From: Nitrobacteraceae bacterium AZCC 2146
GTDB taxonomy: Bacteria > Pseudomonadota > Alphaproteobacteria > Rhizobiales > Xanthobacteraceae
Direction of reading: 5' to 3'
DNA: 64,000 bases
Assembly: GCA_036924855.1 (NCBI GenBank)
Contig: JBAGRP010000001.1
Span: 1,488,001 to 1,552,000 of the forward strand
The position numbers were made by a program, and so were the translations under genes. The notes beneath the pieces were generated by a model. That model saw only the letters and a list, made by a program, of their open reading frames with translations, had not been told where the DNA came from and ran no database searches. Below are positions 1-64,000 of the stretch, piece by piece (position 1 is the first letter of the stretch; the number at the start of each line of letters is the position of its first letter).

Positions 1-303
1 AACTGGGGAGTTGCCCAGCCGGCAAAACGCCGAGCCTTGGCCCAACTCTCCGTGTCCGATTTGGTAACGGAGGATAGCCGCAAGGCTGGCGTGGATAGTG
101 CTGCGGAGGTTCTCGCCGTCATCTCCAGTGCAAGTGCGCGCGGCCCACTCAAGACGGCGCCGGCATCTTTCATCGGCGCGCTGTTCGAGGCCATGGCAGC
201 AACAACGATGGATTTCATGGCGAGCGAGCCAGATCGGGCACAGTTCTATTGTTCGATGGGTTTCGCCGCGGCTTGGAGCAGTTTGACCGGTAAATCGGAA
301 TAG
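1..303 (+). CDS. TetR/AcrR family regulator, C-terminal part (cut by window edge)
   Basis: The reading frame is open from the first base and ends with TAG at 301-303, giving 100 residues of ligand-binding domain without the N-terminal helix-turn-helix, which must lie left of the window. The segment from AKRRALAQL to FMASEPDRAQFYCSMGF has the helical pattern of TetR C-terminal domains. The next gene, an SDR, starts 68 bases downstream on the same strand, so this may be its local regulator. The family assignment rests only on this C-terminal style and is fairly but not fully certain. Confidence 0.6.
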   Translation, partial: NWGVAQPAKRRALAQLSVSDLVTEDSRKAGVDSAAEVLAVISSASARGPLKTAPASFIGALFEAMAATTMDFMASEPDRAQFYCSMGFAAAWSSLTGKSE

Positions 304-371
304 TCCGGCCCGGCAGCCCCTAGGTTGCCATATTAAATGAGCGCCTGGGCAGTTAATATAGGAAAGAGTAC

Positions 372-1232
372 ATGTCTAGAATTTGGCTGGTAACAGGAAG
401 TGGAAACGGACTGGGTCATGACATCGCCGATGCCGCACTGGCAGCGGGCAACCGAGTGCTCGCGACCGCGCGCGATACTAGCCAGTTAGCTGGCCTCGTG
501 AAGAAATATGGCGATCAGGTCCACACGGCGCGGCTCGACGTGACGGATGAAGCACAAGCACAAGCCGCCGTCCAAACTGCAGTCTCTGTCTTTGGGGGGC
601 TCGACGTTCTGGTCAACAACGCCGGCTATGGCGATATACGCCCCTTCGAGGAGATCAGTTCAACCGACTTCAAAAAATTGGTCGACACCGTGTTCTACGG
701 CGTCGTGAATCTGACGCGGGCCGTCCTGCCCCTGATGCGCAAGCAGCGCAGCGGAACCATTATTCAAATATCCTCGGTGGGCGGACGTATTGCAACGCCA
801 GGAAGCGCCGCCTATCACGCGGCGAAGTGGGCGGTCGGCGGCTTCACCGAGAGCTTGGCGCAGGAGACCGCGCCCTTCGGCGTTAAGGTGGCGGCCTTGG
901 AGCCTGCGGGAATCCGGACAAATTGGGGCACACGCGCCACCCAGGATCGGCCGCCCATGCTTGCGGATTACGAGCCCTCGGTGGGTGCTGCTATCAAGTC
1001 TATGGCGGGACTTTGGGGGAACGAGCCGATCGACCCCGCCCGAATTGCGCAGGTCGCCTTGCGGATCGCTGATGCAGAGGCGGTGCCACCACATGTTCTG
1101 ATCGGCAGCAGCGCGCTCAAATACTACGCTGATGTCGAAGGTGCACGCGCGAGCGATGCTGAACGCTGGCGAGAAATCAGCGTTTCAGCCGATTTCGGTG
1201 CAGCTCCGGTACCTGTTGCGCCCGCGCGTTAA
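372..1232 (+). CDS. SDR family NAD(P)-dependent oxidoreductase
   Basis: 286-residue classical short-chain dehydrogenase. Visible motifs are the nucleotide-binding TGSGNGLG near residue 8, NNAGYG near residue 82, the catalytic Ser in ISSVGG and the YHAAK Tyr/Lys pair near residue 153. The C-terminus is about 40 residues longer than a minimal SDR, as in the subgroup often labelled oxidoreductase or short-chain dehydrogenase of unknown substrate. The start is supported by GGAAAGAG eight bases upstream of ATG. It follows the TetR fragment on the same strand and is probably controlled by it. The substrate cannot be read from sequence. Confidence 0.85.
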   Translation: MSRIWLVTGSGNGLGHDIADAALAAGNRVLATARDTSQLAGLVKKYGDQVHTARLDVTDEAQAQAAVQTAVSVFGGLDVLVNNAGYGDIRPFEEISSTDFKKLVDTVFYGVVNLTRAVLPLMRKQRSGTIIQISSVGGRIATPGSAAYHAAKWAVGGFTESLAQETAPFGVKVAALEPAGIRTNWGTRATQDRPPMLADYEPSVGAAIKSMAGLWGNEPIDPARIAQVALRIADAEAVPPHVLIGSSALKYYADVEGARASDAERWREISVSADFGAAPVPVAPAR

Positions 1233-1245
1233 GCGGGGGCAGCAC

Positions 1246-1279
1246 GTCCGTTTCTCGCGATTTTCATCCGAGAACGGAC
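1246..1279 (+). terminator. Hairpin after the SDR gene
   Basis: GTCCGTTTCTCG at 1246-1257 pairs with CGAGAACGGAC at 1269-1279 with one bulged base. It lies 13 bases after the SDR stop. There is no clear T-run, so this may be a 3' stem-loop rather than a strong intrinsic terminator. Confidence 0.35.
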
Positions 1280-1350
1280 GGTCTGCTTTCGGCGGGGTTT
1301 GTTGCAAAAATCGGCTGCAACGGATTGGGCGCTTAGGCTCGTCGCCCGCC

Positions 1351-1576
1351 TCAACCGGCCGCAGCGAAATCGGTGAACGCTTCGAGCGCGTCCGGATCGG
1401 TCATCGAATCCCGGCTGGCGACGCTCTCCGGCGGGCGGCCTTCGAGGATCTTCCGGACGGGGATCTCCATCTTCTTGCCCGACAACGTATAGGGAATCGC
1501 GGGCACCTCATGGATCTCGTCCGGAACGTGGCGCGGGCCGCAGACCCGCCGCAGAGCGTCCTTGAAGCGCTACGTG
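1351..1576 (-). pseudogene. C-terminal remnant of acetoacetyl-CoA synthetase
   Basis: Reading the minus strand from about 1576 to the stop at 1353-1351 gives an open stretch of about 75 residues with RHVPDEIHEVPAIPYTLSGK, then KKMEIPVRKILEGRPPES and an end in FTDFAAAG. This is the C-terminal adenylation subdomain of acetoacetate-CoA ligase (AacS), including the catalytic-loop LSGKK lysine. Upstream a TAG closes the frame and nothing resembling the first ~570 residues is present, so it is a decayed fragment. A shorter piece of the same C-terminus recurs at 56511-56555. The rest of the 1233-1794 gap holds a short plus-strand frame ending at 1668 (tail TKDLIASRVIHILDEA) that I cannot identify. 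Confidence 0.65.
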
Positions 1577-1794
1577 CGCACGCCGCCTCGCCGCACATGA
1601 CGGCTTATGCCGCCGCGACGAAGGACCTGATCGCCAGCCGCGTCATCCACATCCTCGACGAGGCGTGAGTCATGGGCACTTATCGTCGGTGGACGACGAC
1701 CAGCGCTTCTGATTCAGAGGGGGATAATGCAGGTCGCGCGGCACCTCTCTGTGGACTTCAATTGAAATGAAGCGATAGCGCTATGCGGACTCTA

Positions 1795-3141
1795 TCAAAG
1801 ACCGGTATCGACACTGCTTGCGCTCGTTGCATATCGACGCCCTAGCAGAGCGACGAGCAATCCCGCCAGCAACATCGGAATGGCAGCGATATAGAGGATG
1901 TGTTGCGCGCTCAGCTGGTAAGCCAACAAGGCACCGATTAGCAGCGGACCGCCGATGCCGCCCAACCGACCGATACCAAGCGCCCAGCCAACCCCAGTCG
2001 AACGGATCGGCGTCGGATAGAAGATCGCGGCAAGGGCGATGACACTCTTCTGTCCTCCACTGATGCAGAACCCTGCACAGAATGCCGTGGTCAGCAGAAG
2101 CCAGCTCGGACCTCCGATCGAAAACCCGAATAGCGCGACGAACAGCACGCCTGCTAAATAGACGGTCGCGAGCGACCGGTAAGCCCCGATCCGGTCCATA
2201 GCCGGCCCGATCACAAACGCGGCAACAATGCCGCCGATCGTAGTCAACGTCGTCGCGAGCGCCACTATGTTCAACGAGTACCCGACATTGGTGAGAATGG
2301 AAGGCAGCCAGCTCTGCAGCGCATAGAATTCCGCAAGGTTGAGCATGAACACCAGCCAGATGACGATCGTCCCGGCGGCTCGGCCGGATGAGAACAGACT
2401 GCCGACAGCACTTCTTTGTTCTTCCATTTCGGTGACGAAATGAGTTGGACTCTGTTCAGGCAGAGCGCCATCGACACGACGCACCACACGCCAAACGCTC
2501 TCCGGTTTGGCCTTCCTTCGGATCAGAAAATCCATCGACTCGGGCAGATAGATGAATGCCAGAATGGTAACGATCAGCGGCGCAGCCGAGCCGATCCAGA
2601 GCATCGATCGCCAGCCGTATTCCGGAATCGACCAGGCTGCGACCGCGCCAGCTGCAACAAATCCGAGCGAAAATCCGCAATAGATCGCCAGTACGAATGT
2701 CGCGCGCAACCGCGCGGGGCTGAATTCGGTTGTAAGTGCGATGGCGCTCGGGATCACCGAACCAAGCGCGATGCCGGTGACGAATCTGAGGACGATCAGT
2801 TCAGTGACATTGGTAGCGAATATCGTCGCGAAAGTGAGTATTGCGAAGGTAAACGTACTGATGATGACGAGCTTGCGGTGACCGAACCGGTCCGACAACG
2901 GCGAGACGAGGAGATAGCCGACCATCAGACCGGTTAGGGCCGACGAAAAAATCGGACCCAAAAGATCTTTTGACAGGCCCCATTCCTTGGCAATTGAGGG
3001 GGCCATGTAGCTGATGGCCTGGGTGTCGAAGCCGTCGAGAAACATGACGAGCCCGCACAATACGACGATGGCGTATTGCACAGCGCCGGTGCGGCGCGAA
3101 TTAATGAACGACGGAACGTCGAAAGCAACCTCAGTGCTCAT
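1795..3141 (-). CDS. Aromatic acid:H+ symporter family MFS transporter
   Basis: 448-residue major facilitator with 12 predicted membrane segments. The DGFD motif in TM1 (VMFLDGFDTQAISY) and the SDRFGHRK loop between TM2 and TM3 are typical of the AAHS family (PcaK, BenK, TpaK types), which imports aromatic carboxylates with protons. I chose the ATG at 3141, encoding MSTEVAFD, because AAAAAGGG lies nine bases upstream; the frame itself is open 14 codons further. It is the last gene of the dioxygenase operon, 99 bases after the reductase, and is the likely uptake system for its substrate. It would replace the TphC binding-protein system found in Comamonas. Confidence 0.85.
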   Translation of the reverse strand: MSTEVAFDVPSFINSRRTGAVQYAIVVLCGLVMFLDGFDTQAISYMAPSIAKEWGLSKDLLGPIFSSALTGLMVGYLLVSPLSDRFGHRKLVIISTFTFAILTFATIFATNVTELIVLRFVTGIALGSVIPSAIALTTEFSPARLRATFVLAIYCGFSLGFVAAGAVAAWSIPEYGWRSMLWIGSAAPLIVTILAFIYLPESMDFLIRRKAKPESVWRVVRRVDGALPEQSPTHFVTEMEEQRSAVGSLFSSGRAAGTIVIWLVFMLNLAEFYALQSWLPSILTNVGYSLNIVALATTLTTIGGIVAAFVIGPAMDRIGAYRSLATVYLAGVLFVALFGFSIGGPSWLLLTTAFCAGFCISGGQKSVIALAAIFYPTPIRSTGVGWALGIGRLGGIGGPLLIGALLAYQLSAQHILYIAAIPMLLAGLLVALLGRRYATSASSVDTGL

Positions 3142-3240
3142 TTCCAAACCCTTTTTGGCCAAATTATTTTGGTCCGATATCATTTGACGGAAGCGAGGCG
3201 ATAGCGCCGCGCCGTAGACATTATTGAATTGCCAGCGAGA

Positions 3241-4275
3241 TCAGCCAGCGGACTCTAAAGTGGCTTCCAGTTGTGCATTGTCGGACTGACCGCTCGGCAC
3301 AAATGCATCCGCGTAAAATCGGTCTTCCGGCAATCCCCCCAGCGCCGTGAATTCGCGGCGGGCAGCCTGGATCATCATCGGATTTCCACAGGCATAGACA
3401 TGCCAGCCCGATAGGTTCGGGATATCGCCAAGTACCGCGGTGTGGACCAATCCGCGTCGTTCCTTCCAATCGGGATCCGGTTCGGAGAGCACGGGAATGA
3501 AGCTGAACCAGGGATAGCGGCTGGCCCATTTCTCGCACGTCTCGGCCAGATAGAGATCGGATCTGCTGCGTCCGCCCCAGTAGAAGCGAACCTCGCGGTT
3601 GAGGCGTCGTCGGATCATGTCATCGATGATCGACTTTAATGGCGCGAATCCGGTTCCGGTCGCCATAAAGACGAACCCCGCCTGATCATCCTCACGGACA
3701 TGGAAATCGCCGAATGGAACTTCGATCTCCAGCTTGTCGTTCAGCTGTAACGACGCCAGTACTTTTTCGGAGAAGACGCCATCCGGAACATGCCGAATGT
3801 GCAACTGAACGCCGTCGCTCTCCTGCGGCGCGTTAGCCATCGAGAAGCTTCGCTCGTCGCCGTCCGGCATCTTGATCCGCAGATATTGCCCGGCCTTAAA
3901 CTTCGCACGAATGCTGGCAGGAAACCGCAACTGAAGCACCGCGACATCGTCAGCCGGTCGCGATAGCCGAAAAACCCGCGCCATAACCTTTTTGCGCGCC
4001 AGCGGGTCATAGCGCTGGATTCGCCGCGGTCGGACGACGATATCGCTCGTCGGGTTAGCCGTGCAAAACAACACGCGCCCCGCGGGGCCGGCGATTTCCT
4101 TGGAACGCTGCCGTACCGAGCCCTTGCTCAGCCAACCTTCGCAGGATGAGCATACGCCCTTTCTGCAGGAATACGGCATGGCGTAGCCGGCGCGCTCCGC
4201 CGCGGCGAGGATCGTCTCGCCTTCGTCACAGGAGAAATTGATGTCCGCGTTTTCGACCGAAATTTCAAACGTCAT
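3241..4275 (-). CDS. tphA1: Terephthalate-type dioxygenase, reductase component (2Fe-2S/FAD/NAD)
   Basis: 344-residue electron-transfer protein that passes electrons from NAD(P)H to the Rieske oxygenase. An N-terminal plant-type ferredoxin domain has Cys37, Cys42, Cys45 and Cys71. It is followed by an FAD domain (RSFSMAN near residue 146, the flavin-binding RxxS pattern) and an NAD domain (GTGFAPLKSI near residue 208, CGNP near 300). Domain order and length agree with TphA1. The start overlaps the end of the pdxA-like gene by ATGA, implying translational coupling. Similar reductases serve other hydroxylases, so the partner is inferred from the operon. Confidence 0.85.
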   Translation of the reverse strand: MTFEISVENADINFSCDEGETILAAAERAGYAMPYSCRKGVCSSCEGWLSKGSVRQRSKEIAGPAGRVLFCTANPTSDIVVRPRRIQRYDPLARKKVMARVFRLSRPADDVAVLQLRFPASIRAKFKAGQYLRIKMPDGDERSFSMANAPQESDGVQLHIRHVPDGVFSEKVLASLQLNDKLEIEVPFGDFHVREDDQAGFVFMATGTGFAPLKSIIDDMIRRRLNREVRFYWGGRSRSDLYLAETCEKWASRYPWFSFIPVLSEPDPDWKERRGLVHTAVLGDIPNLSGWHVYACGNPMMIQAARREFTALGGLPEDRFYADAFVPSGQSDNAQLEATLESAG

Positions 4276-5270
4276 GGGACCGCGCTTTCCTTGAATTCGT
4301 TGGCGCCCGCGAGCAGCTGAATGCAGCGCAGAACTGGGCCGGGATCGGCAATACCCTTCCCTGCAATATCGAAGGCGCTGCCATGGCCGACGCTCGAGAA
4401 CATCAGACGGGCACCGATCGACATCGCCGCTGAGTTTCGTCCTGCGAGTAGCTTGACCGGGATATGACCTTGATCGTGGTACATCGCGACGAAGGCATCG
4501 AAGCCTTGTTGGCCGAGCATCAGATCAGCGCCCACCGGGCCTTCGATGTTGATGCCTTCGGCCTTCAACCGTTCCACCAACGGCTTGACAATCCTGTCGT
4601 CATCGTCCCCGAACAGGCCACCCTCGCCGGCATGCGGATTGATGCCGAAAACGCCGATCTTTGCACGATGGATGCCGAGGTTGCGCAATGCATCGATCGT
4701 GGTTCGGATCGCGCGCTCGATCAACGCTGGCGTGATCCGCTCCAGCGCGCCAAACAATCGTTCATGCAGGGTCACATGCACGATACGCAGGCCGGCGCCG
4801 ACCAGCATCAGGAACACTTCGTCCTCAGGCACCTTCTTCAGGCGTGCCAATAGGCTCGGGTATCCGGAAAATTTGATACCAGCAGCGTTGACGTTGGTCT
4901 CGGAATGCGGGCAGGCGACGATACTACGTGCGTGTCCTTCCGCCACAAGATCAAGCGCCGCCTTCACATAGGCGACCGTCGCGCGCCCCCCTTCCGCACA
5001 GCCCTTTCCCGGCTGGAAATCCCGCTCTGCCAACGCATCGACATGATGGTAACGAAGCACCCGCTTGTCACCGGCCTGGCTGTCGTGTTGAAGCAGTTGT
5101 CGACCGGGGGCGAACTTGTCCCCATAGAATCGAATGACGTGCTCGTCTCCCACGAGGATGGGAAACGCGCTTCCGTCCGCCTCGGCACATAGCGCCGCAG
5201 CCTTGACCGCAATTTCGGGGCCGATGCCATTCGGATCGCCGATGGTGAGTGCAACGACTTCGGACGTCAT
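4272..5270 (-). CDS. tphB: PdxA-family cis-dihydrodiol dehydrogenase (TphB type)
   Basis: 332 residues of the PdxA fold, with GDPNGIGPE near the N-terminus, GINPHAGEGG near residue 210 and YHDQGHIPVK near 263. Instead of the TAPISKEA-type segment of true 4-hydroxythreonine-4-phosphate dehydrogenase it has ACPHSETNVNAAGIKFSGYP, which I recall as the pattern of TphB. TphB oxidises and decarboxylates 1,2-dihydroxy-3,5-cyclohexadiene-1,4-dicarboxylate to protocatechuate. The position between the small oxygenase subunit and the reductase matches tphA2-A3-B-A1. Four-base overlaps on both sides show coupling. A pyridoxine role is unlikely in this context. Confidence 0.82.
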   Translation of the reverse strand: MTSEVVALTIGDPNGIGPEIAVKAAALCAEADGSAFPILVGDEHVIRFYGDKFAPGRQLLQHDSQAGDKRVLRYHHVDALAERDFQPGKGCAEGGRATVAYVKAALDLVAEGHARSIVACPHSETNVNAAGIKFSGYPSLLARLKKVPEDEVFLMLVGAGLRIVHVTLHERLFGALERITPALIERAIRTTIDALRNLGIHRAKIGVFGINPHAGEGGLFGDDDDRIVKPLVERLKAEGINIEGPVGADLMLGQQGFDAFVAMYHDQGHIPVKLLAGRNSAAMSIGARLMFSSVGHGSAFDIAGKGIADPGPVLRCIQLLAGANEFKESAVP

Positions 5271-5737
5271 AACGGCAGCGCCAGCAGTGTGTCGATACGC
5301 GAACTGTCGCAGACCACCGTTCGCTCGTTCAGCTTGGCCGCCTCGTCCGCAATCTCGTACAGATCGAAATAGCGTCCGGTCGCGTAGATGGACGTATCGC
5401 CGTCTTGCAGAATTCGCGCCACCAGGAACGAGGTCTCGCTCCGTACCATTGGGCCTTCTTTCGATATGATCGAAGGCTGCCCGAGGATGTGGCGGTAGGA
5501 TTGCCGCTCATAGATGTTTGCATCGCGCAGCGCCGATACCCGATCGGAGAGCATTCCCCGCGAATTGGCAAACACAATGCCGGCCTCAAGTCCGTCGCGA
5601 TAGTTCGACGAGGTCGTGATCTTGTAGAGGCAAGGACCATGGAAGAAATTCGGCCACTCCTCAAGACGATCATCGTCAATGCAGCGGGCATAGTCCGCCT
5701 GCGTTTTGGTAATATACTGCTGAACGTTGTCACTCAT
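5267..5737 (-). CDS. tphA3: Terephthalate-type dioxygenase, small (beta) subunit
   Basis: 156-residue ring-hydroxylating dioxygenase beta subunit of cystatin/NTF2-like fold. Recognisable stretches are GIVFANSRGMLSDRVSALR, ANIYERQSYRHILG and the C-terminal VCDSSRIDTLLALPL, very close to what I recall of TphA3. The ATG at 5737 (MSDNVQQY) is preferred over the longer frame start at 5788 because GAGGATAGAGAG sits directly upstream and the start then lies 10 bases after the large-subunit stop. The gene end overlaps tphB by four bases. It supports oligomer structure and is not catalytic. Confidence 0.85.
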   Translation of the reverse strand: MSDNVQQYITKTQADYARCIDDDRLEEWPNFFHGPCLYKITTSSNYRDGLEAGIVFANSRGMLSDRVSALRDANIYERQSYRHILGQPSIISKEGPMVRSETSFLVARILQDGDTSIYATGRYFDLYEIADEAAKLNERTVVCDSSRIDTLLALPL

Positions 5738-5747
5738 CTCTCTATCC

Positions 5748-7004
5748 TCACAGACCCATATTCGCGCGATAGGCTTTCCAGAAGCCACGCACCGACGACT
5801 CGGTCACCCGGCTCTCGCTGCTTTTTGCTTCCGCACCACCCATCTCGAGAACGGCCCGCTCATCGCTGGCGCCTGCGATGCCGCGCTGCACGAATCCGCC
5901 GACGCAGCCATCTTCCATCGAGATGTAACCGGCCGGCCCCACCAGGTTGCCCTGCTTGATGCGCGTCAGGCGCTGCTCTGGCGTGTCGTCCGCAAAGCCC
6001 AGATAAGTCCAGTTCAGATCAGTCTTGTCGACGGCCCGCGGCACGATCTGGCGGACCGCGATCGCATTCTGAATCTGCTGAAGAACGAAGGTCGGAAACA
6101 CCGACAGAATCTGCAGCGTGACGCCATCGTGATATTCGTCGAACCCCTGCAGCAATGTCGGATCGGCGAGTTTGTACTCACTTTCCGAACGCAACTGCTG
6201 CTTGGCGTATTCAACATCCTTTTCTGCATCGGGATCGATGGCGGAATAGCTGACGTGATGTCCGCCGCTTTCATCGACAATGATCCCGCCCTTCTGCGAT
6301 AATCGATTTAGTTCGAACGTTGTGAAGAACAGATGCAAGATGCTGGCGTGATAGGAGTCCTTGACGTTCTCCATATACAGCTTCCAGTTGTTCGGAAGCA
6401 CTTGGGTAAACCGCCCCAGCACCACAGGCGTCCGGCCGCCGAGCACACGTTCAATCCGCGTCAGAATTTCTTCGCCTAAATATTCCTCGATGGAAGGAAC
6501 GTCCTCGGAGAATGAGCCGAAGATCAATCCGTGCAAAATAGCGATGCGCAGCTTGCGCGGACCGTGCTGTTCCATCTTGAACGAGTCGGGCATTCCGCCC
6601 TTGCCCTTGACGCCATCCTTGAAGGCGACGCCCGTCAGATTGCCCTGCGGATCATAATTCCAGGCATGATAGACGCAGCTAAAATCCTTTCGGTGTTTGC
6701 CGCGGTGCTCTAGGCAGATCAATGCGCCGCGATGGGCGCAGCGGTTTTCGAATGCATAAATCTCGCTATCGGAATCACGTGTAACGATCACCGGCGTATC
6801 GCCGACCTGCGTCGTCAGGAAATCTCCGGCTTCGGCCAACTCGACTTCGAGTGCCAGATAATGCCAGTTCGGCCCTTGAAAAATGCGCCGCTGTTCTTCG
6901 GCATAAATTTTCTGATCCTGGAACACCCAATAAGGAACGCGGGTCAGCCCCTCCGGCCAGCTTGCCGGACTGGATTCGTTGGGCGGCAACACAATCTTGT
7001 TCAT
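5748..7004 (-). CDS. tphA2: Terephthalate-type dioxygenase, large (alpha) Rieske subunit
   Basis: 418-residue catalytic subunit. The Rieske cluster ligands are Cys89-x-His91 (CAHRG) and Cys110-x2-His113 (CVYH). The mononuclear iron site DSYHASILH (D-x2-H-x4-H) follows ENVK near residue 215. Stretches such as [39 protein letters not shown] and [12 protein letters not shown] resemble TphA2 of Comamonas closely as I remember it; related anthranilate or salicylate-type oxygenases are more distant. First gene of the operon, preceded by GAGAGGA and by the palindromic operator shared with the divergent IclR gene. Substrate specificity is inferred, not proven. Confidence 0.85.
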
Positions 7005-7040
7005 GGGCGCGTCCTCTCGCAGCTTGACATTATTGCCAAG

Positions 7041-7059
7041 ATGTTCGAATATCGAACAT
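7041..7059. promoter_or_regulatory. Palindromic operator between tphA2 and the IclR gene
   Basis: A 19-base perfect dyad with a three-base centre: GTTCGA at 7043-7048, ATA, TCGAAC at 7052-7057, extended by AT on each side. A second half-like element, TTCGAAC, lies at 7070-7076. TTGACA at 7024-7029 is a possible -35 box reading toward the regulator. IclR-family proteins such as PobR, PcaR and TphR bind short dyads in exactly this kind of divergent intergenic region. Confidence 0.6.
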
Positions 7060-7116
7060 ATACTTCAATTTCGAACACTTTGAACCGCTCTAAATGAGCT
7101 GTCAAGGCGAGGCCCC

Positions 7117-7896
7117 ATGGCGACGACACTTCCGAGTGAGAAGCGCGAGGGCATGGCCGGGCTTGCGAAAGGCCTGGCCATCATCGAGGCATTCTCGGTC
7201 AACTCAGTGATGAGCGTTGCCGACGCGGCGCGCGCGTCCGGCGCGACACGCGCAGCGGCTCGCAGATGCCTCCTGACATTGGTCGAGCTGAATTATCTTG
7301 AACTGTCGGGACGGGAATTCCGGCCGCTGCCGAGACTCCGCCGTCTGGGCGGAATGACATCCGGCCGGGATCAACTCATTCGCATCGCGCTACCGCTTTT
7401 GGAGCGCGCCCGCGATGAACTGGCGGAATCTGTCTCACTTGCCGTACTGGACGATGATCAATCGCTATTCATCGCTCGCGCCGAGGCTCAGCATATCGTC
7501 TCGACCGGCGTCCGCGTCGGCGCCTATTTGCCGTTGTATTGTTCGGCGACCGGACGGGTCTTACTGGGCAGCCATGCGGATGCCGACATTCAGAAGCAGC
7601 TGCGGCGGAGTCCGATCGTTGCCCGCACCCCTCGCGGACTTACAGAGCTCCCTGATATTCTGGCGGCGATCAAGGAGGCAGCGCAGCATGGCTATGCGAT
7701 CAGCGATGAGGAACTGGCGCTCGGCATCCGATCCCTGGCGGTCCCGGTGCTGGGATCAAACAATGAGATCGTAGCCGCTGTCAGCGTCAGCGCAGCATCG
7801 GCACGCGTCAAGGTCAGCGATCTGCGCAAACGATTTCTGCCACCGCTGTTAACCTGCGCAGGTCAGATCTCTCGTTCGCTGAAAGGCCTTCGCTGA
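7117..7896 (+). CDS. tphR: IclR family regulator, PobR/PcaR/TphR type
   Basis: 259 residues. An N-terminal winged helix (about 15-75, MAGLAKGLAIIEAF then MSVADAARASGATRAAARR) is followed by the IclR effector domain (AVLDDDQSLFIARAEAQHIV, STGVRVGAYLPLYCSATGR, DEELALGIRSLAVPV). These regulators usually activate aromatic-acid operons in response to the substrate or an intermediate. It is divergent from tphA2 with 112 bases between starts that contain the dyad at 7041-7059. In Comamonas the IclR-type TphR occupies the same relation to the tph operon. The symbol follows that analogy. Confidence 0.78.
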   Translation: MATTLPSEKREGMAGLAKGLAIIEAFSVNSVMSVADAARASGATRAAARRCLLTLVELNYLELSGREFRPLPRLRRLGGMTSGRDQLIRIALPLLERARDELAESVSLAVLDDDQSLFIARAEAQHIVSTGVRVGAYLPLYCSATGRVLLGSHADADIQKQLRRSPIVARTPRGLTELPDILAAIKEAAQHGYAISDEELALGIRSLAVPVLGSNNEIVAAVSVSAASARVKVSDLRKRFLPPLLTCAGQISRSLKGLR

Positions 7897-8371
7897 GGTG
7901 TAGGAAGCTTCAAGCAGCGCTCGGGCTCGGACATTTCGAAGGGCGAGGATGGCGCGGCTTCCACCATCAAGCCACACTCTGCATCGCGGCCTACGGATTC
8001 CTGATCTCCGAAAGGGAGACGGTTCCCCCTCACCACCTCGTTCCACCGCGATGTTCCAAGCGCCTGCCATTCCCGAAGGTTATAGACCCAGAAGCTCCAC
8101 CGCTGCGGCCCGAGCGGCACATGCCAAACTCGATTGCGACCATGCGCCGACGGATCGTTCTCGCCGTCGTGCAAAGCTTGCCGCGTGTCCTTGCTGCGCC
8201 GCGCCGATCAGGAACCTGGCAAAGTACAAAACTTTATGACGCAGTAAGAATAGTACTCTAGAAGGTAATGTCAGCTAACTGGACGACCATCGAAATGCCC
8301 CGGCACGCCGGCCTTCGACGATTCGAACCGAGTTGAAGCATCATCAATTCCAACTCTGGCAATGGTGCTTT
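7897..8371. other. Gap without a recognisable gene
   Basis: 475 bases after the IclR gene. A minus-strand frame of 103 codons (7863-8174) contains protein-like pieces such as RWSFWVYNLREWQALGTSRW, but it overlaps the IclR gene end, has no start signal and matches nothing I know. It may be a fragment. No promoter or repeat stands out. Confidence 0.3.
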
Positions 8372-9931
8372 CTATTCTCGTGTGTCCACCTTTATCGCCT
8401 GTTGTACGGGTGTTCTCCACGCGAATGGCACAACCAATACGCCCAGCAACGCGAACGCTGCCAGCATCGCCCATGCGTCATTAACGCTCCAAACAAAAGC
8501 AGCCTTTTCGATCATTGGTCGTACTAAGGCCTCTGTGTCCGGCGTTAGCGGGCCGGATAGTCCGCTCGCCAATAATCCCGGATCCAATCCAATCGCCGTG
8601 GCGGCGGTCGCATCTCCTGCTAGAAGCCGGGCGCTAAGGGCGTCAGCATGGATACTGGTTCGTCCGTACAGAAGCGTGTCGATCAGCGCGATGCCAATCG
8701 CACCGCCCAGATTACGCGCGAGATTGAAGAGACCGCTCGCATCCGGCACCTGCGTTTCAGATAGCGCCCCCAACGCCAAACGCGTCGGCGGCAAAAGGCA
8801 GAACATGATTGCAACGCCGCGAATGACCTGTGGCCAGAACATCTCGCTGAAGTCCGTATCTCGCGTCTCAAACATGCTCAGTCCCAGTCCAAGTGCAAAC
8901 AGGGCGAAGCCCACCGCGGTCAGCAATCGGGCGTCAACGCGACGCTCCAGCGCAACTGCAATTGGCGCGATCGCAAGTTGAGCCACACCGGTGACCAGCA
9001 TGGTCGAACCAATTTCCAATGCATCGTGTCCCCGGGCGAACGCAAGAAAAACCGGCATAAGATAAACAGAGCCGAATAGACCGATACCCAAGCAAAAGCT
9101 CAACACGCACCCGATTGCGAAAGAACGATCCCTAAATGTGGATAGTTCCACAACTGGATAGGCGGCTCGCAACGCTCTCCAAACGAAAAACCCGCCGGTG
9201 ATAGCGCTGAGAGAAAACAAGCTTATGCAGATGGAGGAGAACCATCCATCTTGCGGAGACTGCTTGAGCCCGATCTCGAGGCTTGCGAGCGCGAACGCCA
9301 TTAGAACCAGTGACAAGCCGTCGAATTTCGCACCTTCACTGAATTTCGTACTTTGCCGAGGCAAAAGATACGGCGTAACGACGCAAACAACCAATCCCGG
9401 AGCAACATTGATTAGAAACAACCAGTGCCAGGAATACGCCTGAGTAATCCAGCCACCGGCGACAGGTCCGACCGTCGGTGCAAGCACCGCCATGATTCCG
9501 GCAATCGTCGATGCAATGCCTTGCGTGCGCGGCCGGAATAAGATGAATACCGCGGCAAACACTGTTGGAATCAGCGTTCCTCCTGCGAATCCCTGCACCA
9601 CTCGAAACGAAACAAGCATGGCGAAACTATCGCTTGCTGCACATCCGATCGATGCCAAGGTGAAAAGCCCGATGGCGGCGGTGAATAGCCAGCGCATCGA
9701 AAGTACACGCGTGAGCCAGCCAGTCATTGGAATGGCGATGATCTCAGCGATCAAATAGGACGTTTGGATCCAGCTCATCGCTTCGGGAGAAATCGCAAGG
9801 GCATTCTGGATTGTCGGCAGCGACGTCGCCACGACCTGAATGTCGAGGATCGCCATGAACATACCAAGGCACATCAAGCCAAAGCCGATCCATGTCCTGG
9901 TCCCCGCGAGGGGCAATTCGGTACGCATCAT
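8372..9931 (-). CDS. DHA2-family MFS exporter (EmrB/QacA type)
   Basis: 519-residue drug:H+ antiporter with 14 predicted membrane segments. N-terminal LDIQVVATSLPTIQ and SWIQTSYLIAEIIAIPMTGW correspond to TM1 and TM2 of EmrB-like proteins, and GFAGGTLIPTVFA is the family's TM5 region. The start at 9931 overlaps the methyltransferase stop as ATGA, so translation is coupled. As third gene of the polyketide operon it probably exports the alkylpyrone/resorcinol-type product or its methyl ether. General drug efflux is the alternative. Confidence 0.82.
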   Translation of the reverse strand: MMRTELPLAGTRTWIGFGLMCLGMFMAILDIQVVATSLPTIQNALAISPEAMSWIQTSYLIAEIIAIPMTGWLTRVLSMRWLFTAAIGLFTLASIGCAASDSFAMLVSFRVVQGFAGGTLIPTVFAAVFILFRPRTQGIASTIAGIMAVLAPTVGPVAGGWITQAYSWHWLFLINVAPGLVVCVVTPYLLPRQSTKFSEGAKFDGLSLVLMAFALASLEIGLKQSPQDGWFSSICISLFSLSAITGGFFVWRALRAAYPVVELSTFRDRSFAIGCVLSFCLGIGLFGSVYLMPVFLAFARGHDALEIGSTMLVTGVAQLAIAPIAVALERRVDARLLTAVGFALFALGLGLSMFETRDTDFSEMFWPQVIRGVAIMFCLLPPTRLALGALSETQVPDASGLFNLARNLGGAIGIALIDTLLYGRTSIHADALSARLLAGDATAATAIGLDPGLLASGLSGPLTPDTEALVRPMIEKAAFVWSVNDAWAMLAAFALLGVLVVPFAWRTPVQQAIKVDTRE

Positions 9932-10434
9932 CGTCTCAGCTCCCCACACTGTTTGGCGAGCGCACGATTTTCTGCGTAAATGCGAATGGCGAGGATCAAT
10001 GCATTCAGGGCCGTGTAAATGAGCGCCATGAGCGGCAGACCCAGTGTAAGAGGCAAAACCGCAATCTCACATGCAACCACCACATAATTCGGATGTGACA
10101 AGAACCGATAAGGACCCGTGGTCACCAGCTGAGAACCGGGCAGGACGATGATTCTCGTGGTCCATCTTGGACCGAGTGTCGCGATGACCCAGATCCGAAA
10201 CACCTGAAGAACCACAAAAACGCCCAGTCCGGGCAAATTGACGGGCTGACGATCTCCCCACATCCACAGCGAGACCAGCCAAGCCCCGTGCATGGCAACA
10301 AGCCAAGGATAGTGACCGGCCCCAATTTCCAAGCCGCCCCGGTTTAGAAGCCAGTTAGTATTCTTGTGGGCAAGGACGAGTTCGCCGCAACGTTGCAGCG
10401 TCACAAAGCCGAGAAGAATTACAGCGAAGGTCAC
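9928..10434 (-). CDS. Isoprenylcysteine carboxyl methyltransferase (ICMT)-family protein
   Basis: 168-residue integral membrane methyltransferase-like protein with about four to five hydrophobic segments. The C-terminal pattern GPYRFLSHPNYVVVACEIAV is the ICMT/PEMT signature that binds S-adenosylmethionine. The GTG at 10434 is the start: it overlaps the polyketide synthase stop as GTGA, while the longer open frame upstream is a shadow inside that gene. In Bacillus an ICMT-like protein (BpsB) next to the type III synthase BpsA methylates alkylpyrones, and the same job is inferred here. Confidence 0.78.
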   Translation of the reverse strand: MTFAVILLGFVTLQRCGELVLAHKNTNWLLNRGGLEIGAGHYPWLVAMHGAWLVSLWMWGDRQPVNLPGLGVFVVLQVFRIWVIATLGPRWTTRIIVLPGSQLVTTGPYRFLSHPNYVVVACEIAVLPLTLGLPLMALIYTALNALILAIRIYAENRALAKQCGELRR

Positions 10435-11483
10435 GCAGCCCGCCGCATCGCGACACAGCTTGCAGTGAAGCCGGGGCCCAGTGATGTCAGCAATGATCGA
10501 AACGGGACTTGGCCCGCGAGAACGCGCTCCAGCACGAACAAAACGGTCGGCGCCGACATATTTCCATAATCGGCAAGAATTTGCCGCTCGTGATCGAGCG
10601 AGCCTTGATTGAGCGAGAATGCGGATTCCAAGGCACTCACCACTTTGGTACCGCCGGGATGACACACGAATCGATCCACATCATCAAGCGTGAGATTCAT
10701 TCGCTTGAGGATGCCAGTCACCGCCGCGTTCATGTTGGCAGCAGCAAAGGCGGGAATTGACCGGCGAAAAATGACGCCAAATCCTTCCGGATCGACTCTC
10801 CACCCCATGATATCGAGCGTGTCGGGCCAAAGGTGTTCCCCAGCGCCTTCAACTTGAACCGCCCCCGCGTCTCCGGCGCGCAGGACCACCGCTGCGGCAC
10901 CATCGCCGAACAGACTGGTCGCAACGATGTTGGCCTTGGTCAGTTCATCTCGGCGAAAGGCAAGCGTACAGAGTTCAATCGCGACGAGCAGCACATTGGT
11001 GCCGGGCCGCGCCTGCGCCAGACGAGACGCAATCGACAAGCCCGACACACCGCCCGCACAGCCGAGACCAAACACGGGGACGCGAAAAACATCTGACCGA
11101 AACCCGATTTTGCCTGCAACGCGCGCCTCGAGGCTCGGCGTCGTAATTCCGGTCGAACAAACAGTGACAACGGTGTCTATTTCGTTCGGGACAAGACCGG
11201 CCCGCTCAATCGCTTTCTGCGCGACATCGATGAAGAGCTCCTCGCCTCCTTCCAGAAACGCTTGCGTCCTTTCAGGCCAGCCGCGGGGCTCAAAGTACCA
11301 TTCAATCGGTTTGACGCCATAACGCTTTATCACACCGGTATTTTCGAAGACGCGCGAAAGACGTTCAAATTCCGGAAAGCGATCGCCGAATATTTGCCGG
11401 GAAACTTCCTCGACCTTCTTTTGCTTAAACTCGAAAGTCGGGACGGAAGTCGCCAAGGAAACCAGAGCCGTGGGAGATGTCAT
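10431..11483 (-). CDS. Type III polyketide synthase (chalcone/stilbene synthase family)
   Basis: 350 residues when started at the ATG at 11483 (MTSPTALVSLATSVP); the 90 upstream open codons are not family-like. The catalytic triad is visible: Cys142 in GLGCAGG, His in VCHPGGTKV near residue 275, Asn in YGNMSAPTVLFVLE near 308. The C-terminal GPGFTASCVAMR is the usual GPG loop. Bacterial relatives make alkylpyrones or alkylresorcinols from fatty acyl-CoA and malonyl-CoA. It heads a coupled three-gene operon with the methyltransferase and exporter. Ribosome binding site is weak. Confidence 0.88.
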   Translation of the reverse strand: MTSPTALVSLATSVPTFEFKQKKVEEVSRQIFGDRFPEFERLSRVFENTGVIKRYGVKPIEWYFEPRGWPERTQAFLEGGEELFIDVAQKAIERAGLVPNEIDTVVTVCSTGITTPSLEARVAGKIGFRSDVFRVPVFGLGCAGGVSGLSIASRLAQARPGTNVLLVAIELCTLAFRRDELTKANIVATSLFGDGAAAVVLRAGDAGAVQVEGAGEHLWPDTLDIMGWRVDPEGFGVIFRRSIPAFAAANMNAAVTGILKRMNLTLDDVDRFVCHPGGTKVVSALESAFSLNQGSLDHERQILADYGNMSAPTVLFVLERVLAGQVPFRSLLTSLGPGFTASCVAMRRAA

Positions 11484-11932
11484 AAGAGTCGCTTCACTGC
11501 CAGAGGTGCCATGGCATACGAAACAACGAGATTGGCGCAATAGTCCGTCATCACGATGGAATGATGCTTCGTGGTCAGTCAACAAAACTTGAGCGGTGAG
11601 GCTGCAGCGCTCCGTCAGCGGGCGGACCAATGTCATGATTCTGTTAAGGACCTGCTCCGGCACATCCTTGATCTCGATGCGCTCGCTGAAGTTATCGACC
11701 ATGACCAGTTTCAGCCTCGCGCCGTTGATCCGTTGCTGCCGCGGCAGGATCACCCGCAGCAGTACGTGACCGGCGGTTGCATGGGCGCCTCGAGATCGAG
11801 CGGATGCGGAGATCTGGACATCTATCGATCACAAACCGCCGGTGACCGACATTGTCGCGATGACGGGCGGGGTGGCAATCCTGGTCGAGATGGACCCACC
11901 AGACCTCGTGGCCGGTCGTTTCATTCGAGACC

Positions 11933-12110
11933 CAATGGACCGTACCGGTCGCGCCCACTGCAGCGAACGGCCAGACAATCTACCTGTTCAACGGGCTGCA
12001 GGATGCGAACGGTACGCATATCGTTCAGCCTGTGCCGCAATGGCGGCCCTCTCCTGCCCGGGGGCTGGTAGAGTGCGTGCTGACCTTGGAGGCCTACCCG
12101 TCATCTGTGT
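11933..12110 (+). pseudogene. Protein fragment of unknown secreted-type domain
   Basis: In the 731-base gap between the synthase and the TetR gene, the plus frame at 11933 reads QWTVPVAPTAANG, then QTIYLFNGLQDANGTHIVQP and VPQWRPSPARG. The pattern W-x-VP...QTIYLFNGLQ...QPVLQW is one I associate with secreted lectin-like proteins of unknown function, but the frame lacks a start and the upstream part is out of frame. It is probably a remnant. The minus strand of the same gap (11560-11753) carries an open N-terminal extension of the synthase that does not look real. Confidence 0.35.
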
Positions 12111-12214
12111 CACGTCTCGAAAGTATCCACCATGGACTTCCCAGGAAGGGGGGTTTATAGTATTTTCGACCTCTATCCTGAAGTTTAGAGGCTAGCAACC
12201 ATCTTCCGGTGGCC

Positions 12215-12793
12215 ATGGGACGAGTCAGCTACAGCCAGTCGCTAGAAAATCGCGCGCGTATCGTGAAGGTCGCAAGCGAGCTGTTTCGCGCAAACGGCGT
12301 CGAAGCCGTGACCATAGCGGACGTGATGAAGGCGGCCGGCATGACGCAGGGCGGTTTCTACACGCATTTCGAAACAAAGGATCATCTTGCAGCCGAGGCA
12401 TGTACCCTCAGCTTTGTCACGTCCGTGGAAAATTGGCAGCGTGTGGCCGCCAAAAGCGCCAGCGACGGGCGCAGCGTATTATCGGAACTGGCTCGGTTCT
12501 ACCTTGCGCCAAAAGAGCCTGCGCGCACGTGCCCCATGATAGCGTTCGCCTTCGATGCCGGCGCGCGCGAGCCAGATCATCCGCTGCGACAAGCCTATGA
12601 GGAGGGCGTTAAGTCTCTCTTTGACGCATTTTCGCAGATCGCATCGTCGAACGTAAGCCAATCGTCTCGGGACGAGACGTACTTGCTTTTTGCCGCGATG
12701 GTTGGCTCGAACATGCTTTCGCAAGGCGTCGATGCGGGACGCTGGACGAATACTTTCAAGAAGGTCGTCAGGTCAGCGGCGGAAACGCATTGA
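12215..12793 (+). CDS. TetR/AcrR family regulator
   Basis: 192 residues from the ATG at 12215; a GTG two codons earlier is possible. The N-terminal helix-turn-helix is clear: NRARIVKVASELFRANGVEA then DVMKAAGMTQGGFYTHFETK. The C-terminal domain (TCPMIAFAFDAGAREPDHPL, SNMLSQGVDAG) is of the type found in TetR repressors near SDR and exporter genes. It is divergent from the type III polyketide synthase operon, 731 bases away, and is the likely controller of that operon. Confidence 0.82.
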   Translation: MGRVSYSQSLENRARIVKVASELFRANGVEAVTIADVMKAAGMTQGGFYTHFETKDHLAAEACTLSFVTSVENWQRVAAKSASDGRSVLSELARFYLAPKEPARTCPMIAFAFDAGAREPDHPLRQAYEEGVKSLFDAFSQIASSNVSQSSRDETYLLFAAMVGSNMLSQGVDAGRWTNTFKKVVRSAAETH

Positions 12794-12808
12794 AACGCCG
12801 GCTTCGCG

Positions 12809-13312
12809 TTACGACGAAGCCATTCGGTTCGGATGAGCGGAGTTGAAACGCTGCTCACGTTCCGAGCGCATTTTCGGAGACATGAGGGGCCGCACGCCCG
12901 CGGCATCCACGGGCTTCGAACATGCGTGGCATACGAGACCGGGACTGGCATTGTGATCACACGAAATGTGCACATACTGCAAAGGCGGGGTCCCTCGATT
13001 GATCCACTTGTCTCCCCACGAGGTAAGCGCAACCAGCGCAGGCCATAAGTCAAATCCGCGCGCCGTAACGCCGTACTCAAATCGGACCGGTTTGGAGCTG
13101 TATTTTTGTCGCCGGATGATCTTGTGTTTTTCGAGGGCCTTCAACCGGACGGCCAGGGAATTTGACGACATCCCTGTCTGCGCCTGTATACCTTCGAAAC
13201 GCCGGTTTCCGAGCATCAACTCCTTGATTATCAGAAGCGACCACGCGTCGCCGACTACGGCAAGAGCGCTCGCCAAAGAACACGTCAGATTTCCGAGTTC
13301 TGATTTTTTCAC
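12809..13312 (-). CDS. HxlR family winged-helix regulator
   Basis: 167 residues. The HxlR core is clear: CSLASALAVVGDAWSLLIIK, then ELMLGNRRFEGIQAQTGMSS and LAVRLKALEKHKIIRRQKY, YGVTARGFDLWPAL. A C-terminal tail with CDHNASPGLVCHAC looks like a degenerate zinc-binding knuckle found in longer HxlR proteins. The start is GTG at 13312 with GGGCTG upstream. It converges with the TetR gene, 15 bases between stops. No target can be assigned. Confidence 0.82.
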   Translation of the reverse strand: MKKSELGNLTCSLASALAVVGDAWSLLIIKELMLGNRRFEGIQAQTGMSSNSLAVRLKALEKHKIIRRQKYSSKPVRFEYGVTARGFDLWPALVALTSWGDKWINRGTPPLQYVHISCDHNASPGLVCHACSKPVDAAGVRPLMSPKMRSEREQRFNSAHPNRMASS

Positions 13313-14207
13313 AATGCAGCCCTATAAACTCTAACCGTATGGAACGCATCGCCACCTGGAGCGATCTCGAGCATTTGGCCTCGGCTTTCGGAAGATCATT
13401 GCTGTTATATGCGAGTTTGGCTTTGGAGCAGCCAGAAGCTGAGCTTGATGGCCTGCGCACCAATCATGCAAACACAGCGATATTCTGCCTGCAAACCAGG
13501 GTTGGCTGACCGTTTCCGTCAGTTGCCTCAATCTTGTCGGCGAGGAGATCAATTGTCCAAGTCGTTGTACTGGTGGCGGGCAGTCGGTCAGTGCTACGAG
13601 CGCGGCAACAGAAGCGGGATTTGATTGATCGCGGTGGCGGTGGTGCATCCACACCGTAAAGGTTGATTGTTCAGCCTGGCTGAATAGGCCATGACCGGCC
13701 GCGAGCCGGCTATTGAAATGCTGAAAGGAGTTGGTTCCCGCTATCGGTACTAGAATCGCCGGACAACCATCCGGTGGCTTAACCTGCGGCGCAGCAAGTG
13801 CGGTATAATCTCAAGACGACGCCCTTGCGGCGCCCGTAGCAGAGCATTACGCGGGTTGCTAGACCAGCTTCAGTTGATAGATCGGCGCTCGTAAACACGG
13901 TCGATTTACCTCGACGCGACACCGCCGCTCGAATAGCGAGCGCGCCTGATACAGGTCCAAAAAATGCGAACTGTGCGGAGCGCAGCGGTGGAAGCTGGGC
14001 GATTTTCCGCTCGGCCCCTACAAGGCAAAATGCTGCGGCTAGCCACCATACATCGTACGGCCCTGGAGCTAATCTTCTGTTGCGGAAGCTGAAGTCGCGC
14101 CGGGGCTCTCGGTCACCGACGCCATGAGTTCAGTAAATGTTGGCATACCTGTGACCCTGCCGCGCGCACGTCATGTGAGCGAGCCGCTTCTTTAGCACGC
14201 AAATGCA
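13313..14207. other. Long gap with one cysteine-rich fragment
   Basis: About 0.9 kb without a convincing gene. The plus frame ending with TAG at 14040-14042 reads KKCELCGAQRWKLGDFPLGP then YKAKCCG, a zinc-knuckle-like C-terminus without any visible start or family, starting around 13962. Several short frames at 13330-13650 have no start signals. Nothing like a transposase, tRNA or repeat was seen. Confidence 0.35.
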
Positions 14208-14237
14208 TTGACTAACTTCAAAACTTGAAGCTAGAAT
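14208..14237 (+). promoter_or_regulatory. Sigma70-like promoter with internal inverted repeat upstream of the acetylene-hydratase-like operon
   Basis: TTGACT at 14208-14213 and TAGAAT at 14232-14237 are separated by 18 bases. Between them lies a perfect dyad, CTTCAA (14216-14221), AAC, TTGAAG (14225-14230). A repressor bound there would block polymerase. The element is 105 bases upstream of the small membrane protein start. Confidence 0.6.
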
Positions 14238-14342
14238 AGAGTTCAGTGGACCTGAATACAAGATCGCTGCATCAGATTCGGTCGACCGAGCTGATACCTG
14301 CGAGCAAAAAGAACGAGTTGGCCGGCCCGGCGGAGGAACGTG

Positions 14343-14522
14343 ATGTGGGACTCGAGCTGGCTCGAGGCGAGTCTGATGCCCGAGGACGCGCGCCTCGTTC
14401 AAAGTGACATTAAGCCGGAAGACGTTCGGTATGGCCAACTCCTAATTCTGGCGATTGGACTTCCTCTAGTCGTTGTCGGTTACGCCGCTTGGTGGGCGGG
14501 AAAATGGCTTCTCGGTTGCTGA
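14343..14522 (+). CDS. Small single-pass membrane protein
   Basis: 59 residues from the ATG at 14343, which has GGAGGA six bases upstream; a GTG at 14340 is the alternative. The N-terminal 30 residues are acidic and soluble, followed by one hydrophobic helix (LLILAIGLPLVVVGYAAWWA) and a short tail ending WLLGC. It ends 39 bases before the molybdo/tungsto-enzyme start and lies downstream of the promoter at 14208-14237, so the two are probably cotranscribed. No family is recognised. It might anchor or assist the enzyme. Confidence 0.6.
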   Translation: MWDSSWLEASLMPEDARLVQSDIKPEDVRYGQLLILAIGLPLVVVGYAAWWAGKWLLGC

Positions 14523-14561
14523 TGACCAACATCAGATGAAAGCAAAATTGGGAGCATGAGC

Positions 14562-16934
14562 ATGCTTGATCGTATTGTCGAAGCGAAGAAGATTGTAACC
14601 ACGAAGAACGTGGTATGCGGCACCTGTGATGGCTTCTGCCCGGTCCAGGCAAACGTGGTAGATGGTCGCGTGGTCAAGGTGTCGACGCGCAACCACCCCA
14701 TTCTCAAGGATGTGCTTTGCCTCAAGGGAGCCTTCGCACCGAAAGCGTTTGCTAATCCCGATCGCATTCTCTATCCGCTGAAAAGGGTCGGTGCTCGTGG
14801 TGAAGGAAAGTGGCAGCGCGTCAGCTGGGACGACGCGATGGACGATATCACGGACCGGTTGAAGGTCGTCATCGACCGCTATGGTCCCGAAGCGTTTGCA
14901 GTTGCGCACAGCGGGGGCTGGCTGCTCGGCGATAATGGGACGACCCGCCGCTTCATGAATCACATTGGGTCGCCCACCTTCATTACGGCTGTCGCCTACT
15001 GTGCCGGCAACACAGCTGCGGTAAATCGCTTCGTCTACGGCTGGTTTCCCCGTGCCGACATTCTCAATTCAAAATGTGTCGTTCTCATCGGCCATGACCC
15101 GCGCCGTCATAGCTGGACGATGACTTACAAAGCCGTGCGCATGGCTCAGGCCAACGGCGCAAAACTTATCGTTCAGGATCCCCGAAAGAGTGAGAATGCC
15201 GAGCGGGCCGACATTTGGTTGCCGTTGCGGGCCGGAACCGATGCCGCAATGCAGCTCGGGTGGCTCAACGTCATCATCGAGGAGGAACTCTACGACAAGG
15301 AGTTCGTTCGCGACTGGACGGTCGGCTTCGAACAATTGGCTGAACGCGCGCGCGAGTACCACCTCGACCGCGTATCGAGCATCACAGGGGTCGACGCTGA
15401 ATTGATCCGGAAGGCGGCGCGCACCTATGCCACGGCCGAGTCCGCCAGCATTCCGTGGACGCCGATTACCGACCAGCAGGTCTCGAGCACGTCCGCGATC
15501 CGCTTGCAGGCCATGCTGCGCGCTATTACCGGCAACATCGACATCAAGGGTGGCGACCAGTTCGTTGGCTTCAATCCCTCGGTTCGATCGGACTCCGAGA
15601 TTGAAGCTCATCATATGCTGCCTGAAGCGCAGAAAATGAAGCAGCTCGGCGCCGAGCACACGCCGGTCTATACCTATCGCGGCATGCGCCCGTTCGAAGA
15701 TGCGTGCGAGAAGGTGTGGGGTATTCGTTACGCTAATCTGGTCAATGGCTGCTACATGGCCAACCCAATGCGCGTCTTCAAGGCAATGACCGATGGTGAT
15801 CCCTATCCGGTCAAAGCGATGTTTGCGTTATCCAACAATACCCTCATGGCGTTCGCGAATACGCGCCGGGTCTACAACGCCATGATGAATCAGGATCTGA
15901 TCGTCACTTACGAACATATGATGTCGCCAACGGCTGCGTTGTCTGACTACGTCCTGCCCGGTGATGCATGGCTGGAACGGCCCACGATGCAGGCCGGTAT
16001 CAGCGAGCAGGCGATGGAGCCGCCGGGCGAATGCCGGAACATTGTGACGTTCTGGCACGAAGTTGCCAAGCGCATGGGCTTGGGCGAGCAGTTTCCCTGG
16101 AAGAACGCCGAGGAGATGCTCAATTATCGACTGGAGCCGGGTGGCACGAACTGGGACGAGGTTGTCGCGGCTGGACGTACCCCCAATCTTAATCGCGGAC
16201 AGGTTGGTGACCTACCAGAACGGCCGTATCTCAAGACCGGATTTGCAACACCGTCGGGCAAGGTCGAATTGTATTCGTCGACGCTTGAGGAGTTCGGCTT
16301 CGATCCCCTCCCCTATTACCGCGAGGCGGCTCAGCCCAACAAAGAATACCCCATGGCGCTCTTCGTTGGGTGGGCGGAGGACGAGTTCTTCCGCACTGGG
16401 CATCGCAGCATTCCAGAGCTGCGCAAGCGTGCGCCAGACCCTGCATTCTTTGTCAATCGCGCGGAAGCTGAGCGGCTCGGCATGAAGGACGGGGACTGGG
16501 CGCGAATCCGCACATCCACAGGCTCGATTGTGAGCCGCCTCTACACACGCAGCGGTATGCCGACCGGCCTCGTCCGCGTGGGACATGGTTGGTGGAAGCC
16601 GGAGTCGATGGGCGGTCTCGAGAAGATGTCGGGAATGTGGGACTTCAGCGATGCGGTCATCACCGCTGATGACGATCCGGACCTGATCGACATCGAGCAG
16701 GGTGTGCCTCATCTGAAGGGTATGCGGTGTGCCCTCGAAAAAATGAGCGCCGAAGATGTCGCGGCGTTGGAAACGCATTACGGCAAGACCGAAGATATGC
16801 CGCGCGCCGTTGAAGGTAAGGTCCGGCGTCCAAAGTCTGAGACGAGCGATTTCATGTTCGACTCACTCGGGGCAAATGATGTCGAGTTTGACGCCATTCA
16901 GCTCTCGATCCATGGGCGAACGTCTAAAATGTAA
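14562..16934 (+). CDS. Acetylene hydratase-like Mo/W-bis-MGD enzyme (DMSO reductase family)
   Basis: 790 residues. The ATG at 14562 has GGGAG seven bases upstream; an ATG two codons earlier sits too close to it. The N-terminal 4Fe-4S motif is Cys19-x2-Cys22-Asp23-x2-Cys26-x26-Cys53, then Lys55. In Pelobacter acetylene hydratase the Asp directly after the second cluster Cys (Asp13) is catalytic and Cys141 binds tungsten; here Asp23 and Cys147 (AYCAGNTAAVN) fall in the same places. Long stretches such as DRILYPLKRVGARG, GSPTFITAVAYC, SPTAALSDYVLPGDAWLERP and FATPSGKVELYSS recall that enzyme. A 70-residue C-terminal tail is extra. It would hydrate acetylene or a related alkyne to an aldehyde without net redox change. 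Another hydration or redox reaction in the same subfamily is possible. Confidence 0.75.
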   Translation: MLDRIVEAKKIVTTKNVVCGTCDGFCPVQANVVDGRVVKVSTRNHPILKDVLCLKGAFAPKAFANPDRILYPLKRVGARGEGKWQRVSWDDAMDDITDRLKVVIDRYGPEAFAVAHSGGWLLGDNGTTRRFMNHIGSPTFITAVAYCAGNTAAVNRFVYGWFPRADILNSKCVVLIGHDPRRHSWTMTYKAVRMAQANGAKLIVQDPRKSENAERADIWLPLRAGTDAAMQLGWLNVIIEEELYDKEFVRDWTVGFEQLAERAREYHLDRVSSITGVDAELIRKAARTYATAESASIPWTPITDQQVSSTSAIRLQAMLRAITGNIDIKGGDQFVGFNPSVRSDSEIEAHHMLPEAQKMKQLGAEHTPVYTYRGMRPFEDACEKVWGIRYANLVNGCYMANPMRVFKAMTDGDPYPVKAMFALSNNTLMAFANTRRVYNAMMNQDLIVTYEHMMSPTAALSDYVLPGDAWLERPTMQAGISEQAMEPPGECRNIVTFWHEVAKRMGLGEQFPWKNAEEMLNYRLEPGGTNWDEVVAAGRTPNLNRGQVGDLPERPYLKTGFATPSGKVELYSSTLEEFGFDPLPYYREAAQPNKEYPMALFVGWAEDEFFRTGHRSIPELRKRAPDPAFFVNRAEAERLGMKDGDWARIRTSTGSIVSRLYTRSGMPTGLVRVGHGWWKPESMGGLEKMSGMWDFSDAVITADDDPDLIDIEQGVPHLKGMRCALEKMSAEDVAALETHYGKTEDMPRAVEGKVRRPKSETSDFMFDSLGANDVEFDAIQLSIHGRTSKM

Positions 16935-16944
16935 GAGAAAGTTC

Positions 16945-16971
16945 GGGGTGCGCCTGATGAAGGCGCACCCC
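16945..16971 (+). terminator. Ten-base-pair hairpin after the acetylene-hydratase-like gene
   Basis: GGGGTGCGCC (16945-16954) pairs perfectly with GGCGCACCCC (16962-16971) around a TGATGAA loop, 10 bases after the stop. No T-run follows (TGACACTTT), so it may stabilise the upstream message or attenuate rather than fully stop transcription into moeA. Confidence 0.55.
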
Positions 16972-17106
16972 TGACACTTTGGATACTACTCTCATCCATT
17001 TTAGCTCCCGGAATCTGCCTCTGAAGAGCTTGATGATGGGTGCCAATGGGGGACTCAAGATCCCGCAAGCCGCATCTGATGACGCGTTGGTGCCGGACAA
17101 GAGGCA

Positions 17107-18363
17107 ATGGCTAATACAGCAAGCGCGCTTGATTGCGATGATGGATCGAAAGGGGACGCCAAGCGTCCTCGGCCACTGCTGTCGCTGAACGATGCCATTG
17201 ATATCGCCAGTTCGTTTTCTAGGGCAGTTGAGCGAACCGAAGTTATCCCCCTTGCGGAAGTAAATGGCCGTGAACTCAGCTGCGACGTGGCAGCTCACCA
17301 CGACCTTCCCCTGTTTGATCAATCGGCGATGGACGGTTATGCGCTGTCAGGAGACGCCGAAACCTACGAATTGTCTCCCTTGGCTGGCACGCGTGCGGGT
17401 GATCGTCCCGGCTTTGTCTATCCAGGCCAAGCGATGAAGATCGCAACGGGGGGCTTCATGCCCGCTGGAGCCGATCGCGTTGCGCTCCAGGAGCATACGG
17501 TCCAGCGAAACGGAAAGCTCATTGTAAAAGGACCCCTGGAGCGAGGCTCCAATATCCGCTTGCGCGGGGAAGACGTCCAAAAAGACGATTCTATTCTGCC
17601 AAAGGGATCGAGGTTGGATCCGCAGAAGATCGCATTGCTCGCCGCCCAAGGGGTGGGGCGTGTCGAGGTGCGCGGCAGGCCACGGGTGGCCGTGATCTCT
17701 TCTGGCGATGAGCTTCGTCAGCCTGGCGATGTTCTTCGCGCCGGCAACATTTACGACAGCAATAGGCCCATGCTCCTTGCATTAGCGGAGAAAGCCGGCG
17801 CCGCGGTCACCGATGCCGGATGTGTGGCCGATGATGTGCAGGCTGTTGCCAACGCCATCGCGAGACTGTCGCAATCAAACGATTTTGTCCTCCTCAGCGG
17901 AGGCTCATCTCATGGAGATGCGGATATGACGCGTGCGGCGCTACTTTGCGCGGGTGCCGCCGCCGAAGAGCTCAAGATTGCAATCAAGCCGGGCAAACCG
18001 GCAGTCGTTGGCAGATTGGGCGGAGCTTCGGTACTGGGTGTTCCCGGCAATCCTTTCGCGGCGTTCGTCTCTTGGCTCACTTTGGGCCGGTCGATGTTGG
18101 GTATTATGCTTGGAATTCCCTCCGAACTGTTATCGAGAGCTCGCAAACTCCCGGTTTCCAATACGCTTCAGCGACGGCCCGGGAGAACCGAATTCGTGCC
18201 GGCCAGAATCGTTTGGGACGAAAGCGAAGAGAGACTTGAGTTTCTTGGCCGTGGTGGATCTGCACGCCTATTGCCTCTTTCCCGAGCGGATGGTCTTGCT
18301 TGGGTTGAAGCGGATCGCGGCAGCGTTCAAGCGGGTGAACGCGTTCGCTTCATTCCATTCTGA
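17107..18363 (+). CDS. moeA: Molybdopterin molybdenumtransferase MoeA
   Basis: 418 residues. MoeA inserts the metal into adenylated molybdopterin. Visible are the N-terminal domain (FDQSAMDGYAL near residue 80; IATGGFMPAGADRVALQEHT near 120), the MPT-binding domain (VAVISSGDELRQPGD near 198; LLSGGSSHGDADMT near 265; LGVPGNPFAAF near 315) and the C-terminal beta domain. Length is normal. It lies 172 bases downstream of the acetylene-hydratase-like gene on the same strand, so it is probably a copy dedicated to that enzyme rather than the housekeeping moeA, which normally sits with other cofactor genes. Confidence 0.88.
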   Translation: MANTASALDCDDGSKGDAKRPRPLLSLNDAIDIASSFSRAVERTEVIPLAEVNGRELSCDVAAHHDLPLFDQSAMDGYALSGDAETYELSPLAGTRAGDRPGFVYPGQAMKIATGGFMPAGADRVALQEHTVQRNGKLIVKGPLERGSNIRLRGEDVQKDDSILPKGSRLDPQKIALLAAQGVGRVEVRGRPRVAVISSGDELRQPGDVLRAGNIYDSNRPMLLALAEKAGAAVTDAGCVADDVQAVANAIARLSQSNDFVLLSGGSSHGDADMTRAALLCAGAAAEELKIAIKPGKPAVVGRLGGASVLGVPGNPFAAFVSWLTLGRSMLGIMLGIPSELLSRARKLPVSNTLQRRPGRTEFVPARIVWDESEERLEFLGRGGSARLLPLSRADGLAWVEADRGSVQAGERVRFIPF

Positions 18364-18419
18364 CAAGAACGCACGTCCGCAGCACCTCCTACGCACTTGT
18401 GCCTGGGCGAGCTTAGCTT

Positions 18420-18605
18420 TCACTTCGGCGCATATTGCATTTCGCCGTCACCGAACGACCAGTCTTCACGATTTGTGTTGACCAGGTTGATCCAGATAGA
18501 GACGCGCCCGTCCTGCGTGCCGTGAAGCGGCTCCGACGTTTAAACCGACGGCCCAGACGATTCCGGAGCCGTCGGAGCCAGGTATTTGGGTGAGAGCAGA
18601 CCGCC
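18420..18605 (-). pseudogene. Composite remnant: MDR dehydrogenase piece plus tautomerase C-terminus
   Basis: On the minus strand the frame from about 18605 gives QIPGSDGSGIVWAVGLNVGA, the N-terminal GroES-like segment of a zinc/quinone dehydrogenase. A different frame then gives RVSIWINLVNTNREDWSFGD and ends GEMQYAPK at the TGA 18422-18420. The latter is nearly the C-terminus of the intact tautomerase at 31941-32330 (REDWSFGNGEMQYAPK). Both are broken pieces between moeA and the SDR gene. Confidence 0.6.
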
Positions 18606-18611
18606 TGTTCG

Positions 18612-19361
18612 TCAGATCTGGGCTATGCCGCCATCGACGAATATCTCGCTGGCCGCGATGAAGCTGCTGTCGTCGGAGGCCAGGAAGGCGACGGCCTTCG
18701 CAACCTCCTCAACGGTTCCCGTTCGGGCAAGGGGCGTTATGCTTGCCGCGTATTCCATGAAGCTGTTCAGCGCGTCAGGGCTGGCGGCGGCGTTTTCGTG
18801 TGCGGGTGTCGGGATCACACCAGGGCTGACCGCGTTGACCCGGATGCCCCGGCCCCGCAAATCCGACGACCATGTCCGAGCGAAGCTGCGGACCGCTGCC
18901 TTTGAGGCGCTGTAGACGCTCCAATCGGCCCAGCCTTTTGAGGCGACGATCGAGGCGCTCAAGATGATCGAGCCGCCCGGTCCCATCAGAGGCAGAGCCT
19001 TCTGGACAGTCCAGATCACGCCTTTTACATGCGTGTCTAGATGATAGTCGATGTGCTCCTCCGTCAGGCTGCCGAGCGGGGCCGGAATCACGCCACCGGC
19101 ATTGGCAAAAACGATATCGAGGCGCCCCACTTCATCGCGAATTTGGTCATAGAGTCGGTCGAGATCGGCCGGTTTGGCGACGTCGCCCTGGACGGCCTTA
19201 GCACTCGCTCCAAGAACAGCCGCGGCGGCATCGAGTTCTGCCTGCCTGCGGCCCGTGATGTAAACCCGCGCGCCTTCCTTCACGAAAACCTTAGCTGTCG
19301 CCAGGCCGATTCCAGAGCTTCCTCCAGTGATGACAGCGATCTTTCCATCGAGTTTCGGCAT
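18612..19361 (-). CDS. SDR family oxidoreductase (glucose dehydrogenase-like)
   Basis: 249-residue classical SDR with TGGSSGIG near residue 12, NAGG near 88, the catalytic Ser in ILSASIVASKG, YSASK near 151 and the C-terminal FVDGG. These residues bind NAD(P)(H) and carry the Ser-Tyr-Lys triad. It is divergent from an HxlR regulator, with 353 bases between, a pairing common for SDRs that detoxify quinones or aldehydes. The substrate is unknown. Confidence 0.87.
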   Translation of the reverse strand: MPKLDGKIAVITGGSSGIGLATAKVFVKEGARVYITGRRQAELDAAAAVLGASAKAVQGDVAKPADLDRLYDQIRDEVGRLDIVFANAGGVIPAPLGSLTEEHIDYHLDTHVKGVIWTVQKALPLMGPGGSIILSASIVASKGWADWSVYSASKAAVRSFARTWSSDLRGRGIRVNAVSPGVIPTPAHENAAASPDALNSFMEYAASITPLARTGTVEEVAKAVAFLASDDSSFIAASEIFVDGGIAQI

Positions 19362-19446
19362 ATCTTCCTCAAACTAGTCGGTTGAACCAGGCAATTCTCC
19401 AGGACGCAGCGCGTTCGGCGTCGCCCCTCGCCTCATTCGATCAATC

Positions 19447-19497
19447 GGTCTAATGATCGAACCACTGTTGAGTTACTAAGTGATCTGGTCTAATAAT
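19447..19497. repeat. Direct repeat in the SDR/HxlR intergenic region
   Basis: GGTCTAATGAT at 19447-19457 and GGTCTAATAAT at 19487-19497 are spaced exactly 40 bases. They lie between the divergent SDR and HxlR genes and could be paired regulator sites. The remaining gap 19362-19714 shows no gene. Confidence 0.4.
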
Positions 19498-19714
19498 ACA
19501 ACCGGCAAGCCCCACTGATCGCGTATTCGTGAAAGCCGAACTCGACCATCCGGCGAGCGACTGGTCGTCGGCCTCCCATCAGGCGATCCGTGTGATCTGA
19601 GATGAACTTCTGGTTCAATATTGAGACTGGATGGCCTATAACATCGCCGTTGGAAACTGGCGCACGGCAGACGAATAGGTTTCATCGCTGCCGATGCGGT
19701 ATGGAGATGATCCG

Positions 19715-20161
19715 GTGAAGCGCAAGAGTCTGAGTGAGGACAAGTGCCCGGTTGCCCGAAGTCTCGACATCATCGGCGACTGGTGGGCGCTTCTTATCGT
19801 CCGCGACGCTCTGGCCGGCGTGACCAGATTTAACGACTTTGGGCGCAGCCTTGGCGCGGCCAAGAACAGTCTCAGCACTCGGCTGAGGGCGCTGGTCGAC
19901 CAGGGGATTTTGGAAATCCGTCCGGCATCGGACGGAAGCGCTTACCAAGAATACGCGCTGACCTCGAAGGGGCGCGCGCTGGCGCCGGTGCTGATAGGTT
20001 TGGCGCAATGGGGCACCGCACACGCCTTCAAACCCGGAGACCCCATGTCTTCGTTTGTTGACAAGAAGAACAAGCGCTCACTCAAAAAAATAGAGCTCAA
20101 GTCATCAGACGGAAGCGTGTTGCGGACCAGCGATATTCAGTGGCTTTCGGGCCTGGATTGA
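19715..20161 (+). CDS. HxlR family winged-helix regulator
   Basis: 148 residues from the GTG at 19715, with GGAG eight bases upstream; an in-frame ATG at 19694 is less well placed. The core reads CPVARSLDIIGDWWALLIVR, then DALAGVTRFNDFGRSLGAAK and LSTRLRALVDQGILEIRP. HxlR proteins usually respond to reactive electrophiles and control neighbouring oxidoreductases, here the divergent SDR. A decayed copy of this gene together with about 60 bases of its 5' flank exists at 26384-26691. Confidence 0.85.
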   Translation: MKRKSLSEDKCPVARSLDIIGDWWALLIVRDALAGVTRFNDFGRSLGAAKNSLSTRLRALVDQGILEIRPASDGSAYQEYALTSKGRALAPVLIGLAQWGTAHAFKPGDPMSSFVDKKNKRSLKKIELKSSDGSVLRTSDIQWLSGLD

Positions 20162-20165
20162 ACGA

Positions 20166-20366
20166 CGTAACAGCCGGTCCGAGACCGCAAGGTTCTATCC
20201 GACCGGCTATTATCTGAACGAACCGGCAGTGCCCCTGCGGAAGATCGTGGATGCCGGGTACGTGCCTGTCTTCGCAAACTCGACCGGCGAAGAGCCGAAG
20301 CTGGATTACTGCGCCAACAACGCCCGCTTCTTGGTAAAGACGACCGCAAGCGAGCGGCGGCTCTGA
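20166..20366 (+). pseudogene. Truncated DJ-1/PfpI family gene
   Basis: Directly after the HxlR gene an open frame without a start reads ARFYPTGYYLNEPAVPLRKI, VDAGYVPVFANSTGEEPK and stops at TGA 20364-20366. This is the N-terminal third of a DJ-1/PfpI amidotransferase-like protein (normally about 230 residues); the nucleophile Cys region is gone. An intact relative of the superfamily lies at 22736-23464. Confidence 0.55.
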
Positions 20367-20470
20367 GCTTCATTCAGGACTTCGAAACTCTCGACACCCA
20401 CACACTTTGTGTCAATCGCGCCAAAGGAGCGGTCCTGCGCATTTTGTGGAGATGCAGGAAAGCGGGTGAG

Positions 20471-20513
20471 CGTCGCGATGTCGCCGTCAAGTTCGACGAC
20501 CGCCCGCCCCTCT
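20471..20513 (-). repeat. Short repeated coding fragment, copy 1
   Basis: This stretch and 24016-24058 share nearly the same bases (CGTCGCGATGTCGCCGTC, A or C, AGTTCGACGAC). Read on the minus strand they encode GRAVVELDGDIATLTRF here and GWAVVELDGDIATATTL in the other copy. They look like the same C-terminal piece of a lost gene, possibly of SnoaL/NTF2 type. Neither frame has a start. Confidence 0.4.
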
Positions 20514-20517
20514 CGGA

Positions 20518-20901
20518 TTACTCTGCCCGCTGCGCCAAGCCCTTACCGAAAGAAACGTTCGCTCGACCTACCTCGGAAATCACCACAAAGGCGTCGTCTT
20601 CTTTGACGAGACCGGTCGCTACAAGCCGCTTGTTGATGTCTTTCAGAAGCGCCTTCTTAAGTTCGTCCGACCGGCCGTGGATGAACGCAATCTCGATCAT
20701 CAGAAGGTTGGCTGAATATTTTAGACCCAGGTATTCATCGGTATGAATGAAGTTCTCAGGCTCGTACTCATTTATTAGCTGATAAAGATCCTCGTTCGGA
20801 ATTCCCATCACGGCCACCAAGGCCGCCTGTACTGCCTCAGCGATGCCCTTCTTGGCCTGCTGGTCGCGGTTTCTTCTCAGATTGATTTTGACAAGTGGCA
20901 T
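20518..20901 (-). CDS. Tautomerase family protein (4-OT superfamily, Pro1)
   Basis: 127 residues from the ATG at 20901 (MPLVKINLRRNRDQQ), preceded by GGAAGAGACG. After Met removal Pro1 would be the general base typical of 4-oxalocrotonate tautomerase-superfamily enzymes. The fused-length monomer of about 127 residues belongs to the Tautomerase_3-like group of unknown substrate. It lies 67 bases after a MarR gene and is probably cotranscribed with it; a LysR gene diverges upstream. The same tautomerase/LysR arrangement recurs at 31941-33477. Confidence 0.82.
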   Translation of the reverse strand: MPLVKINLRRNRDQQAKKGIAEAVQAALVAVMGIPNEDLYQLINEYEPENFIHTDEYLGLKYSANLLMIEIAFIHGRSDELKKALLKDINKRLVATGLVKEDDAFVVISEVGRANVSFGKGLAQRAE

Positions 20902-20968
20902 CGTCTCTTCCTTTTCACGGGTATATGCCTGCTTCATGATACGGTTTACAGATTTATTTGGTAAGTCT

Positions 20969-21370
20969 TTACAGGCTATGCAGCAATTCCCTGAATTTGC
21001 CAGCGACACCCATACCGAGTCGAGCTTCCACGTTTTTCTGAGCCTGATCCCATAAGGGCTCGCCGATCGTCAATGCGCGTCGCCCCCCCTTGGTCAAAGC
21101 CACCAGGAGTTCGCGTTGATCACTGCCCCGGCGCGGCGCTACCAGGCCCATCCGCTCCAAGACTTTTACGTTTCTTCCAATGGTTGAGCGATCAAGCTCG
21201 GTCAATCGTCCAAGCTCCGTGAGCGCCGTCGGACCCGCCCGGTTGAGCATTCGCAGCAACCCGAATTGCGCAACGTTAACGCCGGCGGGCGCGAGCGCCT
21301 CGTCGTAGGTGGCCGTCAAGCGCCTGTTCGCTTCCCTCAAAGAGGTGCAATAACAATGAGACAATGTCAT
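20969..21370 (-). CDS. MarR family regulator
   Basis: 133-residue winged-helix repressor. The N-terminus CYCTSLREANRRLTATYDEA is shared with several other MarR proteins in this window. The DNA-binding part is LTELGRLTELDRSTIGRNVK and the wing APRRGSDQRELLVALT. It starts one codon after the AT-rich dyad at 21376-21387 and is followed by the tautomerase gene. It probably represses itself and the tautomerase in response to a phenolic or quinone ligand. No good Shine-Dalgarno is seen. Confidence 0.85.
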   Translation of the reverse strand: MTLSHCYCTSLREANRRLTATYDEALAPAGVNVAQFGLLRMLNRAGPTALTELGRLTELDRSTIGRNVKVLERMGLVAPRRGSDQRELLVALTKGGRRALTIGEPLWDQAQKNVEARLGMGVAGKFRELLHSL

Positions 21371-21375
21371 ATTGG

Positions 21376-21387
21376 GGGTATATACCC
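21376..21387. promoter_or_regulatory. Perfect dyad GGGTATATACCC before the MarR gene
   Basis: A 12-base perfect palindrome six bases upstream of the MarR ATG. Size, position and AT-rich core fit autorepression by a MarR dimer. Confidence 0.5.
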
Positions 21388-21420
21388 TCTATAAATTCTG
21401 GCAAGCGTCCCAGATAGAAA

Positions 21421-21433
21421 TGCTTCAAACGCA
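21421..21433. promoter_or_regulatory. LysR box T-N11-A (TGC-N7-GCA)
   Basis: TGCTTCAAACGCA begins 46 bases upstream of the LysR ATG. The same pattern TGC-N7-GCA, with a TCAA-R-C core, is found exactly 46 bases before the paralogous LysR gene at 32539. The T-N11-A spacing is the standard LysR motif. Confidence 0.6.
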
Positions 21434-21466
21434 TGATACTGATAGTTAGCACGAGAAGCAGGCATC

Positions 21467-22369
21467 ATGATCGATAACCTCAAAGCCTTAGCGGCGGTCA
21501 TCGACAACAAGTCGCTGACCAAGGCGGCGACGCGGCTATGCCTGACGCAGTCCGCCATCTCGCGCCGCATTCAGCAACTCGAGGAGGCGCTCGGCGGCAC
21601 GCTACTGGACCGGACCCAGCGGCCGCCCAGTTCGACCGCACTCGGCCAGCACGTCTATGAACAATCGCTGCCGATCCTGCGCGCGGTCGACGACCTGATG
21701 AAGATCACGCGGAAGGATGCGGCGCCGACCGGCACATTGCGGTTCGGCATGTCGCAGGCGATCGGCGATGTTATTCTGGCCGACGCGGTCGAGCAGCTGT
21801 CGGGGGAGTTCCCGACCCTCGACGTTCGCGTGCGCGCCGGCTGGGGCGACAGCCTGGCTGCCCAGGTCGGCGCCGGCGATCTGGATGCCGCCATCGTTAT
21901 GCTGCCGGCCGGCACCCGGCCGACAGCGCCGCTGATCGGGCGGACCATCGCCATCGTCGATGTGGCGATCGTGCAGAGCCGCCGGCGCCCGCGCGTGCGT
22001 CAGGCAGTTGCACTTGCTGACTTGGCGAAGCAGGACTGGATCTTGAACCCGATCGGCTGCGGCTACCGCGCCGAGCTGGAGAGCGCCATGAAAGAGCGCT
22101 ACGGCAGTCTGCGTGTCGCGGTCGACACCTACGGCACGGAGATCCAGCTGCGCATGATCGCGTCCGGCCTGGGGCTTGGCCTGGCGCCGCGCGGCGTGCT
22201 GCGGGCCAGCGCCAGCCGCGACGAAATCGCGATCGTGGATGCAAGCGGTTTCGCCATGCAGCTCGATATCTGGCTGATCCACCTGAGGGAGTTCGGCAAT
22301 CTGGGGCGCGCGATTGAGAGGTTGACGGCGATGGTGGCTGACGGCTTCGCCCGCTACGCCGCCGCTTAG
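21467..22369 (+). CDS. LysR family regulator
   Basis: 300 residues. The N-terminal helix-turn-helix (MIDNLKALAAVIDNKSLTKA, LCLTQSAISRRIQQLEEALG) is followed by a linker and the substrate-binding domain (QAIGDVILADAVEQL to LDIWLIHLREFG). It is divergent from the MarR-tautomerase pair. It is clearly paralogous to the LysR at 32539-33477 (shared NP-x-GCGYRAELE, VDTYGTEIQLRMIASGLGLG), implying related ligands and targets. Confidence 0.9.
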   Translation: MIDNLKALAAVIDNKSLTKAATRLCLTQSAISRRIQQLEEALGGTLLDRTQRPPSSTALGQHVYEQSLPILRAVDDLMKITRKDAAPTGTLRFGMSQAIGDVILADAVEQLSGEFPTLDVRVRAGWGDSLAAQVGAGDLDAAIVMLPAGTRPTAPLIGRTIAIVDVAIVQSRRRPRVRQAVALADLAKQDWILNPIGCGYRAELESAMKERYGSLRVAVDTYGTEIQLRMIASGLGLGLAPRGVLRASASRDEIAIVDASGFAMQLDIWLIHLREFGNLGRAIERLTAMVADGFARYAAA

Positions 22370-22735
22370 CGCTGGCGACATCGTGGGCCTATCGATCACA
22401 ATGCCCACCGGTCATGCTAAGCATGAAAAGTTTGCGTTTGCCGCAATGATCCGTCGAGCGTAGCAGTGTGTCTGCGGCTAAACATGCTCACCCGAGTGAG
22501 GCCGCCACGGCTCCATGAGCGGAACGGGTCCCCCCGAACATCTACCACGATCGTGGTCTCTAAGACCTGTTCCCGGACGCCAGAGTCTTCAGGTTCAACT
22601 GCTTTGTCTAAATCGCCGGTCCGTGGCGTGTGCGCGACATCGTTTCGATTCGACGGATACTGAACTGGATCCGTGTAAGACAGCAATCGCACTTATCGAA
22701 CATCAGGATGAATTCCCATCCGAGGATAGGCAATC
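22370..22735. other. Gap with a 14-base palindrome
   Basis: 366 bases without a recognisable gene. ACCACGATCGTGGT at 22544-22557 is a perfect palindrome about 180 bases before the DJ-1/PfpI gene and could be an operator. A minus-strand open frame at 22417-22692 has no family resemblance. Confidence 0.35.
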
Positions 22736-23464
22736 ATGACCAAGACTATTTCATCACTGAGGGCACTTCTCAACGTCGAGGCGTCAGCTTCGCTGCCCAA
22801 GCTCTCCAACGCGCAGATGCTCGACGCACCGGAAAACAGCGCGATCCGCGATATCTGGGTGTTGCCGCCCGACAACCCCAACCTCCATGCCGGACGGAAG
22901 GTCGCCGTCGTCGCTACTGACGGCGTCGAGGAGATCGAGCTGACCACCGTCCTGCACTATTTCCGGTCGCGCGGTGCGCAGGTCGACTTGATCGCGCCCA
23001 AGAAGCCCAGCTACCCGGCTTTCCATGGCCTCCAGATTCCCGACATGCGTGAAACCCACATCATGACGATTACCTTTATCGCTACCGGCGGCTGGATCCG
23101 GTTCGATCGGCATCTAGAGGACGCCTCCGCCAAAGACTATGATGTCGTGATCATTCCGGGCGGCGTTTGGAATCCCGATACGCTGCGCAACGATGCCAAG
23201 GCCATTGGGTTCGTTCAGGCGGCGGCGGCGGCCGGCAAGATCGTCGCTGCGATCTGCCACGGCCCATGGGTCCTTTCGGATGCCGGACTGACTCGCGGCA
23301 AGCGCGCCACCGGCTGGTGGAGTATCAAGCCGGACCTGGAAAATGCAGGCGCGACCTTTATCGATGAACCCGCGGTCACCGACGGCAAGATCGTCACTGC
23401 GCGCGCGCCCATCGATCTGGCGGCATTCGTCCACGCGATCGATGACTTGCTCGTAGCGGCGTGA
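22736..23464 (+). CDS. DJ-1/PfpI family protein (type 1 glutamine amidotransferase-like)
   Basis: 242 residues, start supported by GAGGATAGG upstream. After a 50-residue N-terminal extension the flavodoxin-like core starts at GRKVAVVATDGVEEIELTTV, with the conserved acidic residue in GVEEIE. The nucleophile elbow is AAICHGPWVLSDAGL (Cys near residue 180) and the downstream glycine-rich motif is GGVWNPDTLR. Such proteins act as chaperone-like deglycases, proteases or hydratases; the substrate here is unknown. The extension is longer than in standard PfpI proteins. It follows the LysR gene on the same strand. Confidence 0.8.
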   Translation: MTKTISSLRALLNVEASASLPKLSNAQMLDAPENSAIRDIWVLPPDNPNLHAGRKVAVVATDGVEEIELTTVLHYFRSRGAQVDLIAPKKPSYPAFHGLQIPDMRETHIMTITFIATGGWIRFDRHLEDASAKDYDVVIIPGGVWNPDTLRNDAKAIGFVQAAAAAGKIVAAICHGPWVLSDAGLTRGKRATGWWSIKPDLENAGATFIDEPAVTDGKIVTARAPIDLAAFVHAIDDLLVAA

Positions 23465-23573
23465 CGGCCAGAAGTGCACGGGTCCGCGACGACCCGGCCC
23501 GAAGCGCGGCGGGAAGAATGCATCCGGCAATCCGTCGTTAAGCGATTTTGTCAAGTCCGTAGGAAAATCAAAA

Positions 23574-23660
23574 ATGATCAAGCTCAGTATTCTTATGGTG
23601 CGCCGAAGCGATTTTACCTACGACGAGTTTAGGCACCAGACCGTTGGGCCTCGAGTATAA
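23574..23660 (+). pseudogene. EthD-domain gene, N-terminal remnant
   Basis: ATG at 23574 opens MIKLSILMVRRSDFTYDEFR, the standard N-terminus of EthD-family small proteins, but a TAA stops it after 28 residues and no continuation of the ~100-residue domain is found in other frames. The rest of the 23465-24074 gap contains no gene except the repeat fragment at 24016-24058. Confidence 0.5.
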
Positions 23661-24015
23661 GTCACCGAGCTTGGGAGGACCTCGCGGAACCGTTCGCGGC
23701 CCTGTATCGCGATGGGCCTCGGATTCTGAGGACACACAAGCAGCGCAGGCCATCTTTGATCAGCGTGAAGGCCGACACCTCGATGCGATTCAGATGCTGG
23801 CCGCGCACCACCGCGCGCGCGGGCATGCATTTGCGGCAAACCCTTTGGAGCTAGAACTTCTCAAGCCATGGCCTGAGTTCGATTTCCCAGATCCAGGCGC
23901 TTCGATGCCGGCGATGAGCATGCAGATATTCGCGCGCAATCCGGTCAGCAGTCACGGTCCGTCTGGCCGGCCCTCAACGGCATCCGTAGATCTGGCATTC
24001 TCGCAGGGTGGTGGC

Positions 24016-24058
24016 CGTCGCGATGTCGCCGTCCAGTTCGACGACGGCCCACCCCCTC
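24016..24058 (-). repeat. Short repeated coding fragment, copy 2
   Basis: Second copy of the element at 20471-20513. The minus-strand frame reads GWAVVELDGDIATATTLREC and stops after QIYGCR. It lies at the 3' side of the DUF1330 gene, whereas copy 1 lies at the 3' side of the tautomerase gene, both on the minus strand. Confidence 0.4.
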
Positions 24059-24074
24059 TTGGATTGGCGGATTG

Positions 24075-24365
24075 TCACATGCCCGCTAAGATACGAACGT
24101 CTCGTATGTTGAGTTCGCCAAGAACATTAAGCGCCTCGCGATAGTCAGCGCTCTCATACAAAGCCACCGCTGCCTCTACGCTGTCAAAACGCACCAGAAC
24201 TGAAAGTTCTGCGCGACCCGCTTCATATGAACGTGCCGGCATCCCCTTTGCGAGGATCGTCCCACCCGCCCTCTCGATCGCCGGGGCGGCTAGAGCGGAA
24301 TATGGATCAAGGCGGCTCGCATCTCCGATTTCGTTGTATAGGACGATTAAGTACGCACTTGGCAT
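24075..24365 (-). CDS. DUF1330 family protein
   Basis: 96-residue ferredoxin-like alpha/beta barrel protein. MPSAYLIVLYNEIGDASRLD, PAIERAGGTILAKG and SVEAAVALYESADYREAL are the typical DUF1330 positions (a dimeric domain related to EthD and YgiN/ABM folds). The ATG at 24365 has AAAGGA eight bases upstream. Function of the family is not established; it often accompanies catabolic dehydrogenases. Confidence 0.8.
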   Translation of the reverse strand: MPSAYLIVLYNEIGDASRLDPYSALAAPAIERAGGTILAKGMPARSYEAGRAELSVLVRFDSVEAAVALYESADYREALNVLGELNIRDVRILAGM

Positions 24366-24423
24366 GTGGAATTCCTTTCCCTTTACGATGGCTTGCGCGG
24401 AGGAGCCGTTAAAACACTGCTAA

Positions 24424-24449
24424 AGAAGGTCCGATTTGACGGACCTTCT
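24424..24449 (-). terminator. Stem-loop downstream of the aldo/keto reductase gene
   Basis: AGAAGGTCCG (24424-24433) and CGGACCTTCT (24440-24449) form a perfect 10-base-pair stem with a six-base loop, 31 bases after the minus-strand AKR stop. On the minus strand it is followed by TTAG, a weak T-tract. Probable terminator. Confidence 0.6.
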
Positions 24450-24479
24450 CGCGCAGCGATGACGGTAATCTCGGAATCT

Positions 24480-25508
24480 CTATGAGGTAGGGAATGGGTT
24501 TCTCTCCGCAAATCCCTCCTGGTGCCAATAAGGATAGGTCCGGATGACCCGGCTGGCCTTATCCAGGCGCTGAACCTGATCGGGTGTCAGGTCCCAGCCA
24601 ATGGCTCCGAAATTTTCCGATAGTTGCGTTTCGTTGCGCGCTCCGACGATGAGGCTCGCGACGGTGGGACGTTGAAGGAGCCAATTGAGCGCGATCTGCG
24701 TCACCGATTTCCCCGTCTCGAGGACGACCTCATCGATCGCATCGACGATATTGAAAAGATGCCCGTCCTCCACGAAAGGACCGTCTCCGGGCCTTTGGCC
24801 GCGCCGGCTGCTCTCGGGCACAGATATGCCGCGCCGGATCTTGCCGGTGAGGCGCCCGGACGCCAAGGGGCTCCAGACGATCGCGCTGACCCCCTGGTCG
24901 AGGCCGAGGGGCATGAGTTCACTTTCGTATTCGCGGTTGGCCAGCGAATAATAGGCCTGATGCGCGACATGGCGTGGCAAATTGTAACGCTCCGCCACCG
25001 CCAGCGACTTCATCAGATGCCATCCTGAAAAGTTCGAGCAGCCCACATAGCGGATCTTGCCGGCGCGAACGAGATCGTCGAGGGCGCTCAAGGTCTCCTC
25101 AATCGGCGTCCTGGCGTCGAAGCCGTGAAGCTGAAAAATATCGATATAGTCGGTGTCCAGGCGCTTCAGGGCTTTCTCGCAAGCGTTGATCAGATGATAG
25201 CGAGAAGAACCCACGTTATTGGGGCCGTCCCCGAAACGGAAAGTGGCCTTCGTTGAGATGATAACGCGATCACGCTTGCCTTTGATCGCCGCGCCGAGGA
25301 TTTCCTCTGCAAGCCCGGCGGAATAGATGTCGGCGCTGTCGAACATGTTCAGGCCAAAGTCGAGACACATGTCGACGAGGCGCGTTGCCTGCTCCGTCCC
25401 GGTGTCCCCCCAAGCGGCAAAAAAATCGCCCTTGCCGCCGAAGGTAGCGGTTCCAAGGCTCAGTGCCGGAACGCGGAAGCCGGAACGGCCGAGATATCGA
25501 TAATCCAT
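24480..25508 (-). CDS. Aldo/keto reductase
   Basis: 342-residue NADPH-dependent (beta/alpha)8 barrel enzyme. The catalytic tetrad is visible as Asp and Tyr in FDSADIYSAG near residues 56-61, Lys in ISTKA near 85 and His in FQLHGF near 125. CSNFSGWHLMKS and SLIVGARNETQLSENFG are family landmarks. Such enzymes (YajO/L-glyceraldehyde reductase type) reduce small aldehydes and ketones. It follows a MarR gene by 124 bases on the same strand and is probably regulated by it. The start has GGAGAAA upstream. Confidence 0.88.
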   Translation of the reverse strand: MDYRYLGRSGFRVPALSLGTATFGGKGDFFAAWGDTGTEQATRLVDMCLDFGLNMFDSADIYSAGLAEEILGAAIKGKRDRVIISTKATFRFGDGPNNVGSSRYHLINACEKALKRLDTDYIDIFQLHGFDARTPIEETLSALDDLVRAGKIRYVGCSNFSGWHLMKSLAVAERYNLPRHVAHQAYYSLANREYESELMPLGLDQGVSAIVWSPLASGRLTGKIRRGISVPESSRRGQRPGDGPFVEDGHLFNIVDAIDEVVLETGKSVTQIALNWLLQRPTVASLIVGARNETQLSENFGAIGWDLTPDQVQRLDKASRVIRTYPYWHQEGFAERNPFPTS

Positions 25509-25632
25509 TAGGTTTTTCTCCAGCTTTGTTGTGATGAAGGGGCTTTGCTCAAGCTATGGCCTGAACGATGTTTGACTCGCCGGCTTTGACAGGTTGACCG
25601 CGAGAAGCGATGCGACGATGCAGACGAGGAAT

Positions 25633-26112
25633 TTATCGACGGGCCGATTTCAGCGCCGCCTCGAAAGTTGCATTGAAGTCGTCTGTTACGAGAGACTGCA
25701 CCGTTTCACGCAAGCGCCCGGATTCGGCGGCGCCAAGCGCGGATTCGAAGCTCCGCTGGGCGGCCTCCCACAGGGCATCCGATTTTCGGAGCCTGGACCG
25801 TCCCAAGGCCGTTAGACTGATCAGCCGGTTGCGCCGGTCCTGCGGATCGACCGCGATCGCGACCAGCTTTTCGCGGGTGAGCGGCTTCAAGGTGTGCGCA
25901 AGACCGCCGGCATCCATCACCAACGCGTCGGCCAGCGCGCCGACCGCCGTCGGTTCGGAACGTCCGATTTCCGACAGTATCGCGCGCTGCGTCGTCTTCA
26001 GGCCGCTTGGCGTGAGCGCCGCATCGTACAGCTGCGAGATTCGACGCGATGCCTTTCGCAATTCCGTGCAATAGCAGCGCCCTTCGCTTTTCGGTCGCGC
26101 ATACCCGGTCAT
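25633..26112 (-). CDS. MarR family regulator
   Basis: 159 residues from the ATG at 26112 (MTGYARPKSEG), which has GGAGATCGTCAC directly upstream; the frame extends 10 more codons but those overlap the operator. The N-terminal CYCTELRKASRRISQLYDAA is shared with the other MarR proteins of the window. The recognition part is VGALADALVMDAGGLAHTLK and the wing VDPQDRRNRLISLT. It precedes the aldo/keto reductase gene and two tandem AGCATATGCT dyads precede it. Confidence 0.86.
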   Translation of the reverse strand: MTGYARPKSEGRCYCTELRKASRRISQLYDAALTPSGLKTTQRAILSEIGRSEPTAVGALADALVMDAGGLAHTLKPLTREKLVAIAVDPQDRRNRLISLTALGRSRLRKSDALWEAAQRSFESALGAAESGRLRETVQSLVTDDFNATFEAALKSARR

Positions 26113-26134
26113 GTGACGATCTCCATCTCCAACT

Positions 26135-26175
26135 GTAAGCATATGCTGAGATTTCTCAACGTAAGCATATGCTGA
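26135..26175. promoter_or_regulatory. Two tandem MarR-type operators GTAAGCATATGCTGA
   Basis: The same 15-mer occurs at 26135-26149 and 26161-26175, each with a perfect AGCATATGCT palindrome, centres 26 bases apart. They lie 23 bases upstream of the MarR start. The GCATATGC core recurs at 53411 (in front of another MarR gene) and 54095. Confidence 0.65.
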
Positions 26176-26261
26176 TAATAACGGTCAAAACACGACACGG
26201 TGAGTGAGACGGCAGGCGGGAAAGATCACGTCGCGGAACCCGGCAAGGGCAGCGGGTGCAG

Positions 26262-26383
26262 TTGCACGGCACTGCGCAAAGCCTCACGCCGTATCTCGCA
26301 GTGATGGACCGGGGCGCTCGCCCACACACTGAAGCCGCTGGAGCGCAACGGTCTCATCGCTGTCGCAGTCGATCCGCCGATGT
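26262..26383 (+). pseudogene. MarR gene remnant
   Basis: Plus-strand pieces read TALRKASRR and, about 45 bases on in another frame, GALAHTLKPLERNGLIAVAV. They match the helix 1 region and the recognition helix of the intact MarR at 25633-26112 (ELRKASRRIS, GLAHTLKPL). The middle of the gene is deleted. It is joined to the HxlR remnant that follows. Confidence 0.55.
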
Positions 26384-26455
26384 CGCGATTGGAAACATGC
26401 GCGCGGCACACGAACAGGGTTTCATCGCTGCCGATGCGAGCATGGAGATGATTGG

Positions 26456-26691
26456 GTGAAGCGCAAGGGTCTGAGTAAGGACAAGTGCCCGGTTGCCCGA
26501 AGCCTTGACATATCAGCGACTGTTGGGCGCCTCTTATCGTCCGCGAAGGTGCGCGCTGGCGGTGTGCTGATAGGTTTGGCACGTGGGGCACCGCACACGG
26601 CTAAGCTCTCACTCAAAAACTAGAGCTGAGATCATCAGACGGAAGAATGTTGCGAACCAGCGAAATTCAGCGGCTTTCGGGCCCGGATTGA
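26456..26691 (+). pseudogene. Decayed copy of the HxlR gene at 19715-20161
   Basis: From GTG at 26456 the bases track the intact gene: KRKGLSKDKCPVARSLDI, then a frameshift, a deletion of about 200 bases up to the segment corresponding to LIGLAQWGTAHA, and the same 3' end CGGCTTTCGGGC-CGGATTGA. The shared part also covers about 60 bases upstream (TTTCATCGCTGCCGATGCG in both). This is a segmental duplicate that lost function. Confidence 0.7.
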
Positions 26692-26768
26692 TCGATGCTG
26701 CAATCAACCGAGCCACCATGTACCTGCCAGCATGATTATTCCACCGCCGACCATCAGGGCCGTCTCAG

Positions 26769-27077
26769 TCAGCTCCATTCTACATCAGAAGGCGGGCCGA
26801 GGTCATCGAATATGTCCTTCTTACTCTCGACATAAACGAGACACGCACACCGCAGAAGAGATGTGAAGTCGTCAGCCTCGCCTTGAAATCTTAAAGTCTC
26901 GTCGTGAAGCCTTGTCAGGAAGCGGTCAAGGGTCGCTGTCTCTTCAGCAGCAAGCTTGTCCAAAATGTTCCAGAACATGACCTCAAGACGAATTGAGGTT
27001 GCATGGCCACCCAACCGTACCGATCGAATCTGAAAGGTGTAGCTCGTAGGGTCGAGTCCAAAAAACAGCTTGCACAT
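26769..27077 (-). CDS. Ribbon-helix-helix domain protein
   Basis: 102 residues. RSVRLGGHATSIRLEVMFWN, ILDKLAAEETATLDRFLTRL and LLRCACLVYVESK follow the pattern of the RHH_4 family (PF13467), short DNA-binding proteins common in Bradyrhizobium relatives. The beta strand RSVRLGGH is the DNA contact element. It is the last gene of the minus-strand hydroxyacid block, 81 bases after the cis-CaaD-like gene. Its target is unknown. Confidence 0.72.
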   Translation of the reverse strand: MCKLFFGLDPTSYTFQIRSVRLGGHATSIRLEVMFWNILDKLAAEETATLDRFLTRLHDETLRFQGEADDFTSLLRCACLVYVESKKDIFDDLGPPSDVEWS

Positions 27078-27158
27078 CTTTCCCTCTAATCCTTGTTCGC
27101 CGAGGCCGCAAAGATCTGGCTACATTTTGTAGTCGAGCTGGCTTCACTTTGCCGATGC

Positions 27159-27602
27159 TCACTTTCCGATCGCCTGCATGAACTCGCGATCGGCGACCGG
27201 CAGTGCTTCATTCCAAGCCGGCTCGTCGCCTGCTTCAGGAAGGAGACATCCGAATTCAATCATCTGTCGAGCAGGCAGTTCGCCAACATAGATCCAAATG
27301 CAGCGCTGATCAGCCACGCCGGCGGCTGCACCAACCGCCTCGGCCATGAGGTGAAGCATTCTGGTCTTGTCGACGGCAGCCCGGCCAGCCCGGATGTGAC
27401 CGAAGATAAACAGGTGATCGTGCTTCAGCGCGCCTCCGCCAATAAAGTAATTGCCAGGCTTGACCTGATCAAAGATGACCTGCGCAAAATAAGTTGGCGC
27501 ACCGGTCACCTCTGCGTGGATGCGGGTGATTTCTCCTGCGATTTTGCTTTTCTGCTGCGCCGACAAGCGGCCTTCGATGCTCGTGCAATAATAGGTCGGC
27601 AT
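27159..27602 (-). CDS. cis-3-chloroacrylic acid dehalogenase-like tautomerase
   Basis: 147 residues from the ATG at 27602 (MPTYYCTSIEGRLS). Counting the mature protein from Pro1, the residues known to be catalytic in cis-CaaD are all present: Pro1, His28 (ITRIHAE), Arg70 and Arg73 (HIRAGR), Tyr104 and Glu115 (Tyr103 and Glu114 in cis-CaaD, one-residue insertion). FAQVIF, GNYFIGGG and GELPARQMIEFG also match what I recall of that enzyme. cis-CaaD adds water to cis-3-chloroacrylate, giving malonate semialdehyde and HCl. Low-activity homologues such as Cg10062 exist, so the true substrate may be another unsaturated acid. It lies 62 bases after lactate permease. Confidence 0.78.
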   Translation of the reverse strand: MPTYYCTSIEGRLSAQQKSKIAGEITRIHAEVTGAPTYFAQVIFDQVKPGNYFIGGGALKHDHLFIFGHIRAGRAAVDKTRMLHLMAEAVGAAAGVADQRCIWIYVGELPARQMIEFGCLLPEAGDEPAWNEALPVADREFMQAIGK

Positions 27603-27664
27603 TGATTTCAACCTTTCTGAACTGTTTGAACGCAACTGACATCATCGCCGCGAACCACGCCGCA

Positions 27665-29329
27665 TTACTTGATGACCATCGCCGTGAACGGATAGACGTA
27701 AGCTTGCAAGGTCACGAACAGACCGACCAAGCACGCCAGCACGATCGAGTGCAGGAACACGTAGCGCAAGATCGAGCCTTCGTGGCCGTACCAGTTGGTC
27801 GCGGTGGAGGCCACCACGATGGACTGGGCGTCGATCATCTTGCCCATGACACCGCCAGAAGAGTTCGCCGCCGCCATCAGGATCGGCGAGATGCCGAGCT
27901 GTTCAGACGTGATTTTCTGCAGGTTCCCGAACAGAACGTTTGATGACGTGTCGGAGCCCGTCAATGCCACGCCCAACCAGCCGAGCAGCGTGCCAAAGAA
28001 TGGATACAACACGCCGGTCGCAGCGAACGCGAGGCCTAGCGTCGCATCGACGCCCGACACCCGCGTCAGCGTGCCAATGGCCAGCATCGCCGAGATCGTG
28101 ATTAGCGAGATCGCGCAGACCTTCATGGTGCGGCCGTATTCGCCGATCAGCTTGGTTGGCGAGAAGCCCATCAGGAATCCCGAGATGAGCGCTGCGATCA
28201 GCATGCCCGTCCCGGTGAAGGACAGATAGGTGAACGAGAACACCGCCCCCTCCGGCGTCGGCTTCGCGGCCACCGGCGGCACCTTGTTGATCATGTTATG
28301 CAGATCAGGAACGGGGTAGTTCCAGGTGAAGATCGAGTTCGCCCAGGTCTTGAACGAGCCGTTACCCCAGATCAGCATCACGACGCAGACGATGATCCAT
28401 GGCAGCATAGCGCTCCATAGCTGGCTCTGCGTGAGCGGCGTCTTGTCCATCGGCTTGACGGGTGCCATCGTTGCGGCCGATTCATCCTTCCCGCGAAGCT
28501 GCGGCGACAGCCAGAGCTCCTTCGGTTGCCAGACTTTGAGGAACAGGATCAGGGCGCCCATCGAGATCAGCGACGCGCCGATGTCGACGATCCATGGGTT
28601 GATGTAATTCGAGATCACGAATTGCGGGACTGCGAAGGAGACTGCGGTGACCAGGATCGCCGGCCACACCTGCATCATGCCGCGCCATCCGGCGAAGGCC
28701 CAAATCACCCAAAATGGAACGATCAGCGAGAACAGCGGCAACTGGCGTCCGACCATCGCGCCGAGAATGTACGGATCGAATCCGGTGACGGATGCGAGGC
28801 CCTGGATCGGCGTGCCGAGTGCGCCGTAAGCCACTGGCGCCGTGTTGGCGATCAGCGACAGGCCGGACGCCGCGAGCGGCGAGAAGCCGAGACCGATCAA
28901 CACTGCGCCGGTGATCGCGACGGGTGTCCCGAAACCGGAAGCGCCTTCAAAGAACGCGCCGAACGAAAATGCTATCAGCAACAATTGTAGGCGACGGTCC
29001 GTGGTGACGCCCCCAATGGCACGCTGGAGCAGTTCGAACCGACCAGTTTCCACCGTGATGCGGTAAAGGAAAATAACGTTCAGCACGATCCAGCCGATCG
29101 GGAAGAAGCCCACGACGACGCCGAGCAGCGACGCGCGGATCGACATGCCTGCCGGCATGGTGAAGACGAAAACCGTGACGATGTTGGCGATGATCAGCGC
29201 AATCACCGCAGCGATATGCGCCTTGACTTTGCCGCTGGCGATCATCAAAAGCAGCGCGACGACCGGTAGCGCGGCCGCGATCGTCGACAGCGCGGCATTG
29301 CCGAGCGGATTGTAAACTTGATTCCACAT
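27665..29329 (-). CDS. lctP: L-lactate permease
   Basis: 554-residue transporter of the LctP family with about 13 hydrophobic segments. FFEGASGFGTPVAITGAVLI near residue 130, APVAYGALGTPI, TGSDTSSNVLFGNLQ and ANSSGGVMGKMID are family landmarks. It imports lactate, and in relatives glycolate, with protons. It is 113 bases downstream of the FMN 2-hydroxyacid dehydrogenase gene and in the same orientation, the normal lctP-lldD partnership in reverse order. Confidence 0.9.
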   Translation of the reverse strand: MWNQVYNPLGNAALSTIAAALPVVALLLMIASGKVKAHIAAVIALIIANIVTVFVFTMPAGMSIRASLLGVVVGFFPIGWIVLNVIFLYRITVETGRFELLQRAIGGVTTDRRLQLLLIAFSFGAFFEGASGFGTPVAITGAVLIGLGFSPLAASGLSLIANTAPVAYGALGTPIQGLASVTGFDPYILGAMVGRQLPLFSLIVPFWVIWAFAGWRGMMQVWPAILVTAVSFAVPQFVISNYINPWIVDIGASLISMGALILFLKVWQPKELWLSPQLRGKDESAATMAPVKPMDKTPLTQSQLWSAMLPWIIVCVVMLIWGNGSFKTWANSIFTWNYPVPDLHNMINKVPPVAAKPTPEGAVFSFTYLSFTGTGMLIAALISGFLMGFSPTKLIGEYGRTMKVCAISLITISAMLAIGTLTRVSGVDATLGLAFAATGVLYPFFGTLLGWLGVALTGSDTSSNVLFGNLQKITSEQLGISPILMAAANSSGGVMGKMIDAQSIVVASTATNWYGHEGSILRYVFLHSIVLACLVGLFVTLQAYVYPFTAMVIK

Positions 29330-29442
29330 ATTGTTTCCTTCCCCGAGCGAAACGCTTGTTTGACTTTTCTTCTCATAACGCTGTCGTCGTTGCGATCAGC
29401 GGCAGATCATTTTCCACGACAACGCCGATCCGGGCATCTGGG

Positions 29443-30600
29443 TCATGGATTTGCTATGTTGTGTAAGCCGACGTCTCGTACCGCTGTGGTGCCCGTCAGC
29501 GCCATCGAAACATCCAGTTCCTGACGGATGATATCGATTGCTTTGGCAACACCTGCTTTACCACCAGCACCGAGACCATAGACATAGGCACGACCTGCCA
29601 TGCAGGATTTCGCACCCAACGCAAGTGCCCGCAGCACGTCCTGCCCCGAGCGAATTCCGCCATCAAATATGATCTCGACATCCGATCCAACCGCTTGCGC
29701 GATCTTCGGTAACGCGGCAGCGGATGATGGTGCGCCGTCAAGCTGCCTCCCGCCGTGATTTGAGACGACGATTGCGGAGACACCCAAACCGGAAGCGATC
29801 TTGGCATCTTCCACATCGAGAATTCCCTTTAAGACGATCTTTCCCGGCCAGATGCTGCGAATCCATTCGATATCCTTCCAGTTCAGCGTCGCATCGAACT
29901 GGGTCGCCATCCATTTGGCGAGAGTCGTCACATTTTCCATTCCTTTAATGTGACCGGCAAGATTGCCGAATGTCCTGCGCTTTCCCTTAACAATGCTCAT
30001 CGCCCAAGCTGGCTTGGTCGCCACGTCGACGACATTGGCGAATGTGACCTGAGGTGGCACCGTCATGCCATTTTTCACGTCGCAGTAACGTTGGCCCAGG
30101 ATCGGTAAATCCAAGGTCGGGAAAAGCGCGCTACATTTGGCCGCAATGGCCCGCTGGATGAGTTCGCGTACAAATCCCCGATCGCGCATCACATACAGCT
30201 GAAACCAGAACGGGGCATCGACGGCTGATGCGACATCCTCGATCGAACAGATCGACATGGTGCTCAGACAGAATGGAATTTTGGCTTCTTGCGCGGCGCG
30301 ACAGGCCAGGATTTCTCCATCGCCTCGTTGCATGCCGAGTAAACCGATCGGAGCGAGTGCCAGCGGCAAAGATGACGTTTCACCGAGAATCGTGGTCGTT
30401 AGATCACGCTTGTCGACATCGATCGCGACCCGTTGGCGAAGCTTGATCGCCTCCAAGTCGCTCCTATTGGCACGTAAAGTCGACTGCGAGTACGAGCCGT
30501 GATCGCCATACTCGAAGAAGGCCCTAGGGACCCGCCTTTCGGCAATTCGACGTAGATCATCGATGCTCGTAACCTTTTTCAGATTCCGGTTCAACGACAT
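29443..30600 (-). CDS. lldD: FMN-dependent alpha-hydroxyacid dehydrogenase (L-lactate dehydrogenase type)
   Basis: 385 residues from the ATG at 30600 (MSLNRNLKKVTSIDDLRRIA); the 59 earlier open codons are not family-like. RRVPRAFFEYGDHGS, LALAPIGLLGMQRGDGEILA, FQLYVMRDR and the active-site SNHGGRQLDGAPSS (catalytic His, substrate Arg) identify the LldD/glycolate oxidase family. It oxidises a 2-hydroxyacid such as L-lactate to the 2-oxoacid at the membrane. Substrate within the family (lactate, mandelate, glycolate) is inferred from the permease next to it. Confidence 0.87.
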   Translation of the reverse strand: MSLNRNLKKVTSIDDLRRIAERRVPRAFFEYGDHGSYSQSTLRANRSDLEAIKLRQRVAIDVDKRDLTTTILGETSSLPLALAPIGLLGMQRGDGEILACRAAQEAKIPFCLSTMSICSIEDVASAVDAPFWFQLYVMRDRGFVRELIQRAIAAKCSALFPTLDLPILGQRYCDVKNGMTVPPQVTFANVVDVATKPAWAMSIVKGKRRTFGNLAGHIKGMENVTTLAKWMATQFDATLNWKDIEWIRSIWPGKIVLKGILDVEDAKIASGLGVSAIVVSNHGGRQLDGAPSSAAALPKIAQAVGSDVEIIFDGGIRSGQDVLRALALGAKSCMAGRAYVYGLGAGGKAGVAKAIDIIRQELDVSMALTGTTAVRDVGLHNIANP

Positions 30601-30825
30601 GGTTTTAGACACTCCCGAACGAATGACGTTCCGACCAAGCTTCGCCTTCGCCGCGACCGACTGCCACGCTGAAGTTCGATTGAGCCCAGCCGATGCATTC
30701 TTGTTTTGGTCAATGGGTGACCAGGAACTTTTTGGACCACGCGAATTTAGGCTGGTCCCAATCCGTAACTTCGACATTTCTCTGGCCCCCGGTGCCAGTC
30801 GGCGGTCCGCAGTTTCCGATCGAGC

Positions 30826-31686
30826 TTAACTAAAGGGATTGCTGAGCGTGCCGAGCCCGCTAATCGAGATCGTTACGTTGTCGCCAGGCTTTAAGAATTT
30901 TGGTGGATTAAACCCCAGGCCAACCCCGGCTGGGGTACCCGTAGCGATGATATCGCCTGGCACGAGAGCGAGGCCCGCGGAGATGGTCTCGATAAGCCCT
31001 GGGATGTCGAAGATCAGATCGCGGGTGTTGGCATCTTGGCGAAGTTCACCGTTGACCCAGGTCCGCAGCTGAAGGTTCTCCGCGTCGATTTCATCCGCTG
31101 TCGTAATCCAAGGTCCCATCGGACAAAACGTATCGAGCGCCTTTCCGAGATACCATTGGCGATGATCTTTCTGGCGATCACGCGCGGTAACATCATTGAT
31201 GATGGTGTATCCCCAGATATGACCCTTTGCATCAGAGCGCTTGATATTGCGTCCGTGACAGCCGATGACAATCGCAAGTTCGCCTTCGTAATCCACCGCT
31301 GCCGTTACGCCGGGATGTGTCTCTACCGCAGCCCCTGGGCCGATCACACAATTGGCAGGCTTCGAAAACACGGCGGGATGATCGTCGATTTCCGCTCCCT
31401 TGACCGCGCCAGCTTCATAACCACTACTTGCGAATTCCTTCGCGTGGTCACGATAATTCTTGCCTACACAAAACATGTTGCGGCGCGGCCGCGGGATCGG
31501 CGCCAACAGCTTGACCGCGTCAAGGTCCAAGCTCTCACCTACAGAGCTAGACGTTGGCGCGATCTCTTTGAAACGACCAATCAGGTCGACCATATCGGTC
31601 ACTTTGAGCGGAACAATACGCCCTTCGTCAGCGTCCACGAGGCCGACCTGCTCACGACCGCCATGCTGAAACGTGGCAAATTTCAT
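30826..31686 (-). CDS. Fumarylacetoacetate hydrolase (FAH) family protein
   Basis: 286 residues; strong GGGGAGG before the ATG. The FAH domain shows FCVGKNYRDHAKEF near residue 72, the metal-binding acids in DYEGELAIVIG and NDVTARD, and the C-terminal PGDIIATGTPAGVG. Members include fumarylpyruvate hydrolase, acylpyruvate hydrolase, oxaloacetate decarboxylase and 2-hydroxyhepta-2,4-diene-1,7-dioate isomerase. The context (upstream tautomerase, downstream lactate-type dehydrogenase) suggests handling of a beta-diketo acid or enol acid that yields pyruvate-like products. Confidence 0.88.
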   Translation of the reverse strand: MKFATFQHGGREQVGLVDADEGRIVPLKVTDMVDLIGRFKEIAPTSSSVGESLDLDAVKLLAPIPRPRRNMFCVGKNYRDHAKEFASSGYEAGAVKGAEIDDHPAVFSKPANCVIGPGAAVETHPGVTAAVDYEGELAIVIGCHGRNIKRSDAKGHIWGYTIINDVTARDRQKDHRQWYLGKALDTFCPMGPWITTADEIDAENLQLRTWVNGELRQDANTRDLIFDIPGLIETISAGLALVPGDIIATGTPAGVGLGFNPPKFLKPGDNVTISISGLGTLSNPFS

Positions 31687-31940
31687 ACGCTACCTCCCCG
31701 AGGTTTCCCCGATTAGGCTATCAGCCTAATCCAAGTTTCTTTTCAATTGACGATGTCAACGCCCGCTCAAACCATCGCCGCAGTTTCTGACGAATGATCG
31801 ATTGCCGAGGTTCACGGATGCTATCGCGATGACTAGTATTGCTTTGGTTGGCGCGCCCCGAGCAAACCTGATCGGGACGGCCATGGAACAACTGCGGGCC
31901 GGAGATGCCGCTTTGCGACATCATCCGGCTGGACGCTCGA

Positions 31941-32330
31941 TCACTTGGGCGCGTACTGCATTTCCCCGTTGCCAAAGGACCAGTCTTCGCGCGCGGAATC
32001 TACCAGGTTGATGAAAATATCGGACTTCGAGACTTTGCCTTTGACGTGAATGTCTTCGGCAATTCTCCTGTAGAATTCCTTCTTTACTTCGATCGATCTT
32101 CCAGCAACCCAGGTGACCTGAATGAAGATGATGTTACGCGAGTACTGAATGCCCAGGTAGCCGTCAGCAGGAAAGACGAGTTCGTCGGCCGTATGACGCG
32201 TGATGATCTGGAACTTGTCGTTCGCGGGAACGTTCGCGACTTCCACCATCGCATCATAAACCGCCTCGCTTACGGTGCGCACGAGTTCCGCCGATGCGTC
32301 CTTGCTTAGATTAATTCTGGCTAATGGCAT
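31941..32330 (-). CDS. Tautomerase family protein (4-OT superfamily, Pro1)
   Basis: 129 residues, MPLARINLSKDASAELVRTV, with Pro1 as expected general base and GAAGGAGAGAG before the ATG. Same length class as the tautomerase at 20518-20901. The C-terminus REDWSFGNGEMQYAPK is repeated almost exactly in the remnant at 18420-18515. It is divergent from a LysR gene and 254 bases upstream of the FAH gene; the gap 31687-31940 contains no gene. It is probably the first gene of the hydroxyacid block. Confidence 0.83.
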   Translation of the reverse strand: MPLARINLSKDASAELVRTVSEAVYDAMVEVANVPANDKFQIITRHTADELVFPADGYLGIQYSRNIIFIQVTWVAGRSIEVKKEFYRRIAEDIHVKGKVSKSDIFINLVDSAREDWSFGNGEMQYAPK

Positions 32331-32492
32331 TTCTCTCTCCTTCGTGAATTTCCCGCAGCGTCAACGAACGCTCGGAAGGCGTCGATCCGAAATCCTTCTT
32401 GGCCAACTCGGTGGGCCGAACTTGTCGCGATCCATGCGAACTGTTTTGCCTTCGAGTTGATGGTCTAGAACGGAATAGGCTAGACAGTAACT

Positions 32493-32505
32493 TGCATCAA
32501 GCGCA
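32493..32505. promoter_or_regulatory. LysR box T-N11-A (TGC-N7-GCA)
   Basis: TGCATCAAGCGCA lies 46 bases upstream of the LysR ATG, the same distance and pattern as TGCTTCAAACGCA at 21421-21433. Confidence 0.6.
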
Positions 32506-32538
32506 TAATATTCATCCATAGCATGCGAGTACGGCATC

Positions 32539-33477
32539 ATGATTGACGATCTACGGGCTTTTGTGGCTGTGGTCGATGAGAAGTCGCTGACCAAGGCCGC
32601 ATCAAAATTGCATCTCACCCAATCGGCAATTTCCCGACGCATTCAGCAGCTTGAAGAGACATTGGGAGCGTCATTGCTCGACCGCACGAATAGACCTCCC
32701 AACCCAACGCTCCTTGGCAGTCGCGTGTATGAGAAGGCTATTCCCATTCTTCACGCCATCAATCACTTGGTGGCCCTGCCGAAGGAAGACGCAACGCCTT
32801 CGGGAATCCTGCGCCTCGGTGTTACTCATGCAATCGGCGACATGATTCTGGCCGACTCCATCAAGCGAATGAGGGAAGAATTTCCTTTGCTCGACGTCAG
32901 GCTACGGACTGAGTGGAGCACAGGGCTTTCGAAACAAGTGATCTGCAGCGATCTCGATGCGGCCGTCATTTTCCTGCCCCATAGCGGAAGGCCGGCTGCG
33001 CCCCTCATCGGTCGATACGTTACCTCCCTTGAGGTCGTCATCGTTCAAAGCAAGCGATATCCAATATTCAATCGCGCGGTATCGATGACTGCGCTTGCAA
33101 AAGAAGGTTGGATCCTGAATCCGCAAGGCTGCGGATATCGGGCAGAATTGGAGCGCGCGATCGGAGAGATCGGCGAAAGCCTCCGTGTGGTGGTGGACAC
33201 GTATGGGACGGAAATTCAGCTGCGGATGATTGCTTCCGGGCTCGGTCTCGGGGTGGTGCCGCGAAGCGTTCTTTATGCGAGCATGAGTCTGGACGAGCTT
33301 TCGATCGTCGAAGTATCCGATTTTTCGATGACTTTGGATATTTGGCTCGTGCATCTCAAAGAACTTGGCAATCTCAAGAAAGCCATCGAGGCTCTTCGAG
33401 AAACGGTGGCGGCCGGATTTATGCCCTACGCCCGCAATCAGAAGCGCGCCAAACTTGGAAGCACGAAGCGCGGCTGA
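32539..33477 (+). CDS. LysR family regulator
   Basis: 312 residues. The helix-turn-helix is MIDDLRAFVAVVDEKSLTKA and LHLTQSAISRRIQQLEETLG, followed by the effector domain (THAIGDMILADSIKRM to LDIWLVHLKELGNL). It is paralogous to the LysR at 21467-22369 over the whole length, and like it is divergent from a tautomerase. It probably activates the tautomerase-FAH-lldD-lctP block. The C-terminus is 12 residues longer and basic. Confidence 0.9.
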   Translation: MIDDLRAFVAVVDEKSLTKAASKLHLTQSAISRRIQQLEETLGASLLDRTNRPPNPTLLGSRVYEKAIPILHAINHLVALPKEDATPSGILRLGVTHAIGDMILADSIKRMREEFPLLDVRLRTEWSTGLSKQVICSDLDAAVIFLPHSGRPAAPLIGRYVTSLEVVIVQSKRYPIFNRAVSMTALAKEGWILNPQGCGYRAELERAIGEIGESLRVVVDTYGTEIQLRMIASGLGLGVVPRSVLYASMSLDELSIVEVSDFSMTLDIWLVHLKELGNLKKAIEALRETVAAGFMPYARNQKRAKLGSTKRG

Positions 33478-33495
33478 GATTACGGGAACGTAATC
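33478..33495 (+). terminator. Short hairpin after the LysR gene
   Basis: GATTACG (33478-33484), GGAA loop, CGTAATC (33489-33495) immediately after the LysR stop and before the convergent glcF gene. The stem is short and the following ATTTA is only weakly T-rich. Confidence 0.4.
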
Positions 33496-33547
33496 ATTTA
33501 CACCAACACACGCTGGCGAGCCCGACAGGGACAAACTTAGTCTGATA

Positions 33548-34855
33548 TTATTGCGGAGAGCCGAGCGCAACCGGCCAGGGACCTCCGGTCGCCCAGTCGA
33601 GCAACTCTATCGTATGCAGGGTTGGGATGCCCGCCGTTTGGCCGATTTGAATAATGCAACCAATATTTCCGGATGCAATGATGTCCGGTTTAACCTTGCG
33701 TATATTGGCGACCTTTCGGTCGCGTAGTTTCTGCGACAGTTCCGGTTGCAGGATGTTGTATGTACCGGCCGAACCACAGCAAATGTGACCCTCTGGAACA
33801 TCGCGCACATCAAATCCCACTTTTTTGAGCAGGCGTTTCGGCAGATCCCTCACCTGCTGACCATGCTGTAAGGAGCATGCGGAATGATAGGCCACGGTTT
33901 CTCCGGTGCCTCGCGCTGGCACCAGCGGAACGTCAGCCAGATATTCAGTGATGTCTTTGGTGATGGACGACACACGACGTGCCTTCTCGGCATAGTCGCT
34001 ATCCTCTCGCAGAGCGTAGGCATAGTCCTTGATTGTCGTTCCACAACCCGACGCCGTGATCACAATTGCATCGAGGCCTTTGCCATCCATTTCGGCAATC
34101 CAAGCATTAATATTCCGCCGCGCGTAGTCCAGTGAGGCAGCTTCCTTTCCCATATGATGCACAAGGGCGCCACAGCATCCCTCCCCTTTGGACAGCACCA
34201 CTTCCACGCCATGCCTTGTCAAAAGACGGATCGTCGCCTCGTTGATGGACGGACGCAAAATCGGTTGGGCACATCCGGAGAGCAGAGCAACGCGCGCACG
34301 ACGTGGCCCGTTCGCAACCAAACTTTGAGAAGTAATCTTTGCCAATGGCCCTAACTTTTGCTCAAGAGCCAAGTCAACCATAGCAACAATCTGACCGGTT
34401 CCAGGTATTCTCTTGAGTAAACCATGGAACGGACGCGCCAAGGCCGCGACTCGAAGCGCGAGCCGAAACCGATCACGGTGAGGAAGAACCAGCGCGATGA
34501 AGGTCCGCAGCAAGCGGTCCTTCCAAGGCCTCCTGTAGGTCTTTTCGATGTGCGCGCGAGCGTGATCGACCAGGTGCATGTAGTTTACACCGGACGGACA
34601 TGTGGTCATACACGACAGGCATGACAAGCAACGGTCAACATGCTTCACGACTTCCGGCGTGCCAGGCCGGTCGTTCTCCAGCATGTCCTTGATAAGATAT
34701 ATGCGCCCGCGCGGGCTATCCAATTCGTCCCCCAGCAATACATAGGTAGGGCACGTCGCTGTGCAAAAGCCGCAATGTACGCAAGTGCGCAGAATTTTCT
34801 CCGCTTCGCGCGTATTGGCATCCAACAGTTGATCAGGCGAAAACTTCGTTTCCAT
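33548..34855 (-). CDS. glcF: Glycolate oxidase iron-sulfur subunit GlcF
   Basis: 435 residues. Two 4Fe-4S motifs lie near the N-terminus (CVHCGFCTATCPTY near residue 25 and CLSCLSCMTTCPSG near 76), followed by two CCG domains (KGEGCCGALVHHMG, EGHICCGSAGTYN). GlcF carries electrons from the flavoprotein subunits GlcD and GlcE to the respiratory chain. It starts two bases after the glcE stop and is the last gene of the glc operon. It converges with the LysR gene. Confidence 0.9.
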   Translation of the reverse strand: METKFSPDQLLDANTREAEKILRTCVHCGFCTATCPTYVLLGDELDSPRGRIYLIKDMLENDRPGTPEVVKHVDRCLSCLSCMTTCPSGVNYMHLVDHARAHIEKTYRRPWKDRLLRTFIALVLPHRDRFRLALRVAALARPFHGLLKRIPGTGQIVAMVDLALEQKLGPLAKITSQSLVANGPRRARVALLSGCAQPILRPSINEATIRLLTRHGVEVVLSKGEGCCGALVHHMGKEAASLDYARRNINAWIAEMDGKGLDAIVITASGCGTTIKDYAYALREDSDYAEKARRVSSITKDITEYLADVPLVPARGTGETVAYHSACSLQHGQQVRDLPKRLLKKVGFDVRDVPEGHICCGSAGTYNILQPELSQKLRDRKVANIRKVKPDIIASGNIGCIIQIGQTAGIPTLHTIELLDWATGGPWPVALGSPQ

Positions 34856-34857
34856 GC

Positions 34858-36052
34858 TCAGATCCCTGCATACATGACGGCGGGGTTGAGAATGCGCGAG
34901 GGATCAACGCTTCTTTTGATCCCCGCGGTGATCTTCATCAATGGCTCCGCGAGCGGCTCGAAGACGGGAACGACATTTCTAAGCGAATTGGGCGCACGCA
35001 CCAACGTAGCATGCCCCCCAAGGCGGCTCGTTCCCGCGCGGATCGCGCTCGCTGCCGCGTCGCCCATTCCTGGGACTGCCAGCCAGACAAGCCCACCTGA
35101 CCAATCATAAAAATATCGCATGTTTTTCGCCTGCAACGATTGGATAAAGCGCGGGCCATCTGTCGGCTTGACCGATATGCGCCAAACGGCTTCGTCCGCT
35201 GGTTGCGCGAAGTATTTGACGTCCCGTACGTCAAGCCAAGCTTTCGCCGACGACGTTGCATCAAAAGGTTCAAACAATCCCCGGCCAGCCAGAAGCGTCT
35301 GCAATTCCTTGAGGCGATGGTCAACGGACGCGCGGATCCCCTCGATGCGAAGCAGCGTCCGGGATCGCGGGCCGATGAGACCCGCAGGCAAATGTGCCGC
35401 GCCCGAAATTTCGAATGGCGAACATACCGCTGTCGTGAGCGCAGCTACGCCCTGGCTATCGTCGAGGCCTTCACAGACCAGCGTGGACTGGCAATCTGGA
35501 CCGCGGCAGAACCTTGAACGTCACTTCCGTCAACAGGCCAAGAGATCCGTATGCCCCGCACGAGAGCCTCGACAGATCGAGACCAGTCACGTTCTTCATC
35601 ACCCGGCCGCCGGACTTAATCACCTCGCCTCGCCCATTGACAAAGCGAACACCAAGGAGGCTATCCCGAGCGGCACCGGCTTGGATACGACGCGGGCCAG
35701 CACTGTTGCAGGCGGTAACGCCGCCAATTGTCGGCTCTCCTGTTGTGCCGTAAAGAGCACGGTGATCCATCGGCTCGAACGGGAGCATCTGCCCATTGGC
35801 CGCGAGGAGCGTCTCGATCTCTTGAATGGAAGTGCCGGCACGCGCGGACATGACCATTTCCGCGGGTTCATATAGTGTGACCCCCGTAAGCGCGACGGTC
35901 GTAATAGCAGCATCGGCCTGAACCTGGCGCCCGAGACCTGAACGTGTTCCGCCGCCATGAATCGAAATCGGCCGTTTTGCTTCGAACAAGTCGCGAATGA
36001 TGAGAGCTGCTTCGTTCTCAGAGGCTGGTGAAAAGTCGGCGAACGACATCAT
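34858..36052 (-). pseudogene. glcE: Glycolate oxidase FAD-binding subunit GlcE, frameshifted
   Basis: The first part (from ATG 36052, overlapping glcD as ATGA) encodes the PCMH-type FAD domain: RPISIHGGGTRSGLG, GTTGEPTIGGVTACNSAGPR, KSGGRVMKNVTGLDLSRLSC, then EVTFKVLPRSRLPVHAGL and a TGA at 35471-35473. The +1 frame continues the protein without break, CQSTLVCEGLDDSQGVAALT then VCSPFEISGAAHLPAGLIGP, to the stop at 34858 (DPSRILNPAVMYAGI). The shift lies around 35490-35515. Both halves are otherwise intact, so this is a recent mutation, a sequencing error, or a programmed shift. Without repair GlcE would lack its C-terminal domain. Confidence 0.8.
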
Positions 36053-37485
36053 TGCGGCACGCGTGCATCGAGCGGAAATACTTTTCCGGGATTCAACAAC
36101 CACTTCTCGTCAAACACAGCACGAATTTGCATCTGCTGCGAAAGATCCACATCACTGAATTGGTACCGCATGAGATCACGCTTTTCGAGCCCCACACCGT
36201 GTTCTCCGGTCAAGCATCCGCCAACTTCAACGCAGAGTTTTAGAATATCGCTACCAGCTTCTTCTGCTCGACGCTTCTGATCGGGATCATTGATATTGTA
36301 CATGATAAGCGGGTGCATGTTGCCATCGCCTGCGTGAAACACGTTGGCAACGCGAAGACCGTAGCTGCTGATGATCTCATCGGTGCGCTTGAGCACATAT
36401 GCGAGCTGGCTGGTCGGAACCGTGCCGTCCATGGTGAGACAGTCGGATACCCGCCCTGTCGCACCGAAGGTCGATTTTCGTCCTTTCCAGATTAAGGCTG
36501 CCTCCATGGGAGACTGCGATTCTTTTACGACCTTGACGCCGTGCTGGCGGGCGATCTCAACGATGCGCGCGAGCTGTGCGTCGATTTCGGGCACCGAACC
36601 TTCGACCTCTATGATCAGCAGCGCCGCAACGTCAAGCGGGTATCCCGATTTGGCAAAGGATTCGACCAGTTCGATGGCCAGCTTGTCCATGAACTCGATG
36701 GCCACCGGAATGATGCCTGCCTTGATGATGCTGGAAACGCAATGACCAGCCTCTTCCGATGAGTCGAAGCCAAACAGCACCGGCCGAGCGGCCACGGCAA
36801 CGGGCAAAATGCGCACCGTAGCCTCTGTCACTACGCCGAGCTGCCCTTCCGATCCGACAATCAACGCCAACAGGTCAAGCCCGGCGCTGTCGAGGTGGCT
36901 CCCGCCGATCTCAACAACGGTGCCATCGATCAGCACCATTTTGACCCCGAGCACGTTGTTGGTTGTGACACCGTATTTGAGGCAACGGGCGCCACCCGAA
37001 TTCATTCCGATGTTGCCGGCAATGGTACAGGCTAATTGCGAAGACGGATCAGGCGCGTAAAAAAAACGATCAGGCGACACCGCATCCGAAATCGCCAGAT
37101 TGGTGATCCCCGACTGGACGCGCATGATACGGTTCTCTAATTCGATACCGAGCACCTTGTTCATCTTTGCGACGCCAAGAACGATGGCATCCTCCTGTGG
37201 GATGGCGCCGCCTGAGAGCGACGTGCCGGCACCCCGCGCCACGACTTTAACGCCATGCCGGTTGCAGAATGACAGAACCGCGCTCACCTCTTGCGTTGTT
37301 TCCGGCAGCACCACCGCCAATGGCATGCAACGATATGCGGTGAGGCCGTCCGTTTCAAATGCCCGCATCTCGTTAGCTTGACTAATAAGATTACCTTCAG
37401 ACACGAGTTTGCTCAGGCCGAAGATGATTTCGTCGCGACGGGCGAGGATCGAGGGGTCCGGTGCGGGCAAGACGACAGCGTTCAT
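36049..37485 (-). CDS. glcD: Glycolate oxidase subunit GlcD (FAD-linked)
   Basis: 478 residues from the ATG at 37485 (MNAVVLPAPDPSILARRDEI) with GGGGGACGAGG upstream. The FAD-binding PCMH domain shows VVARGAGTSLSGGAIPQEDA near residue 90 and GNIGMNSGGARCLKYG near 145. The C-terminal domain includes HAGDGNMHPLIMYN and TGEHGVGLEKRDLM. It oxidises glycolate (or D-lactate) to glyoxylate (or pyruvate). First gene of glcDEF; ends with a four-base overlap to glcE. A MarR gene diverges upstream. Confidence 0.9.
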   Translation of the reverse strand: MNAVVLPAPDPSILARRDEIIFGLSKLVSEGNLISQANEMRAFETDGLTAYRCMPLAVVLPETTQEVSAVLSFCNRHGVKVVARGAGTSLSGGAIPQEDAIVLGVAKMNKVLGIELENRIMRVQSGITNLAISDAVSPDRFFYAPDPSSQLACTIAGNIGMNSGGARCLKYGVTTNNVLGVKMVLIDGTVVEIGGSHLDSAGLDLLALIVGSEGQLGVVTEATVRILPVAVAARPVLFGFDSSEEAGHCVSSIIKAGIIPVAIEFMDKLAIELVESFAKSGYPLDVAALLIIEVEGSVPEIDAQLARIVEIARQHGVKVVKESQSPMEAALIWKGRKSTFGATGRVSDCLTMDGTVPTSQLAYVLKRTDEIISSYGLRVANVFHAGDGNMHPLIMYNINDPDQKRRAEEAGSDILKLCVEVGGCLTGEHGVGLEKRDLMRYQFSDVDLSQQMQIRAVFDEKWLLNPGKVFPLDARVPQ

Positions 37486-37690
37486 ACCCTCGTCCCCCGA
37501 CCGTGACACCAATAGCTAGTGCGCCCACGAACGGGCCTGAAACTTGCCAGCATCCACCCTGAACGGTCCAAGACACCCCTCCTACAACCGCATCGGCGGA
37601 ACCCACCGAACGCCGCTTTTCCACGCATCTTGAATGGTCTGTTTCGTTCCTCGCGTATCGTTGTGCTCGACACGTCTATTTGTTGGCTCG

Positions 37691-37755
37691 AATTTGGCAC
37701 CAAACATTTGTGCCAATTATGAGTATATAAACATAATTCTGAGTATATAAACATA
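37691..37755. promoter_or_regulatory. Repeat-rich control region between glcD and a MarR gene
   Basis: TTGGCAC (37694-37700) and GTGCCAA (37710-37716) form a 7-base inverted repeat with a nine-base spacer. Directly after it GAGTATATAAACATA occurs twice, at 37721-37735 and 37741-37755, a 20-base period (about two helical turns). The stretch is strikingly AT-rich for this DNA and probably binds the MarR protein or another glc regulator. Confidence 0.55.
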
Positions 37756-37897
37756 TTTGCCGATGTCAACGACCTGCAGTCGGACTTGCGACGAAGCACC
37801 TTCGCCGATTAGGGTCGAGTTGGAATGAGGCGCAGTCTTCAGACCGCATCACAGCGGGATGTGTCCGCAAAACATCGATTTCTACCGAGGCGTCGCT

Positions 37898-38347
37898 ATG
37901 ACAATGTCGCAGTGTCACTGCTCCAAATTAAGAGAGGCCGCGCGGACATTAACATTGGTCTACGATCACCATCTCTTGCGGATTGGACTCACGATCACTC
38001 AATTCTCGATCTTGTCCCGCTTAACAAACTTCGGCCAAATGACCGTCAATGAATTCGCAGACAATCTTGGCATGGACCGAACGACATTGGTGGCAAATAT
38101 CAAGCGTCTTACGAAGCTCGGCCTTGTGAAAATGGACGTCGGTGACGACCGCCGTACGCGCGTCATTCGTTTATCGTCCAAAGGAAACGATGTATTCACG
38201 CAAGCGCAACCGTTGTGGGCTCAAGCGCAGAATTGGTTTGAACAGCGGTACGGCAAGCGGAAATCTCAACAGTTGTTGTCTTTCTTTGATGACATGCATG
38301 GTATTCGAGATGCAATCAAAGATGAATTTGGATTGACGGCAGCCTGA
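37898..38347 (+). CDS. MarR family regulator
   Basis: 149 residues from the ATG at 37898 (MTMSQCHCSKLREAARTLTL); an ATG 13 codons earlier is less likely. It shares the C-x-C and LREA(A/N)R N-terminus with the MarR at 20969-21370. Recognition part: VNEFADNLGMDRTTLVANIK; wing: DVGDDRRTRVIRLS. It is divergent from glcD across the repeat-rich region at 37691-37755 and is the likely glc regulator. Confidence 0.85.
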   Translation: MTMSQCHCSKLREAARTLTLVYDHHLLRIGLTITQFSILSRLTNFGQMTVNEFADNLGMDRTTLVANIKRLTKLGLVKMDVGDDRRTRVIRLSSKGNDVFTQAQPLWAQAQNWFEQRYGKRKSQQLLSFFDDMHGIRDAIKDEFGLTAA

Positions 38348-38706
38348 CTCGAGTGATCTGCCCCCGTTCTCGGATTCGCTGGTACTGAACTCCGGGCGTC
38401 TGAAGGAATGCTTTCGAGGGCAACTGAGCCGGTCGGACGCAGGTTGCGATCTGTGCTGGCAACTGAGCCCCAATATTCCCCGTGCGGATCCTGCGCTTGA
38501 ACTAAGGCCAGTTCGTTTCCGGCCGTGAAACTGTCACCATCGCTTTGAAACAGGACACCCCTCGCCGCCGGATGCTTTTCCGCGTGGCTCGAGCCCGCCT
38601 GACAACGCGCCCTACACTGCGTTACTCAGGGCGTTCTTTTTGTCAGTGTGGGCCAGCGTCGACGTGATAATACCCGCGGCCACCACGATTCTGACGTGTT
38701 CAGTCA
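38348..38706. other. Gap with a possible plus-strand terminator
   Basis: 359 bases without a recognisable gene. CGCCCT (38608-38613) can pair with AGGGCG (38628-38633), followed by TTCTTTTTG, resembling an intrinsic terminator reading rightwards, far (about 260 bases) after the MarR stop. A minus-strand frame reading SDGDSFTAGNELALVQAQDP around 38465-38540 looks protein-like but has no context. Confidence 0.35.
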
Positions 38707-39348
38707 TCATCGCTCCTCTCCAGCTCCTTGCCTGCCGGTGACGTTCCGACGCCCCCTGCTTGATCTTCGAAAAGCGACCTGATTGCGTGCGGCCTGTCGA
38801 CCGGCCTCGAGAATCTCGTCAGCCAGCATCTTGTTGCCGGCAGCACGGGCAAGCGCGACTGAGCCCATCATGGTTGCTATCACACCGGTGGCGACCTGGC
38901 GCGCCTCGCTCGACGATTTCCGAGGGAATAGACGTGCGACGAGTTCAATCATTTCTTCGAGTTTGCTTGCAAATATCCGACGCACTCCTGCGCTCGAACG
39001 GGATACGTCTGTGCCTAACGCCGGAAGCACACAGCCGCCCGCTTGATTGTCACGGTGACGGTCGCTCAAATACGATTCCACGATAACGTTGAATTTCTCC
39101 TCGACCGGCATGCCTTTCGTAAGTTTGACCCAACGAGAGACAGTTCGATCCATCGCAAAAGCGAACGCCTCGACAACAAGAGCGTCGCGCGAATCAAAAT
39201 GATGGTAGAAGCCGCCGTGCGTCAGACCCGCGAGCTTCATCAGATCGACCACGCTCACGCCATTGAGACCCTTTCGAAGTAACGCGTCGCAGGCTTCTTC
39301 GACGATCCGATTCCGGGTCTGCTCCTTGTGGCCCTTCACGTAGCGCAT
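38707..39348 (-). CDS. TetR/AcrR family regulator
   Basis: 213 residues; GAGGAGCCGACG precedes the ATG. Helix-turn-helix: NRIVEEACDALLRKGLNGVS, DLMKLAGLTHGGFYHHFDSR. The C-terminal domain includes GGCVLPALGTDVSRSSAGVR, the pattern of the TetR subgroup that follows GFYxHF-type HTH. The tail is arginine-rich. It lies between a MarR gene and an MFS gene on the same strand as the latter, 300 bases downstream of it, and may regulate the transporter. Confidence 0.83.
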   Translation of the reverse strand: MRYVKGHKEQTRNRIVEEACDALLRKGLNGVSVVDLMKLAGLTHGGFYHHFDSRDALVVEAFAFAMDRTVSRWVKLTKGMPVEEKFNVIVESYLSDRHRDNQAGGCVLPALGTDVSRSSAGVRRIFASKLEEMIELVARLFPRKSSSEARQVATGVIATMMGSVALARAAGNKMLADEILEAGRQAARNQVAFRRSSRGRRNVTGRQGAGEER

Positions 39349-39647
39349 CGTCGGCTCCTCACAAAACTTAGATGAATTCGGGACGCAAATAGCAGCATTT
39401 GCTCCTCACCATTCTTCTTCGAATGGGCGAAGCTCCGTAAGGGACCACCATGCGGAGCGATCCTGTTTATGGCGGTGTCACAATTCGTTGGCGATTGCCG
39501 ATGGTCCAATAAAAAGCTCGTTGCGCGCTTCGCGCAGACGTTCGGCGCTGCGGCACGTCGACTACGGCATCGATCAATGAAGATTGCAATGTCGTCTCCT
39601 TCGGTCGCAATGGTCATTCTGATCGAACACACTCCCCCGACTCTTTT
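39349..39647. other. Gap, nothing recognised
   Basis: 299 bases between the MFS and TetR genes (both minus strand). No start-supported frame, repeat or clear hairpin was seen. Confidence 0.3.
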
Positions 39648-40946
39648 CTATTCCGCCGGGACCGCGAGCATGACGTCCGGCGTCCGCTTGCGTATCGTCA
39701 GCACCGCCGCCGACGCAACAATGCAGGCAACACCTGCAGCGAAGAAAGCAGGGAGATAGCTGAGAAGCGCATCCCGTGACAGGCCGGCCCCGAAAGCCGC
39801 GGTTGCAGATCCCATCTGATGGGCCAGGAAGATCCAGCCGAAGACCAGCGGGGTTTTTTCTCGCCCGAATGTCTGGCCGGTCAGCTTCACTGTCGGGGGG
39901 ACCGTTGCGATCCAGTCGAGCCCGTAGAAGACGGCGAAGATGCTGAGACCATAGAGCGAGAAGTCGGTGTAGGGGAGCATCAGGAGGCTGAGACCGCGGA
40001 GGCCGTAGTACCAGAACAGAAGCCAGCGGTTGTCGTAGCGGTCGGAAAGCCAGCCCGAAAAAATCGTTCCCACGAAGTCGAATGCGCCCATGGTCGCGAG
40101 CACGCCTGACGCCGCGATCGTTCCGATTCCGAAATCATGGCAAAGCGGAATGAAATGGTTCTGCACCAGGCCGCTGGTCGAAAGACCGCAGACAAAGAAG
40201 GTGATCGCAAGGATCCAGAACGTCCTGTTTCCAGCTGCAAGAGATAATGCCGCGAAGCTGAGCTGCAACGCGTTGCCGCCGGAGAAGCGCGACGGCGCCG
40301 GAACGACGGCCGCATCGCCGTACGACGGAAGATCGACGTCGCCGGGATGGTCTCGCACCACGATAAGCACCAAGACGAGGCACGTCAGGCAAAGCGTCGC
40401 AGCCGGCATCATCGCGTAGCGCCAGCCGAAGTGTTCGGATAGGTACGCCGCGGCCGGCAGAAAAAGCAGTTGTCCGGTCGCATTGCTGGCGCCGAGCATT
40501 CCGATGACGAGACCGCGCCGCTTGGTGAACCACCGGGTGGCAATGGTGGCACCGAGCACGTTCGCCGTCGCGCCCGTCGAAAGACCGATCATGACGCCCC
40601 AGGTCAGCCAAAGCTGCCATACCGCCGTTATCTGCGTCGCCAGAGCCAGTCCCGACACGATCAGCGCCAATGCTGTGCCGACGATCGTCCGTACGCCGTA
40701 ACGGAGCATGACGGCTGCGGCGAACGGCGCCACCATACCGTATAGCAGGACGCGCAGGGCCAGCGCTCCGGAAATCGCTCCCAAGTCCCACCCGAATTCG
40801 TTCTTCAGCGGAAGCATCAGGACCCCGACCATGCCCATGGCCGCGGACGTCGACAGCATGGTCAGGAATACGACAGCGACGACAGCCCATCCATAATGGA
40901 TGCCGACACGTTGAAATGCACGCGGCAGAAGCGTTGAGTGCATCAT
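39648..40946 (-). CDS. MFS transporter (monocarboxylate/oxalate:formate antiporter-like)
   Basis: 432 residues with 12 membrane segments. GVMIGLSTGATANVLGATIA and RWFTKRRGLVIGMLGASNAT in the fourth/fifth helices, and FVCGLSTSGLVQNHFIPLCH in the second half, are typical of the OFA-like group of MFS permeases that carry monocarboxylates or similar small acids. The start ATGATG at 40946 has GAAGGGAAC upstream. A relative of the same general type is at 62559-63815. The substrate is unknown. Confidence 0.82.
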   Translation of the reverse strand: MMHSTLLPRAFQRVGIHYGWAVVAVVFLTMLSTSAAMGMVGVLMLPLKNEFGWDLGAISGALALRVLLYGMVAPFAAAVMLRYGVRTIVGTALALIVSGLALATQITAVWQLWLTWGVMIGLSTGATANVLGATIATRWFTKRRGLVIGMLGASNATGQLLFLPAAAYLSEHFGWRYAMMPAATLCLTCLVLVLIVVRDHPGDVDLPSYGDAAVVPAPSRFSGGNALQLSFAALSLAAGNRTFWILAITFFVCGLSTSGLVQNHFIPLCHDFGIGTIAASGVLATMGAFDFVGTIFSGWLSDRYDNRWLLFWYYGLRGLSLLMLPYTDFSLYGLSIFAVFYGLDWIATVPPTVKLTGQTFGREKTPLVFGWIFLAHQMGSATAAFGAGLSRDALLSYLPAFFAAGVACIVASAAVLTIRKRTPDVMLAVPAE

Positions 40947-41360
40947 GAAGCGTTCCCTTCACGACCGTTACTCCGTGACGGAATAGATCGCGCCTTTGTG
41001 GAAGTATCGAGTCCGTGCAACGAATGAAAGGGACGCCCTCGAACACAAAACTTGCTCGTTCAAATTAGTCCCATCAAAGGACTTATTCGATGACGAACGT
41101 CATGTGAAGACGCTGTTCGCCACGATCCATCAGAATTTGGTGACTTGCGCAAGGCCCGGCAGGTGATGAATTGCGATGTGCATCTACAGACTGGCTAATT
41201 TCTTGGGCGTCATGACAGACTGCCCCCGGAACATTTCGGCTGCAGATACGACACGTGCAGCAGTCCGTATCCGACGTAACCGCGACGCTTTGCTTGACAC
41301 TAAGCGATCTCATAGTCGCAGAAGCCGTCGCGGTCCTCCTCGCAATCCCAGTCGGACAAC
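40947..41360. other. Gap, nothing recognised
   Basis: 414 bases upstream of the MFS gene. A minus-strand frame at 41083-41313 with several cysteines (CCTCRIC) has no ribosome binding site and no family resemblance. Confidence 0.3.
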
Positions 41361-41912
41361 CTAGTTTTTGGAGCGACGACCTATGGTAGGTCCGAGCTCC
41401 GACGATAAGTCGAAGGTCTCCACGGATATCCGGTCTGCGAGTTCCCGAAGCTTGGCTGTGTTCACACTGCCCATCACTTTCTCGACATGCTGGTTCGCTA
41501 TCGCCCAGTGGTCGGCGGCCTTGCGCAATCTGGCCCTGCCCCTGGTTGTCAGCGCGGCATGCTTGGTGCGAGCGTCGGCGGGATCCTGCAGTAGTTCAAC
41601 CAGGCCGTCACGGATCAGCGGGCTCAGCGCGTGGGTGATTCCGGATACCCGGAGGGCCATTTCGCCGGCCAGATCCTGAAGCGTCGGTCCAAGTTTGCCG
41701 CCGGGCTTCGACGCACCAGTCATGGCATCGATCTGGGTCAGAAGGCTCACCTGTGTGCCCCTCAGACCGGTGGGCGCGAAGGCCTCGTCGTATAGCTGGC
41801 CGAGCCGCCTGGACGCGCGCCGGAGGGCCGTATTTGTACAGGCGACCTGCTCCACGATCGCAATTGCTTCGTTGCCGTAACCCTTCTCCGATTTCTTCAC
41901 CTTGCCAGCCAT
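41361..41912 (-). CDS. MarR family regulator
   Basis: 183 residues from the ATG at 41912 (MAGKVKKSEKGYGNEAIAIV). The conserved N-terminal stretch is ACTNTALRRASRRLGQLYDE, like the other MarR proteins here. Recognition part: LQDLAGEMALRVSGITHALS; wing: QDPADARTKHAALTT. An insertion (GASKPGGKLGPT) before the recognition helices makes it longer. It lies downstream of an SDR gene on the same strand (42412-43215) with 499 bases between. Confidence 0.84.
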   Translation of the reverse strand: MAGKVKKSEKGYGNEAIAIVEQVACTNTALRRASRRLGQLYDEAFAPTGLRGTQVSLLTQIDAMTGASKPGGKLGPTLQDLAGEMALRVSGITHALSPLIRDGLVELLQDPADARTKHAALTTRGRARLRKAADHWAIANQHVEKVMGSVNTAKLRELADRISVETFDLSSELGPTIGRRSKN

Positions 41913-42411
41913 TCCCCATAGATGGCCTCTTTCCGCTGACCTAGCAAGAGCTGCCGATTTCCAACCTCGGTTTGCTGGCCGCCAAGCCGCCGGATACCAA
42001 ATCCATTTTAGATCACGCCGGCGCATCAATTTCGCCGCGCGCCGCGATCGCGACAGCACATGGTCATTTGGCACGCCTCACGAATTGGAACCGCGATGTC
42101 ACCTACCGGTCGTTCGGTCGCCGCGGTCTACGGGAGCAAGTCCGTGCTTGACTCGCGACATGAACTTCTCTCGCTGGGGAAAACCCGTCTGCTCAGGTCG
42201 AGTTCGGAGCTTCCGTCGTCGAGTCACCGCCCTGACTGATGATCCCGGTAAAAGGTCCAGTATCGTGAGGCTGCGCACTATCCCGCCCGGAGACTTGTCT
42301 TCCAAGCACCGGAGCGTGATCGCCTGGGACGAACACGCCTGCGCAGCCTTCACGACTTAGGAGACGACCCAGGCCGACCGGAGGCGTGGTATCATCGCGC
42401 CACGGACGCCG
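41913..42411. other. Gap, nothing recognised
   Basis: 499 bases between SDR and MarR genes. Overlapping frames on both strands lack start signals and family features. Confidence 0.3.
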
Positions 42412-43215
42412 TCAGTTTACGCCGTAGCGGGGCGCGGGCTGTCCGGTCTGCGTCGCCGCGAACAGATTTCCGCGAGCGGTGTCGTAGGCGTCCCAAAGAC
42501 TCGCATCTCCGACGGAGGGCAGCGTAATGGTCTCGCCTTGGTCGAAACCGGCGAGCGACGCGTCGACCATATTCTCCGCCGTCATGATGGATGCCTGGTT
42601 CAATTGCGAGAGCGGGACTCCCGCGATGTCCCAGAGCTCGGTCGATGTGGTGGCCGGCAGGACGATCTGCACCTTCACGCCGGTCTCGGCCAGCTCGGCC
42701 TGTAGCGACCGGCTGAAGTTCAGCACGTAGCCCTTCGTGCCGCTGTAGACGCCGCTGATCGGAAGCGCGTGCAAAGAAAGCACGGAGGCGACGTTAACAA
42801 TGGCGCCGGAATTCCTGGCGATGAAACCCGGAAGCACGGCCTGGGTAAGTTGCGTCAGCGCGGTGACGTTGACCGCGATCATCGAGGCCGCATCCTCGGT
42901 CGAAGTGCCGGCCAGCGGCGCCAGCTTGGCGGTTCCGGCGTTGTTAACCAGCATGGCAATGCGGGTGTTGGCCGCCAGTAATTTCTCGACGCGTGCGATA
43001 TCTTTCGAGGTGCTCAGATCGGCCGCGACGATTTCAACGTGAGTGCCATGCTTGTCCTTCAATTCCTTCGCGAGCGCTTCGAGACGGTCGGTCCTGCGCG
43101 CGACGAGAATCAGGTCGAAACCGCGGGCGGCCAGGCGCTGCGCGTAGACGGCGCCGATGCCCGCAGAAGCCCCCGTCACGACCGCGACGGGCTTTTTGTT
43201 TGAAGTGTTAGTCAT
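42412..43215 (-). CDS. SDR family oxidoreductase
   Basis: 267-residue classical SDR: TGASAGIG near residue 14, NNAG near 92, VASVLSLHALP with the catalytic Ser, YSGTK near 157. It resembles the YqjQ/DltE-like cluster annotated as dehydrogenases of unknown substrate. A 12-base palindrome TTGAGTACTCAA lies 20-31 bases upstream of the ATG, followed by GCATATGG, so expression is probably under a dimeric repressor. Confidence 0.86.
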   Translation of the reverse strand: MTNTSNKKPVAVVTGASAGIGAVYAQRLAARGFDLILVARRTDRLEALAKELKDKHGTHVEIVAADLSTSKDIARVEKLLAANTRIAMLVNNAGTAKLAPLAGTSTEDAASMIAVNVTALTQLTQAVLPGFIARNSGAIVNVASVLSLHALPISGVYSGTKGYVLNFSRSLQAELAETGVKVQIVLPATTSTELWDIAGVPLSQLNQASIMTAENMVDASLAGFDQGETITLPSVGDASLWDAYDTARGNLFAATQTGQPAPRYGVN

Positions 43216-43234
43216 TGGTGAGAAACTCCATTGG

Positions 43235-43246
43235 TTGAGTACTCAA
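43235..43246. promoter_or_regulatory. Perfect palindrome TTGAGTACTCAA before the SDR gene
   Basis: 12-base dyad 20 bases upstream of the SDR start, immediately followed by GCATATGG. An almost identical TTGAGTAATCAA occurs at 44679-44690, upstream of the crotonase gene, suggesting one regulator for both, with the nearby MarR (41361-41912) as candidate. Confidence 0.5.
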
Positions 43247-43439
43247 GCATATGGACACCTAAAACGGCCTTGCAAGGCCCGGCTAACTGAAATCTAATGC
43301 AACGGCTCGGATTGCCCCGGCGGCGCCTGCGAGAATCTTAATTCCCGTTCGATTTTGGCGTCGCCTAGCGGGAGCTGCTCACACCGATAAAGTTAAGCCT
43401 GGGGACGATACAAACCGGGTGTCGCTGGGTGTCCAACGG

Positions 43440-43590
43440 CTGTCCACTGCGACATACCGCTTCCGATACTCGGCAGGCGTGGCACATGAAGATGCGCCTG
43501 ATATGTTCGCGTCGACGAAGCCGCAGAATGCGGCGACCTGCTTGAGCGTTAAGTGGCCACCCTCAAGCAGGCTCCGCGCCGCCGACATAG
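43440..43590 (-). pseudogene. AraC-family C-terminal remnant
   Basis: The minus frame reads ARSLLEGGHLTLKQVAAFCG, FVDANISGASSCATPAEYRK and RYVAVD. This is the second helix-turn-helix of an AraC/GlxA-type regulator with a small deletion in the middle (expected FG-x3-F-x-RRFG before SPAEYRKR). No N-terminal part is present. It lies in the 440-base gap before the SDR gene. Confidence 0.55.
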
Positions 43591-43655
43591 GATTATTGCG
43601 GGCCTGCCCGCTGCGTTTTACCGTCCTTACGGTAATCGTCCGTTGCGCGATCTTC

Positions 43656-44507
43656 CTAGCGTCCTTCGTAGACCGGAGGTCGGCCGGCTGCTTCTGCATC
43701 GCGCCCTTCCTTAAAATCGCGGGTCTTGAACAAGTCACGATAGAGCCCATCGAGTTTCGACAGGGCCAGCGCCTGGGACTCGTCGACGGCCTCCCGAGCC
43801 GAAGCGAGCGAGGTCTTGATTGAGAGCGGACCGCATGCGGCGATCTTCAACGCGATCTCAATCGCCTTATCGAGCGCCGCCTGCCGGCTAGGCGCGATCT
43901 CCTGGACCACGCCCATGCGATAGGCGTCCCGTGCGGTCCAATGGTCCCCCGTAAGAATGTAGCGCATCGCATTTCCCCAACCTGCTTCTCGCGGGAACCG
44001 AACTGTCGCACCCCCTCCGGGGAATCGACCATGGGTGTTCTCGTCCTGGCCGAAATCGGTGTCTTCGGATGCCACGCGGATGTCGGCAGCAAGAAGGAGT
44101 TCGTGCGCCATGTTCCAGGTATCGCCATGCACGACGGCGATGAGCGGCTTGGTTAGCAGTGGCTTCCTGCGACCGAGCGGGTCGATAAAACCATCGCCGC
44201 TCATCAGGGGCTTGCCAGTCTTGGCGAAGGCGCCGAACGCATCCACATCGACACCTTGCGAGAATCGGTCGCCGTACCCGAAAAGCACCGCTACGCGTAG
44301 CGACGGGTCTCGATCATAGTCGAAATACGCTCTGGCCAGGCTTTCGGTCGCCTCGGGATCCAGACGATTGTTGATGTCCGGACGATTGATTCCGATTAGA
44401 ACAATCTGCCCGCGCCGTTCGATGGTGATTTTCGTCGCAGGACCGTAGGGTACGTCGACCATCCTGAAATCGCTGGATCCATCGTGTGTTTCTTTCGAGG
44501 TGGACAT
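43656..44507 (-). CDS. Enoyl-CoA hydratase/isomerase (crotonase) family protein
   Basis: 283 residues from the ATG at 44507 (MSTSKETHDGSSDF), which has GAAGGAG eight bases upstream. The crotonase fold is visible in RRGQIVLIGINRPDINNRLD, VAVLFGYGDRFSQGVDVDAF (oxyanion-loop region) and VHGDTWNMAHELLLAADIRV. It acts on a CoA thioester. The open frame continues 49 codons further upstream with a hydrophobic segment (GLLALLVAAVLILAP), which I treat as unrelated. It is separated from the GST gene upstream by 234 bases containing TTGAGTAATCAA. Confidence 0.8.
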   Translation of the reverse strand: MSTSKETHDGSSDFRMVDVPYGPATKITIERRGQIVLIGINRPDINNRLDPEATESLARAYFDYDRDPSLRVAVLFGYGDRFSQGVDVDAFGAFAKTGKPLMSGDGFIDPLGRRKPLLTKPLIAVVHGDTWNMAHELLLAADIRVASEDTDFGQDENTHGRFPGGGATVRFPREAGWGNAMRYILTGDHWTARDAYRMGVVQEIAPSRQAALDKAIEIALKIAACGPLSIKTSLASAREAVDESQALALSKLDGLYRDLFKTRDFKEGRDAEAAGRPPVYEGR

Positions 44508-44678
44508 TGGCGGTGCTCCTTCACTGGGGGCCTGCGTCGCTGATCGCCCATGACGAAGCGGCGCAAGGATTAAAACAGCGGCCACAAGCAAAGCCAACAG
44601 GCCGTAGTATCCGCAAGATCGCATTCGCTCGCTCCCGACGTCCGACATCGACACGCGACGACAGGAACCCTACTTTGC

Positions 44679-44690
44679 TTGAGTAATCAA
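44679..44690. promoter_or_regulatory. TTGAGTAATCAA motif upstream of the crotonase gene
   Basis: Differs by one base from the perfect dyad at 43235-43246 and lies about 170 bases upstream of the crotonase ATG, 50 bases after the GST stop. Confidence 0.4.
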
Positions 44691-44741
44691 CTAATCGACG
44701 GACCGGCTCGATCACAATAGCGCGAGCCTCGGCCTCCCGGT

Positions 44742-45389
44742 TCAAATGACGGCCTTGTTCATAGCGGCTGCGGAAACGTAGGCGGGTCGCTTCCGCGTCC
44801 GCTCCAGGTAGGGCTTCGCGTTGTCGCAGATGCCGACGCCATAATCGATCGCCCATGTCAAACAGGTGGTAAGGATAATGTCGGCCGTGGTGAACTGGTC
44901 GCCCATGAGGTATTTGCGGCCGTCGGCAAGTGCGGTCTCGACGTGGCGCAACTGCTCCCGGAAATACTCCGCGGCCTTGGTCACGACGATCGGCGCCGCG
45001 CCATAGATGTGCGCCAGACCGTTGTTGGTTCCGTGGCGCCTCATCACGTACAGGCTCGTCGAGTCCAGTTCGGCGACAACGAAGAAGCACCACTCGAGCC
45101 ACCGCGCCTGCAGCGACTTGTCCTGCGGGATGAGGCAATGCTCCGGCGTCGAGTAGGTCTGCGAAAGATAGGCCACGATGGCAGCACTTTCGCCGATCCT
45201 GAAGTCACCATCCTCCAACAACGGAATCTTCTGCCGGGCGTTCAGCGCCGTATATTCGGGCGTCTTGGTCTGACCTGAACGAGGCAGGATCGGACGTGTT
45301 TCGTAATCGAGGCCTAGTTCGTGAAGCGCCCAATGCACGCGGATGGTGCGCGTCGTTCCCACTCCCCAAAGAACGAGCTTGCCAGTCAT
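44742..45389 (-). CDS. Glutathione S-transferase family protein
   Basis: 215 residues with a thioredoxin-like N-terminal domain (KLVLWGVGTTRTIRVHWALH, NARQKIPLLEDGDFRIGESA with the cis-Pro and the Glu/Ser that bind the glutamyl part) and an all-helical C-terminal domain (KYLMGDQFTTADIILTTCLT). It starts one base after the SDR stop, so the two are translationally coupled. With the SDR and CoA-transferase upstream it recalls the isoprene pathway enzymes IsoI/IsoJ, which join glutathione to an epoxide. Substrate unknown. Confidence 0.87.
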   Translation of the reverse strand: MTGKLVLWGVGTTRTIRVHWALHELGLDYETRPILPRSGQTKTPEYTALNARQKIPLLEDGDFRIGESAAIVAYLSQTYSTPEHCLIPQDKSLQARWLEWCFFVVAELDSTSLYVMRRHGTNNGLAHIYGAAPIVVTKAAEYFREQLRHVETALADGRKYLMGDQFTTADIILTTCLTWAIDYGVGICDNAKPYLERTRKRPAYVSAAAMNKAVI

Positions 45390-45390
45390 C

Positions 45391-46134
45391 TCACCAAGTC
45401 TCCACTGAGGGACGCAGATCGAGTTCGTGGGTCCAACCGTCGCGGCTCTGATGGTGGAGGAACCAGTAGGCCTCGGCGATGGACGACGTCTTCGTCAAGC
45501 TGTCGGGCGGAATGTCGGCGGCGTCGACGCCTGTAGCCGCCTTGATGCGTTGGTGGATCGCCTCGCTGTCGACGCCGGCGTCGATTAGCAGGTGCACGAC
45601 GTGCACGTTGCTGGGCCCGAGCTCGCGCGCCATGGCTTGCGAGACGGCCCGCAGGCCGAACTTGGCCGAGGAGAACGCCGCGAACTCCTTGCCGCCGCGC
45701 ACGCTGGCAGTCGCGCCAGTGAAGAGAATGGTGCCGCGCGCCCGCGGCACCATGTGCGCGGCGGCTTCCCTACCGACAAGGAAGCCCGCGAAGCAGGCAA
45801 GCTCCCACGCCTTGAAGAACAGCTTTTCGGAGGTCTCCAGAAGAGGTTTCTTCACGTTCGATCCCGCGTTGAACAGACACACCTCGACGGGGCCGACCTC
45901 TTCCTCCACCTCGGCGAACAGCGATCTCACGCTGGCCTCCTTCCGGGCGTCGGTGCTGAACGCCCGCGCGTAGCCTCCGGCGGCTTCGATCTCGGCGATG
46001 AGCGCTTTGGATTTGTCAGCTTCGCGCCTGCCGATGCAGATGGCGTAGCCGCCCTGCGCGAAGCGTCTCGCGACGCCGGCTCCGATCGCGTCACCCGCCC
46101 CGACCAGCAGCGCCACCTTCCTCTGAGCCTTCAT
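45391..46134 (-). CDS. Divergent SDR family protein (IsoH-like position)
   Basis: 247 residues with the nucleotide loop VGAGDAIGAG near residue 12, NAG near 89 and TGATASVRGG. The catalytic YxxxK is FSSAK here (Tyr to Phe), so the usual proton donor is missing. The C-terminus ELDLRPSVETW is shared with the paralogue at 60970-61707 (EIDLRPSVEVF). AAAAGGAGATCG precedes the ATG. It lies between the CoA-transferase and GST genes; in Rhodococcus the SDR IsoH has that place and oxidises a glutathione conjugate. Confidence 0.83.
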   Translation of the reverse strand: MKAQRKVALLVGAGDAIGAGVARRFAQGGYAICIGRREADKSKALIAEIEAAGGYARAFSTDARKEASVRSLFAEVEEEVGPVEVCLFNAGSNVKKPLLETSEKLFFKAWELACFAGFLVGREAAAHMVPRARGTILFTGATASVRGGKEFAAFSSAKFGLRAVSQAMARELGPSNVHVVHLLIDAGVDSEAIHQRIKAATGVDAADIPPDSLTKTSSIAEAYWFLHHQSRDGWTHELDLRPSVETW

Positions 46135-46168
46135 GTGGCGATCTCCTTTTCCACCAACCTGTCGCCGG

Positions 46169-47365
46169 TCATGCTGTGCGGACCGCCTTGTCGCCGATCA
46201 TCTTGTCGATGGCGGCCGGTCCGTATCCGAGTTCGGCGAGCACATCGCGCGTGTGCTCTCCGATGCGGGGTGCCGGGCCGCCGATGGCCGCCGCGTTGGC
46301 GGAGAAGCGAGCCGCCGGCTTCGGCTGCCGGACGCGGCCGACGGAAGGTTGATCGAACTCCTCGATGATGCCGCGGGCGACGACCTGTTCGTTCTGGATG
46401 ATCTCACCCCGACGCAGGATCGGCGCGCAGGGCACGTCCGCCGCATCCAGCCGCTCGAGCCACTCGGCAGTCGTGTGCCGGCCGATGTATTCGGCCATCT
46501 TGTTGATGCGGGCAGTGGCGTTGATCGACCGTCCCGTCGGCGTCGCGAACCGCGCATCGCCGGCAAGCTCCGGGTCGCCGGTCGCCCTGCAGAAGCCTTG
46601 CCATTCGGAGTCGGAGATGGTGCCGGCCGTGATGTATCCGTTGCTCGTCTTGAAGACGAGATCGGGCCGGTCGGTCGGATCGGGCGCTCCCGCCTCGGCG
46701 CCCACGACCGTGTATTGCATCATCCCTTCGGGCCACAGATAGGAGATCATGACGTCGAGCATCGCGACCTGGATATGATCGCCCTTGCCGGTCCGCTCGC
46801 GCGCGTAGAGCGCCGAGGAAACGGCCTGAGCCGTGAACACCGCCGTCGTCTTGTCGCAGACAATCGTCCGGATCATCTGCGGTCGGTTGGTGACCGGCTG
46901 CGATTGAATGTCGCAGAAGCCGGACAGGCCCTGGATGATGGGGTCGTACACCCGCTTCTTCACATAGGGACCGGTGTCGCCCACCCCGCTGATCGACACG
47001 TAGATGAGCCGCGGATGCCGCCCCATGAGTTCGCCCGGACCCAGACCGAGACGCTCCATCGTTCCCGGCCGGAAGTTCTGCACCAGCACGTCCGACTCCG
47101 CGACGAGCTTCGCCAGCACCTCGCGCCCGGCCTCGCTCTTGACGTCGATCGACAGCGAGCGCTTGCCGCGGTTCGAAGATATGAAGAGCGCGGAGAATTC
47201 GCCGGCCTTGTCGATCGTCACGCGGCTGCGCCGGGTGATGTCGCCGCCGATCGGTTCGATCTTGATGACGTCGGCGCCCTGGTCCGCGAGGAACATCGTC
47301 GCGTACGGACCGGAGACCACTCCCGTAAGATCCAGCACGCGTACACCGTCGAGAGGCCCTGCCAT
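46169..47365 (-). CDS. CaiB/BaiF family III CoA-transferase
   Basis: 398 residues. GVRVLDLTGVVSGPYATMFL, GADVIKIEPIGGD and NRGKRSLSIDVKS are the N-terminal family landmarks; the catalytic Asp is in RVYDPIIQGLSG near residue 165. It transfers CoA between carboxylates or racemises 2-methylacyl-CoA. It is 40 bases after livF and 34 before the SDR gene, so imported substrate probably meets it early, or a later carboxylate intermediate is activated by it as proposed for IsoG. Confidence 0.9.
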   Translation of the reverse strand: MAGPLDGVRVLDLTGVVSGPYATMFLADQGADVIKIEPIGGDITRRSRVTIDKAGEFSALFISSNRGKRSLSIDVKSEAGREVLAKLVAESDVLVQNFRPGTMERLGLGPGELMGRHPRLIYVSISGVGDTGPYVKKRVYDPIIQGLSGFCDIQSQPVTNRPQMIRTIVCDKTTAVFTAQAVSSALYARERTGKGDHIQVAMLDVMISYLWPEGMMQYTVVGAEAGAPDPTDRPDLVFKTSNGYITAGTISDSEWQGFCRATGDPELAGDARFATPTGRSINATARINKMAEYIGRHTTAEWLERLDAADVPCAPILRRGEIIQNEQVVARGIIEEFDQPSVGRVRQPKPAARFSANAAAIGGPAPRIGEHTRDVLAELGYGPAAIDKMIGDKAVRTA

Positions 47366-47405
47366 GTCGTTCTTCCTTGCTAGATTTCCGTTTCGTCCTG
47401 CCGAC

Positions 47406-48107
47406 CTAGACGCTGAGGTAGGTCCGGCAGATGTCGTCGCGATCCAGAAGAGCCCGTGTTGGCCCCGAGAACTTCACGGTGCCTTGATTGAGCACGTAGA
47501 CGTGGTCGGCGAGCCGCGTAGCCAGGTGGTAGTTCTGTTCGACGAGCAGGATCGGCGTGCCCGCGGCCTTCACCGCGCGCAGCACCGCCTCGAGGGTCTC
47601 CACGATGACCGGAGCGAGCCCTTCGCTCGGCTCGTCGAGCACCATCAGATCGGGCGCCGCGATGAGCGCGCGCCCGATGGCGAGCATCTGCTGCTCGCCG
47701 CCTGATAGCTGCCCTCCGAGGCTGCCCCGACGTTCGGCCAGTCTCGGAAATATGCCGAAGACATACTCCGCGTCCCGCCGTCCCGGCCGCCGCCTGCAGG
47801 CATTCCGCGCGATGGCAAGGTGCTCGTCCACCGTGACCGTGGCGAAGATCCCGCGGTCTTCGGGCACAAAGGACATACCCAGCCTCACGATGCGGTGCGT
47901 CGGCATCCCGGTGATCCGCGATCCCTTGAAGCTGATCTCGCCCCGGCGGACGGGCGTCAATCCCAGGATCGAGCGCAGCGTCGTCGTCTTTCCCGCCCCG
48001 TTGCGGCCAAGCAGCGCGACGCATTGCGACGGCGCGACCGACAGGCTCACGCCCTGCAGGATGTGGCTCTCACCGTAGTAGGTGTGGATCTCGTGGACGC
48101 TAAGCAT
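47406..48107 (-). CDS. livF: Branched-chain amino acid-type ABC transporter, ATP-binding protein LivF
   Basis: 233 residues with Walker A GRNGAGKTT near residue 35, signature LSGGEQQ near 133, Walker B LMVLDEPSEGL near 153 and the H-loop LLVEQNYH. Overlaps livG by eight bases. Together with LivG it powers import through LivH and LivM. In catabolic operons this transporter class usually carries aromatic or other acids rather than amino acids. Confidence 0.9.
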   Translation of the reverse strand: MLSVHEIHTYYGESHILQGVSLSVAPSQCVALLGRNGAGKTTTLRSILGLTPVRRGEISFKGSRITGMPTHRIVRLGMSFVPEDRGIFATVTVDEHLAIARNACRRRPGRRDAEYVFGIFPRLAERRGSLGGQLSGGEQQMLAIGRALIAAPDLMVLDEPSEGLAPVIVETLEAVLRAVKAAGTPILLVEQNYHLATRLADHVYVLNQGTVKFSGPTRALLDRDDICRTYLSV

Positions 48108-48846
48108 GCTGACGCCCCAGATACGCTTCCACGACGAGCGGGTCCGACCTCACCTGTTCCTTGGTGCCGGTGATCAGAACCCTGCCGTAGGTCAGCACGG
48201 TGATGATCTCGCAAGTCGCGAAGACGACGTCCATGTCGTGTTCGACCAGCAGGATCGTGAGGTCCGACGGGAGACCTTTTATTAACCGCACAAGGTTGGC
48301 CCGCTCGGACGGTGACGTGCCAGCCGCCGGCTCGTCCATCAGAAGGATATTCGGTTCGGCGCAGAGCGCGATCGCGACCTCGAGCTGGCGCTTCTGTCCG
48401 TAGGACAGCTCCTTGACCAATCGATCGAGGCAGTCGTCCAGCAGCATCTTCTCGGCGGCCCGGCGCGCGCGCCTGATCACGTCCGGAAACGCCTTCGACG
48501 ACCGCAAGAACGAATGACGCGAGGGGTCCAGCGCCTGGCATGCGACCCTCAGGTTCTCGAGGACCGTGACGCTTTCCAGCAGCATGTTCTTCTGGAACGA
48601 GCGCGACAGACCGCTCCGCGTGACGAGGTCGGGACGACCTTGCCGGATCGGCACGCCGTGAACGAGGATCTCCCCGCCGCTCGGAGGCTGCCAGCCGGTG
48701 ATGAGATTGAGGAAGGTCGTCTTGCCCGCACCGTTGGGACCGATGATGGCGTGACGCTGACCTTCCGGGATGACGAGATTCAGGTCGGCGATGACTTCGA
48801 GACCCCCGAACGCCTTCCTGAGGTGCCGTACTTCAAGCGCGCTCAT
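48100..48846 (-). CDS. livG: Branched-chain amino acid-type ABC transporter, ATP-binding protein LivG
   Basis: 248 residues with Walker A GPNGAGKTTFLN near residue 36, signature LSYGQKRQLE near 150, Walker B ILLMDEPAAGTSP near 170 and LLVEHDMD. The N-terminus overlaps livM by 14 bases. Partner of LivF. Confidence 0.9.
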   Translation of the reverse strand: MSALEVRHLRKAFGGLEVIADLNLVIPEGQRHAIIGPNGAGKTTFLNLITGWQPPSGGEILVHGVPIRQGRPDLVTRSGLSRSFQKNMLLESVTVLENLRVACQALDPSRHSFLRSSKAFPDVIRRARRAAEKMLLDDCLDRLVKELSYGQKRQLEVAIALCAEPNILLMDEPAAGTSPSERANLVRLIKGLPSDLTILLVEHDMDVVFATCEIITVLTYGRVLITGTKEQVRSDPLVVEAYLGRQHA

Positions 48847-49840
48847 GGCGTCTTCCGATCAGGGTCCGGAATGCTCCCACGACGCCGCCGCGGAAGAACG
48901 CGACGACGAGCATGAAGAAGATTCCGAAGAAGAGGTTATATTCGCCGGTGATCAGACTGAGCACCTGCTTGACCACGACGAACACCGCCGCGCCGATGAA
49001 GGGTCCCAGAACCGCGTTGGCGCCGCCGATGATCACCATCAGGATGCCCTCGCCGCTCGACTGCCAGCTCATGGAGTCCGGATTGATGAAATAGGTGTAC
49101 TGGGACTGCAGGATGCCCGCCACGGCGCAGATCACGCCGGAGATGGTGAACGCTCCGATCTTGTACGCGCCGACCGCGTAACCCATCGCGATCGTCCTGC
49201 GCTCGTTCTCCCGGATTCCGATCAGAACGCTGCCGAACGGCGATCGAACGACGCGCAAGAGCAGAAGCAGCACCATCACCGCGACGAAAGCGACGTAGTA
49301 GTAGAAGACCGCGGGGCTCTCCGCGCTGATCCCGAGCGGCGTGAGATCAGGCCGCGGAACTCCGGCCATCCCGTCGGTGCCGTTGGTCAGGCGCATTTTG
49401 ATCGCGGCTCCGTAGAACATCTGGGAGAACGCGAGCGTGATGAGCAGGAACTCCACGCCCCTTGTCCGCGTGCAGATCGCGCCGACCAGGGCGGCGATGA
49501 CGCCGACGCAGCAGAGCGTGACGGGGACCGACGCCCACAGCGGCCAACCGTATATCGCGGTACCGATCCCGATCCCGTATCCGCCCAGGCCGTAGAACAT
49601 CGCATGCCCGGCAGACGACAGACCGGTGTATCCGATCAGAAGATTGAGCCCGGCGGCGAACACCCCGGCGATCAGAACCTCCACGGCGATCGTGAGTACG
49701 TAATCCGAACAGAACGTCGGCAGCGCGATCGCGAGAAGCACGCACGCGACTGCCAATCCTGCCGTCAGGAGACCGGCGCGATCCGCCGGTCCGGCGATAG
49801 TGGAAGTGGTCGCGCGAAGCATCGCGGTGTCATCCGTCAT
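48833..49840 (-). CDS. livM: Branched-chain amino acid-type ABC transporter, permease LivM
   Basis: 335 residues with about nine to ten membrane segments. GLNLLIGYTGLSSAGHAMFY is the LivM signature, GIRENERRTIAMGYAVGAYK the coupling loop, and GANAVLGPFIGAAVFVVV the C-terminal helix region. Overlaps livH by four bases. Forms the pore with LivH. Confidence 0.9.
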   Translation of the reverse strand: MTDDTAMLRATTSTIAGPADRAGLLTAGLAVACVLLAIALPTFCSDYVLTIAVEVLIAGVFAAGLNLLIGYTGLSSAGHAMFYGLGGYGIGIGTAIYGWPLWASVPVTLCCVGVIAALVGAICTRTRGVEFLLITLAFSQMFYGAAIKMRLTNGTDGMAGVPRPDLTPLGISAESPAVFYYYVAFVAVMVLLLLLRVVRSPFGSVLIGIRENERRTIAMGYAVGAYKIGAFTISGVICAVAGILQSQYTYFINPDSMSWQSSGEGILMVIIGGANAVLGPFIGAAVFVVVKQVLSLITGEYNLFFGIFFMLVVAFFRGGVVGAFRTLIGRRHERA

Positions 49841-50724
49841 GCCACCCGTCCCGTCGATCCGAAGAGACCCTGCGGGCGGAAGGTCATCATTCCCACCAGC
49901 AGGATGTAGATGGCGAACAATTCGGCTTCGGGCAGATACGCCTGCGCCAGCGCGTCCGTCATTCCGACGAAGAGCGCGCCGTAGAACGAACCCTTGAGGT
50001 TCCCCAGGCCGCCGACGACGACCACAACGAAGGTCGTGACGACGATGCCGATGCCCATCTGCGAATAGACGCTCATGATGGGCGCCGCGATCACCCCGGC
50101 GAAGCCGGCCAAGGCAGCGCCGGCACCGAACACCAGCGCGAACACCACGTTCACATTGATCCCGAGAGCCGTGACCATTTCCCTATTGGCGACCCCGGCC
50201 CGAAGCGTCGCGCCGACGAGCGTGCGGTCGATGACGACGGCGAGGAGGAGCGCGACCGCCAGACCGACGGCGATGACGAAGAGCCGATAGACGGGATAGC
50301 CCACCCCCAGCAGCGCGACCTGCCCCGACAGCACGGGAGGCGTGACGATGCTGTAGAAGCTCGAGCCGAAGAAATACTCGACCGTCCCGGCAGTGGCGAA
50401 GAGCAGTCCGAACGTCAACAACGCCATGTCGAGATGCGAGGAACGCCCTCGCCGTATGAGCGGCTGAAGCACCAAGGCCTGCAGCGCGACGCCGGCGACG
50501 AACGGTATCAAAGGCGCGGCCACCAGCGCGATCCAGAATGACCCCGTGGCCTTCGCGATGAGCCATCCGGCGTAGGCCCCCACGGTGAAGAACGCACCGT
50601 GGGCGAGATTGAGGATCTCCATCAATCCGAAGATCAACGTCAGTCCCGCCGCGAGCAGGAAGATCAGCATGCTGAGCTGAAGTCCATTGAGCAATTGGAG
50701 TAGCAACATCTGCATGGGTGCCAC
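49837..50724 (-). CDS. livH: Branched-chain amino acid-type ABC transporter, permease LivH
   Basis: 295 residues with about eight membrane segments. Family marks are GLTLIFGLMEILNLAHGAFF near residue 27, GATLRAGVANREMVTALGIN (coupling loop) and VVVVGGLGNLKGSFYGALF. It follows livK after 29 bases. Confidence 0.9.
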   Translation of the reverse strand: MAPMQMLLLQLLNGLQLSMLIFLLAAGLTLIFGLMEILNLAHGAFFTVGAYAGWLIAKATGSFWIALVAAPLIPFVAGVALQALVLQPLIRRGRSSHLDMALLTFGLLFATAGTVEYFFGSSFYSIVTPPVLSGQVALLGVGYPVYRLFVIAVGLAVALLLAVVIDRTLVGATLRAGVANREMVTALGINVNVVFALVFGAGAALAGFAGVIAAPIMSVYSQMGIGIVVTTFVVVVVGGLGNLKGSFYGALFVGMTDALAQAYLPEAELFAIYILLVGMMTFRPQGLFGSTGRVA

Positions 50725-50753
50725 CGGCGGTCGATTTCAGGGGAGCCGATCAG

Positions 50754-51953
50754 TCAGAAGCTCTTGGTGCAGCCCGGTAGGTCGTCGCCGCCCGGAAACG
50801 CGTCGATCACCTTCCTCTGCGGCTTTCCGTCGGGGCCCTTGACCACTTCGATCAGATACTCCTTCTCGAGATGGGCGCTGTTGAAGGCCGTGAAATGCAG
50901 GTTGCCGCGGGGCGCTTCGTAGTTCAGCTCCCGCATGGCCGCGATGAACTGCGCGGGATCCGCCGGCATCTTGCCACCCAGCTTCTCGAGCGTCAGCATG
51001 ATCGCCTTGCCGCTGTCGTAGCCGAGCGACGCGTTGACGTCCGGATCCAGCTTGAACATGTCGCGATAGGCCATCACGAATTTCCTGTTGGCGTCGCTCG
51101 TCGCGTCGGGATTGTAGGAAGCGACATACTTCGCGCCGATAACCAAGTCGCCGAGCGCCGGCCAGCCGGCCTCACCGAAGAGCCACTGATCCCCGATGAG
51201 CGGCAGCTTCTCGCGCAGACCGAAGTCGGCGTGCTGCTTGACGACCTGGACGGCTTCGTTGCCGGCGTAGTAGCCGTAGATGAACTCCGCGCCGGCGTTC
51301 GACGCCTGCGTCAGCGCCGCGCTCCAGTCGCGCGTAGTCTGAAAAGGCGTCCATATCTGCAGCACGACCGTGCCACCGCCCTCCTCGAACCCGCGCTTGA
51401 ACGCCTCCAGGAAGGCGTGTCCGGCCGAGTAGTCGCCGCCCATGGTAACGACCTTCCTCGCCCCCTTCTTCGCCCAGTAGTTTCCGGCACCGTACTGGAA
51501 TGCGTTCGCGCTGAACGATGTGCGTGCGACGAACGGACTGCAGAGTTTTCCGGTGATCTCGTCGGCATGGGAATTCGTCAGGACCAAAGGTTTCTTGGCC
51601 CGATCGGCAAGTTCGGAAAGCGCGATCGCCACGCTCGAGCTGACGCCGCCGGCCACGATATCGACCTTGTCCAGCTGGACCAGCTTGTTGAATCGCTGGA
51701 CCGCGACGTTGGGCGTGAGCTCGTCGTCGGCCATCACGATCTCGACCGGCCGGCCCGCGACCTTTCCGCTGAATTCCGCGACCGCGACGCGGAAGCCACG
51801 CTCGATGTTCGCTGCGGGCTCGGCCCAGATTCCCTTGAGCGGAAGGACGAGCCCGAGCTTGACCGGCGCGGCGTCCTGAGCCGGCACTGCAGTGACCGCG
51901 GTTGCTGCAAACAAAATTGATAGCGCCGCGACGCGGCAATTCGCCCCGAACAT
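50754..51953 (-). CDS. livK: ABC transporter substrate-binding protein (LivK-like)
   Basis: 399 residues. The signal peptide is about 25 residues (NCRVAALSILFAATAVTAVP, cleavage near AQDA), then a type I periplasmic-binding fold starting VKLGLVLPLKGIWAEPAANI. It lacks the small LivJ/K amino-acid-binding pattern and resembles the aromatic/amide-binding proteins of this class. GGGGAG precedes the ATG. First gene of the operon; an AraC gene ends 142 bases downstream of its upstream region on the same strand. The ligand is unknown. Confidence 0.88.
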   Translation of the reverse strand: MFGANCRVAALSILFAATAVTAVPAQDAAPVKLGLVLPLKGIWAEPAANIERGFRVAVAEFSGKVAGRPVEIVMADDELTPNVAVQRFNKLVQLDKVDIVAGGVSSSVAIALSELADRAKKPLVLTNSHADEITGKLCSPFVARTSFSANAFQYGAGNYWAKKGARKVVTMGGDYSAGHAFLEAFKRGFEEGGGTVVLQIWTPFQTTRDWSAALTQASNAGAEFIYGYYAGNEAVQVVKQHADFGLREKLPLIGDQWLFGEAGWPALGDLVIGAKYVASYNPDATSDANRKFVMAYRDMFKLDPDVNASLGYDSGKAIMLTLEKLGGKMPADPAQFIAAMRELNYEAPRGNLHFTAFNSAHLEKEYLIEVVKGPDGKPQRKVIDAFPGGDDLPGCTKSF

Positions 51954-52094
51954 GCGTGTTTCTCCCCGGACGGACCATCGTCTATCGCGACGGCTCTCGT
52001 TGAGGGACCAAGCTACGCAGGGAATCGCGGCGCCGCTTTTCTCCGAACGCCTCGACGTTTCAATTCACGCCGCGACGACAATATCTTTATCTTT

Positions 52095-53006
52095 CTACGA
52101 TAGATGCCTGCGACGGTACTCCGACGGCGTCAGACCCGTGGCCTTGCGGAAACGCGTGGCGAAATGCTGGGCGTTTCCGAACCCGCACGACAGCGCGATA
52201 TCCGTGATCGGCTGTTCGGTGTCCGCGAGCCGCCGCTTCGCTTCGTCCACCCGAAGCGATAGAACGTAGCGATGCGGCGTCAGTCCGAAACTCTGCGGAA
52301 AAGCCCTCAAAAGCTGGCGCTTGCTGAGACCGGAAACGTCGGAAAGCTCGGCCAGTTCGATGCGCTGGGACAGATTGCTCCGGACGTATTCGTCGAGACG
52401 ACGCGCGCTCCTGCCGGGCAGACCTCCTCGCGCGACGCGCGTTCGCTCGGAGGAAGCCCCCGACACGCGCGCCATGTGGCCCAACGCTTGGATCGTCCAG
52501 CCTTCGAACAACAGGTCGAAGATGCCGTCGGGCGTTCCTGACTCCTCGCGCAGCTCCGACAGACCCCGCTCCAATGCTTCATGGGAGAACCCGGCGACCG
52601 GCTCGGTGATGCGCGCCTGGATCCGGGAATACACGAAGGCCGGGTCGATGAACGCGATGGCATAGTCGCAGCACGGAGACACCTCGAGCTCGGCCTCGAT
52701 CAATGTATCCGGAGGGAATATACCGAGGCTCGCTTGCGGCGAAAGCTCCTGCGTGATGCTGCGGCCATCGATCCTGGCATTGAGCCGTTGCATGCCGTTG
52801 CGCCACCAGAGCAACGTCAGGGATGGCTGCCTGAAGCGCCAATGGACCCTACCGGTCGTCTCGCGCTGAAGCATCTCGATCCTGTTATTGCCGACCTCGG
52901 CAATGAAGGACGACGTCAGCTTGCCGCCTACAGATCTGACGAATCTGTGGTTCTGTACCAATGCCACGTTGACCTTCCGAGCCTTGATTTTCGGGCATCC
53001 TCGCAA
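52095..53006 (-). CDS. AraC family regulator
   Basis: 303 residues. The C-terminal pair of helix-turn-helices is clear: LAELSDVSGLSKRQLLRAFP, then RVDEAKRRLADTEQPITDIA and SCGFGNAQHFATRFRKATGL, ending TPSEYRRR. The N-terminal 190 residues form a sensor domain of the AraC-ligand-binding type. It is transcribed toward the liv operon (142 bases before livK) and is its likely activator. The start at 53006 has GAGG very close to the ATG; an internal GTG 11 codons later is an alternative. Confidence 0.85.
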   Translation of the reverse strand: MRGCPKIKARKVNVALVQNHRFVRSVGGKLTSSFIAEVGNNRIEMLQRETTGRVHWRFRQPSLTLLWWRNGMQRLNARIDGRSITQELSPQASLGIFPPDTLIEAELEVSPCCDYAIAFIDPAFVYSRIQARITEPVAGFSHEALERGLSELREESGTPDGIFDLLFEGWTIQALGHMARVSGASSERTRVARGGLPGRSARRLDEYVRSNLSQRIELAELSDVSGLSKRQLLRAFPQSFGLTPHRYVLSLRVDEAKRRLADTEQPITDIALSCGFGNAQHFATRFRKATGLTPSEYRRRHLS

Positions 53007-53405
53007 AGCCTCGCCCAGGAGACAACTGAATCCTGCATTTCGGGCGGTCGGGAGGGATCCGACAATTCGCCAATACTCGACACGATAGGCACGCCCCGTC
53101 GGACGACGGGTACCCGCCGCATGTTGCGGCGCACCAGGATAAGACCGATGTCCATACGCGTAGTCTGTTCGCCAGAAGCGGAGGAAGGAGCAAGGTCTGC
53201 CGACACTGCGAAGGCACAGGCAACGGAGGGCGGGCCGTCACTCTGAAAGTGAAGTTCGCCAAGTTCGATATCATGTCCCGAAGGCAGTCGCTCTCCGTCG
53301 CCGTCTCGAGCCGCGCCGAGAACGCGCGTCTTGGTCTCTCAGCCTGTGAGACACGCGGTGAACCCGGCGGTGGTCACCACGAAAAGCGTATGCCCAATCT
53401 GAGAA
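53007..53405. other. Divergent intergenic region AraC/MarR
   Basis: 399 bases between the AraC gene and the MarR gene. No gene is recognised. It ends at the dyad GGCATATGCC (53410-53419). Confidence 0.35.
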
Positions 53406-53954
53406 ATGTGGCATATGCCTCCATCGAGGCCTGCAGGAACGCAAGATCTCGCAACGGACAGGTCCAGCGACTTGAGGAAATCCGACATCGATCCGAACGG
53501 CTGCAACAACGCCGTGCTCCGCCAGGCGACGCGGCGCATGGGCCAACTCTACGACGAGGTGGTTTCGCCGTGCGGCCTGAAGGCCACCCAGTCTTCGCTT
53601 CTGGCTCAGATCCACCATCTAGATGCGCCCACCATGCGGGAGCTGGCCGACGCGATCATCATGGACCTCTCGGCGTTGAGCCACACTCTGAAGCCGCTCG
53701 TCCGCGACGGACTGGTCAAACTCGACCCGGACGTCGACGACCGCCGGGTGAAACGGGTCCTTCTGACCACCCAGGGCCGTCATAAGCTCGCGGAAGCGAT
53801 GCGCCTCTGGCGTACCGCGCAGGACGGCTTCGAAGCCGCATTCGGGCGGAAGAAGGCGGCCGAGCTACGGAAGGTCTTGAGCTTCGTTGCTTCGGAAGAG
53901 TTCGGCGCGCTGTTCCTGGCGAAGCGGGCTCGATCGAAGCACGCCGGCAGCTAG
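53406..53954 (+). CDS. MarR family regulator
   Basis: 182 residues from the first ATG, but the true start may be the TTG at 53472 (160 residues) because ATGs at 53406 and 53415 lie on the palindrome 53410-53419. Core: GCNNAVLRQATRRMGQLYDE (N-terminal motif of this MarR set), MRELADAIIMDLSALSHTLK (recognition), PDVDDRRVKRVLLTT (wing). It precedes the MBL-fold and FAH genes on the same strand and is their likely repressor. Confidence 0.84.
   Translation: MWHMPPSRPAGTQDLATDRSSDLRKSDIDPNGCNNAVLRQATRRMGQLYDEVVSPCGLKATQSSLLAQIHHLDAPTMRELADAIIMDLSALSHTLKPLVRDGLVKLDPDVDDRRVKRVLLTTQGRHKLAEAMRLWRTAQDGFEAAFGRKKAAELRKVLSFVASEEFGALFLAKRARSKHAGS
53410..53419. promoter_or_regulatory. GGCATATGCC dyad at the MarR start
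   Basis: Perfect 10-base palindrome sharing the GCATATGC core with the tandem sites at 26135-26175. It falls at the 5' end of the MarR reading frame, a position that suits autoregulation. Confidence 0.5.
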
Positions 53955-54094
53955 GCCTCCGGCCTTCGCTCACCCGTGCGCTGACGCGCGAAGCAACCTA
54001 ATTTCGATTCTCCTGAAACCATCGACATTGCCGCGGTCGCTCGCCCACCTTCCGCAGCGGCGATCCGAAACCGACCGAGCATGGCCAATTAGTT

Positions 54095-54102
54095 GCATAT
54101 GC
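54095..54102. promoter_or_regulatory. GCATATGC site upstream of the MBL-fold gene
   Basis: TTGCATATGCCC in the 415-base gap (53955-54369) between the MarR gene and the exported MBL-fold gene; same core as 53410-53419. Otherwise the gap shows no gene, although the MBL reading frame is open through part of it. Confidence 0.4.
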
Positions 54103-54369
54103 CCGCACTTGACGCATCCCCTCTGGCGTGCTGAGTCTAAGAAGGTGGCATACTCAACTATCCGACGCCATGCCGTGAGTCGAACGATGTCGATCCTTTC
54201 GGCATCCGTTCGAGCAGCTGTCTGCCTCCGCAGCGGGCCGCACCGATTTCGCCCGGTCCTGCCCGTCAGAATGCAAACCGCGAATGAGGGCGAGCAAGCG
54301 CTCCTCGTCGCATGGGGATGGAAAACGCTCCGCGAGAGATCGATGCTCGCGGCGAACCGGGAGAAAGAC

Positions 54370-55338
54370 ATGTTGAAACGACTCGGTCTGAGCGCCGCGC
54401 TTCTGCTTGCGGCACCTCAGTTCGCGAACTCGCAGAATCTGGATTTCGACAAGATCGATATCTTCACACAACAGGTCGCGCCAAACTTCTACAGCCTGAC
54501 GGCCTCCAAGAACATCGACCCTCTGCACCCAGACGGTGCGGGCGGGCGGATCGGCGTGTACACTGGCGCCGACGGAATCTTCGTCGTCGATGCCTCCTAT
54601 CCCCGCCTGTCCGACAAGTTGCTCCAGGCCATCCGGGCCATCAGCAAAGCACCGATCAAGTATCTGGCCAACACGCACGCGCACCGCGATCACGTGTCAG
54701 GCAACGCGAACTTCGCCAAAGAAGGCGCGATCATCCTGGCGCGCGAGGAAGCCAGGAGCGCCATGATCAAGCCGCAGCCGCCGGAAGATAGCGTCTCTAC
54801 CAAGGACCCGGCGCGACTGCCCACCATCACCTACGGCTTCGGTCCTCCGGTGAAGATCTGGATGGCGGACGAAACCATCGAGCTCATTCCGGTGAAGAAC
54901 GCCCATACCGACGGCGACACCATGATAAAGTTCGACAAGTCGGACGTCATCATGGTCGGCGATTTCTACAGGAACTACGGATACCCGTTCATCGACCTGC
55001 AGGAAGGCGGATCGGTGGACGGCACCCTGGATGCGCTCTCCGTGCTCGAAGCGCACTCCGGTCCGAACACCAAGCTGCTCGCGGGTCACGGCGGCATCGT
55101 TAGTCGCGACGACCTGAGATTCTATCGGGAAGTCATGCTCGACGTTAAGCGGAAGGTGCTCGACGCCATTCGGGAGGGCAAGAGCAGGGACGACGTTCTC
55201 GCCGCCAAGCTGACCACCCCGTACGTCCTCAAGGTCAATGGCGGCCTCGATCCGCTTCCGGGCGGCAAGGCCACGACCGCCGACCGCTTCGTGGCGGCCG
55301 TCTACGACGATCTCAAGCGGTCCCCACGACCGCAGTGA
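54370..55338 (+). CDS. Exported metallo-beta-lactamase-fold hydrolase
   Basis: 322 residues from the ATG at 54370, with GGGAGAAAG upstream. A signal peptide (MLKRLGLSAALLLAAPQFAN, cleavage near SQ) leads to an MBL domain: NTHAHRDHVSGN near residue 100 (the HxHxDH zinc motif), AHTDGDTMIKF near 180 with the third His/Asp, and LLAGHGGIVSRDDL near 240. The group includes B3-like lactamases, lactonases and sulfatases of the periplasm. It is followed 56 bases later by an exported FAH-family protein. Substrate unknown; an ester, lactone or thioester is plausible. Confidence 0.85.
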   Translation: MLKRLGLSAALLLAAPQFANSQNLDFDKIDIFTQQVAPNFYSLTASKNIDPLHPDGAGGRIGVYTGADGIFVVDASYPRLSDKLLQAIRAISKAPIKYLANTHAHRDHVSGNANFAKEGAIILAREEARSAMIKPQPPEDSVSTKDPARLPTITYGFGPPVKIWMADETIELIPVKNAHTDGDTMIKFDKSDVIMVGDFYRNYGYPFIDLQEGGSVDGTLDALSVLEAHSGPNTKLLAGHGGIVSRDDLRFYREVMLDVKRKVLDAIREGKSRDDVLAAKLTTPYVLKVNGGLDPLPGGKATTADRFVAAVYDDLKRSPRPQ

Positions 55339-55394
55339 CGTCTGGCCAGACACATCTTCAACGACAACGGCATCACCAAACACGGAGAAAACCC

Positions 55395-56414
55395 ATGCAG
55401 TCCCGTCGCAATCTCATGAAGGCCGGTCTCGCCGCGGCCGCTTTCGCCACCGCGAACGTCGCGGCGCAGGCCGCCGAAGCCAAGAAGCCGCGTCAGACCG
55501 GCGGCGGCGAACTTCCCCGCAATCTCACCTTGCTCTCGATCCAGCAGAACGATGGAAGCGAGACGTTGGGAGTGAAGACGAAGACCGGCGTGCTGGACGT
55601 CGCGGCGGCAGCGAGAATCCTCGCCATGCCTGCCCCGCTCACGCTCGAGGCGCTCCTTACTGGCGGCGGCATCGCCAACCTGAACGCGCTGGTCGAAGCC
55701 GCATCCAAGTCGCCGAAGGCAAAGGGCGCCTTACGGGACGAGGCGGCCATAAAGTTCGGACGCCTTTTCGCGAATCCGGGCAAGATCGTCTGCGTGGGCC
55801 TGAACTACCGCGAACACGTGCAGGAATCGGGCGAGAAGCTGCCCGCCGAGCCGATCCTGTTCAACAAGTACAACAACACGCTCGCCCCTCATAAGACCAC
55901 GATCAAGCTGCCTCCCCGCGACGTTTCCTACAAGTTCGACTACGAGACCGAACTCGTCGTGGTGATGGGCCGGCGCGCGAGCAACGTATCCGTCGAGGAT
56001 GCACTCTCCTACGTCGCGGGATATGCCGTAGGCCACGACTTCTCCTCCAGGGATCTGCAGTTGGAGAAGGGCGGCCAATGGATGATCGGCAAGACGCTCG
56101 ATGGCTTCGCTCCGATCGGCCCCTATTTCGTCTCGGCCGACCAGGTCGATCCCAACAATCTGAATCTCGAAACGCGGGTGAACGGCGAGGTCCGGCAATC
56201 GGTCAACACGACGAAGTTCATCTTCAATCCACAGAAGGTGATATCCTACACGTCACGGCTATTCGCTCTCGAACCCGGCGACATCATCTTCACCGGCACG
56301 CCGTCCGGCGTCATCCTCGGATATCCGAAGGAAAAGCAGGTCTGGCTGAAGGCGGGCGACAAGATCGAAAGCACCATCCAAGGTCTGGGGACGCTGTCCT
56401 TCGATCTGGCGTGA
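55395..56414 (+). CDS. Tat-type exported fumarylacetoacetate hydrolase family protein
   Basis: 339 residues from the ATG at 55395 with GGAG upstream. The N-terminus MQSRRNLMKAGLAAAAFATA carries the twin-arginine pattern SRRNLMK, a hydrophobic stretch and an AQA cleavage site. The FAH domain follows: VCVGLNYREHVQESG, FDYETELVVVMGRR (metal acids), GHDFSSRDLQ and PGDIIFTGTPSGVI. FAH enzymes are normally cytoplasmic, so export of a folded, metal-loaded enzyme would be unusual. It forms a pair with the exported MBL-fold gene. Confidence 0.85.
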   Translation: MQSRRNLMKAGLAAAAFATANVAAQAAEAKKPRQTGGGELPRNLTLLSIQQNDGSETLGVKTKTGVLDVAAAARILAMPAPLTLEALLTGGGIANLNALVEAASKSPKAKGALRDEAAIKFGRLFANPGKIVCVGLNYREHVQESGEKLPAEPILFNKYNNTLAPHKTTIKLPPRDVSYKFDYETELVVVMGRRASNVSVEDALSYVAGYAVGHDFSSRDLQLEKGGQWMIGKTLDGFAPIGPYFVSADQVDPNNLNLETRVNGEVRQSVNTTKFIFNPQKVISYTSRLFALEPGDIIFTGTPSGVILGYPKEKQVWLKAGDKIESTIQGLGTLSFDLA

Positions 56415-56510
56415 CGCTCTAGAAACGAGCCCACCTTCGCCCGAGCTCCGTCGAGTGTCCGCCACGCAACCCGGCTGCGCTTCAGCCGGCCACCGCTCCG
56501 GGTCGTTCGC

Positions 56511-56555
56511 CGGCCGCAGCGAAGTCAGTGAACGGTGCGAGCGCGTCCTGATCCT
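56511..56555 (-). pseudogene. Second trace of an acetoacetyl-CoA synthetase C-terminus
   Basis: About 45 bases match 1355-1399 closely (CCGGCCGCAGCGAA, then TCRGTGAACG) and read on the minus strand DQDALAPFTDFAAAG, against DPDALEAFTDFAAAG at the first site. It sits in the 350-base gap between the exported FAH gene and pirin, in which no gene is recognised. Confidence 0.5.
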
Positions 56556-56764
56556 ATTCGCCGAAGGAGCGTTGTAGCTGAGCGCGTGGACTCGCCCCTC
56601 GTTCAAGCCGATCGTCTGACTAGTCTTTTCAGAACGTCAATTGCCTGCGCTTTCACATACTACCTTTTGATTCGCGAATCCAAAGCGAAGTTGCACGACG
56701 TTCAGGCACTGCGAAAGTGGATACTGTCCGAAGCTGACGCTTTGCGTTGCAAGCCCTTCGGCCT

Positions 56765-57622
56765 CTACGCCTTTGTCACTTGGAGCCGGCCCTCCTGGAT
56801 CAGTTGCTTTTTGATCGAAGCTATTTCGGTCTCGCCTGCCCGCAGCGTGTCGGGGGAAGTGTGTACGGAGTAATTCCCGAGCGCGAGCTCGTGCGGGTGC
56901 GGGACTGCCGAGCCAACGACGAATTCAGCGTCGGTGACCGCCTCGAACTCGACGCTGTCCTGCGAGGGTGCAAACACGGCCAGTTCACCGTGCTGCAGCA
57001 TCTCAGGAACGGAGATGCTGCCCTTCGCCACAGCCGCCCAAAGCACAGTGTGGCCGGGTGACGGATCAAATCGCCAGCGCTCGCCCGCTTTTAGCTGGAC
57101 CGCAAGATAGACGACAGAGCCGGACGATAGCAGAGCGTTGGAAATGCCGCCGAGACTGCCAAGAAGGACGCGCGCCGGACCTGCGGTAGGGACATGTTCT
57201 GGGGTTTGATAGACGCTGCTGGCCGGTCCCAATTCGAGCTCCGGCGGCAGCGCGATCCAAAGCTGAAACCCTCTCGTACGGCCCGCCTTCTCCAGCCCGC
57301 CGCCGTGCCACATGCCGCGCCCGGCCTGCATCCATTCCACGCCCTTGGCAGGGAGCACGCCTTCAGAGCCATCGTAATCGATGTATCTGACTTCGCCCTC
57401 CAAAAGATAGCTCAGGGTGGCGATGCCGGAGTGGGGATGCAGCGAACCCGCGAAGGGTTCGCCTTCGTGATCCACGAGGTCGAGAAAGACGAAGGGCTTT
57501 AGGACCTGTCCCAGATCCCCTGGACTCATCAAGCGCGTAAGAGGACCGTGTGTTGCGCCGCGCGTACGAGAAACTATCGGCCGGCCGTGCGCGGGCTCGT
57601 GCTTCGGAACGGGAAAAGCCAT
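56765..57622 (-). CDS. Pirin family protein
   Basis: 285-residue bicupin. PFVFLDLVDHEGEPFAGSLH, PHSGIATLSYLLEGEVRYID (metal His pair) and GVEWMQAGRGMWHGGG are the standard pirin motifs; some pirins are quercetinases, others modulate enzymes. GAGGAGACCC precedes the ATG. It follows the FMN reductase gene on the same strand with 35 bases between, so the two form an operon. Confidence 0.87.
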   Translation of the reverse strand: MAFPVPKHEPAHGRPIVSRTRGATHGPLTRLMSPGDLGQVLKPFVFLDLVDHEGEPFAGSLHPHSGIATLSYLLEGEVRYIDYDGSEGVLPAKGVEWMQAGRGMWHGGGLEKAGRTRGFQLWIALPPELELGPASSVYQTPEHVPTAGPARVLLGSLGGISNALLSSGSVVYLAVQLKAGERWRFDPSPGHTVLWAAVAKGSISVPEMLQHGELAVFAPSQDSVEFEAVTDAEFVVGSAVPHPHELALGNYSVHTSPDTLRAGETEIASIKKQLIQEGRLQVTKA

Positions 57623-57657
57623 TTGGGTCTCCTCGGTGGCTCAAAACGGGTGATGAT

Positions 57658-58242
57658 TCAGGCTGCGGCACGGGCGGCCTTCAAGGCCGTTGTCCACCAA
57701 AGCAGGTCGTCGATCATCGCATTGGCGGGAGCCGCCAATTCTGTAAGCCCGGCTTCGACATCACCGCCTTGATAGTGTGCGAACAACGTCGGCGCCGGAA
57801 TGTGTACCGAGGACTTCACGGGGGCGAGCTGCAGTTCGACGACGTTCTCGCGAAGCTGCTGAACGCTCCGCACACCCCCCATGACGCCATAGCTCACGAA
57901 GCTTACTGCCTTGCGCCGCCACTCGGAATAGACCCAGTCGATCGCATTTTTGAGAACGGCTGAGGGCCCGTAATTATATTCCGGCGTGACAATGATGAAG
58001 CCGTCGGATTCGGCTATTGCGGAGGTCCAGCGCTGCACCACCTCGTTCGCGAAGCGCGGACGGCCAGGTGTCGCCGGCGTGAATGGTTGATCGAAGAACG
58101 GCATCGGAAAGTCGCGAAGATCAAGCAATCGCGCGTCAACTCCTTCACGTTGCTTTAGATGATCGAAGATCCACCGAGCAGGCTTTTCAGAAAAGCGCCC
58201 TTCGCGCGTGCTCCCGACTATAACCGATATTGCAGTCATCAT
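57658..58242 (-). CDS. NADPH-dependent FMN reductase
   Basis: 194-residue flavodoxin-fold protein: VIVGSTREGRFSEKPARWIF at the N-terminus (phosphate loop) and IIVTPEYNYGPSAVLKNAID near residue 82. Family members (ChrR, YieF, azoreductase-like) reduce quinones or supply FMNH2. GGGAG precedes ATGATG at 58242. Cotranscribed with pirin. The nearby HxlR pseudogene may once have controlled the pair. Confidence 0.87.
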   Translation of the reverse strand: MMTAISVIVGSTREGRFSEKPARWIFDHLKQREGVDARLLDLRDFPMPFFDQPFTPATPGRPRFANEVVQRWTSAIAESDGFIIVTPEYNYGPSAVLKNAIDWVYSEWRRKAVSFVSYGVMGGVRSVQQLRENVVELQLAPVKSSVHIPAPTLFAHYQGGDVEAGLTELAAPANAMIDDLLWWTTALKAARAAA

Positions 58243-58511
58243 TTAACTCCCGGCCAATCTTGAGGATTTGAAGCGATTAAGTTTAAGCTACGGCCAAGAG
58301 GCTGCCGTCGACAAAACAGTCGATCAAGGCCAACGTGCAGTCGAACGCATCCGAAACGCCCGCTGCTGCGAAAGTTTGTGGCATGGTGGCATCCCCGCTC
58401 TACCTAGCGTCGCAGCATGCCGCGGAAGGCCCGATAGCAAGCTGCGACCTGGCACAAACTAGATACCTGTGTTAGCCGCCACAAGAACGCACACGACTAG
58501 CCCCTAGGAAC

Positions 58512-58889
58512 ATGCATGTGACTGTTCAACTGCCCAACGCCGACAGTCATGACTGTCGCGCTTTCAATTCCATCCTCGCTCGGGTGGCAGACAAATGGAC
58601 TGTGCTGATCGTGGTGTTGCTTGGACATAGACCAAGGCGATTCAATGAGATCAAACGCACCGTCAGCGGCATCTCGTAGCGCATGCTTACCTTTACGCTT
58701 CGCGGCCTGGAGCGCGACGGCTTCGTAACTCGCACGGTGCAACCAACCACGCCGCCTCGGGTCGACTATGCTCTGACCCCACTCGGACATACCCTGCGGC
58801 AAGCGATAGAACCCCTCAGCCTTTGGGCGAACGAACACCTGGGCGAAGTCTTGAAGTCGCGTGAAAGATTCGATGCTGCCCAACAGTGA
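58512..58889 (+). pseudogene. HxlR family regulator interrupted by an amber codon
   Basis: From the ATG at 58512 the frame reads CRAFNSILARVADKWTVLIV, VLLGHRPRRFNEIKRTVSGI and S, then TAG at 58677-58679, then RMLTFTLRGLERDGFVTRTV and a normal C-terminus to 58889. HxlR proteins have Gln (GISQRML) where the TAG stands, so a single CAG to TAG change inactivated it. Everything else is intact, indicating a recent event. It is divergent from the FMN reductase/pirin operon. Confidence 0.78.
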
Positions 58890-58960
58890 GTAAGGTTTGC
58901 TAAGCAGCGTAATCTAGTCTACAGGGCCGCGCCACTCCTGGAAGCCTGCATCCTCCTAAA

Positions 58961-59257
58961 TCAACCGCTTCGTGCCCTTCCAGAGATAGCCCGCGAAAAA
59001 TCTATCGGCTCGACTCGCGGATGAGTGTCGCCCGCACCCTCGTCGCAGACTTCGAGGAGGTTGCTCGCTCGCTCGAGGCGAAGGGACCTTGTCGTCCAAG
59101 CACACGCTCGCGTGCAATCGACCGCCCCGAATTCGCAAATGGCGACGCCAATCCCTCCCGCCGCCCCGAGCATAATCGTCATTCTTTCCTGACCAGTTTC
59201 ACCCCGTTCCTCGACGGCAAGCCGCGCTGTGCCGTACGTCATCATTGCCGATCGCAC
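58961..59257 (-). pseudogene. Remnant of a zinc/quinone (MDR) dehydrogenase
   Basis: The minus frame reads MTYGTARLAVEERGETGQ, IMLGAAGGIGVAICEFG and then drifts out of frame. TYGTA-x-LA-x-EERG and LGAAGGxG are the middle (Rossmann) part of quinone oxidoreductase-like proteins. Neither N- nor C-terminal domain is present. It fills the 425-base gap between the HxlR pseudogene and the crotonase gene. Confidence 0.5.
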
Positions 59258-59314
59258 GATCTAGGTCGCCGGGGATCATGATCGACGTCGACCGGACTTC
59301 GAAAGTAGCTCGCG

Positions 59315-60076
59315 CTACTTCGAGACCTTCCTCATCCCTTCGGCAGCCGCCACCAGCCGCGCCTGCACGTCGGGCGCGTCGAACAGCGGCATCGAGATAT
59401 CGTAGAGTGCGTCCTTGGCGTGCCGGTAGCCTTTGTTCCGCCATTGCGACAGTAGCTCCTTGGTCGCGGCGTTCGTCTGGGACAGATTGGCAGTCAGCCG
59501 CTCCGCGAACGCCTCGGCCGACGCGGCGAGCTCATGGTCCTCGACGACGCGGTTCACGACGTTCCAGTCCGCCAGTTGCTCGGCCGGGAGCGGCTCCGAG
59601 AGCATCACCGCTTCGATGGCCTTCGTCCGGCCGATGCGCTCCGCAAGCTGCATGACTCCTCCCTGCAACGTCATGATGCCGACGCGGGCCTCCGGAAACG
59701 CGAAGCGGGCTGATCGTGCAGCGACGATGAAATCGCAGCTGAGCGCCAGTTCGAAGCCGCCGCCCATGCAGCTGCCGTGGACCGCCGCGACCGACGGAAC
59801 CTTCAGCGCCTCGAGTCGTTCAAGTGCTTTTGCAAACACTTCGATCCTAGGGCGCAATTCGTGCGCCGGGATTCCGGGCCACTCGCGCACGTCGCCACCT
59901 AGGCAGAAATCGGCTCCCTCTGCCCGGACCAGCACGGCCTTTGCAGGGCTGTCGTCGATGCGCTCGAAAGTATCGTGAAGCTCGGCCCGCATGGCGAAGT
60001 TGATGCGGTTGCCGGTCGGGTGGTCGAGCGTGACGCGCGCGATGTCGCCGACGAAATCGAGATGGGCGTATTTCAT
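59315..60076 (-). CDS. Enoyl-CoA hydratase/isomerase (crotonase) family protein
   Basis: 253 residues from the ATG at 60076 (MKYAHLDFVGDIARVTLDHP) with AAAGGAAAAG upstream. Crotonase marks: VRAEGADFCLGGDVREWPG and VHGSCMGGGFELALSCDFIV, forming the oxyanion hole, and FPEARVGIMTLQGGVMQLAE. It differs in subgroup from the crotonase at 43656-44507. It is 43 bases after the GST gene and the last gene of an SDR-GST-crotonase operon. Confidence 0.87.
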   Translation of the reverse strand: MKYAHLDFVGDIARVTLDHPTGNRINFAMRAELHDTFERIDDSPAKAVLVRAEGADFCLGGDVREWPGIPAHELRPRIEVFAKALERLEALKVPSVAAVHGSCMGGGFELALSCDFIVAARSARFAFPEARVGIMTLQGGVMQLAERIGRTKAIEAVMLSEPLPAEQLADWNVVNRVVEDHELAASAEAFAERLTANLSQTNAATKELLSQWRNKGYRHAKDALYDISMPLFDAPDVQARLVAAAEGMRKVSK

Positions 60077-60119
60077 TATCGCTTTTCCTTTGCTGAAATA
60101 TTGGTGCCGGCCGTTGCGA

Positions 60120-60929
60120 CTATGGCGCATGCGGCCTCAGCCCCGCCGTTATGACGTAGGGACCGAGGTCTGGAGCGAAGGCGGGATGGTCGAGCAGCCG
60201 GTTGAAGTGCACGAAGGCGTATGGATAGACTGCGTCGATCTTGGTCGCGAAGATCGACGGCCTGCCGATGCGGGCGAGCGCGGCATGGCTGCGCCGCTCG
60301 CCCGACAGCAACGCCAGCTCGCAGACGAAGCAGATGTCGGCGAGCGACAGGTCGCCCGATACGATGTTGAGGCCTCCGGTCGCGAGCGCGCGGTCGATGC
60401 CAGACATGTAACCGGCGAAGGCATCCGCGGTCCGATCATGGATGTCGGTCGTCACGGTGTCGTCGCGCAGCGACAGCAGATAGCGCTGCGTCTCATTGGC
60501 AAAACCCAGGCTCGCATCCAGGAAGCCGTCGATGCGCGAGGCCTCGAACGGGTCGCGTCCGTACAGCGGAAAGTTCGCCTCCCCCAGTCGAGCGACGAGC
60601 CTCATGATGCTGTTGGACTCGAAGACGCCGATCCGGCCATCCGGACTGAACGCCGCCGGCACCGTTCCGAACGGATGCGCCTTCAGGAAGGCATCGGTCT
60701 TGAATAGGACGCCGCCCGAGAAGCCCTTGCGCGCCTCGCGCGCAAAGCCCGCGGACGGCTCGCGCTCGGCCGGCTCGAGCGGCCTCGCGTCGAAGTCCCA
60801 CAACCAATCCTTCAGCGCCACGTCGCGGTCGCCGCGCACTTCGACGTCGATCCCGCACAACCGCGCGGCGATCGTCGCCTTCCAGAGCCGAGGGCTCGGC
60901 AGATACGTCAATACGCGCAGATCGCTCAC
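60120..60929 (-). CDS. Glutathione S-transferase-like protein
   Basis: 269 residues starting with GTG at 60929 (SDLRVLTYLPSPRLWKATIA); AAGGAGAAG precedes it. A thioredoxin-like N-terminal domain is followed by an unusual insert (GFAREARKGFSGGVLFKTDA) and HPFGTVPAAFSPDGRIGVFE SNSI, the GSH-binding region; the C-terminal helical domain includes SGDLSLADICFVCELALL. The insert resembles elongation-factor-type GSTs. Coupled with the SDR upstream (40 bases). Confidence 0.8.
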   Translation of the reverse strand: MSDLRVLTYLPSPRLWKATIAARLCGIDVEVRGDRDVALKDWLWDFDARPLEPAEREPSAGFAREARKGFSGGVLFKTDAFLKAHPFGTVPAAFSPDGRIGVFESNSIMRLVARLGEANFPLYGRDPFEASRIDGFLDASLGFANETQRYLLSLRDDTVTTDIHDRTADAFAGYMSGIDRALATGGLNIVSGDLSLADICFVCELALLSGERRSHAALARIGRPSIFATKIDAVYPYAFVHFNRLLDHPAFAPDLGPYVITAGLRPHAP

Positions 60930-60969
60930 GTGACGTCTTCTCCTTGGCAGACCTTTCCGACGACCAGGC

Positions 60970-61707
60970 TTAAAACACTTCGACCGAGGGACGCAGATCA
61001 ATCTCCTGCGTCCAGGCCGAAGGATTCTGACGATGGATCTGCCAATAGGTATCGGCGATCGCGTCGATCCCCAGAAGGCCCGTTGCGCCTTTTGCGGCTA
61101 CGCGGGCGGGCTGCGAAGTGCGCAGACGATCGCCGTTGATGCCGCCGTCGATCACAGCGTGCGCGACGTGGATGCCCTGCGGGCCGAATTCCCGCGCCAT
61201 GCTTTGGCTGATCATTCGCAGACCAGCTTTCGCGGCGGCGAAGTGGCCGTAGGCTGCCTTGCCCCGCATGCTGCCGGAGGCGCCGGTGAAGATGACGGTG
61301 CCCCTGCCCAACGGCACCAGGCGCCGTGCAGCCTCGCGTCCGACGAGGAAGCCCGCGAAGCAGCCGACCCGCCAGAAATCCTCGAACAGTTCGGCAGATA
61401 CGTCGCGGAATTCCACGCGCTTGTTGTTGCCCGCATTGAATACGACCAGGTCGGGCGCAGTACGTTCTTCGGTCGAGAAGGCGCGGTCGAATAGCGCAAG
61501 GACTTCCGACTCCTTCGTCGCATCGGTTGTGACGAACTCGGCGCTTCCGCCCGCCTTGACGATCGTTTCGACGACCTTGACGATCTTGGCTTCGGTGCGG
61601 CCGGCGACGTAGACGTGGTATCCTTCCGAAGCGAACTTCCGGCAGACTGCGCCGCCGACACCCTGCTCCGCTCCCACGCCCACGACGATTGCTGTCGGCT
61701 TGTCCAT
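60970..61707 (-). CDS. Divergent SDR family protein, paralogue of 45391-46134
   Basis: 245 residues from the ATG at 61707 with GGAGAAACG upstream. GVGAEQGVGGAV near residue 10 is the nucleotide loop, NAGN near 86, and FTGASGSMRG the Ser region. As in its paralogue the YxxxK Tyr is replaced: GHFAAAK. Both share CFAGFLVGREAA and the C-terminal DLRPSVE. It heads the second SDR-GST-crotonase operon. Confidence 0.84.
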   Translation of the reverse strand: MDKPTAIVVGVGAEQGVGGAVCRKFASEGYHVYVAGRTEAKIVKVVETIVKAGGSAEFVTTDATKESEVLALFDRAFSTEERTAPDLVVFNAGNNKRVEFRDVSAELFEDFWRVGCFAGFLVGREAARRLVPLGRGTVIFTGASGSMRGKAAYGHFAAAKAGLRMISQSMAREFGPQGIHVAHAVIDGGINGDRLRTSQPARVAAKGATGLLGIDAIADTYWQIHRQNPSAWTQEIDLRPSVEVF

Positions 61708-61831
61708 TTCGTTTCTCCGGATGATGCCTGCCGCCGCCCCCCGCGCGAGGCCAGCGGAATTTAACCTCGTTTGCGCGCTGAATCCGCTGGACGTCGCAGT
61801 GGGGCTGCTGTGAATAAGGTGCGATGCCTTC

Positions 61832-62218
61832 TCATGAATCTTTCGGCAAAATCCAGATCGCGTACATTTGCAAAGCGCCGAGGACCAGCGGCCCGATGAT
61901 TTTTCCGATGTCATGTTGATAGAGGCCCACGGCCCCGTCACAGAACTGTATCAAGCCGGCGAGAAGACCTAGAACCGTGAGGCTCGATGCCGACCGTTGA
62001 TAGATTGCTGCCAACGCCATCAAGGCGAGCGGGAGCGTCCGAGCGGCGGCATACATGGCAAAGATGAATGACGCGTCCGTTTGAACAGACCCAGCCGGCA
62101 GAACGTATTCAGGCTTGAAAAGTCCGGCAATCGAAAAGCCGCTCGCGACGAGGACGTTCAAGGCTGTGATGGCGGAGGCCAGCCGCATGCGCGTTTTGGG
62201 CGCGGAAGCTGTTATCAT
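61832..62218 (-). CDS. Small four-helix membrane protein
   Basis: 128 residues from the ATG at 62218 (MITASAPKTRMRLASAITAL), supported by GAGGAG eight bases upstream; the frame is open 19 codons further. Four hydrophobic segments alternate with short loops (IAGLFKPEYVLPAGS, PLALMALAAIYQRSASSLTV, QFCDGAVGLYQHDIGKIIGP). It resembles small DoxX-like or DUF-type membrane proteins, but I cannot name the family. It lies 124 bases upstream of the SDR gene, on the same strand. Confidence 0.65.
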   Translation of the reverse strand: MITASAPKTRMRLASAITALNVLVASGFSIAGLFKPEYVLPAGSVQTDASFIFAMYAAARTLPLALMALAAIYQRSASSLTVLGLLAGLIQFCDGAVGLYQHDIGKIIGPLVLGALQMYAIWILPKDS

Positions 62219-62558
62219 TGCGGTACTCCTCATCATAGCGATTTCGAGTTCTCGAACATTTGTATCGCATCGCATGCTAAGCGTGGCTTCAAAGCCGGCG
62301 GTGACTGACCTGCAGTGTCAGTTTTATTTATATACCTAATCTTTGTCAAAGCCTTCTGCGCAGCCTGCCGTTTGGAGAGATTTCGACTCATTTTCTTGGG
62401 AAATCTGCGGCGATTAAGACACCTCTTTACAAGTTTACAAATAAAACCTATCGTCCTTCGATATCGAACTGGTTTCAGTCGAGCCCGCCTCTTGGTCCCA
62501 ACGCCAGGGCCGATAAGACCGAATGCGAAGTAGTCCGCAAGAGACGGGCGCTGGGGGA
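62219..62558. other. Divergent intergenic region
   Basis: 340 bases between the small membrane protein and the MFS gene, notably AT-rich around 62320-62460 compared with the rest of the window. No gene, clear repeat or palindrome was identified; it should contain both promoters. Confidence 0.35.
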
Positions 62559-63815
62559 ATGATGCATGACACGACCGCGCTGAGCGATCAGCGAAACATG
62601 ACCGTTTGGACGCAAGGGCGCTTGCTCTTAGGTGCGTTCCTTGGCGTGTCGACCGGCATAAGTTCGCTCTATTTCTATTCGCTTGGGCCGCTGATGAAGC
62701 CGATCGCAGCCACCTATGGGTGGTCCCGCGGCGAAGCGTCGTTGGGCCCCTTGGTCGGCATCCTGGTGGGCGGACTCGCGAGCCCTGTCATCGGCCGCGT
62801 CATGGATCGCGTTGGTCCCACAGTCGTGTCGGTGGTCGGCATGATCATGCTGTCGGCGTGTTTCGCTGCGCTGGGGCTCTTCACTGGCAGCCTGTTAGGG
62901 TTCCTCGTGCTGACCGGTCTTCTCACCGCAACGAGCATCGGCACCAGTCCCCTCAGCTATACGCGTGTGCTCGTTGAGCATTTCCATCGCAGGCGCGGCG
63001 CAGCTCTGGCGGTCGCCGTGATGGGCACCGGTGTCGGCGCCATTCTCATTCCCTATCTGCTCGTCCCTTTCGTAGCCGCCCATGGCTGGCGATCCGCCTA
63101 CCTGGCGCTCGCCATCATCGTAGCGGTCGCGGTCATCCCAGTTGCTGTCTTAGTTCGCGGTGGGGCCGCGGACAACGAGCGGGAAAGGCTCCTCCGCGCG
63201 CGCGAGCCCGTGGCTTTGATGAGCATCGTGCGGACCCGCGTCTTCGTGTTGCTCGGCGCTCTCTTCTTCCTAGCCTCACTGGCCGTGTTCGGAACAACCG
63301 TTCATTTTGTGCCCATGCTCTCGGACGCTGGTCTGCCAGTCGCGGAGGTCGGCAAGATAGGGGCGATTCTCGGCTTCACGATTTTGGGTGGACGCCTCTT
63401 CACGGGGTTGCTGCTCGATCGTTTTCCCGCTGGCCGTGTGACCGCAGCCCTGTTCTGCCTGTCCGCCGCTGGCATGCTGGCGCTCGGCCTCGGCGGGGTC
63501 AAAGCCGCCCTCCCCGCCGCCGTTGCGATCGGCCTTGGCATGGGTGCTGAGGTCGACCTTCTCGCCTATCTGATCGCGCGCCACTTCCCCCCATCCGCGT
63601 TCGGGACCGCCTATGGTGGGATCTATGGCCTTCTCAATATCGGTGCGGCGATCGGGCCAGCCGCGATTGGCCTAATCTACGACCGCACACACGGATATTC
63701 GGTGCCGATGGTCGTCGCCGCCATCTCTCTCATCTTTGCGGCGCTGCTTGCGCTCGCGCTCGACCGGCCGCGTCTGGCGCCAAGGTATGAGGCCGCCGCG
63801 CCACAGCACGCCTGA
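62559..63815 (+). CDS. MFS transporter
   Basis: 418 residues from the ATG at 62559 (MMHDTTALSDQRNM) with GGGGGA just upstream; a frame start 12 codons earlier is possible. Twelve membrane segments; LYFYSLGPLMKPIAATYGWS, VIGRVMDRVGPTVVSVVGMI and YGGIYGLLNIGAAIGPAAIG are typical of the monocarboxylate-transporter-like MFS group. It resembles the MFS at 39648-40946 in type. The stop is adjacent to that of the convergent monooxygenase-like gene. Confidence 0.84.
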   Translation: MMHDTTALSDQRNMTVWTQGRLLLGAFLGVSTGISSLYFYSLGPLMKPIAATYGWSRGEASLGPLVGILVGGLASPVIGRVMDRVGPTVVSVVGMIMLSACFAALGLFTGSLLGFLVLTGLLTATSIGTSPLSYTRVLVEHFHRRRGAALAVAVMGTGVGAILIPYLLVPFVAAHGWRSAYLALAIIVAVAVIPVAVLVRGGAADNERERLLRAREPVALMSIVRTRVFVLLGALFFLASLAVFGTTVHFVPMLSDAGLPVAEVGKIGAILGFTILGGRLFTGLLLDRFPAGRVTAALFCLSAAGMLALGLGGVKAALPAAVAIGLGMGAEVDLLAYLIARHFPPSAFGTAYGGIYGLLNIGAAIGPAAIGLIYDRTHGYSVPMVVAAISLIFAALLALALDRPRLAPRYEAAAPQHA

Positions 63816-64000
63816 TCAGGGCTCGATCGTGTCGAGGACGTCGGGGGCGATCGGCGCAGCTAGCAAGGGCTCAATGCGCGCGCGATAGTCACGATAGTGG
63901 TCGCTCGCCCGGTGGGCGGCGACCGCGGCCATATCGACGTAGGCTTCGCAGAGAACGTACACGCTGCCGTCCTTGCTGCGCATCAGATCATATCGGAGGC
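63816..64000 (-). CDS. Antibiotic biosynthesis monooxygenase (ABM/YgiN) domain protein, C-terminal part
   Basis: The minus frame open at the right edge reads RYDLMRSKDGSVYVLCEAYV, DMAAVAAHRASDHYRDYRAR and IEPLLAAPIAPDVLDTIEP to TGA at 63818-63816. The pattern xxYxL-x-RS-x5-V-x-EAY-x-D-x4-HR-x-S-x-HY is that of ABM-domain quinol monooxygenases and related small dimeric proteins. The N-terminus lies beyond the window. It converges with the MFS gene with no space between stops. Confidence 0.7.
   Translation of the reverse strand, partial: LRYDLMRSKDGSVYVLCEAYVDMAAVAAHRASDHYRDYRARIEPLLAAPIAPDVLDTIEP

What the first reader, a model, noticed from the sequence alone, without database searches (positions are those of the whole stretch)
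14343..18363. Acetylene-hydratase-like tungsten/molybdenum enzyme locus in an apparently aerobic alphaproteobacterium
The 790-residue enzyme has the unusual CxxCD arrangement (Asp23 directly after the second cluster Cys) and Cys147 in AYCAGNTA, matching catalytic Asp13 and metal ligand Cys141 of Pelobacter acetylene hydratase, with long similar stretches across the protein. It is preceded by an unknown 59-residue membrane protein and followed by a private moeA, with no ferredoxin or membrane subunit as redox relatives would need. That fits a non-redox hydratase. I recall a report of acetylene use by a Bradyrhizobium but cannot verify it here.
Basis: partly seen in the sequence, partly recalled or inferred. 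Interest (0 to 1): 0.88.

Follow-up and report, generated by a model that had tools for sequence, protein, structure and literature searches.

The report
Acetylene-hydratase relative with a remodelled pocket
This bacterium carries a molybdenum/tungsten-type enzyme built like acetylene hydratase and keeping its key catalytic residues, but its substrate pocket is altered, so it probably does similar water-adding chemistry on something other than acetylene.

Summary
The 790/792-residue protein is a close relative of Pelobacter acetylene hydratase (Ahy): best solved match (637 bits against 232 for the next), 44% identity, model within 1.5 A over 706 residues. The CxxCD aspartate and ligand cysteine are there. 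Trees separate it from the redox rows sampled.

"Acetylene hydratase" is only partly supported. Asp and Cys mark the whole AH-like family (Asp in 244 of 253 rows, the other 9 gapped), so they do not reveal the substrate. The protein lies outside the Ahy clade. Of six pocket-ring residues (list recalled), Trp179 and Trp293 remain; Ile14, Ile113, Ile142 and Trp472 are lost, and Arg606 too. Missing Fe-S neighbours do not help: known Ahy genes reportedly have such neighbours.

Contrast: Rhodococcus opacus DSM 44186 (Tuebingen soil) has an AH-like plasmid gene keeping the ring (Leu for Ile at 142), with fdxA nearby; a better candidate for the aerobic acetylene hydratase.

Best reading: a probably Mo-containing hydratase-type enzyme for another unsaturated substrate. 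moeA is a second genomic copy, not found beside relatives.

The parts
14556..16934 (+). AH-like Mo/W-bisMGD enzyme with one [4Fe-4S] cluster motif, 792 aa (790 aa if started at 14562)
14628..14630 (+). codon of Asp23 (Ahy Asp13), directly after the second cluster Cys
   Evidence: sequence; alignments
15000..15002 (+). codon of Cys147 (Ahy Cys141, metal ligand)
   Evidence: sequence; alignments
14343..14522 (+). 59-aa ORF, membrane span judged by eye, rare; relation to the enzyme unknown
   Evidence: not found in 12 clade III and 8 clade II loci at E 1e-5
16945..16971 (+). perfect 10-bp inverted repeat 10 bases after the enzyme's stop codon; possible transcript end or attenuator before moeA, no T run
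   Evidence: sequence and fold; not reported as a terminator by the pattern scan
17107..18363 (+). moeA (molybdopterin molybdotransferase), second full copy in the genome
12809..13312 (-). HxlR-family regulator; relatives lie about 4 kb upstream of the Cupriavidus orthologue (L022) and directly beside the AH-like gene in 3 of 8 clade II loci (L040, L042, L043)
12209..12793 (+). TetR-family regulator; a 36% relative lies in the Cupriavidus AH-like locus

Best explanation
A stand-alone bis-MGD/[4Fe-4S] enzyme of the acetylene-hydratase-like (AH-like) subfamily, probably cytosolic and probably loaded with molybdenum in this host. It most likely uses the Ahy machinery: the reduced metal held by Cys147, a metal-bound water, and Asp23 as the second-shell acid/base that adds (or removes) water at an unsaturated carbon, with the Fe-S cluster setting the redox state rather than passing electrons to a partner. 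Because the pocket ring is remodelled, its natural substrate is probably not acetylene but a different, likely bulkier or more polar, unsaturated or hydroxylated compound. Shown: family, fold, conserved residues, pocket differences, no ferredoxin-type gene nearby. Inferred: location, metal, non-redox chemistry, water addition and substrate class.
Against: No experiment. Catechol dehydroxylases, which are reductive, are described as most closely related to Ahy (PMC7028382, passages), so a redox function nearby in the family is possible, and a partner could be encoded elsewhere. A 2025 review even proposes an internal redox cycle for Ahy (PMC12096430, passages). Ring positions vary inside the Ahy clade too, for example in the 82% Ahy relative P0122, so losing ring residues does not by itself exclude acetylene. 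The membership of the ring and the role of Ile142 are recalled, not read, apart from Trp179 and Trp472. Known Ahy genes reportedly have Fe-S neighbours, so their absence here is not a clean sign of non-redox work. The model has no metal and no coordinates were available, so the Asp-metal distance was not measured.
Confidence: 0.5

Rival explanations
1. A true acetylene hydratase: acetylene to acetaldehyde, then acetate and acetyl-CoA, with the altered pocket tolerated.
For: Asp/Cys/Trp179/Trp293 kept. The 81%-identical Cupriavidus sp. 2SB gene directly follows an aldehyde dehydrogenase gene, with an ActP-type symporter (788 bits, cut-off 750) upstream and an acyl-CoA synthetase (726 bits, cut-off 677) downstream, the kinds of genes an acetaldehyde route would need. 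Ahy clade members themselves vary at ring positions.
Against: Outside the Ahy clade. Four of six recalled ring positions, the Trp472 loop and Arg606 changed. R. opacus DSM 44186, which I think is an aerobic acetylene-degrading isolate (recalled), has another AH-like gene with the ring kept. The Cupriavidus aldehyde dehydrogenase reaches no curated cut-off and is far under the acetaldehyde dehydrogenase ExaC one (272.8 of 900 bits). Among the neighbours that were scanned (a chosen part), no aldehyde dehydrogenase or acetate gene lies near the window gene or the other clade III copies. No Fe-S neighbour as reported for known Ahy genes. Ahy is reported as specific for acetylene (PMC4653830 passage), and I recall that I142A cripples it, the residue found here.
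Confidence: 0.2
2. A redox enzyme, for example a reductive dehydroxylase or dehydrogenase, served by a partner or soluble carrier encoded elsewhere.
For: The Fe-S cysteines and Lys55 (recalled as the electron route in redox relatives) are kept. Catechol dehydroxylases are described as most closely related to Ahy, and some Gordonibacter ones as smaller than the multi-subunit Dadh (PMC7028382 passages). An MPT enzyme with an AH-related module that forms C-S bonds is known (PMC9516567 passages).
Against: No ferredoxin-type motif ORF in any of the 21 AH-like loci scanned, window included, L069 aside. Redox rows included in the trees, among them polysulfide reductase, fall outside.
Confidence: 0.22
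3. A non-hydratase, non-redox activity (isomerisation, sulfur or hydroxyl transfer) or a decayed, non-functional relative.
For: One relative in the same order (53% identical) is broken by two in-frame stops (L049); an enzyme with an AH-related module does other chemistry.
Against: The window ORF is intact, with the cofactor residues conserved, and has 79-84% identical relatives of full length elsewhere.
Confidence: 0.08

Closest known systems
Acetylene hydratase Ahy of Syntrophotalea (Pelobacter) acetylenica, PDB 2E7Z
   Same: Fold (1.5 A over 706 residues), 44% identity, CxxCD motif, Lys48, Cys141, Trp179, Trp293
   Different: Outside the Ahy clade; Gly14, Gly113, Tyr140, Ala142, Ala606, Trp472 loop deleted; some 60-70 extra C-terminal residues; no Fe-S neighbour gene
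Uncharacterised AH-like proteins of clade II (mostly about 720-770 aa, e.g. the second copy in Cupriavidus sp. 2SB and Bradyrhizobium P0214, P0230, P0232)
   Same: Same core residues; clade III arises from within this group; HxlR regulators near both
   Different: Clade II has Trp113 and Arg606 in 86 of 86 rows and Leu140 in 71 of 86, and keeps the 472 loop in the 4 rows displayed
AH-like protein of Rhodococcus opacus DSM 44186 plasmid NZ_CP082159.1
   Same: AH-like family, 40% identical
   Different: Keeps Ile14, Ile113, Trp472 and has Leu142; fdxA and moeZ nearby; branches outside Ahy plus clades II and III at 96/93
Catechol dehydroxylases (Dadh, Hcdh, Cldh)
   Same: Described as most closely related to Ahy (PMC7028382 passages)
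   Different: Not compared by sequence here

Membership tests
AH-like subfamily of the DMSO reductase (MopB) superfamily | Closest solved relative and fold is Ahy | tested here: met
AH-like subfamily of the DMSO reductase (MopB) superfamily | Asp13 after the second cluster Cys and the Cys141 ligand (both given as conserved in the subfamily in PMC12096430, passages) | tested here: met
   D23 and C147
AH-like subfamily of the DMSO reductase (MopB) superfamily | Groups with Ahy apart from redox branches | tested here: met
   with the few redox rows available; a larger published tree notes weak support for AH monophyly (PMC10100899 passage)
Acetylene hydratase proper | Lies inside the Ahy clade | tested here: not met
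   Ahy clade 97/95 without it; window in clade III 100/100
Acetylene hydratase proper | Hydrophobic ring Ile14, Ile113, Ile142, Trp179, Trp293, Trp472 (list recalled; Trp179 and Trp472 also named in PMC12096430) | tested here: not met
   2 of 6 kept; the ring is not strict within the Ahy clade either
Acetylene hydratase proper | Hydrates acetylene | not testable with these tools
   needs an assay
Acetylene hydratase proper | Tungsten cofactor | not testable with these tools
   indirect only: ModA found, no WtpA, one PF12849 protein not resolved between PstS and TupA
Polysulfide/thiosulfate reductase (PsrA/PhsA) | Groups with PsrA | tested here: not met
   PsrA is a long branch; NCBIfam PhsA 273.7 bits under its cut-off of 694
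Polysulfide/thiosulfate reductase (PsrA/PhsA) | Fe-S partner gene beside it | tested here: not met
   no ferredoxin-type motif ORF in window 4001-28000; a membrane partner was not sought systematically
Catechol dehydroxylases | Groups with Dadh/Cldh | not tested
   no such sequence was fetched

The most novel reading that the evidence does not exclude
Clade III is a proteobacterial class of stand-alone molybdenum hydratases that use the Ahy Asp/Cys pair on larger unsaturated substrates, which would be a second kind of non-redox Mo/W reaction.
Probability: 0.3. Interest if true: 0.8.

Novelty: new variant of a known kind. Interest (0 to 1): 0.5.

Why it matters
A 2025 review (PMC12096430, passages) calls Ahy the only known Mo/W enzyme not catalysing a redox reaction and says its similar relatives are not biochemically characterised; a 2021 paper says no enzyme from aerobic acetylenotrophs had been characterised (PMC7858054 passage). 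This locus shows that the catalytic pair is far more widespread than the pocket, so Asp13/Cys141 alone should not be used to call acetylene hydratases, for example in HMM surveys or in arguments about ancient acetylene use. The R. opacus gene gives a concrete candidate for the aerobic enzyme, and the two together make an informative pair for assay.

Tried and rejected
Membership of the sampled redox branches was rejected on score, structure and trees. A 'private moeA operon' was weakened: moeA and the 59-aa protein were not found in 12 clade III and 8 clade II loci at E 1e-5, and a strong hairpin lies between enzyme gene and moeA. A common operon for clade III was sought and not seen; four of those 12 loci (L062, L063, L065, L066) end within about 0.5 kb of the gene on one side, and only a chosen part of the neighbours was scanned by Pfam. 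tRNA and Rfam searches gave nothing; promoter-like and terminator-like matches were near shuffle means.

Literature: papers seen only as passages are PMC7858054, PMC7028382, PMC10100899, PMC12096430, PMC9516567, PMC4653830; others only in listings. No held paper joins acetylenotroph and Bradyrhizobium or Ile142 and acetylene hydratase. A guessed DOI and three PMC ids of cited papers were not held. 'DSM 44186' has no hit; a search for two strain names and the plasmid name hit one paper, by the plasmid name, in whose main text '44186' was not found.

Caveats: the protein lists show only the best 120 hits of each search, so clade counts are of listed hits. The 253 rows include near-duplicates (P0001 and the window protein; P0008 and L022a, same strain; P0121 and Ahy, 99%). 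Larger genome draws scored only the best 2-3 candidates per genome. Three of the 14 non-family rows also show D in the Asp13 column (247 D in 267); for L007 the true motif is CPHCGTGC, so that one is a misalignment; L001 and L008 gave no such motif and were dropped from the tree, with L004 and L025. Measuring the Asp23-metal distance was not possible, as no coordinates are given.
Full report
What is there. The window carries, on the plus strand, a 59-aa ORF (14343-14522), a 792-aa ORF (14556-16934; 790 aa from ATG 14562) and a 418-aa moeA (17107-18363). The 792-aa protein has the three Pfam domains of the molybdopterin oxidoreductase superfamily; none of the 25 NCBIfam models listed (of 26 matched) reaches its cut-off.

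Trees. A 69-row quick tree puts all 60 AH-like rows on one side of a branch (98) from nine redox or distant rows; the Ahy clade (18 rows) has 97, clade III with the window (25 rows) 100, and clade III arises within clade II, the two together standing next to the Ahy clade at 90. A careful 42-row tree repeats this: Ahy clade 97/95, clade III 100/100, II+III 99/99, all AH-like 100/98 against four redox rows. Polysulfide reductase and an own-genome paralogue are long branches and catechol dehydroxylases are absent. A larger published tree also reports weak support for AH monophyly (PMC10100899, passage), so the root of the family is unsettled.

Core residues against pocket. I mapped 267 proteins on Ahy numbering: 253 AH-like (44 Ahy clade, 86 clade II, 123 clade III; sets assigned from hit lists and the tree) and 14 others. 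Asp13 is D in 41 of 44, 86 of 86 and 117 of 123, the other 9 being gaps. Lys48 is K in 42 of 44 (2 gaps), 86 of 86 and 123 of 123. Cys141, Trp179 and Trp293 are present in 253 of 253. The rest of the pocket differs by clade. Clade III has Tyr140 in 122 of 123; position 142 is Met 88, Ala 31, other 4; position 606 is Pro 100, Arg 15, Ala 7, Ser 1, against Arg606 in 37 of 44 Ahy-clade and 86 of 86 clade II rows. No clade III row has Trp472, and the loop is deleted in all 9 clade III rows displayed. The window and its nearest rows (11 rows, two pairs of them near-duplicates) have Gly14, Tyr140 and Ala142 throughout and Gly113 in 10 (Ser in 1). That Ile14, Ile113, Ile142, Trp179, Trp293 and Trp472 form the acetylene pocket, and that I142A damages Ahy, is recalled from papers not held; Trp179 and Trp472 are named in PMC12096430. 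Against this reading, the Ahy clade itself varies at 14, 113, 142 and 472: only Ahy and its 99% cluster P0121 have Ile14+Ile113, or Ile113+Trp472, among the 253 rows.

An unexpected comparator. tblastn of the window protein against 72,556 plasmid records found one record at E 1e-120: Rhodococcus opacus DSM 44186, plasmid NZ_CP082159.1, source soil, Tuebingen. At 1e-50 there are 14 further records, 27-31% identical, ten of them E. coli, mostly annotated dmsA. The R. opacus protein (786 aa) is 42% identical to Ahy and 40% to the window protein. It has Ile14, Ile113, Leu140, Leu142, Trp179, Trp293, Trp472 and Lys606; the 113 region has a nearby gap, so that column is less certain. It sits with a ferritin-like gene, fdxA, moeZ and several transposase or integrase genes. 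I recall that aerobic acetylene-degrading R. opacus isolates were described in 1997 and think this strain is one of them, but could not confirm it. The R. opacus acetylene hydratase is reported as Mo-dependent and not cross-reactive with anti-Ahy antibodies, and the same 2021 paper already notes BLAST similarity between its acetylene hydratases and molybdopterin oxidoreductase genes of R. opacus (PMC7858054 passage); I could not see whether this gene is among them. If it is the enzyme, ring plus Asp/Cys, rather than Asp/Cys alone, tracks acetylene.

Surroundings. HxlR and TetR regulators lie upstream in the window; relatives of both occur in the Cupriavidus sp. 2SB locus, which carries the 81% orthologue and a clade II copy. 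There the orthologue directly follows an aldehyde dehydrogenase gene, with an ActP-type symporter upstream and an acyl-CoA synthetase downstream beyond two genes on the other strand. That would suit an aldehyde product, though the aldehyde dehydrogenase reaches no curated cut-off. This is one locus; the neighbours scanned in other clade III loci are unrelated to one another (MTHFR, URO-D and a corrinoid activator; acyl-CoA dehydrogenases; MMPL or RND exporters; RuBisCO-like and others). No ferredoxin-type motif ORF was found in window 4001-28000, 12 clade III loci or 8 clade II loci, while the scan found the Rhodococcus fdxA. This differs from the Fe-S neighbours reported for known acetylene hydratase genes (PMC7858054 passage). 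moeA and the 59-aa gene were not found in those 20 loci. The genome holds a second full moeA, a ModA over cut-off and no WtpA hit.

Distribution. So the gene is an accessory, patchy trait here, while clade III is well established in one small order of the same class.

Judgement. The gene is an intact AH-like enzyme. I commit to an Asp/Cys hydratase-type enzyme with another substrate at 0.5, acetylene hydratase at 0.2, redox function at 0.22.

Noticed in passing
L069:12001-14361 (NZ_CP082159.1, R. opacus DSM 44186): AH-like gene keeping the Ahy pocket ring (Leu for Ile at 142) on a plasmid, beside fdxA, moeZ and mobile elements; candidate for the aerobic Mo acetylene hydratase.
   Followed up: partly
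L022:5063-22187 (Cupriavidus sp. 2SB): Two AH-like genes about 7.6 kb apart with aldehyde dehydrogenase, ActP-type symporter, acyl-CoA synthetase and HxlR/TetR/MarR-type regulators (MarR recognised by eye).
   Followed up: partly
L037:3230-12280: Clade III gene near a RACo-type corrinoid activator, a URO-D-type protein and MTHFR, a combination that suggests corrinoid methyl transfer.
   Followed up: no
order of G125 (G125, G1341, G1342, G1344, G1345, G1346): 6 of 9 genomes have matches at 65-78% identity, two of them twice.
   Followed up: partly
L049 (G1013:C1:30533-32704): A 53% relative interrupted by one TGA and one TAG; described only.
   Followed up: no
window:10431-11753: Type III polyketide synthase (chalcone synthase family), near an MFS-like gene (by eye) and regulators.
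   Followed up: no
window:27665-37512: Lactate permease, FMN-dependent dehydrogenase, FAA hydrolase, and GlcF/GlcD-like genes: a 2-hydroxy-acid utilisation block.
   Followed up: no
G000:C1:7625160-7626620: Own-genome molybdopterin enzyme with one in-frame TGA, possibly a selenocysteine formate dehydrogenase.
   Followed up: no
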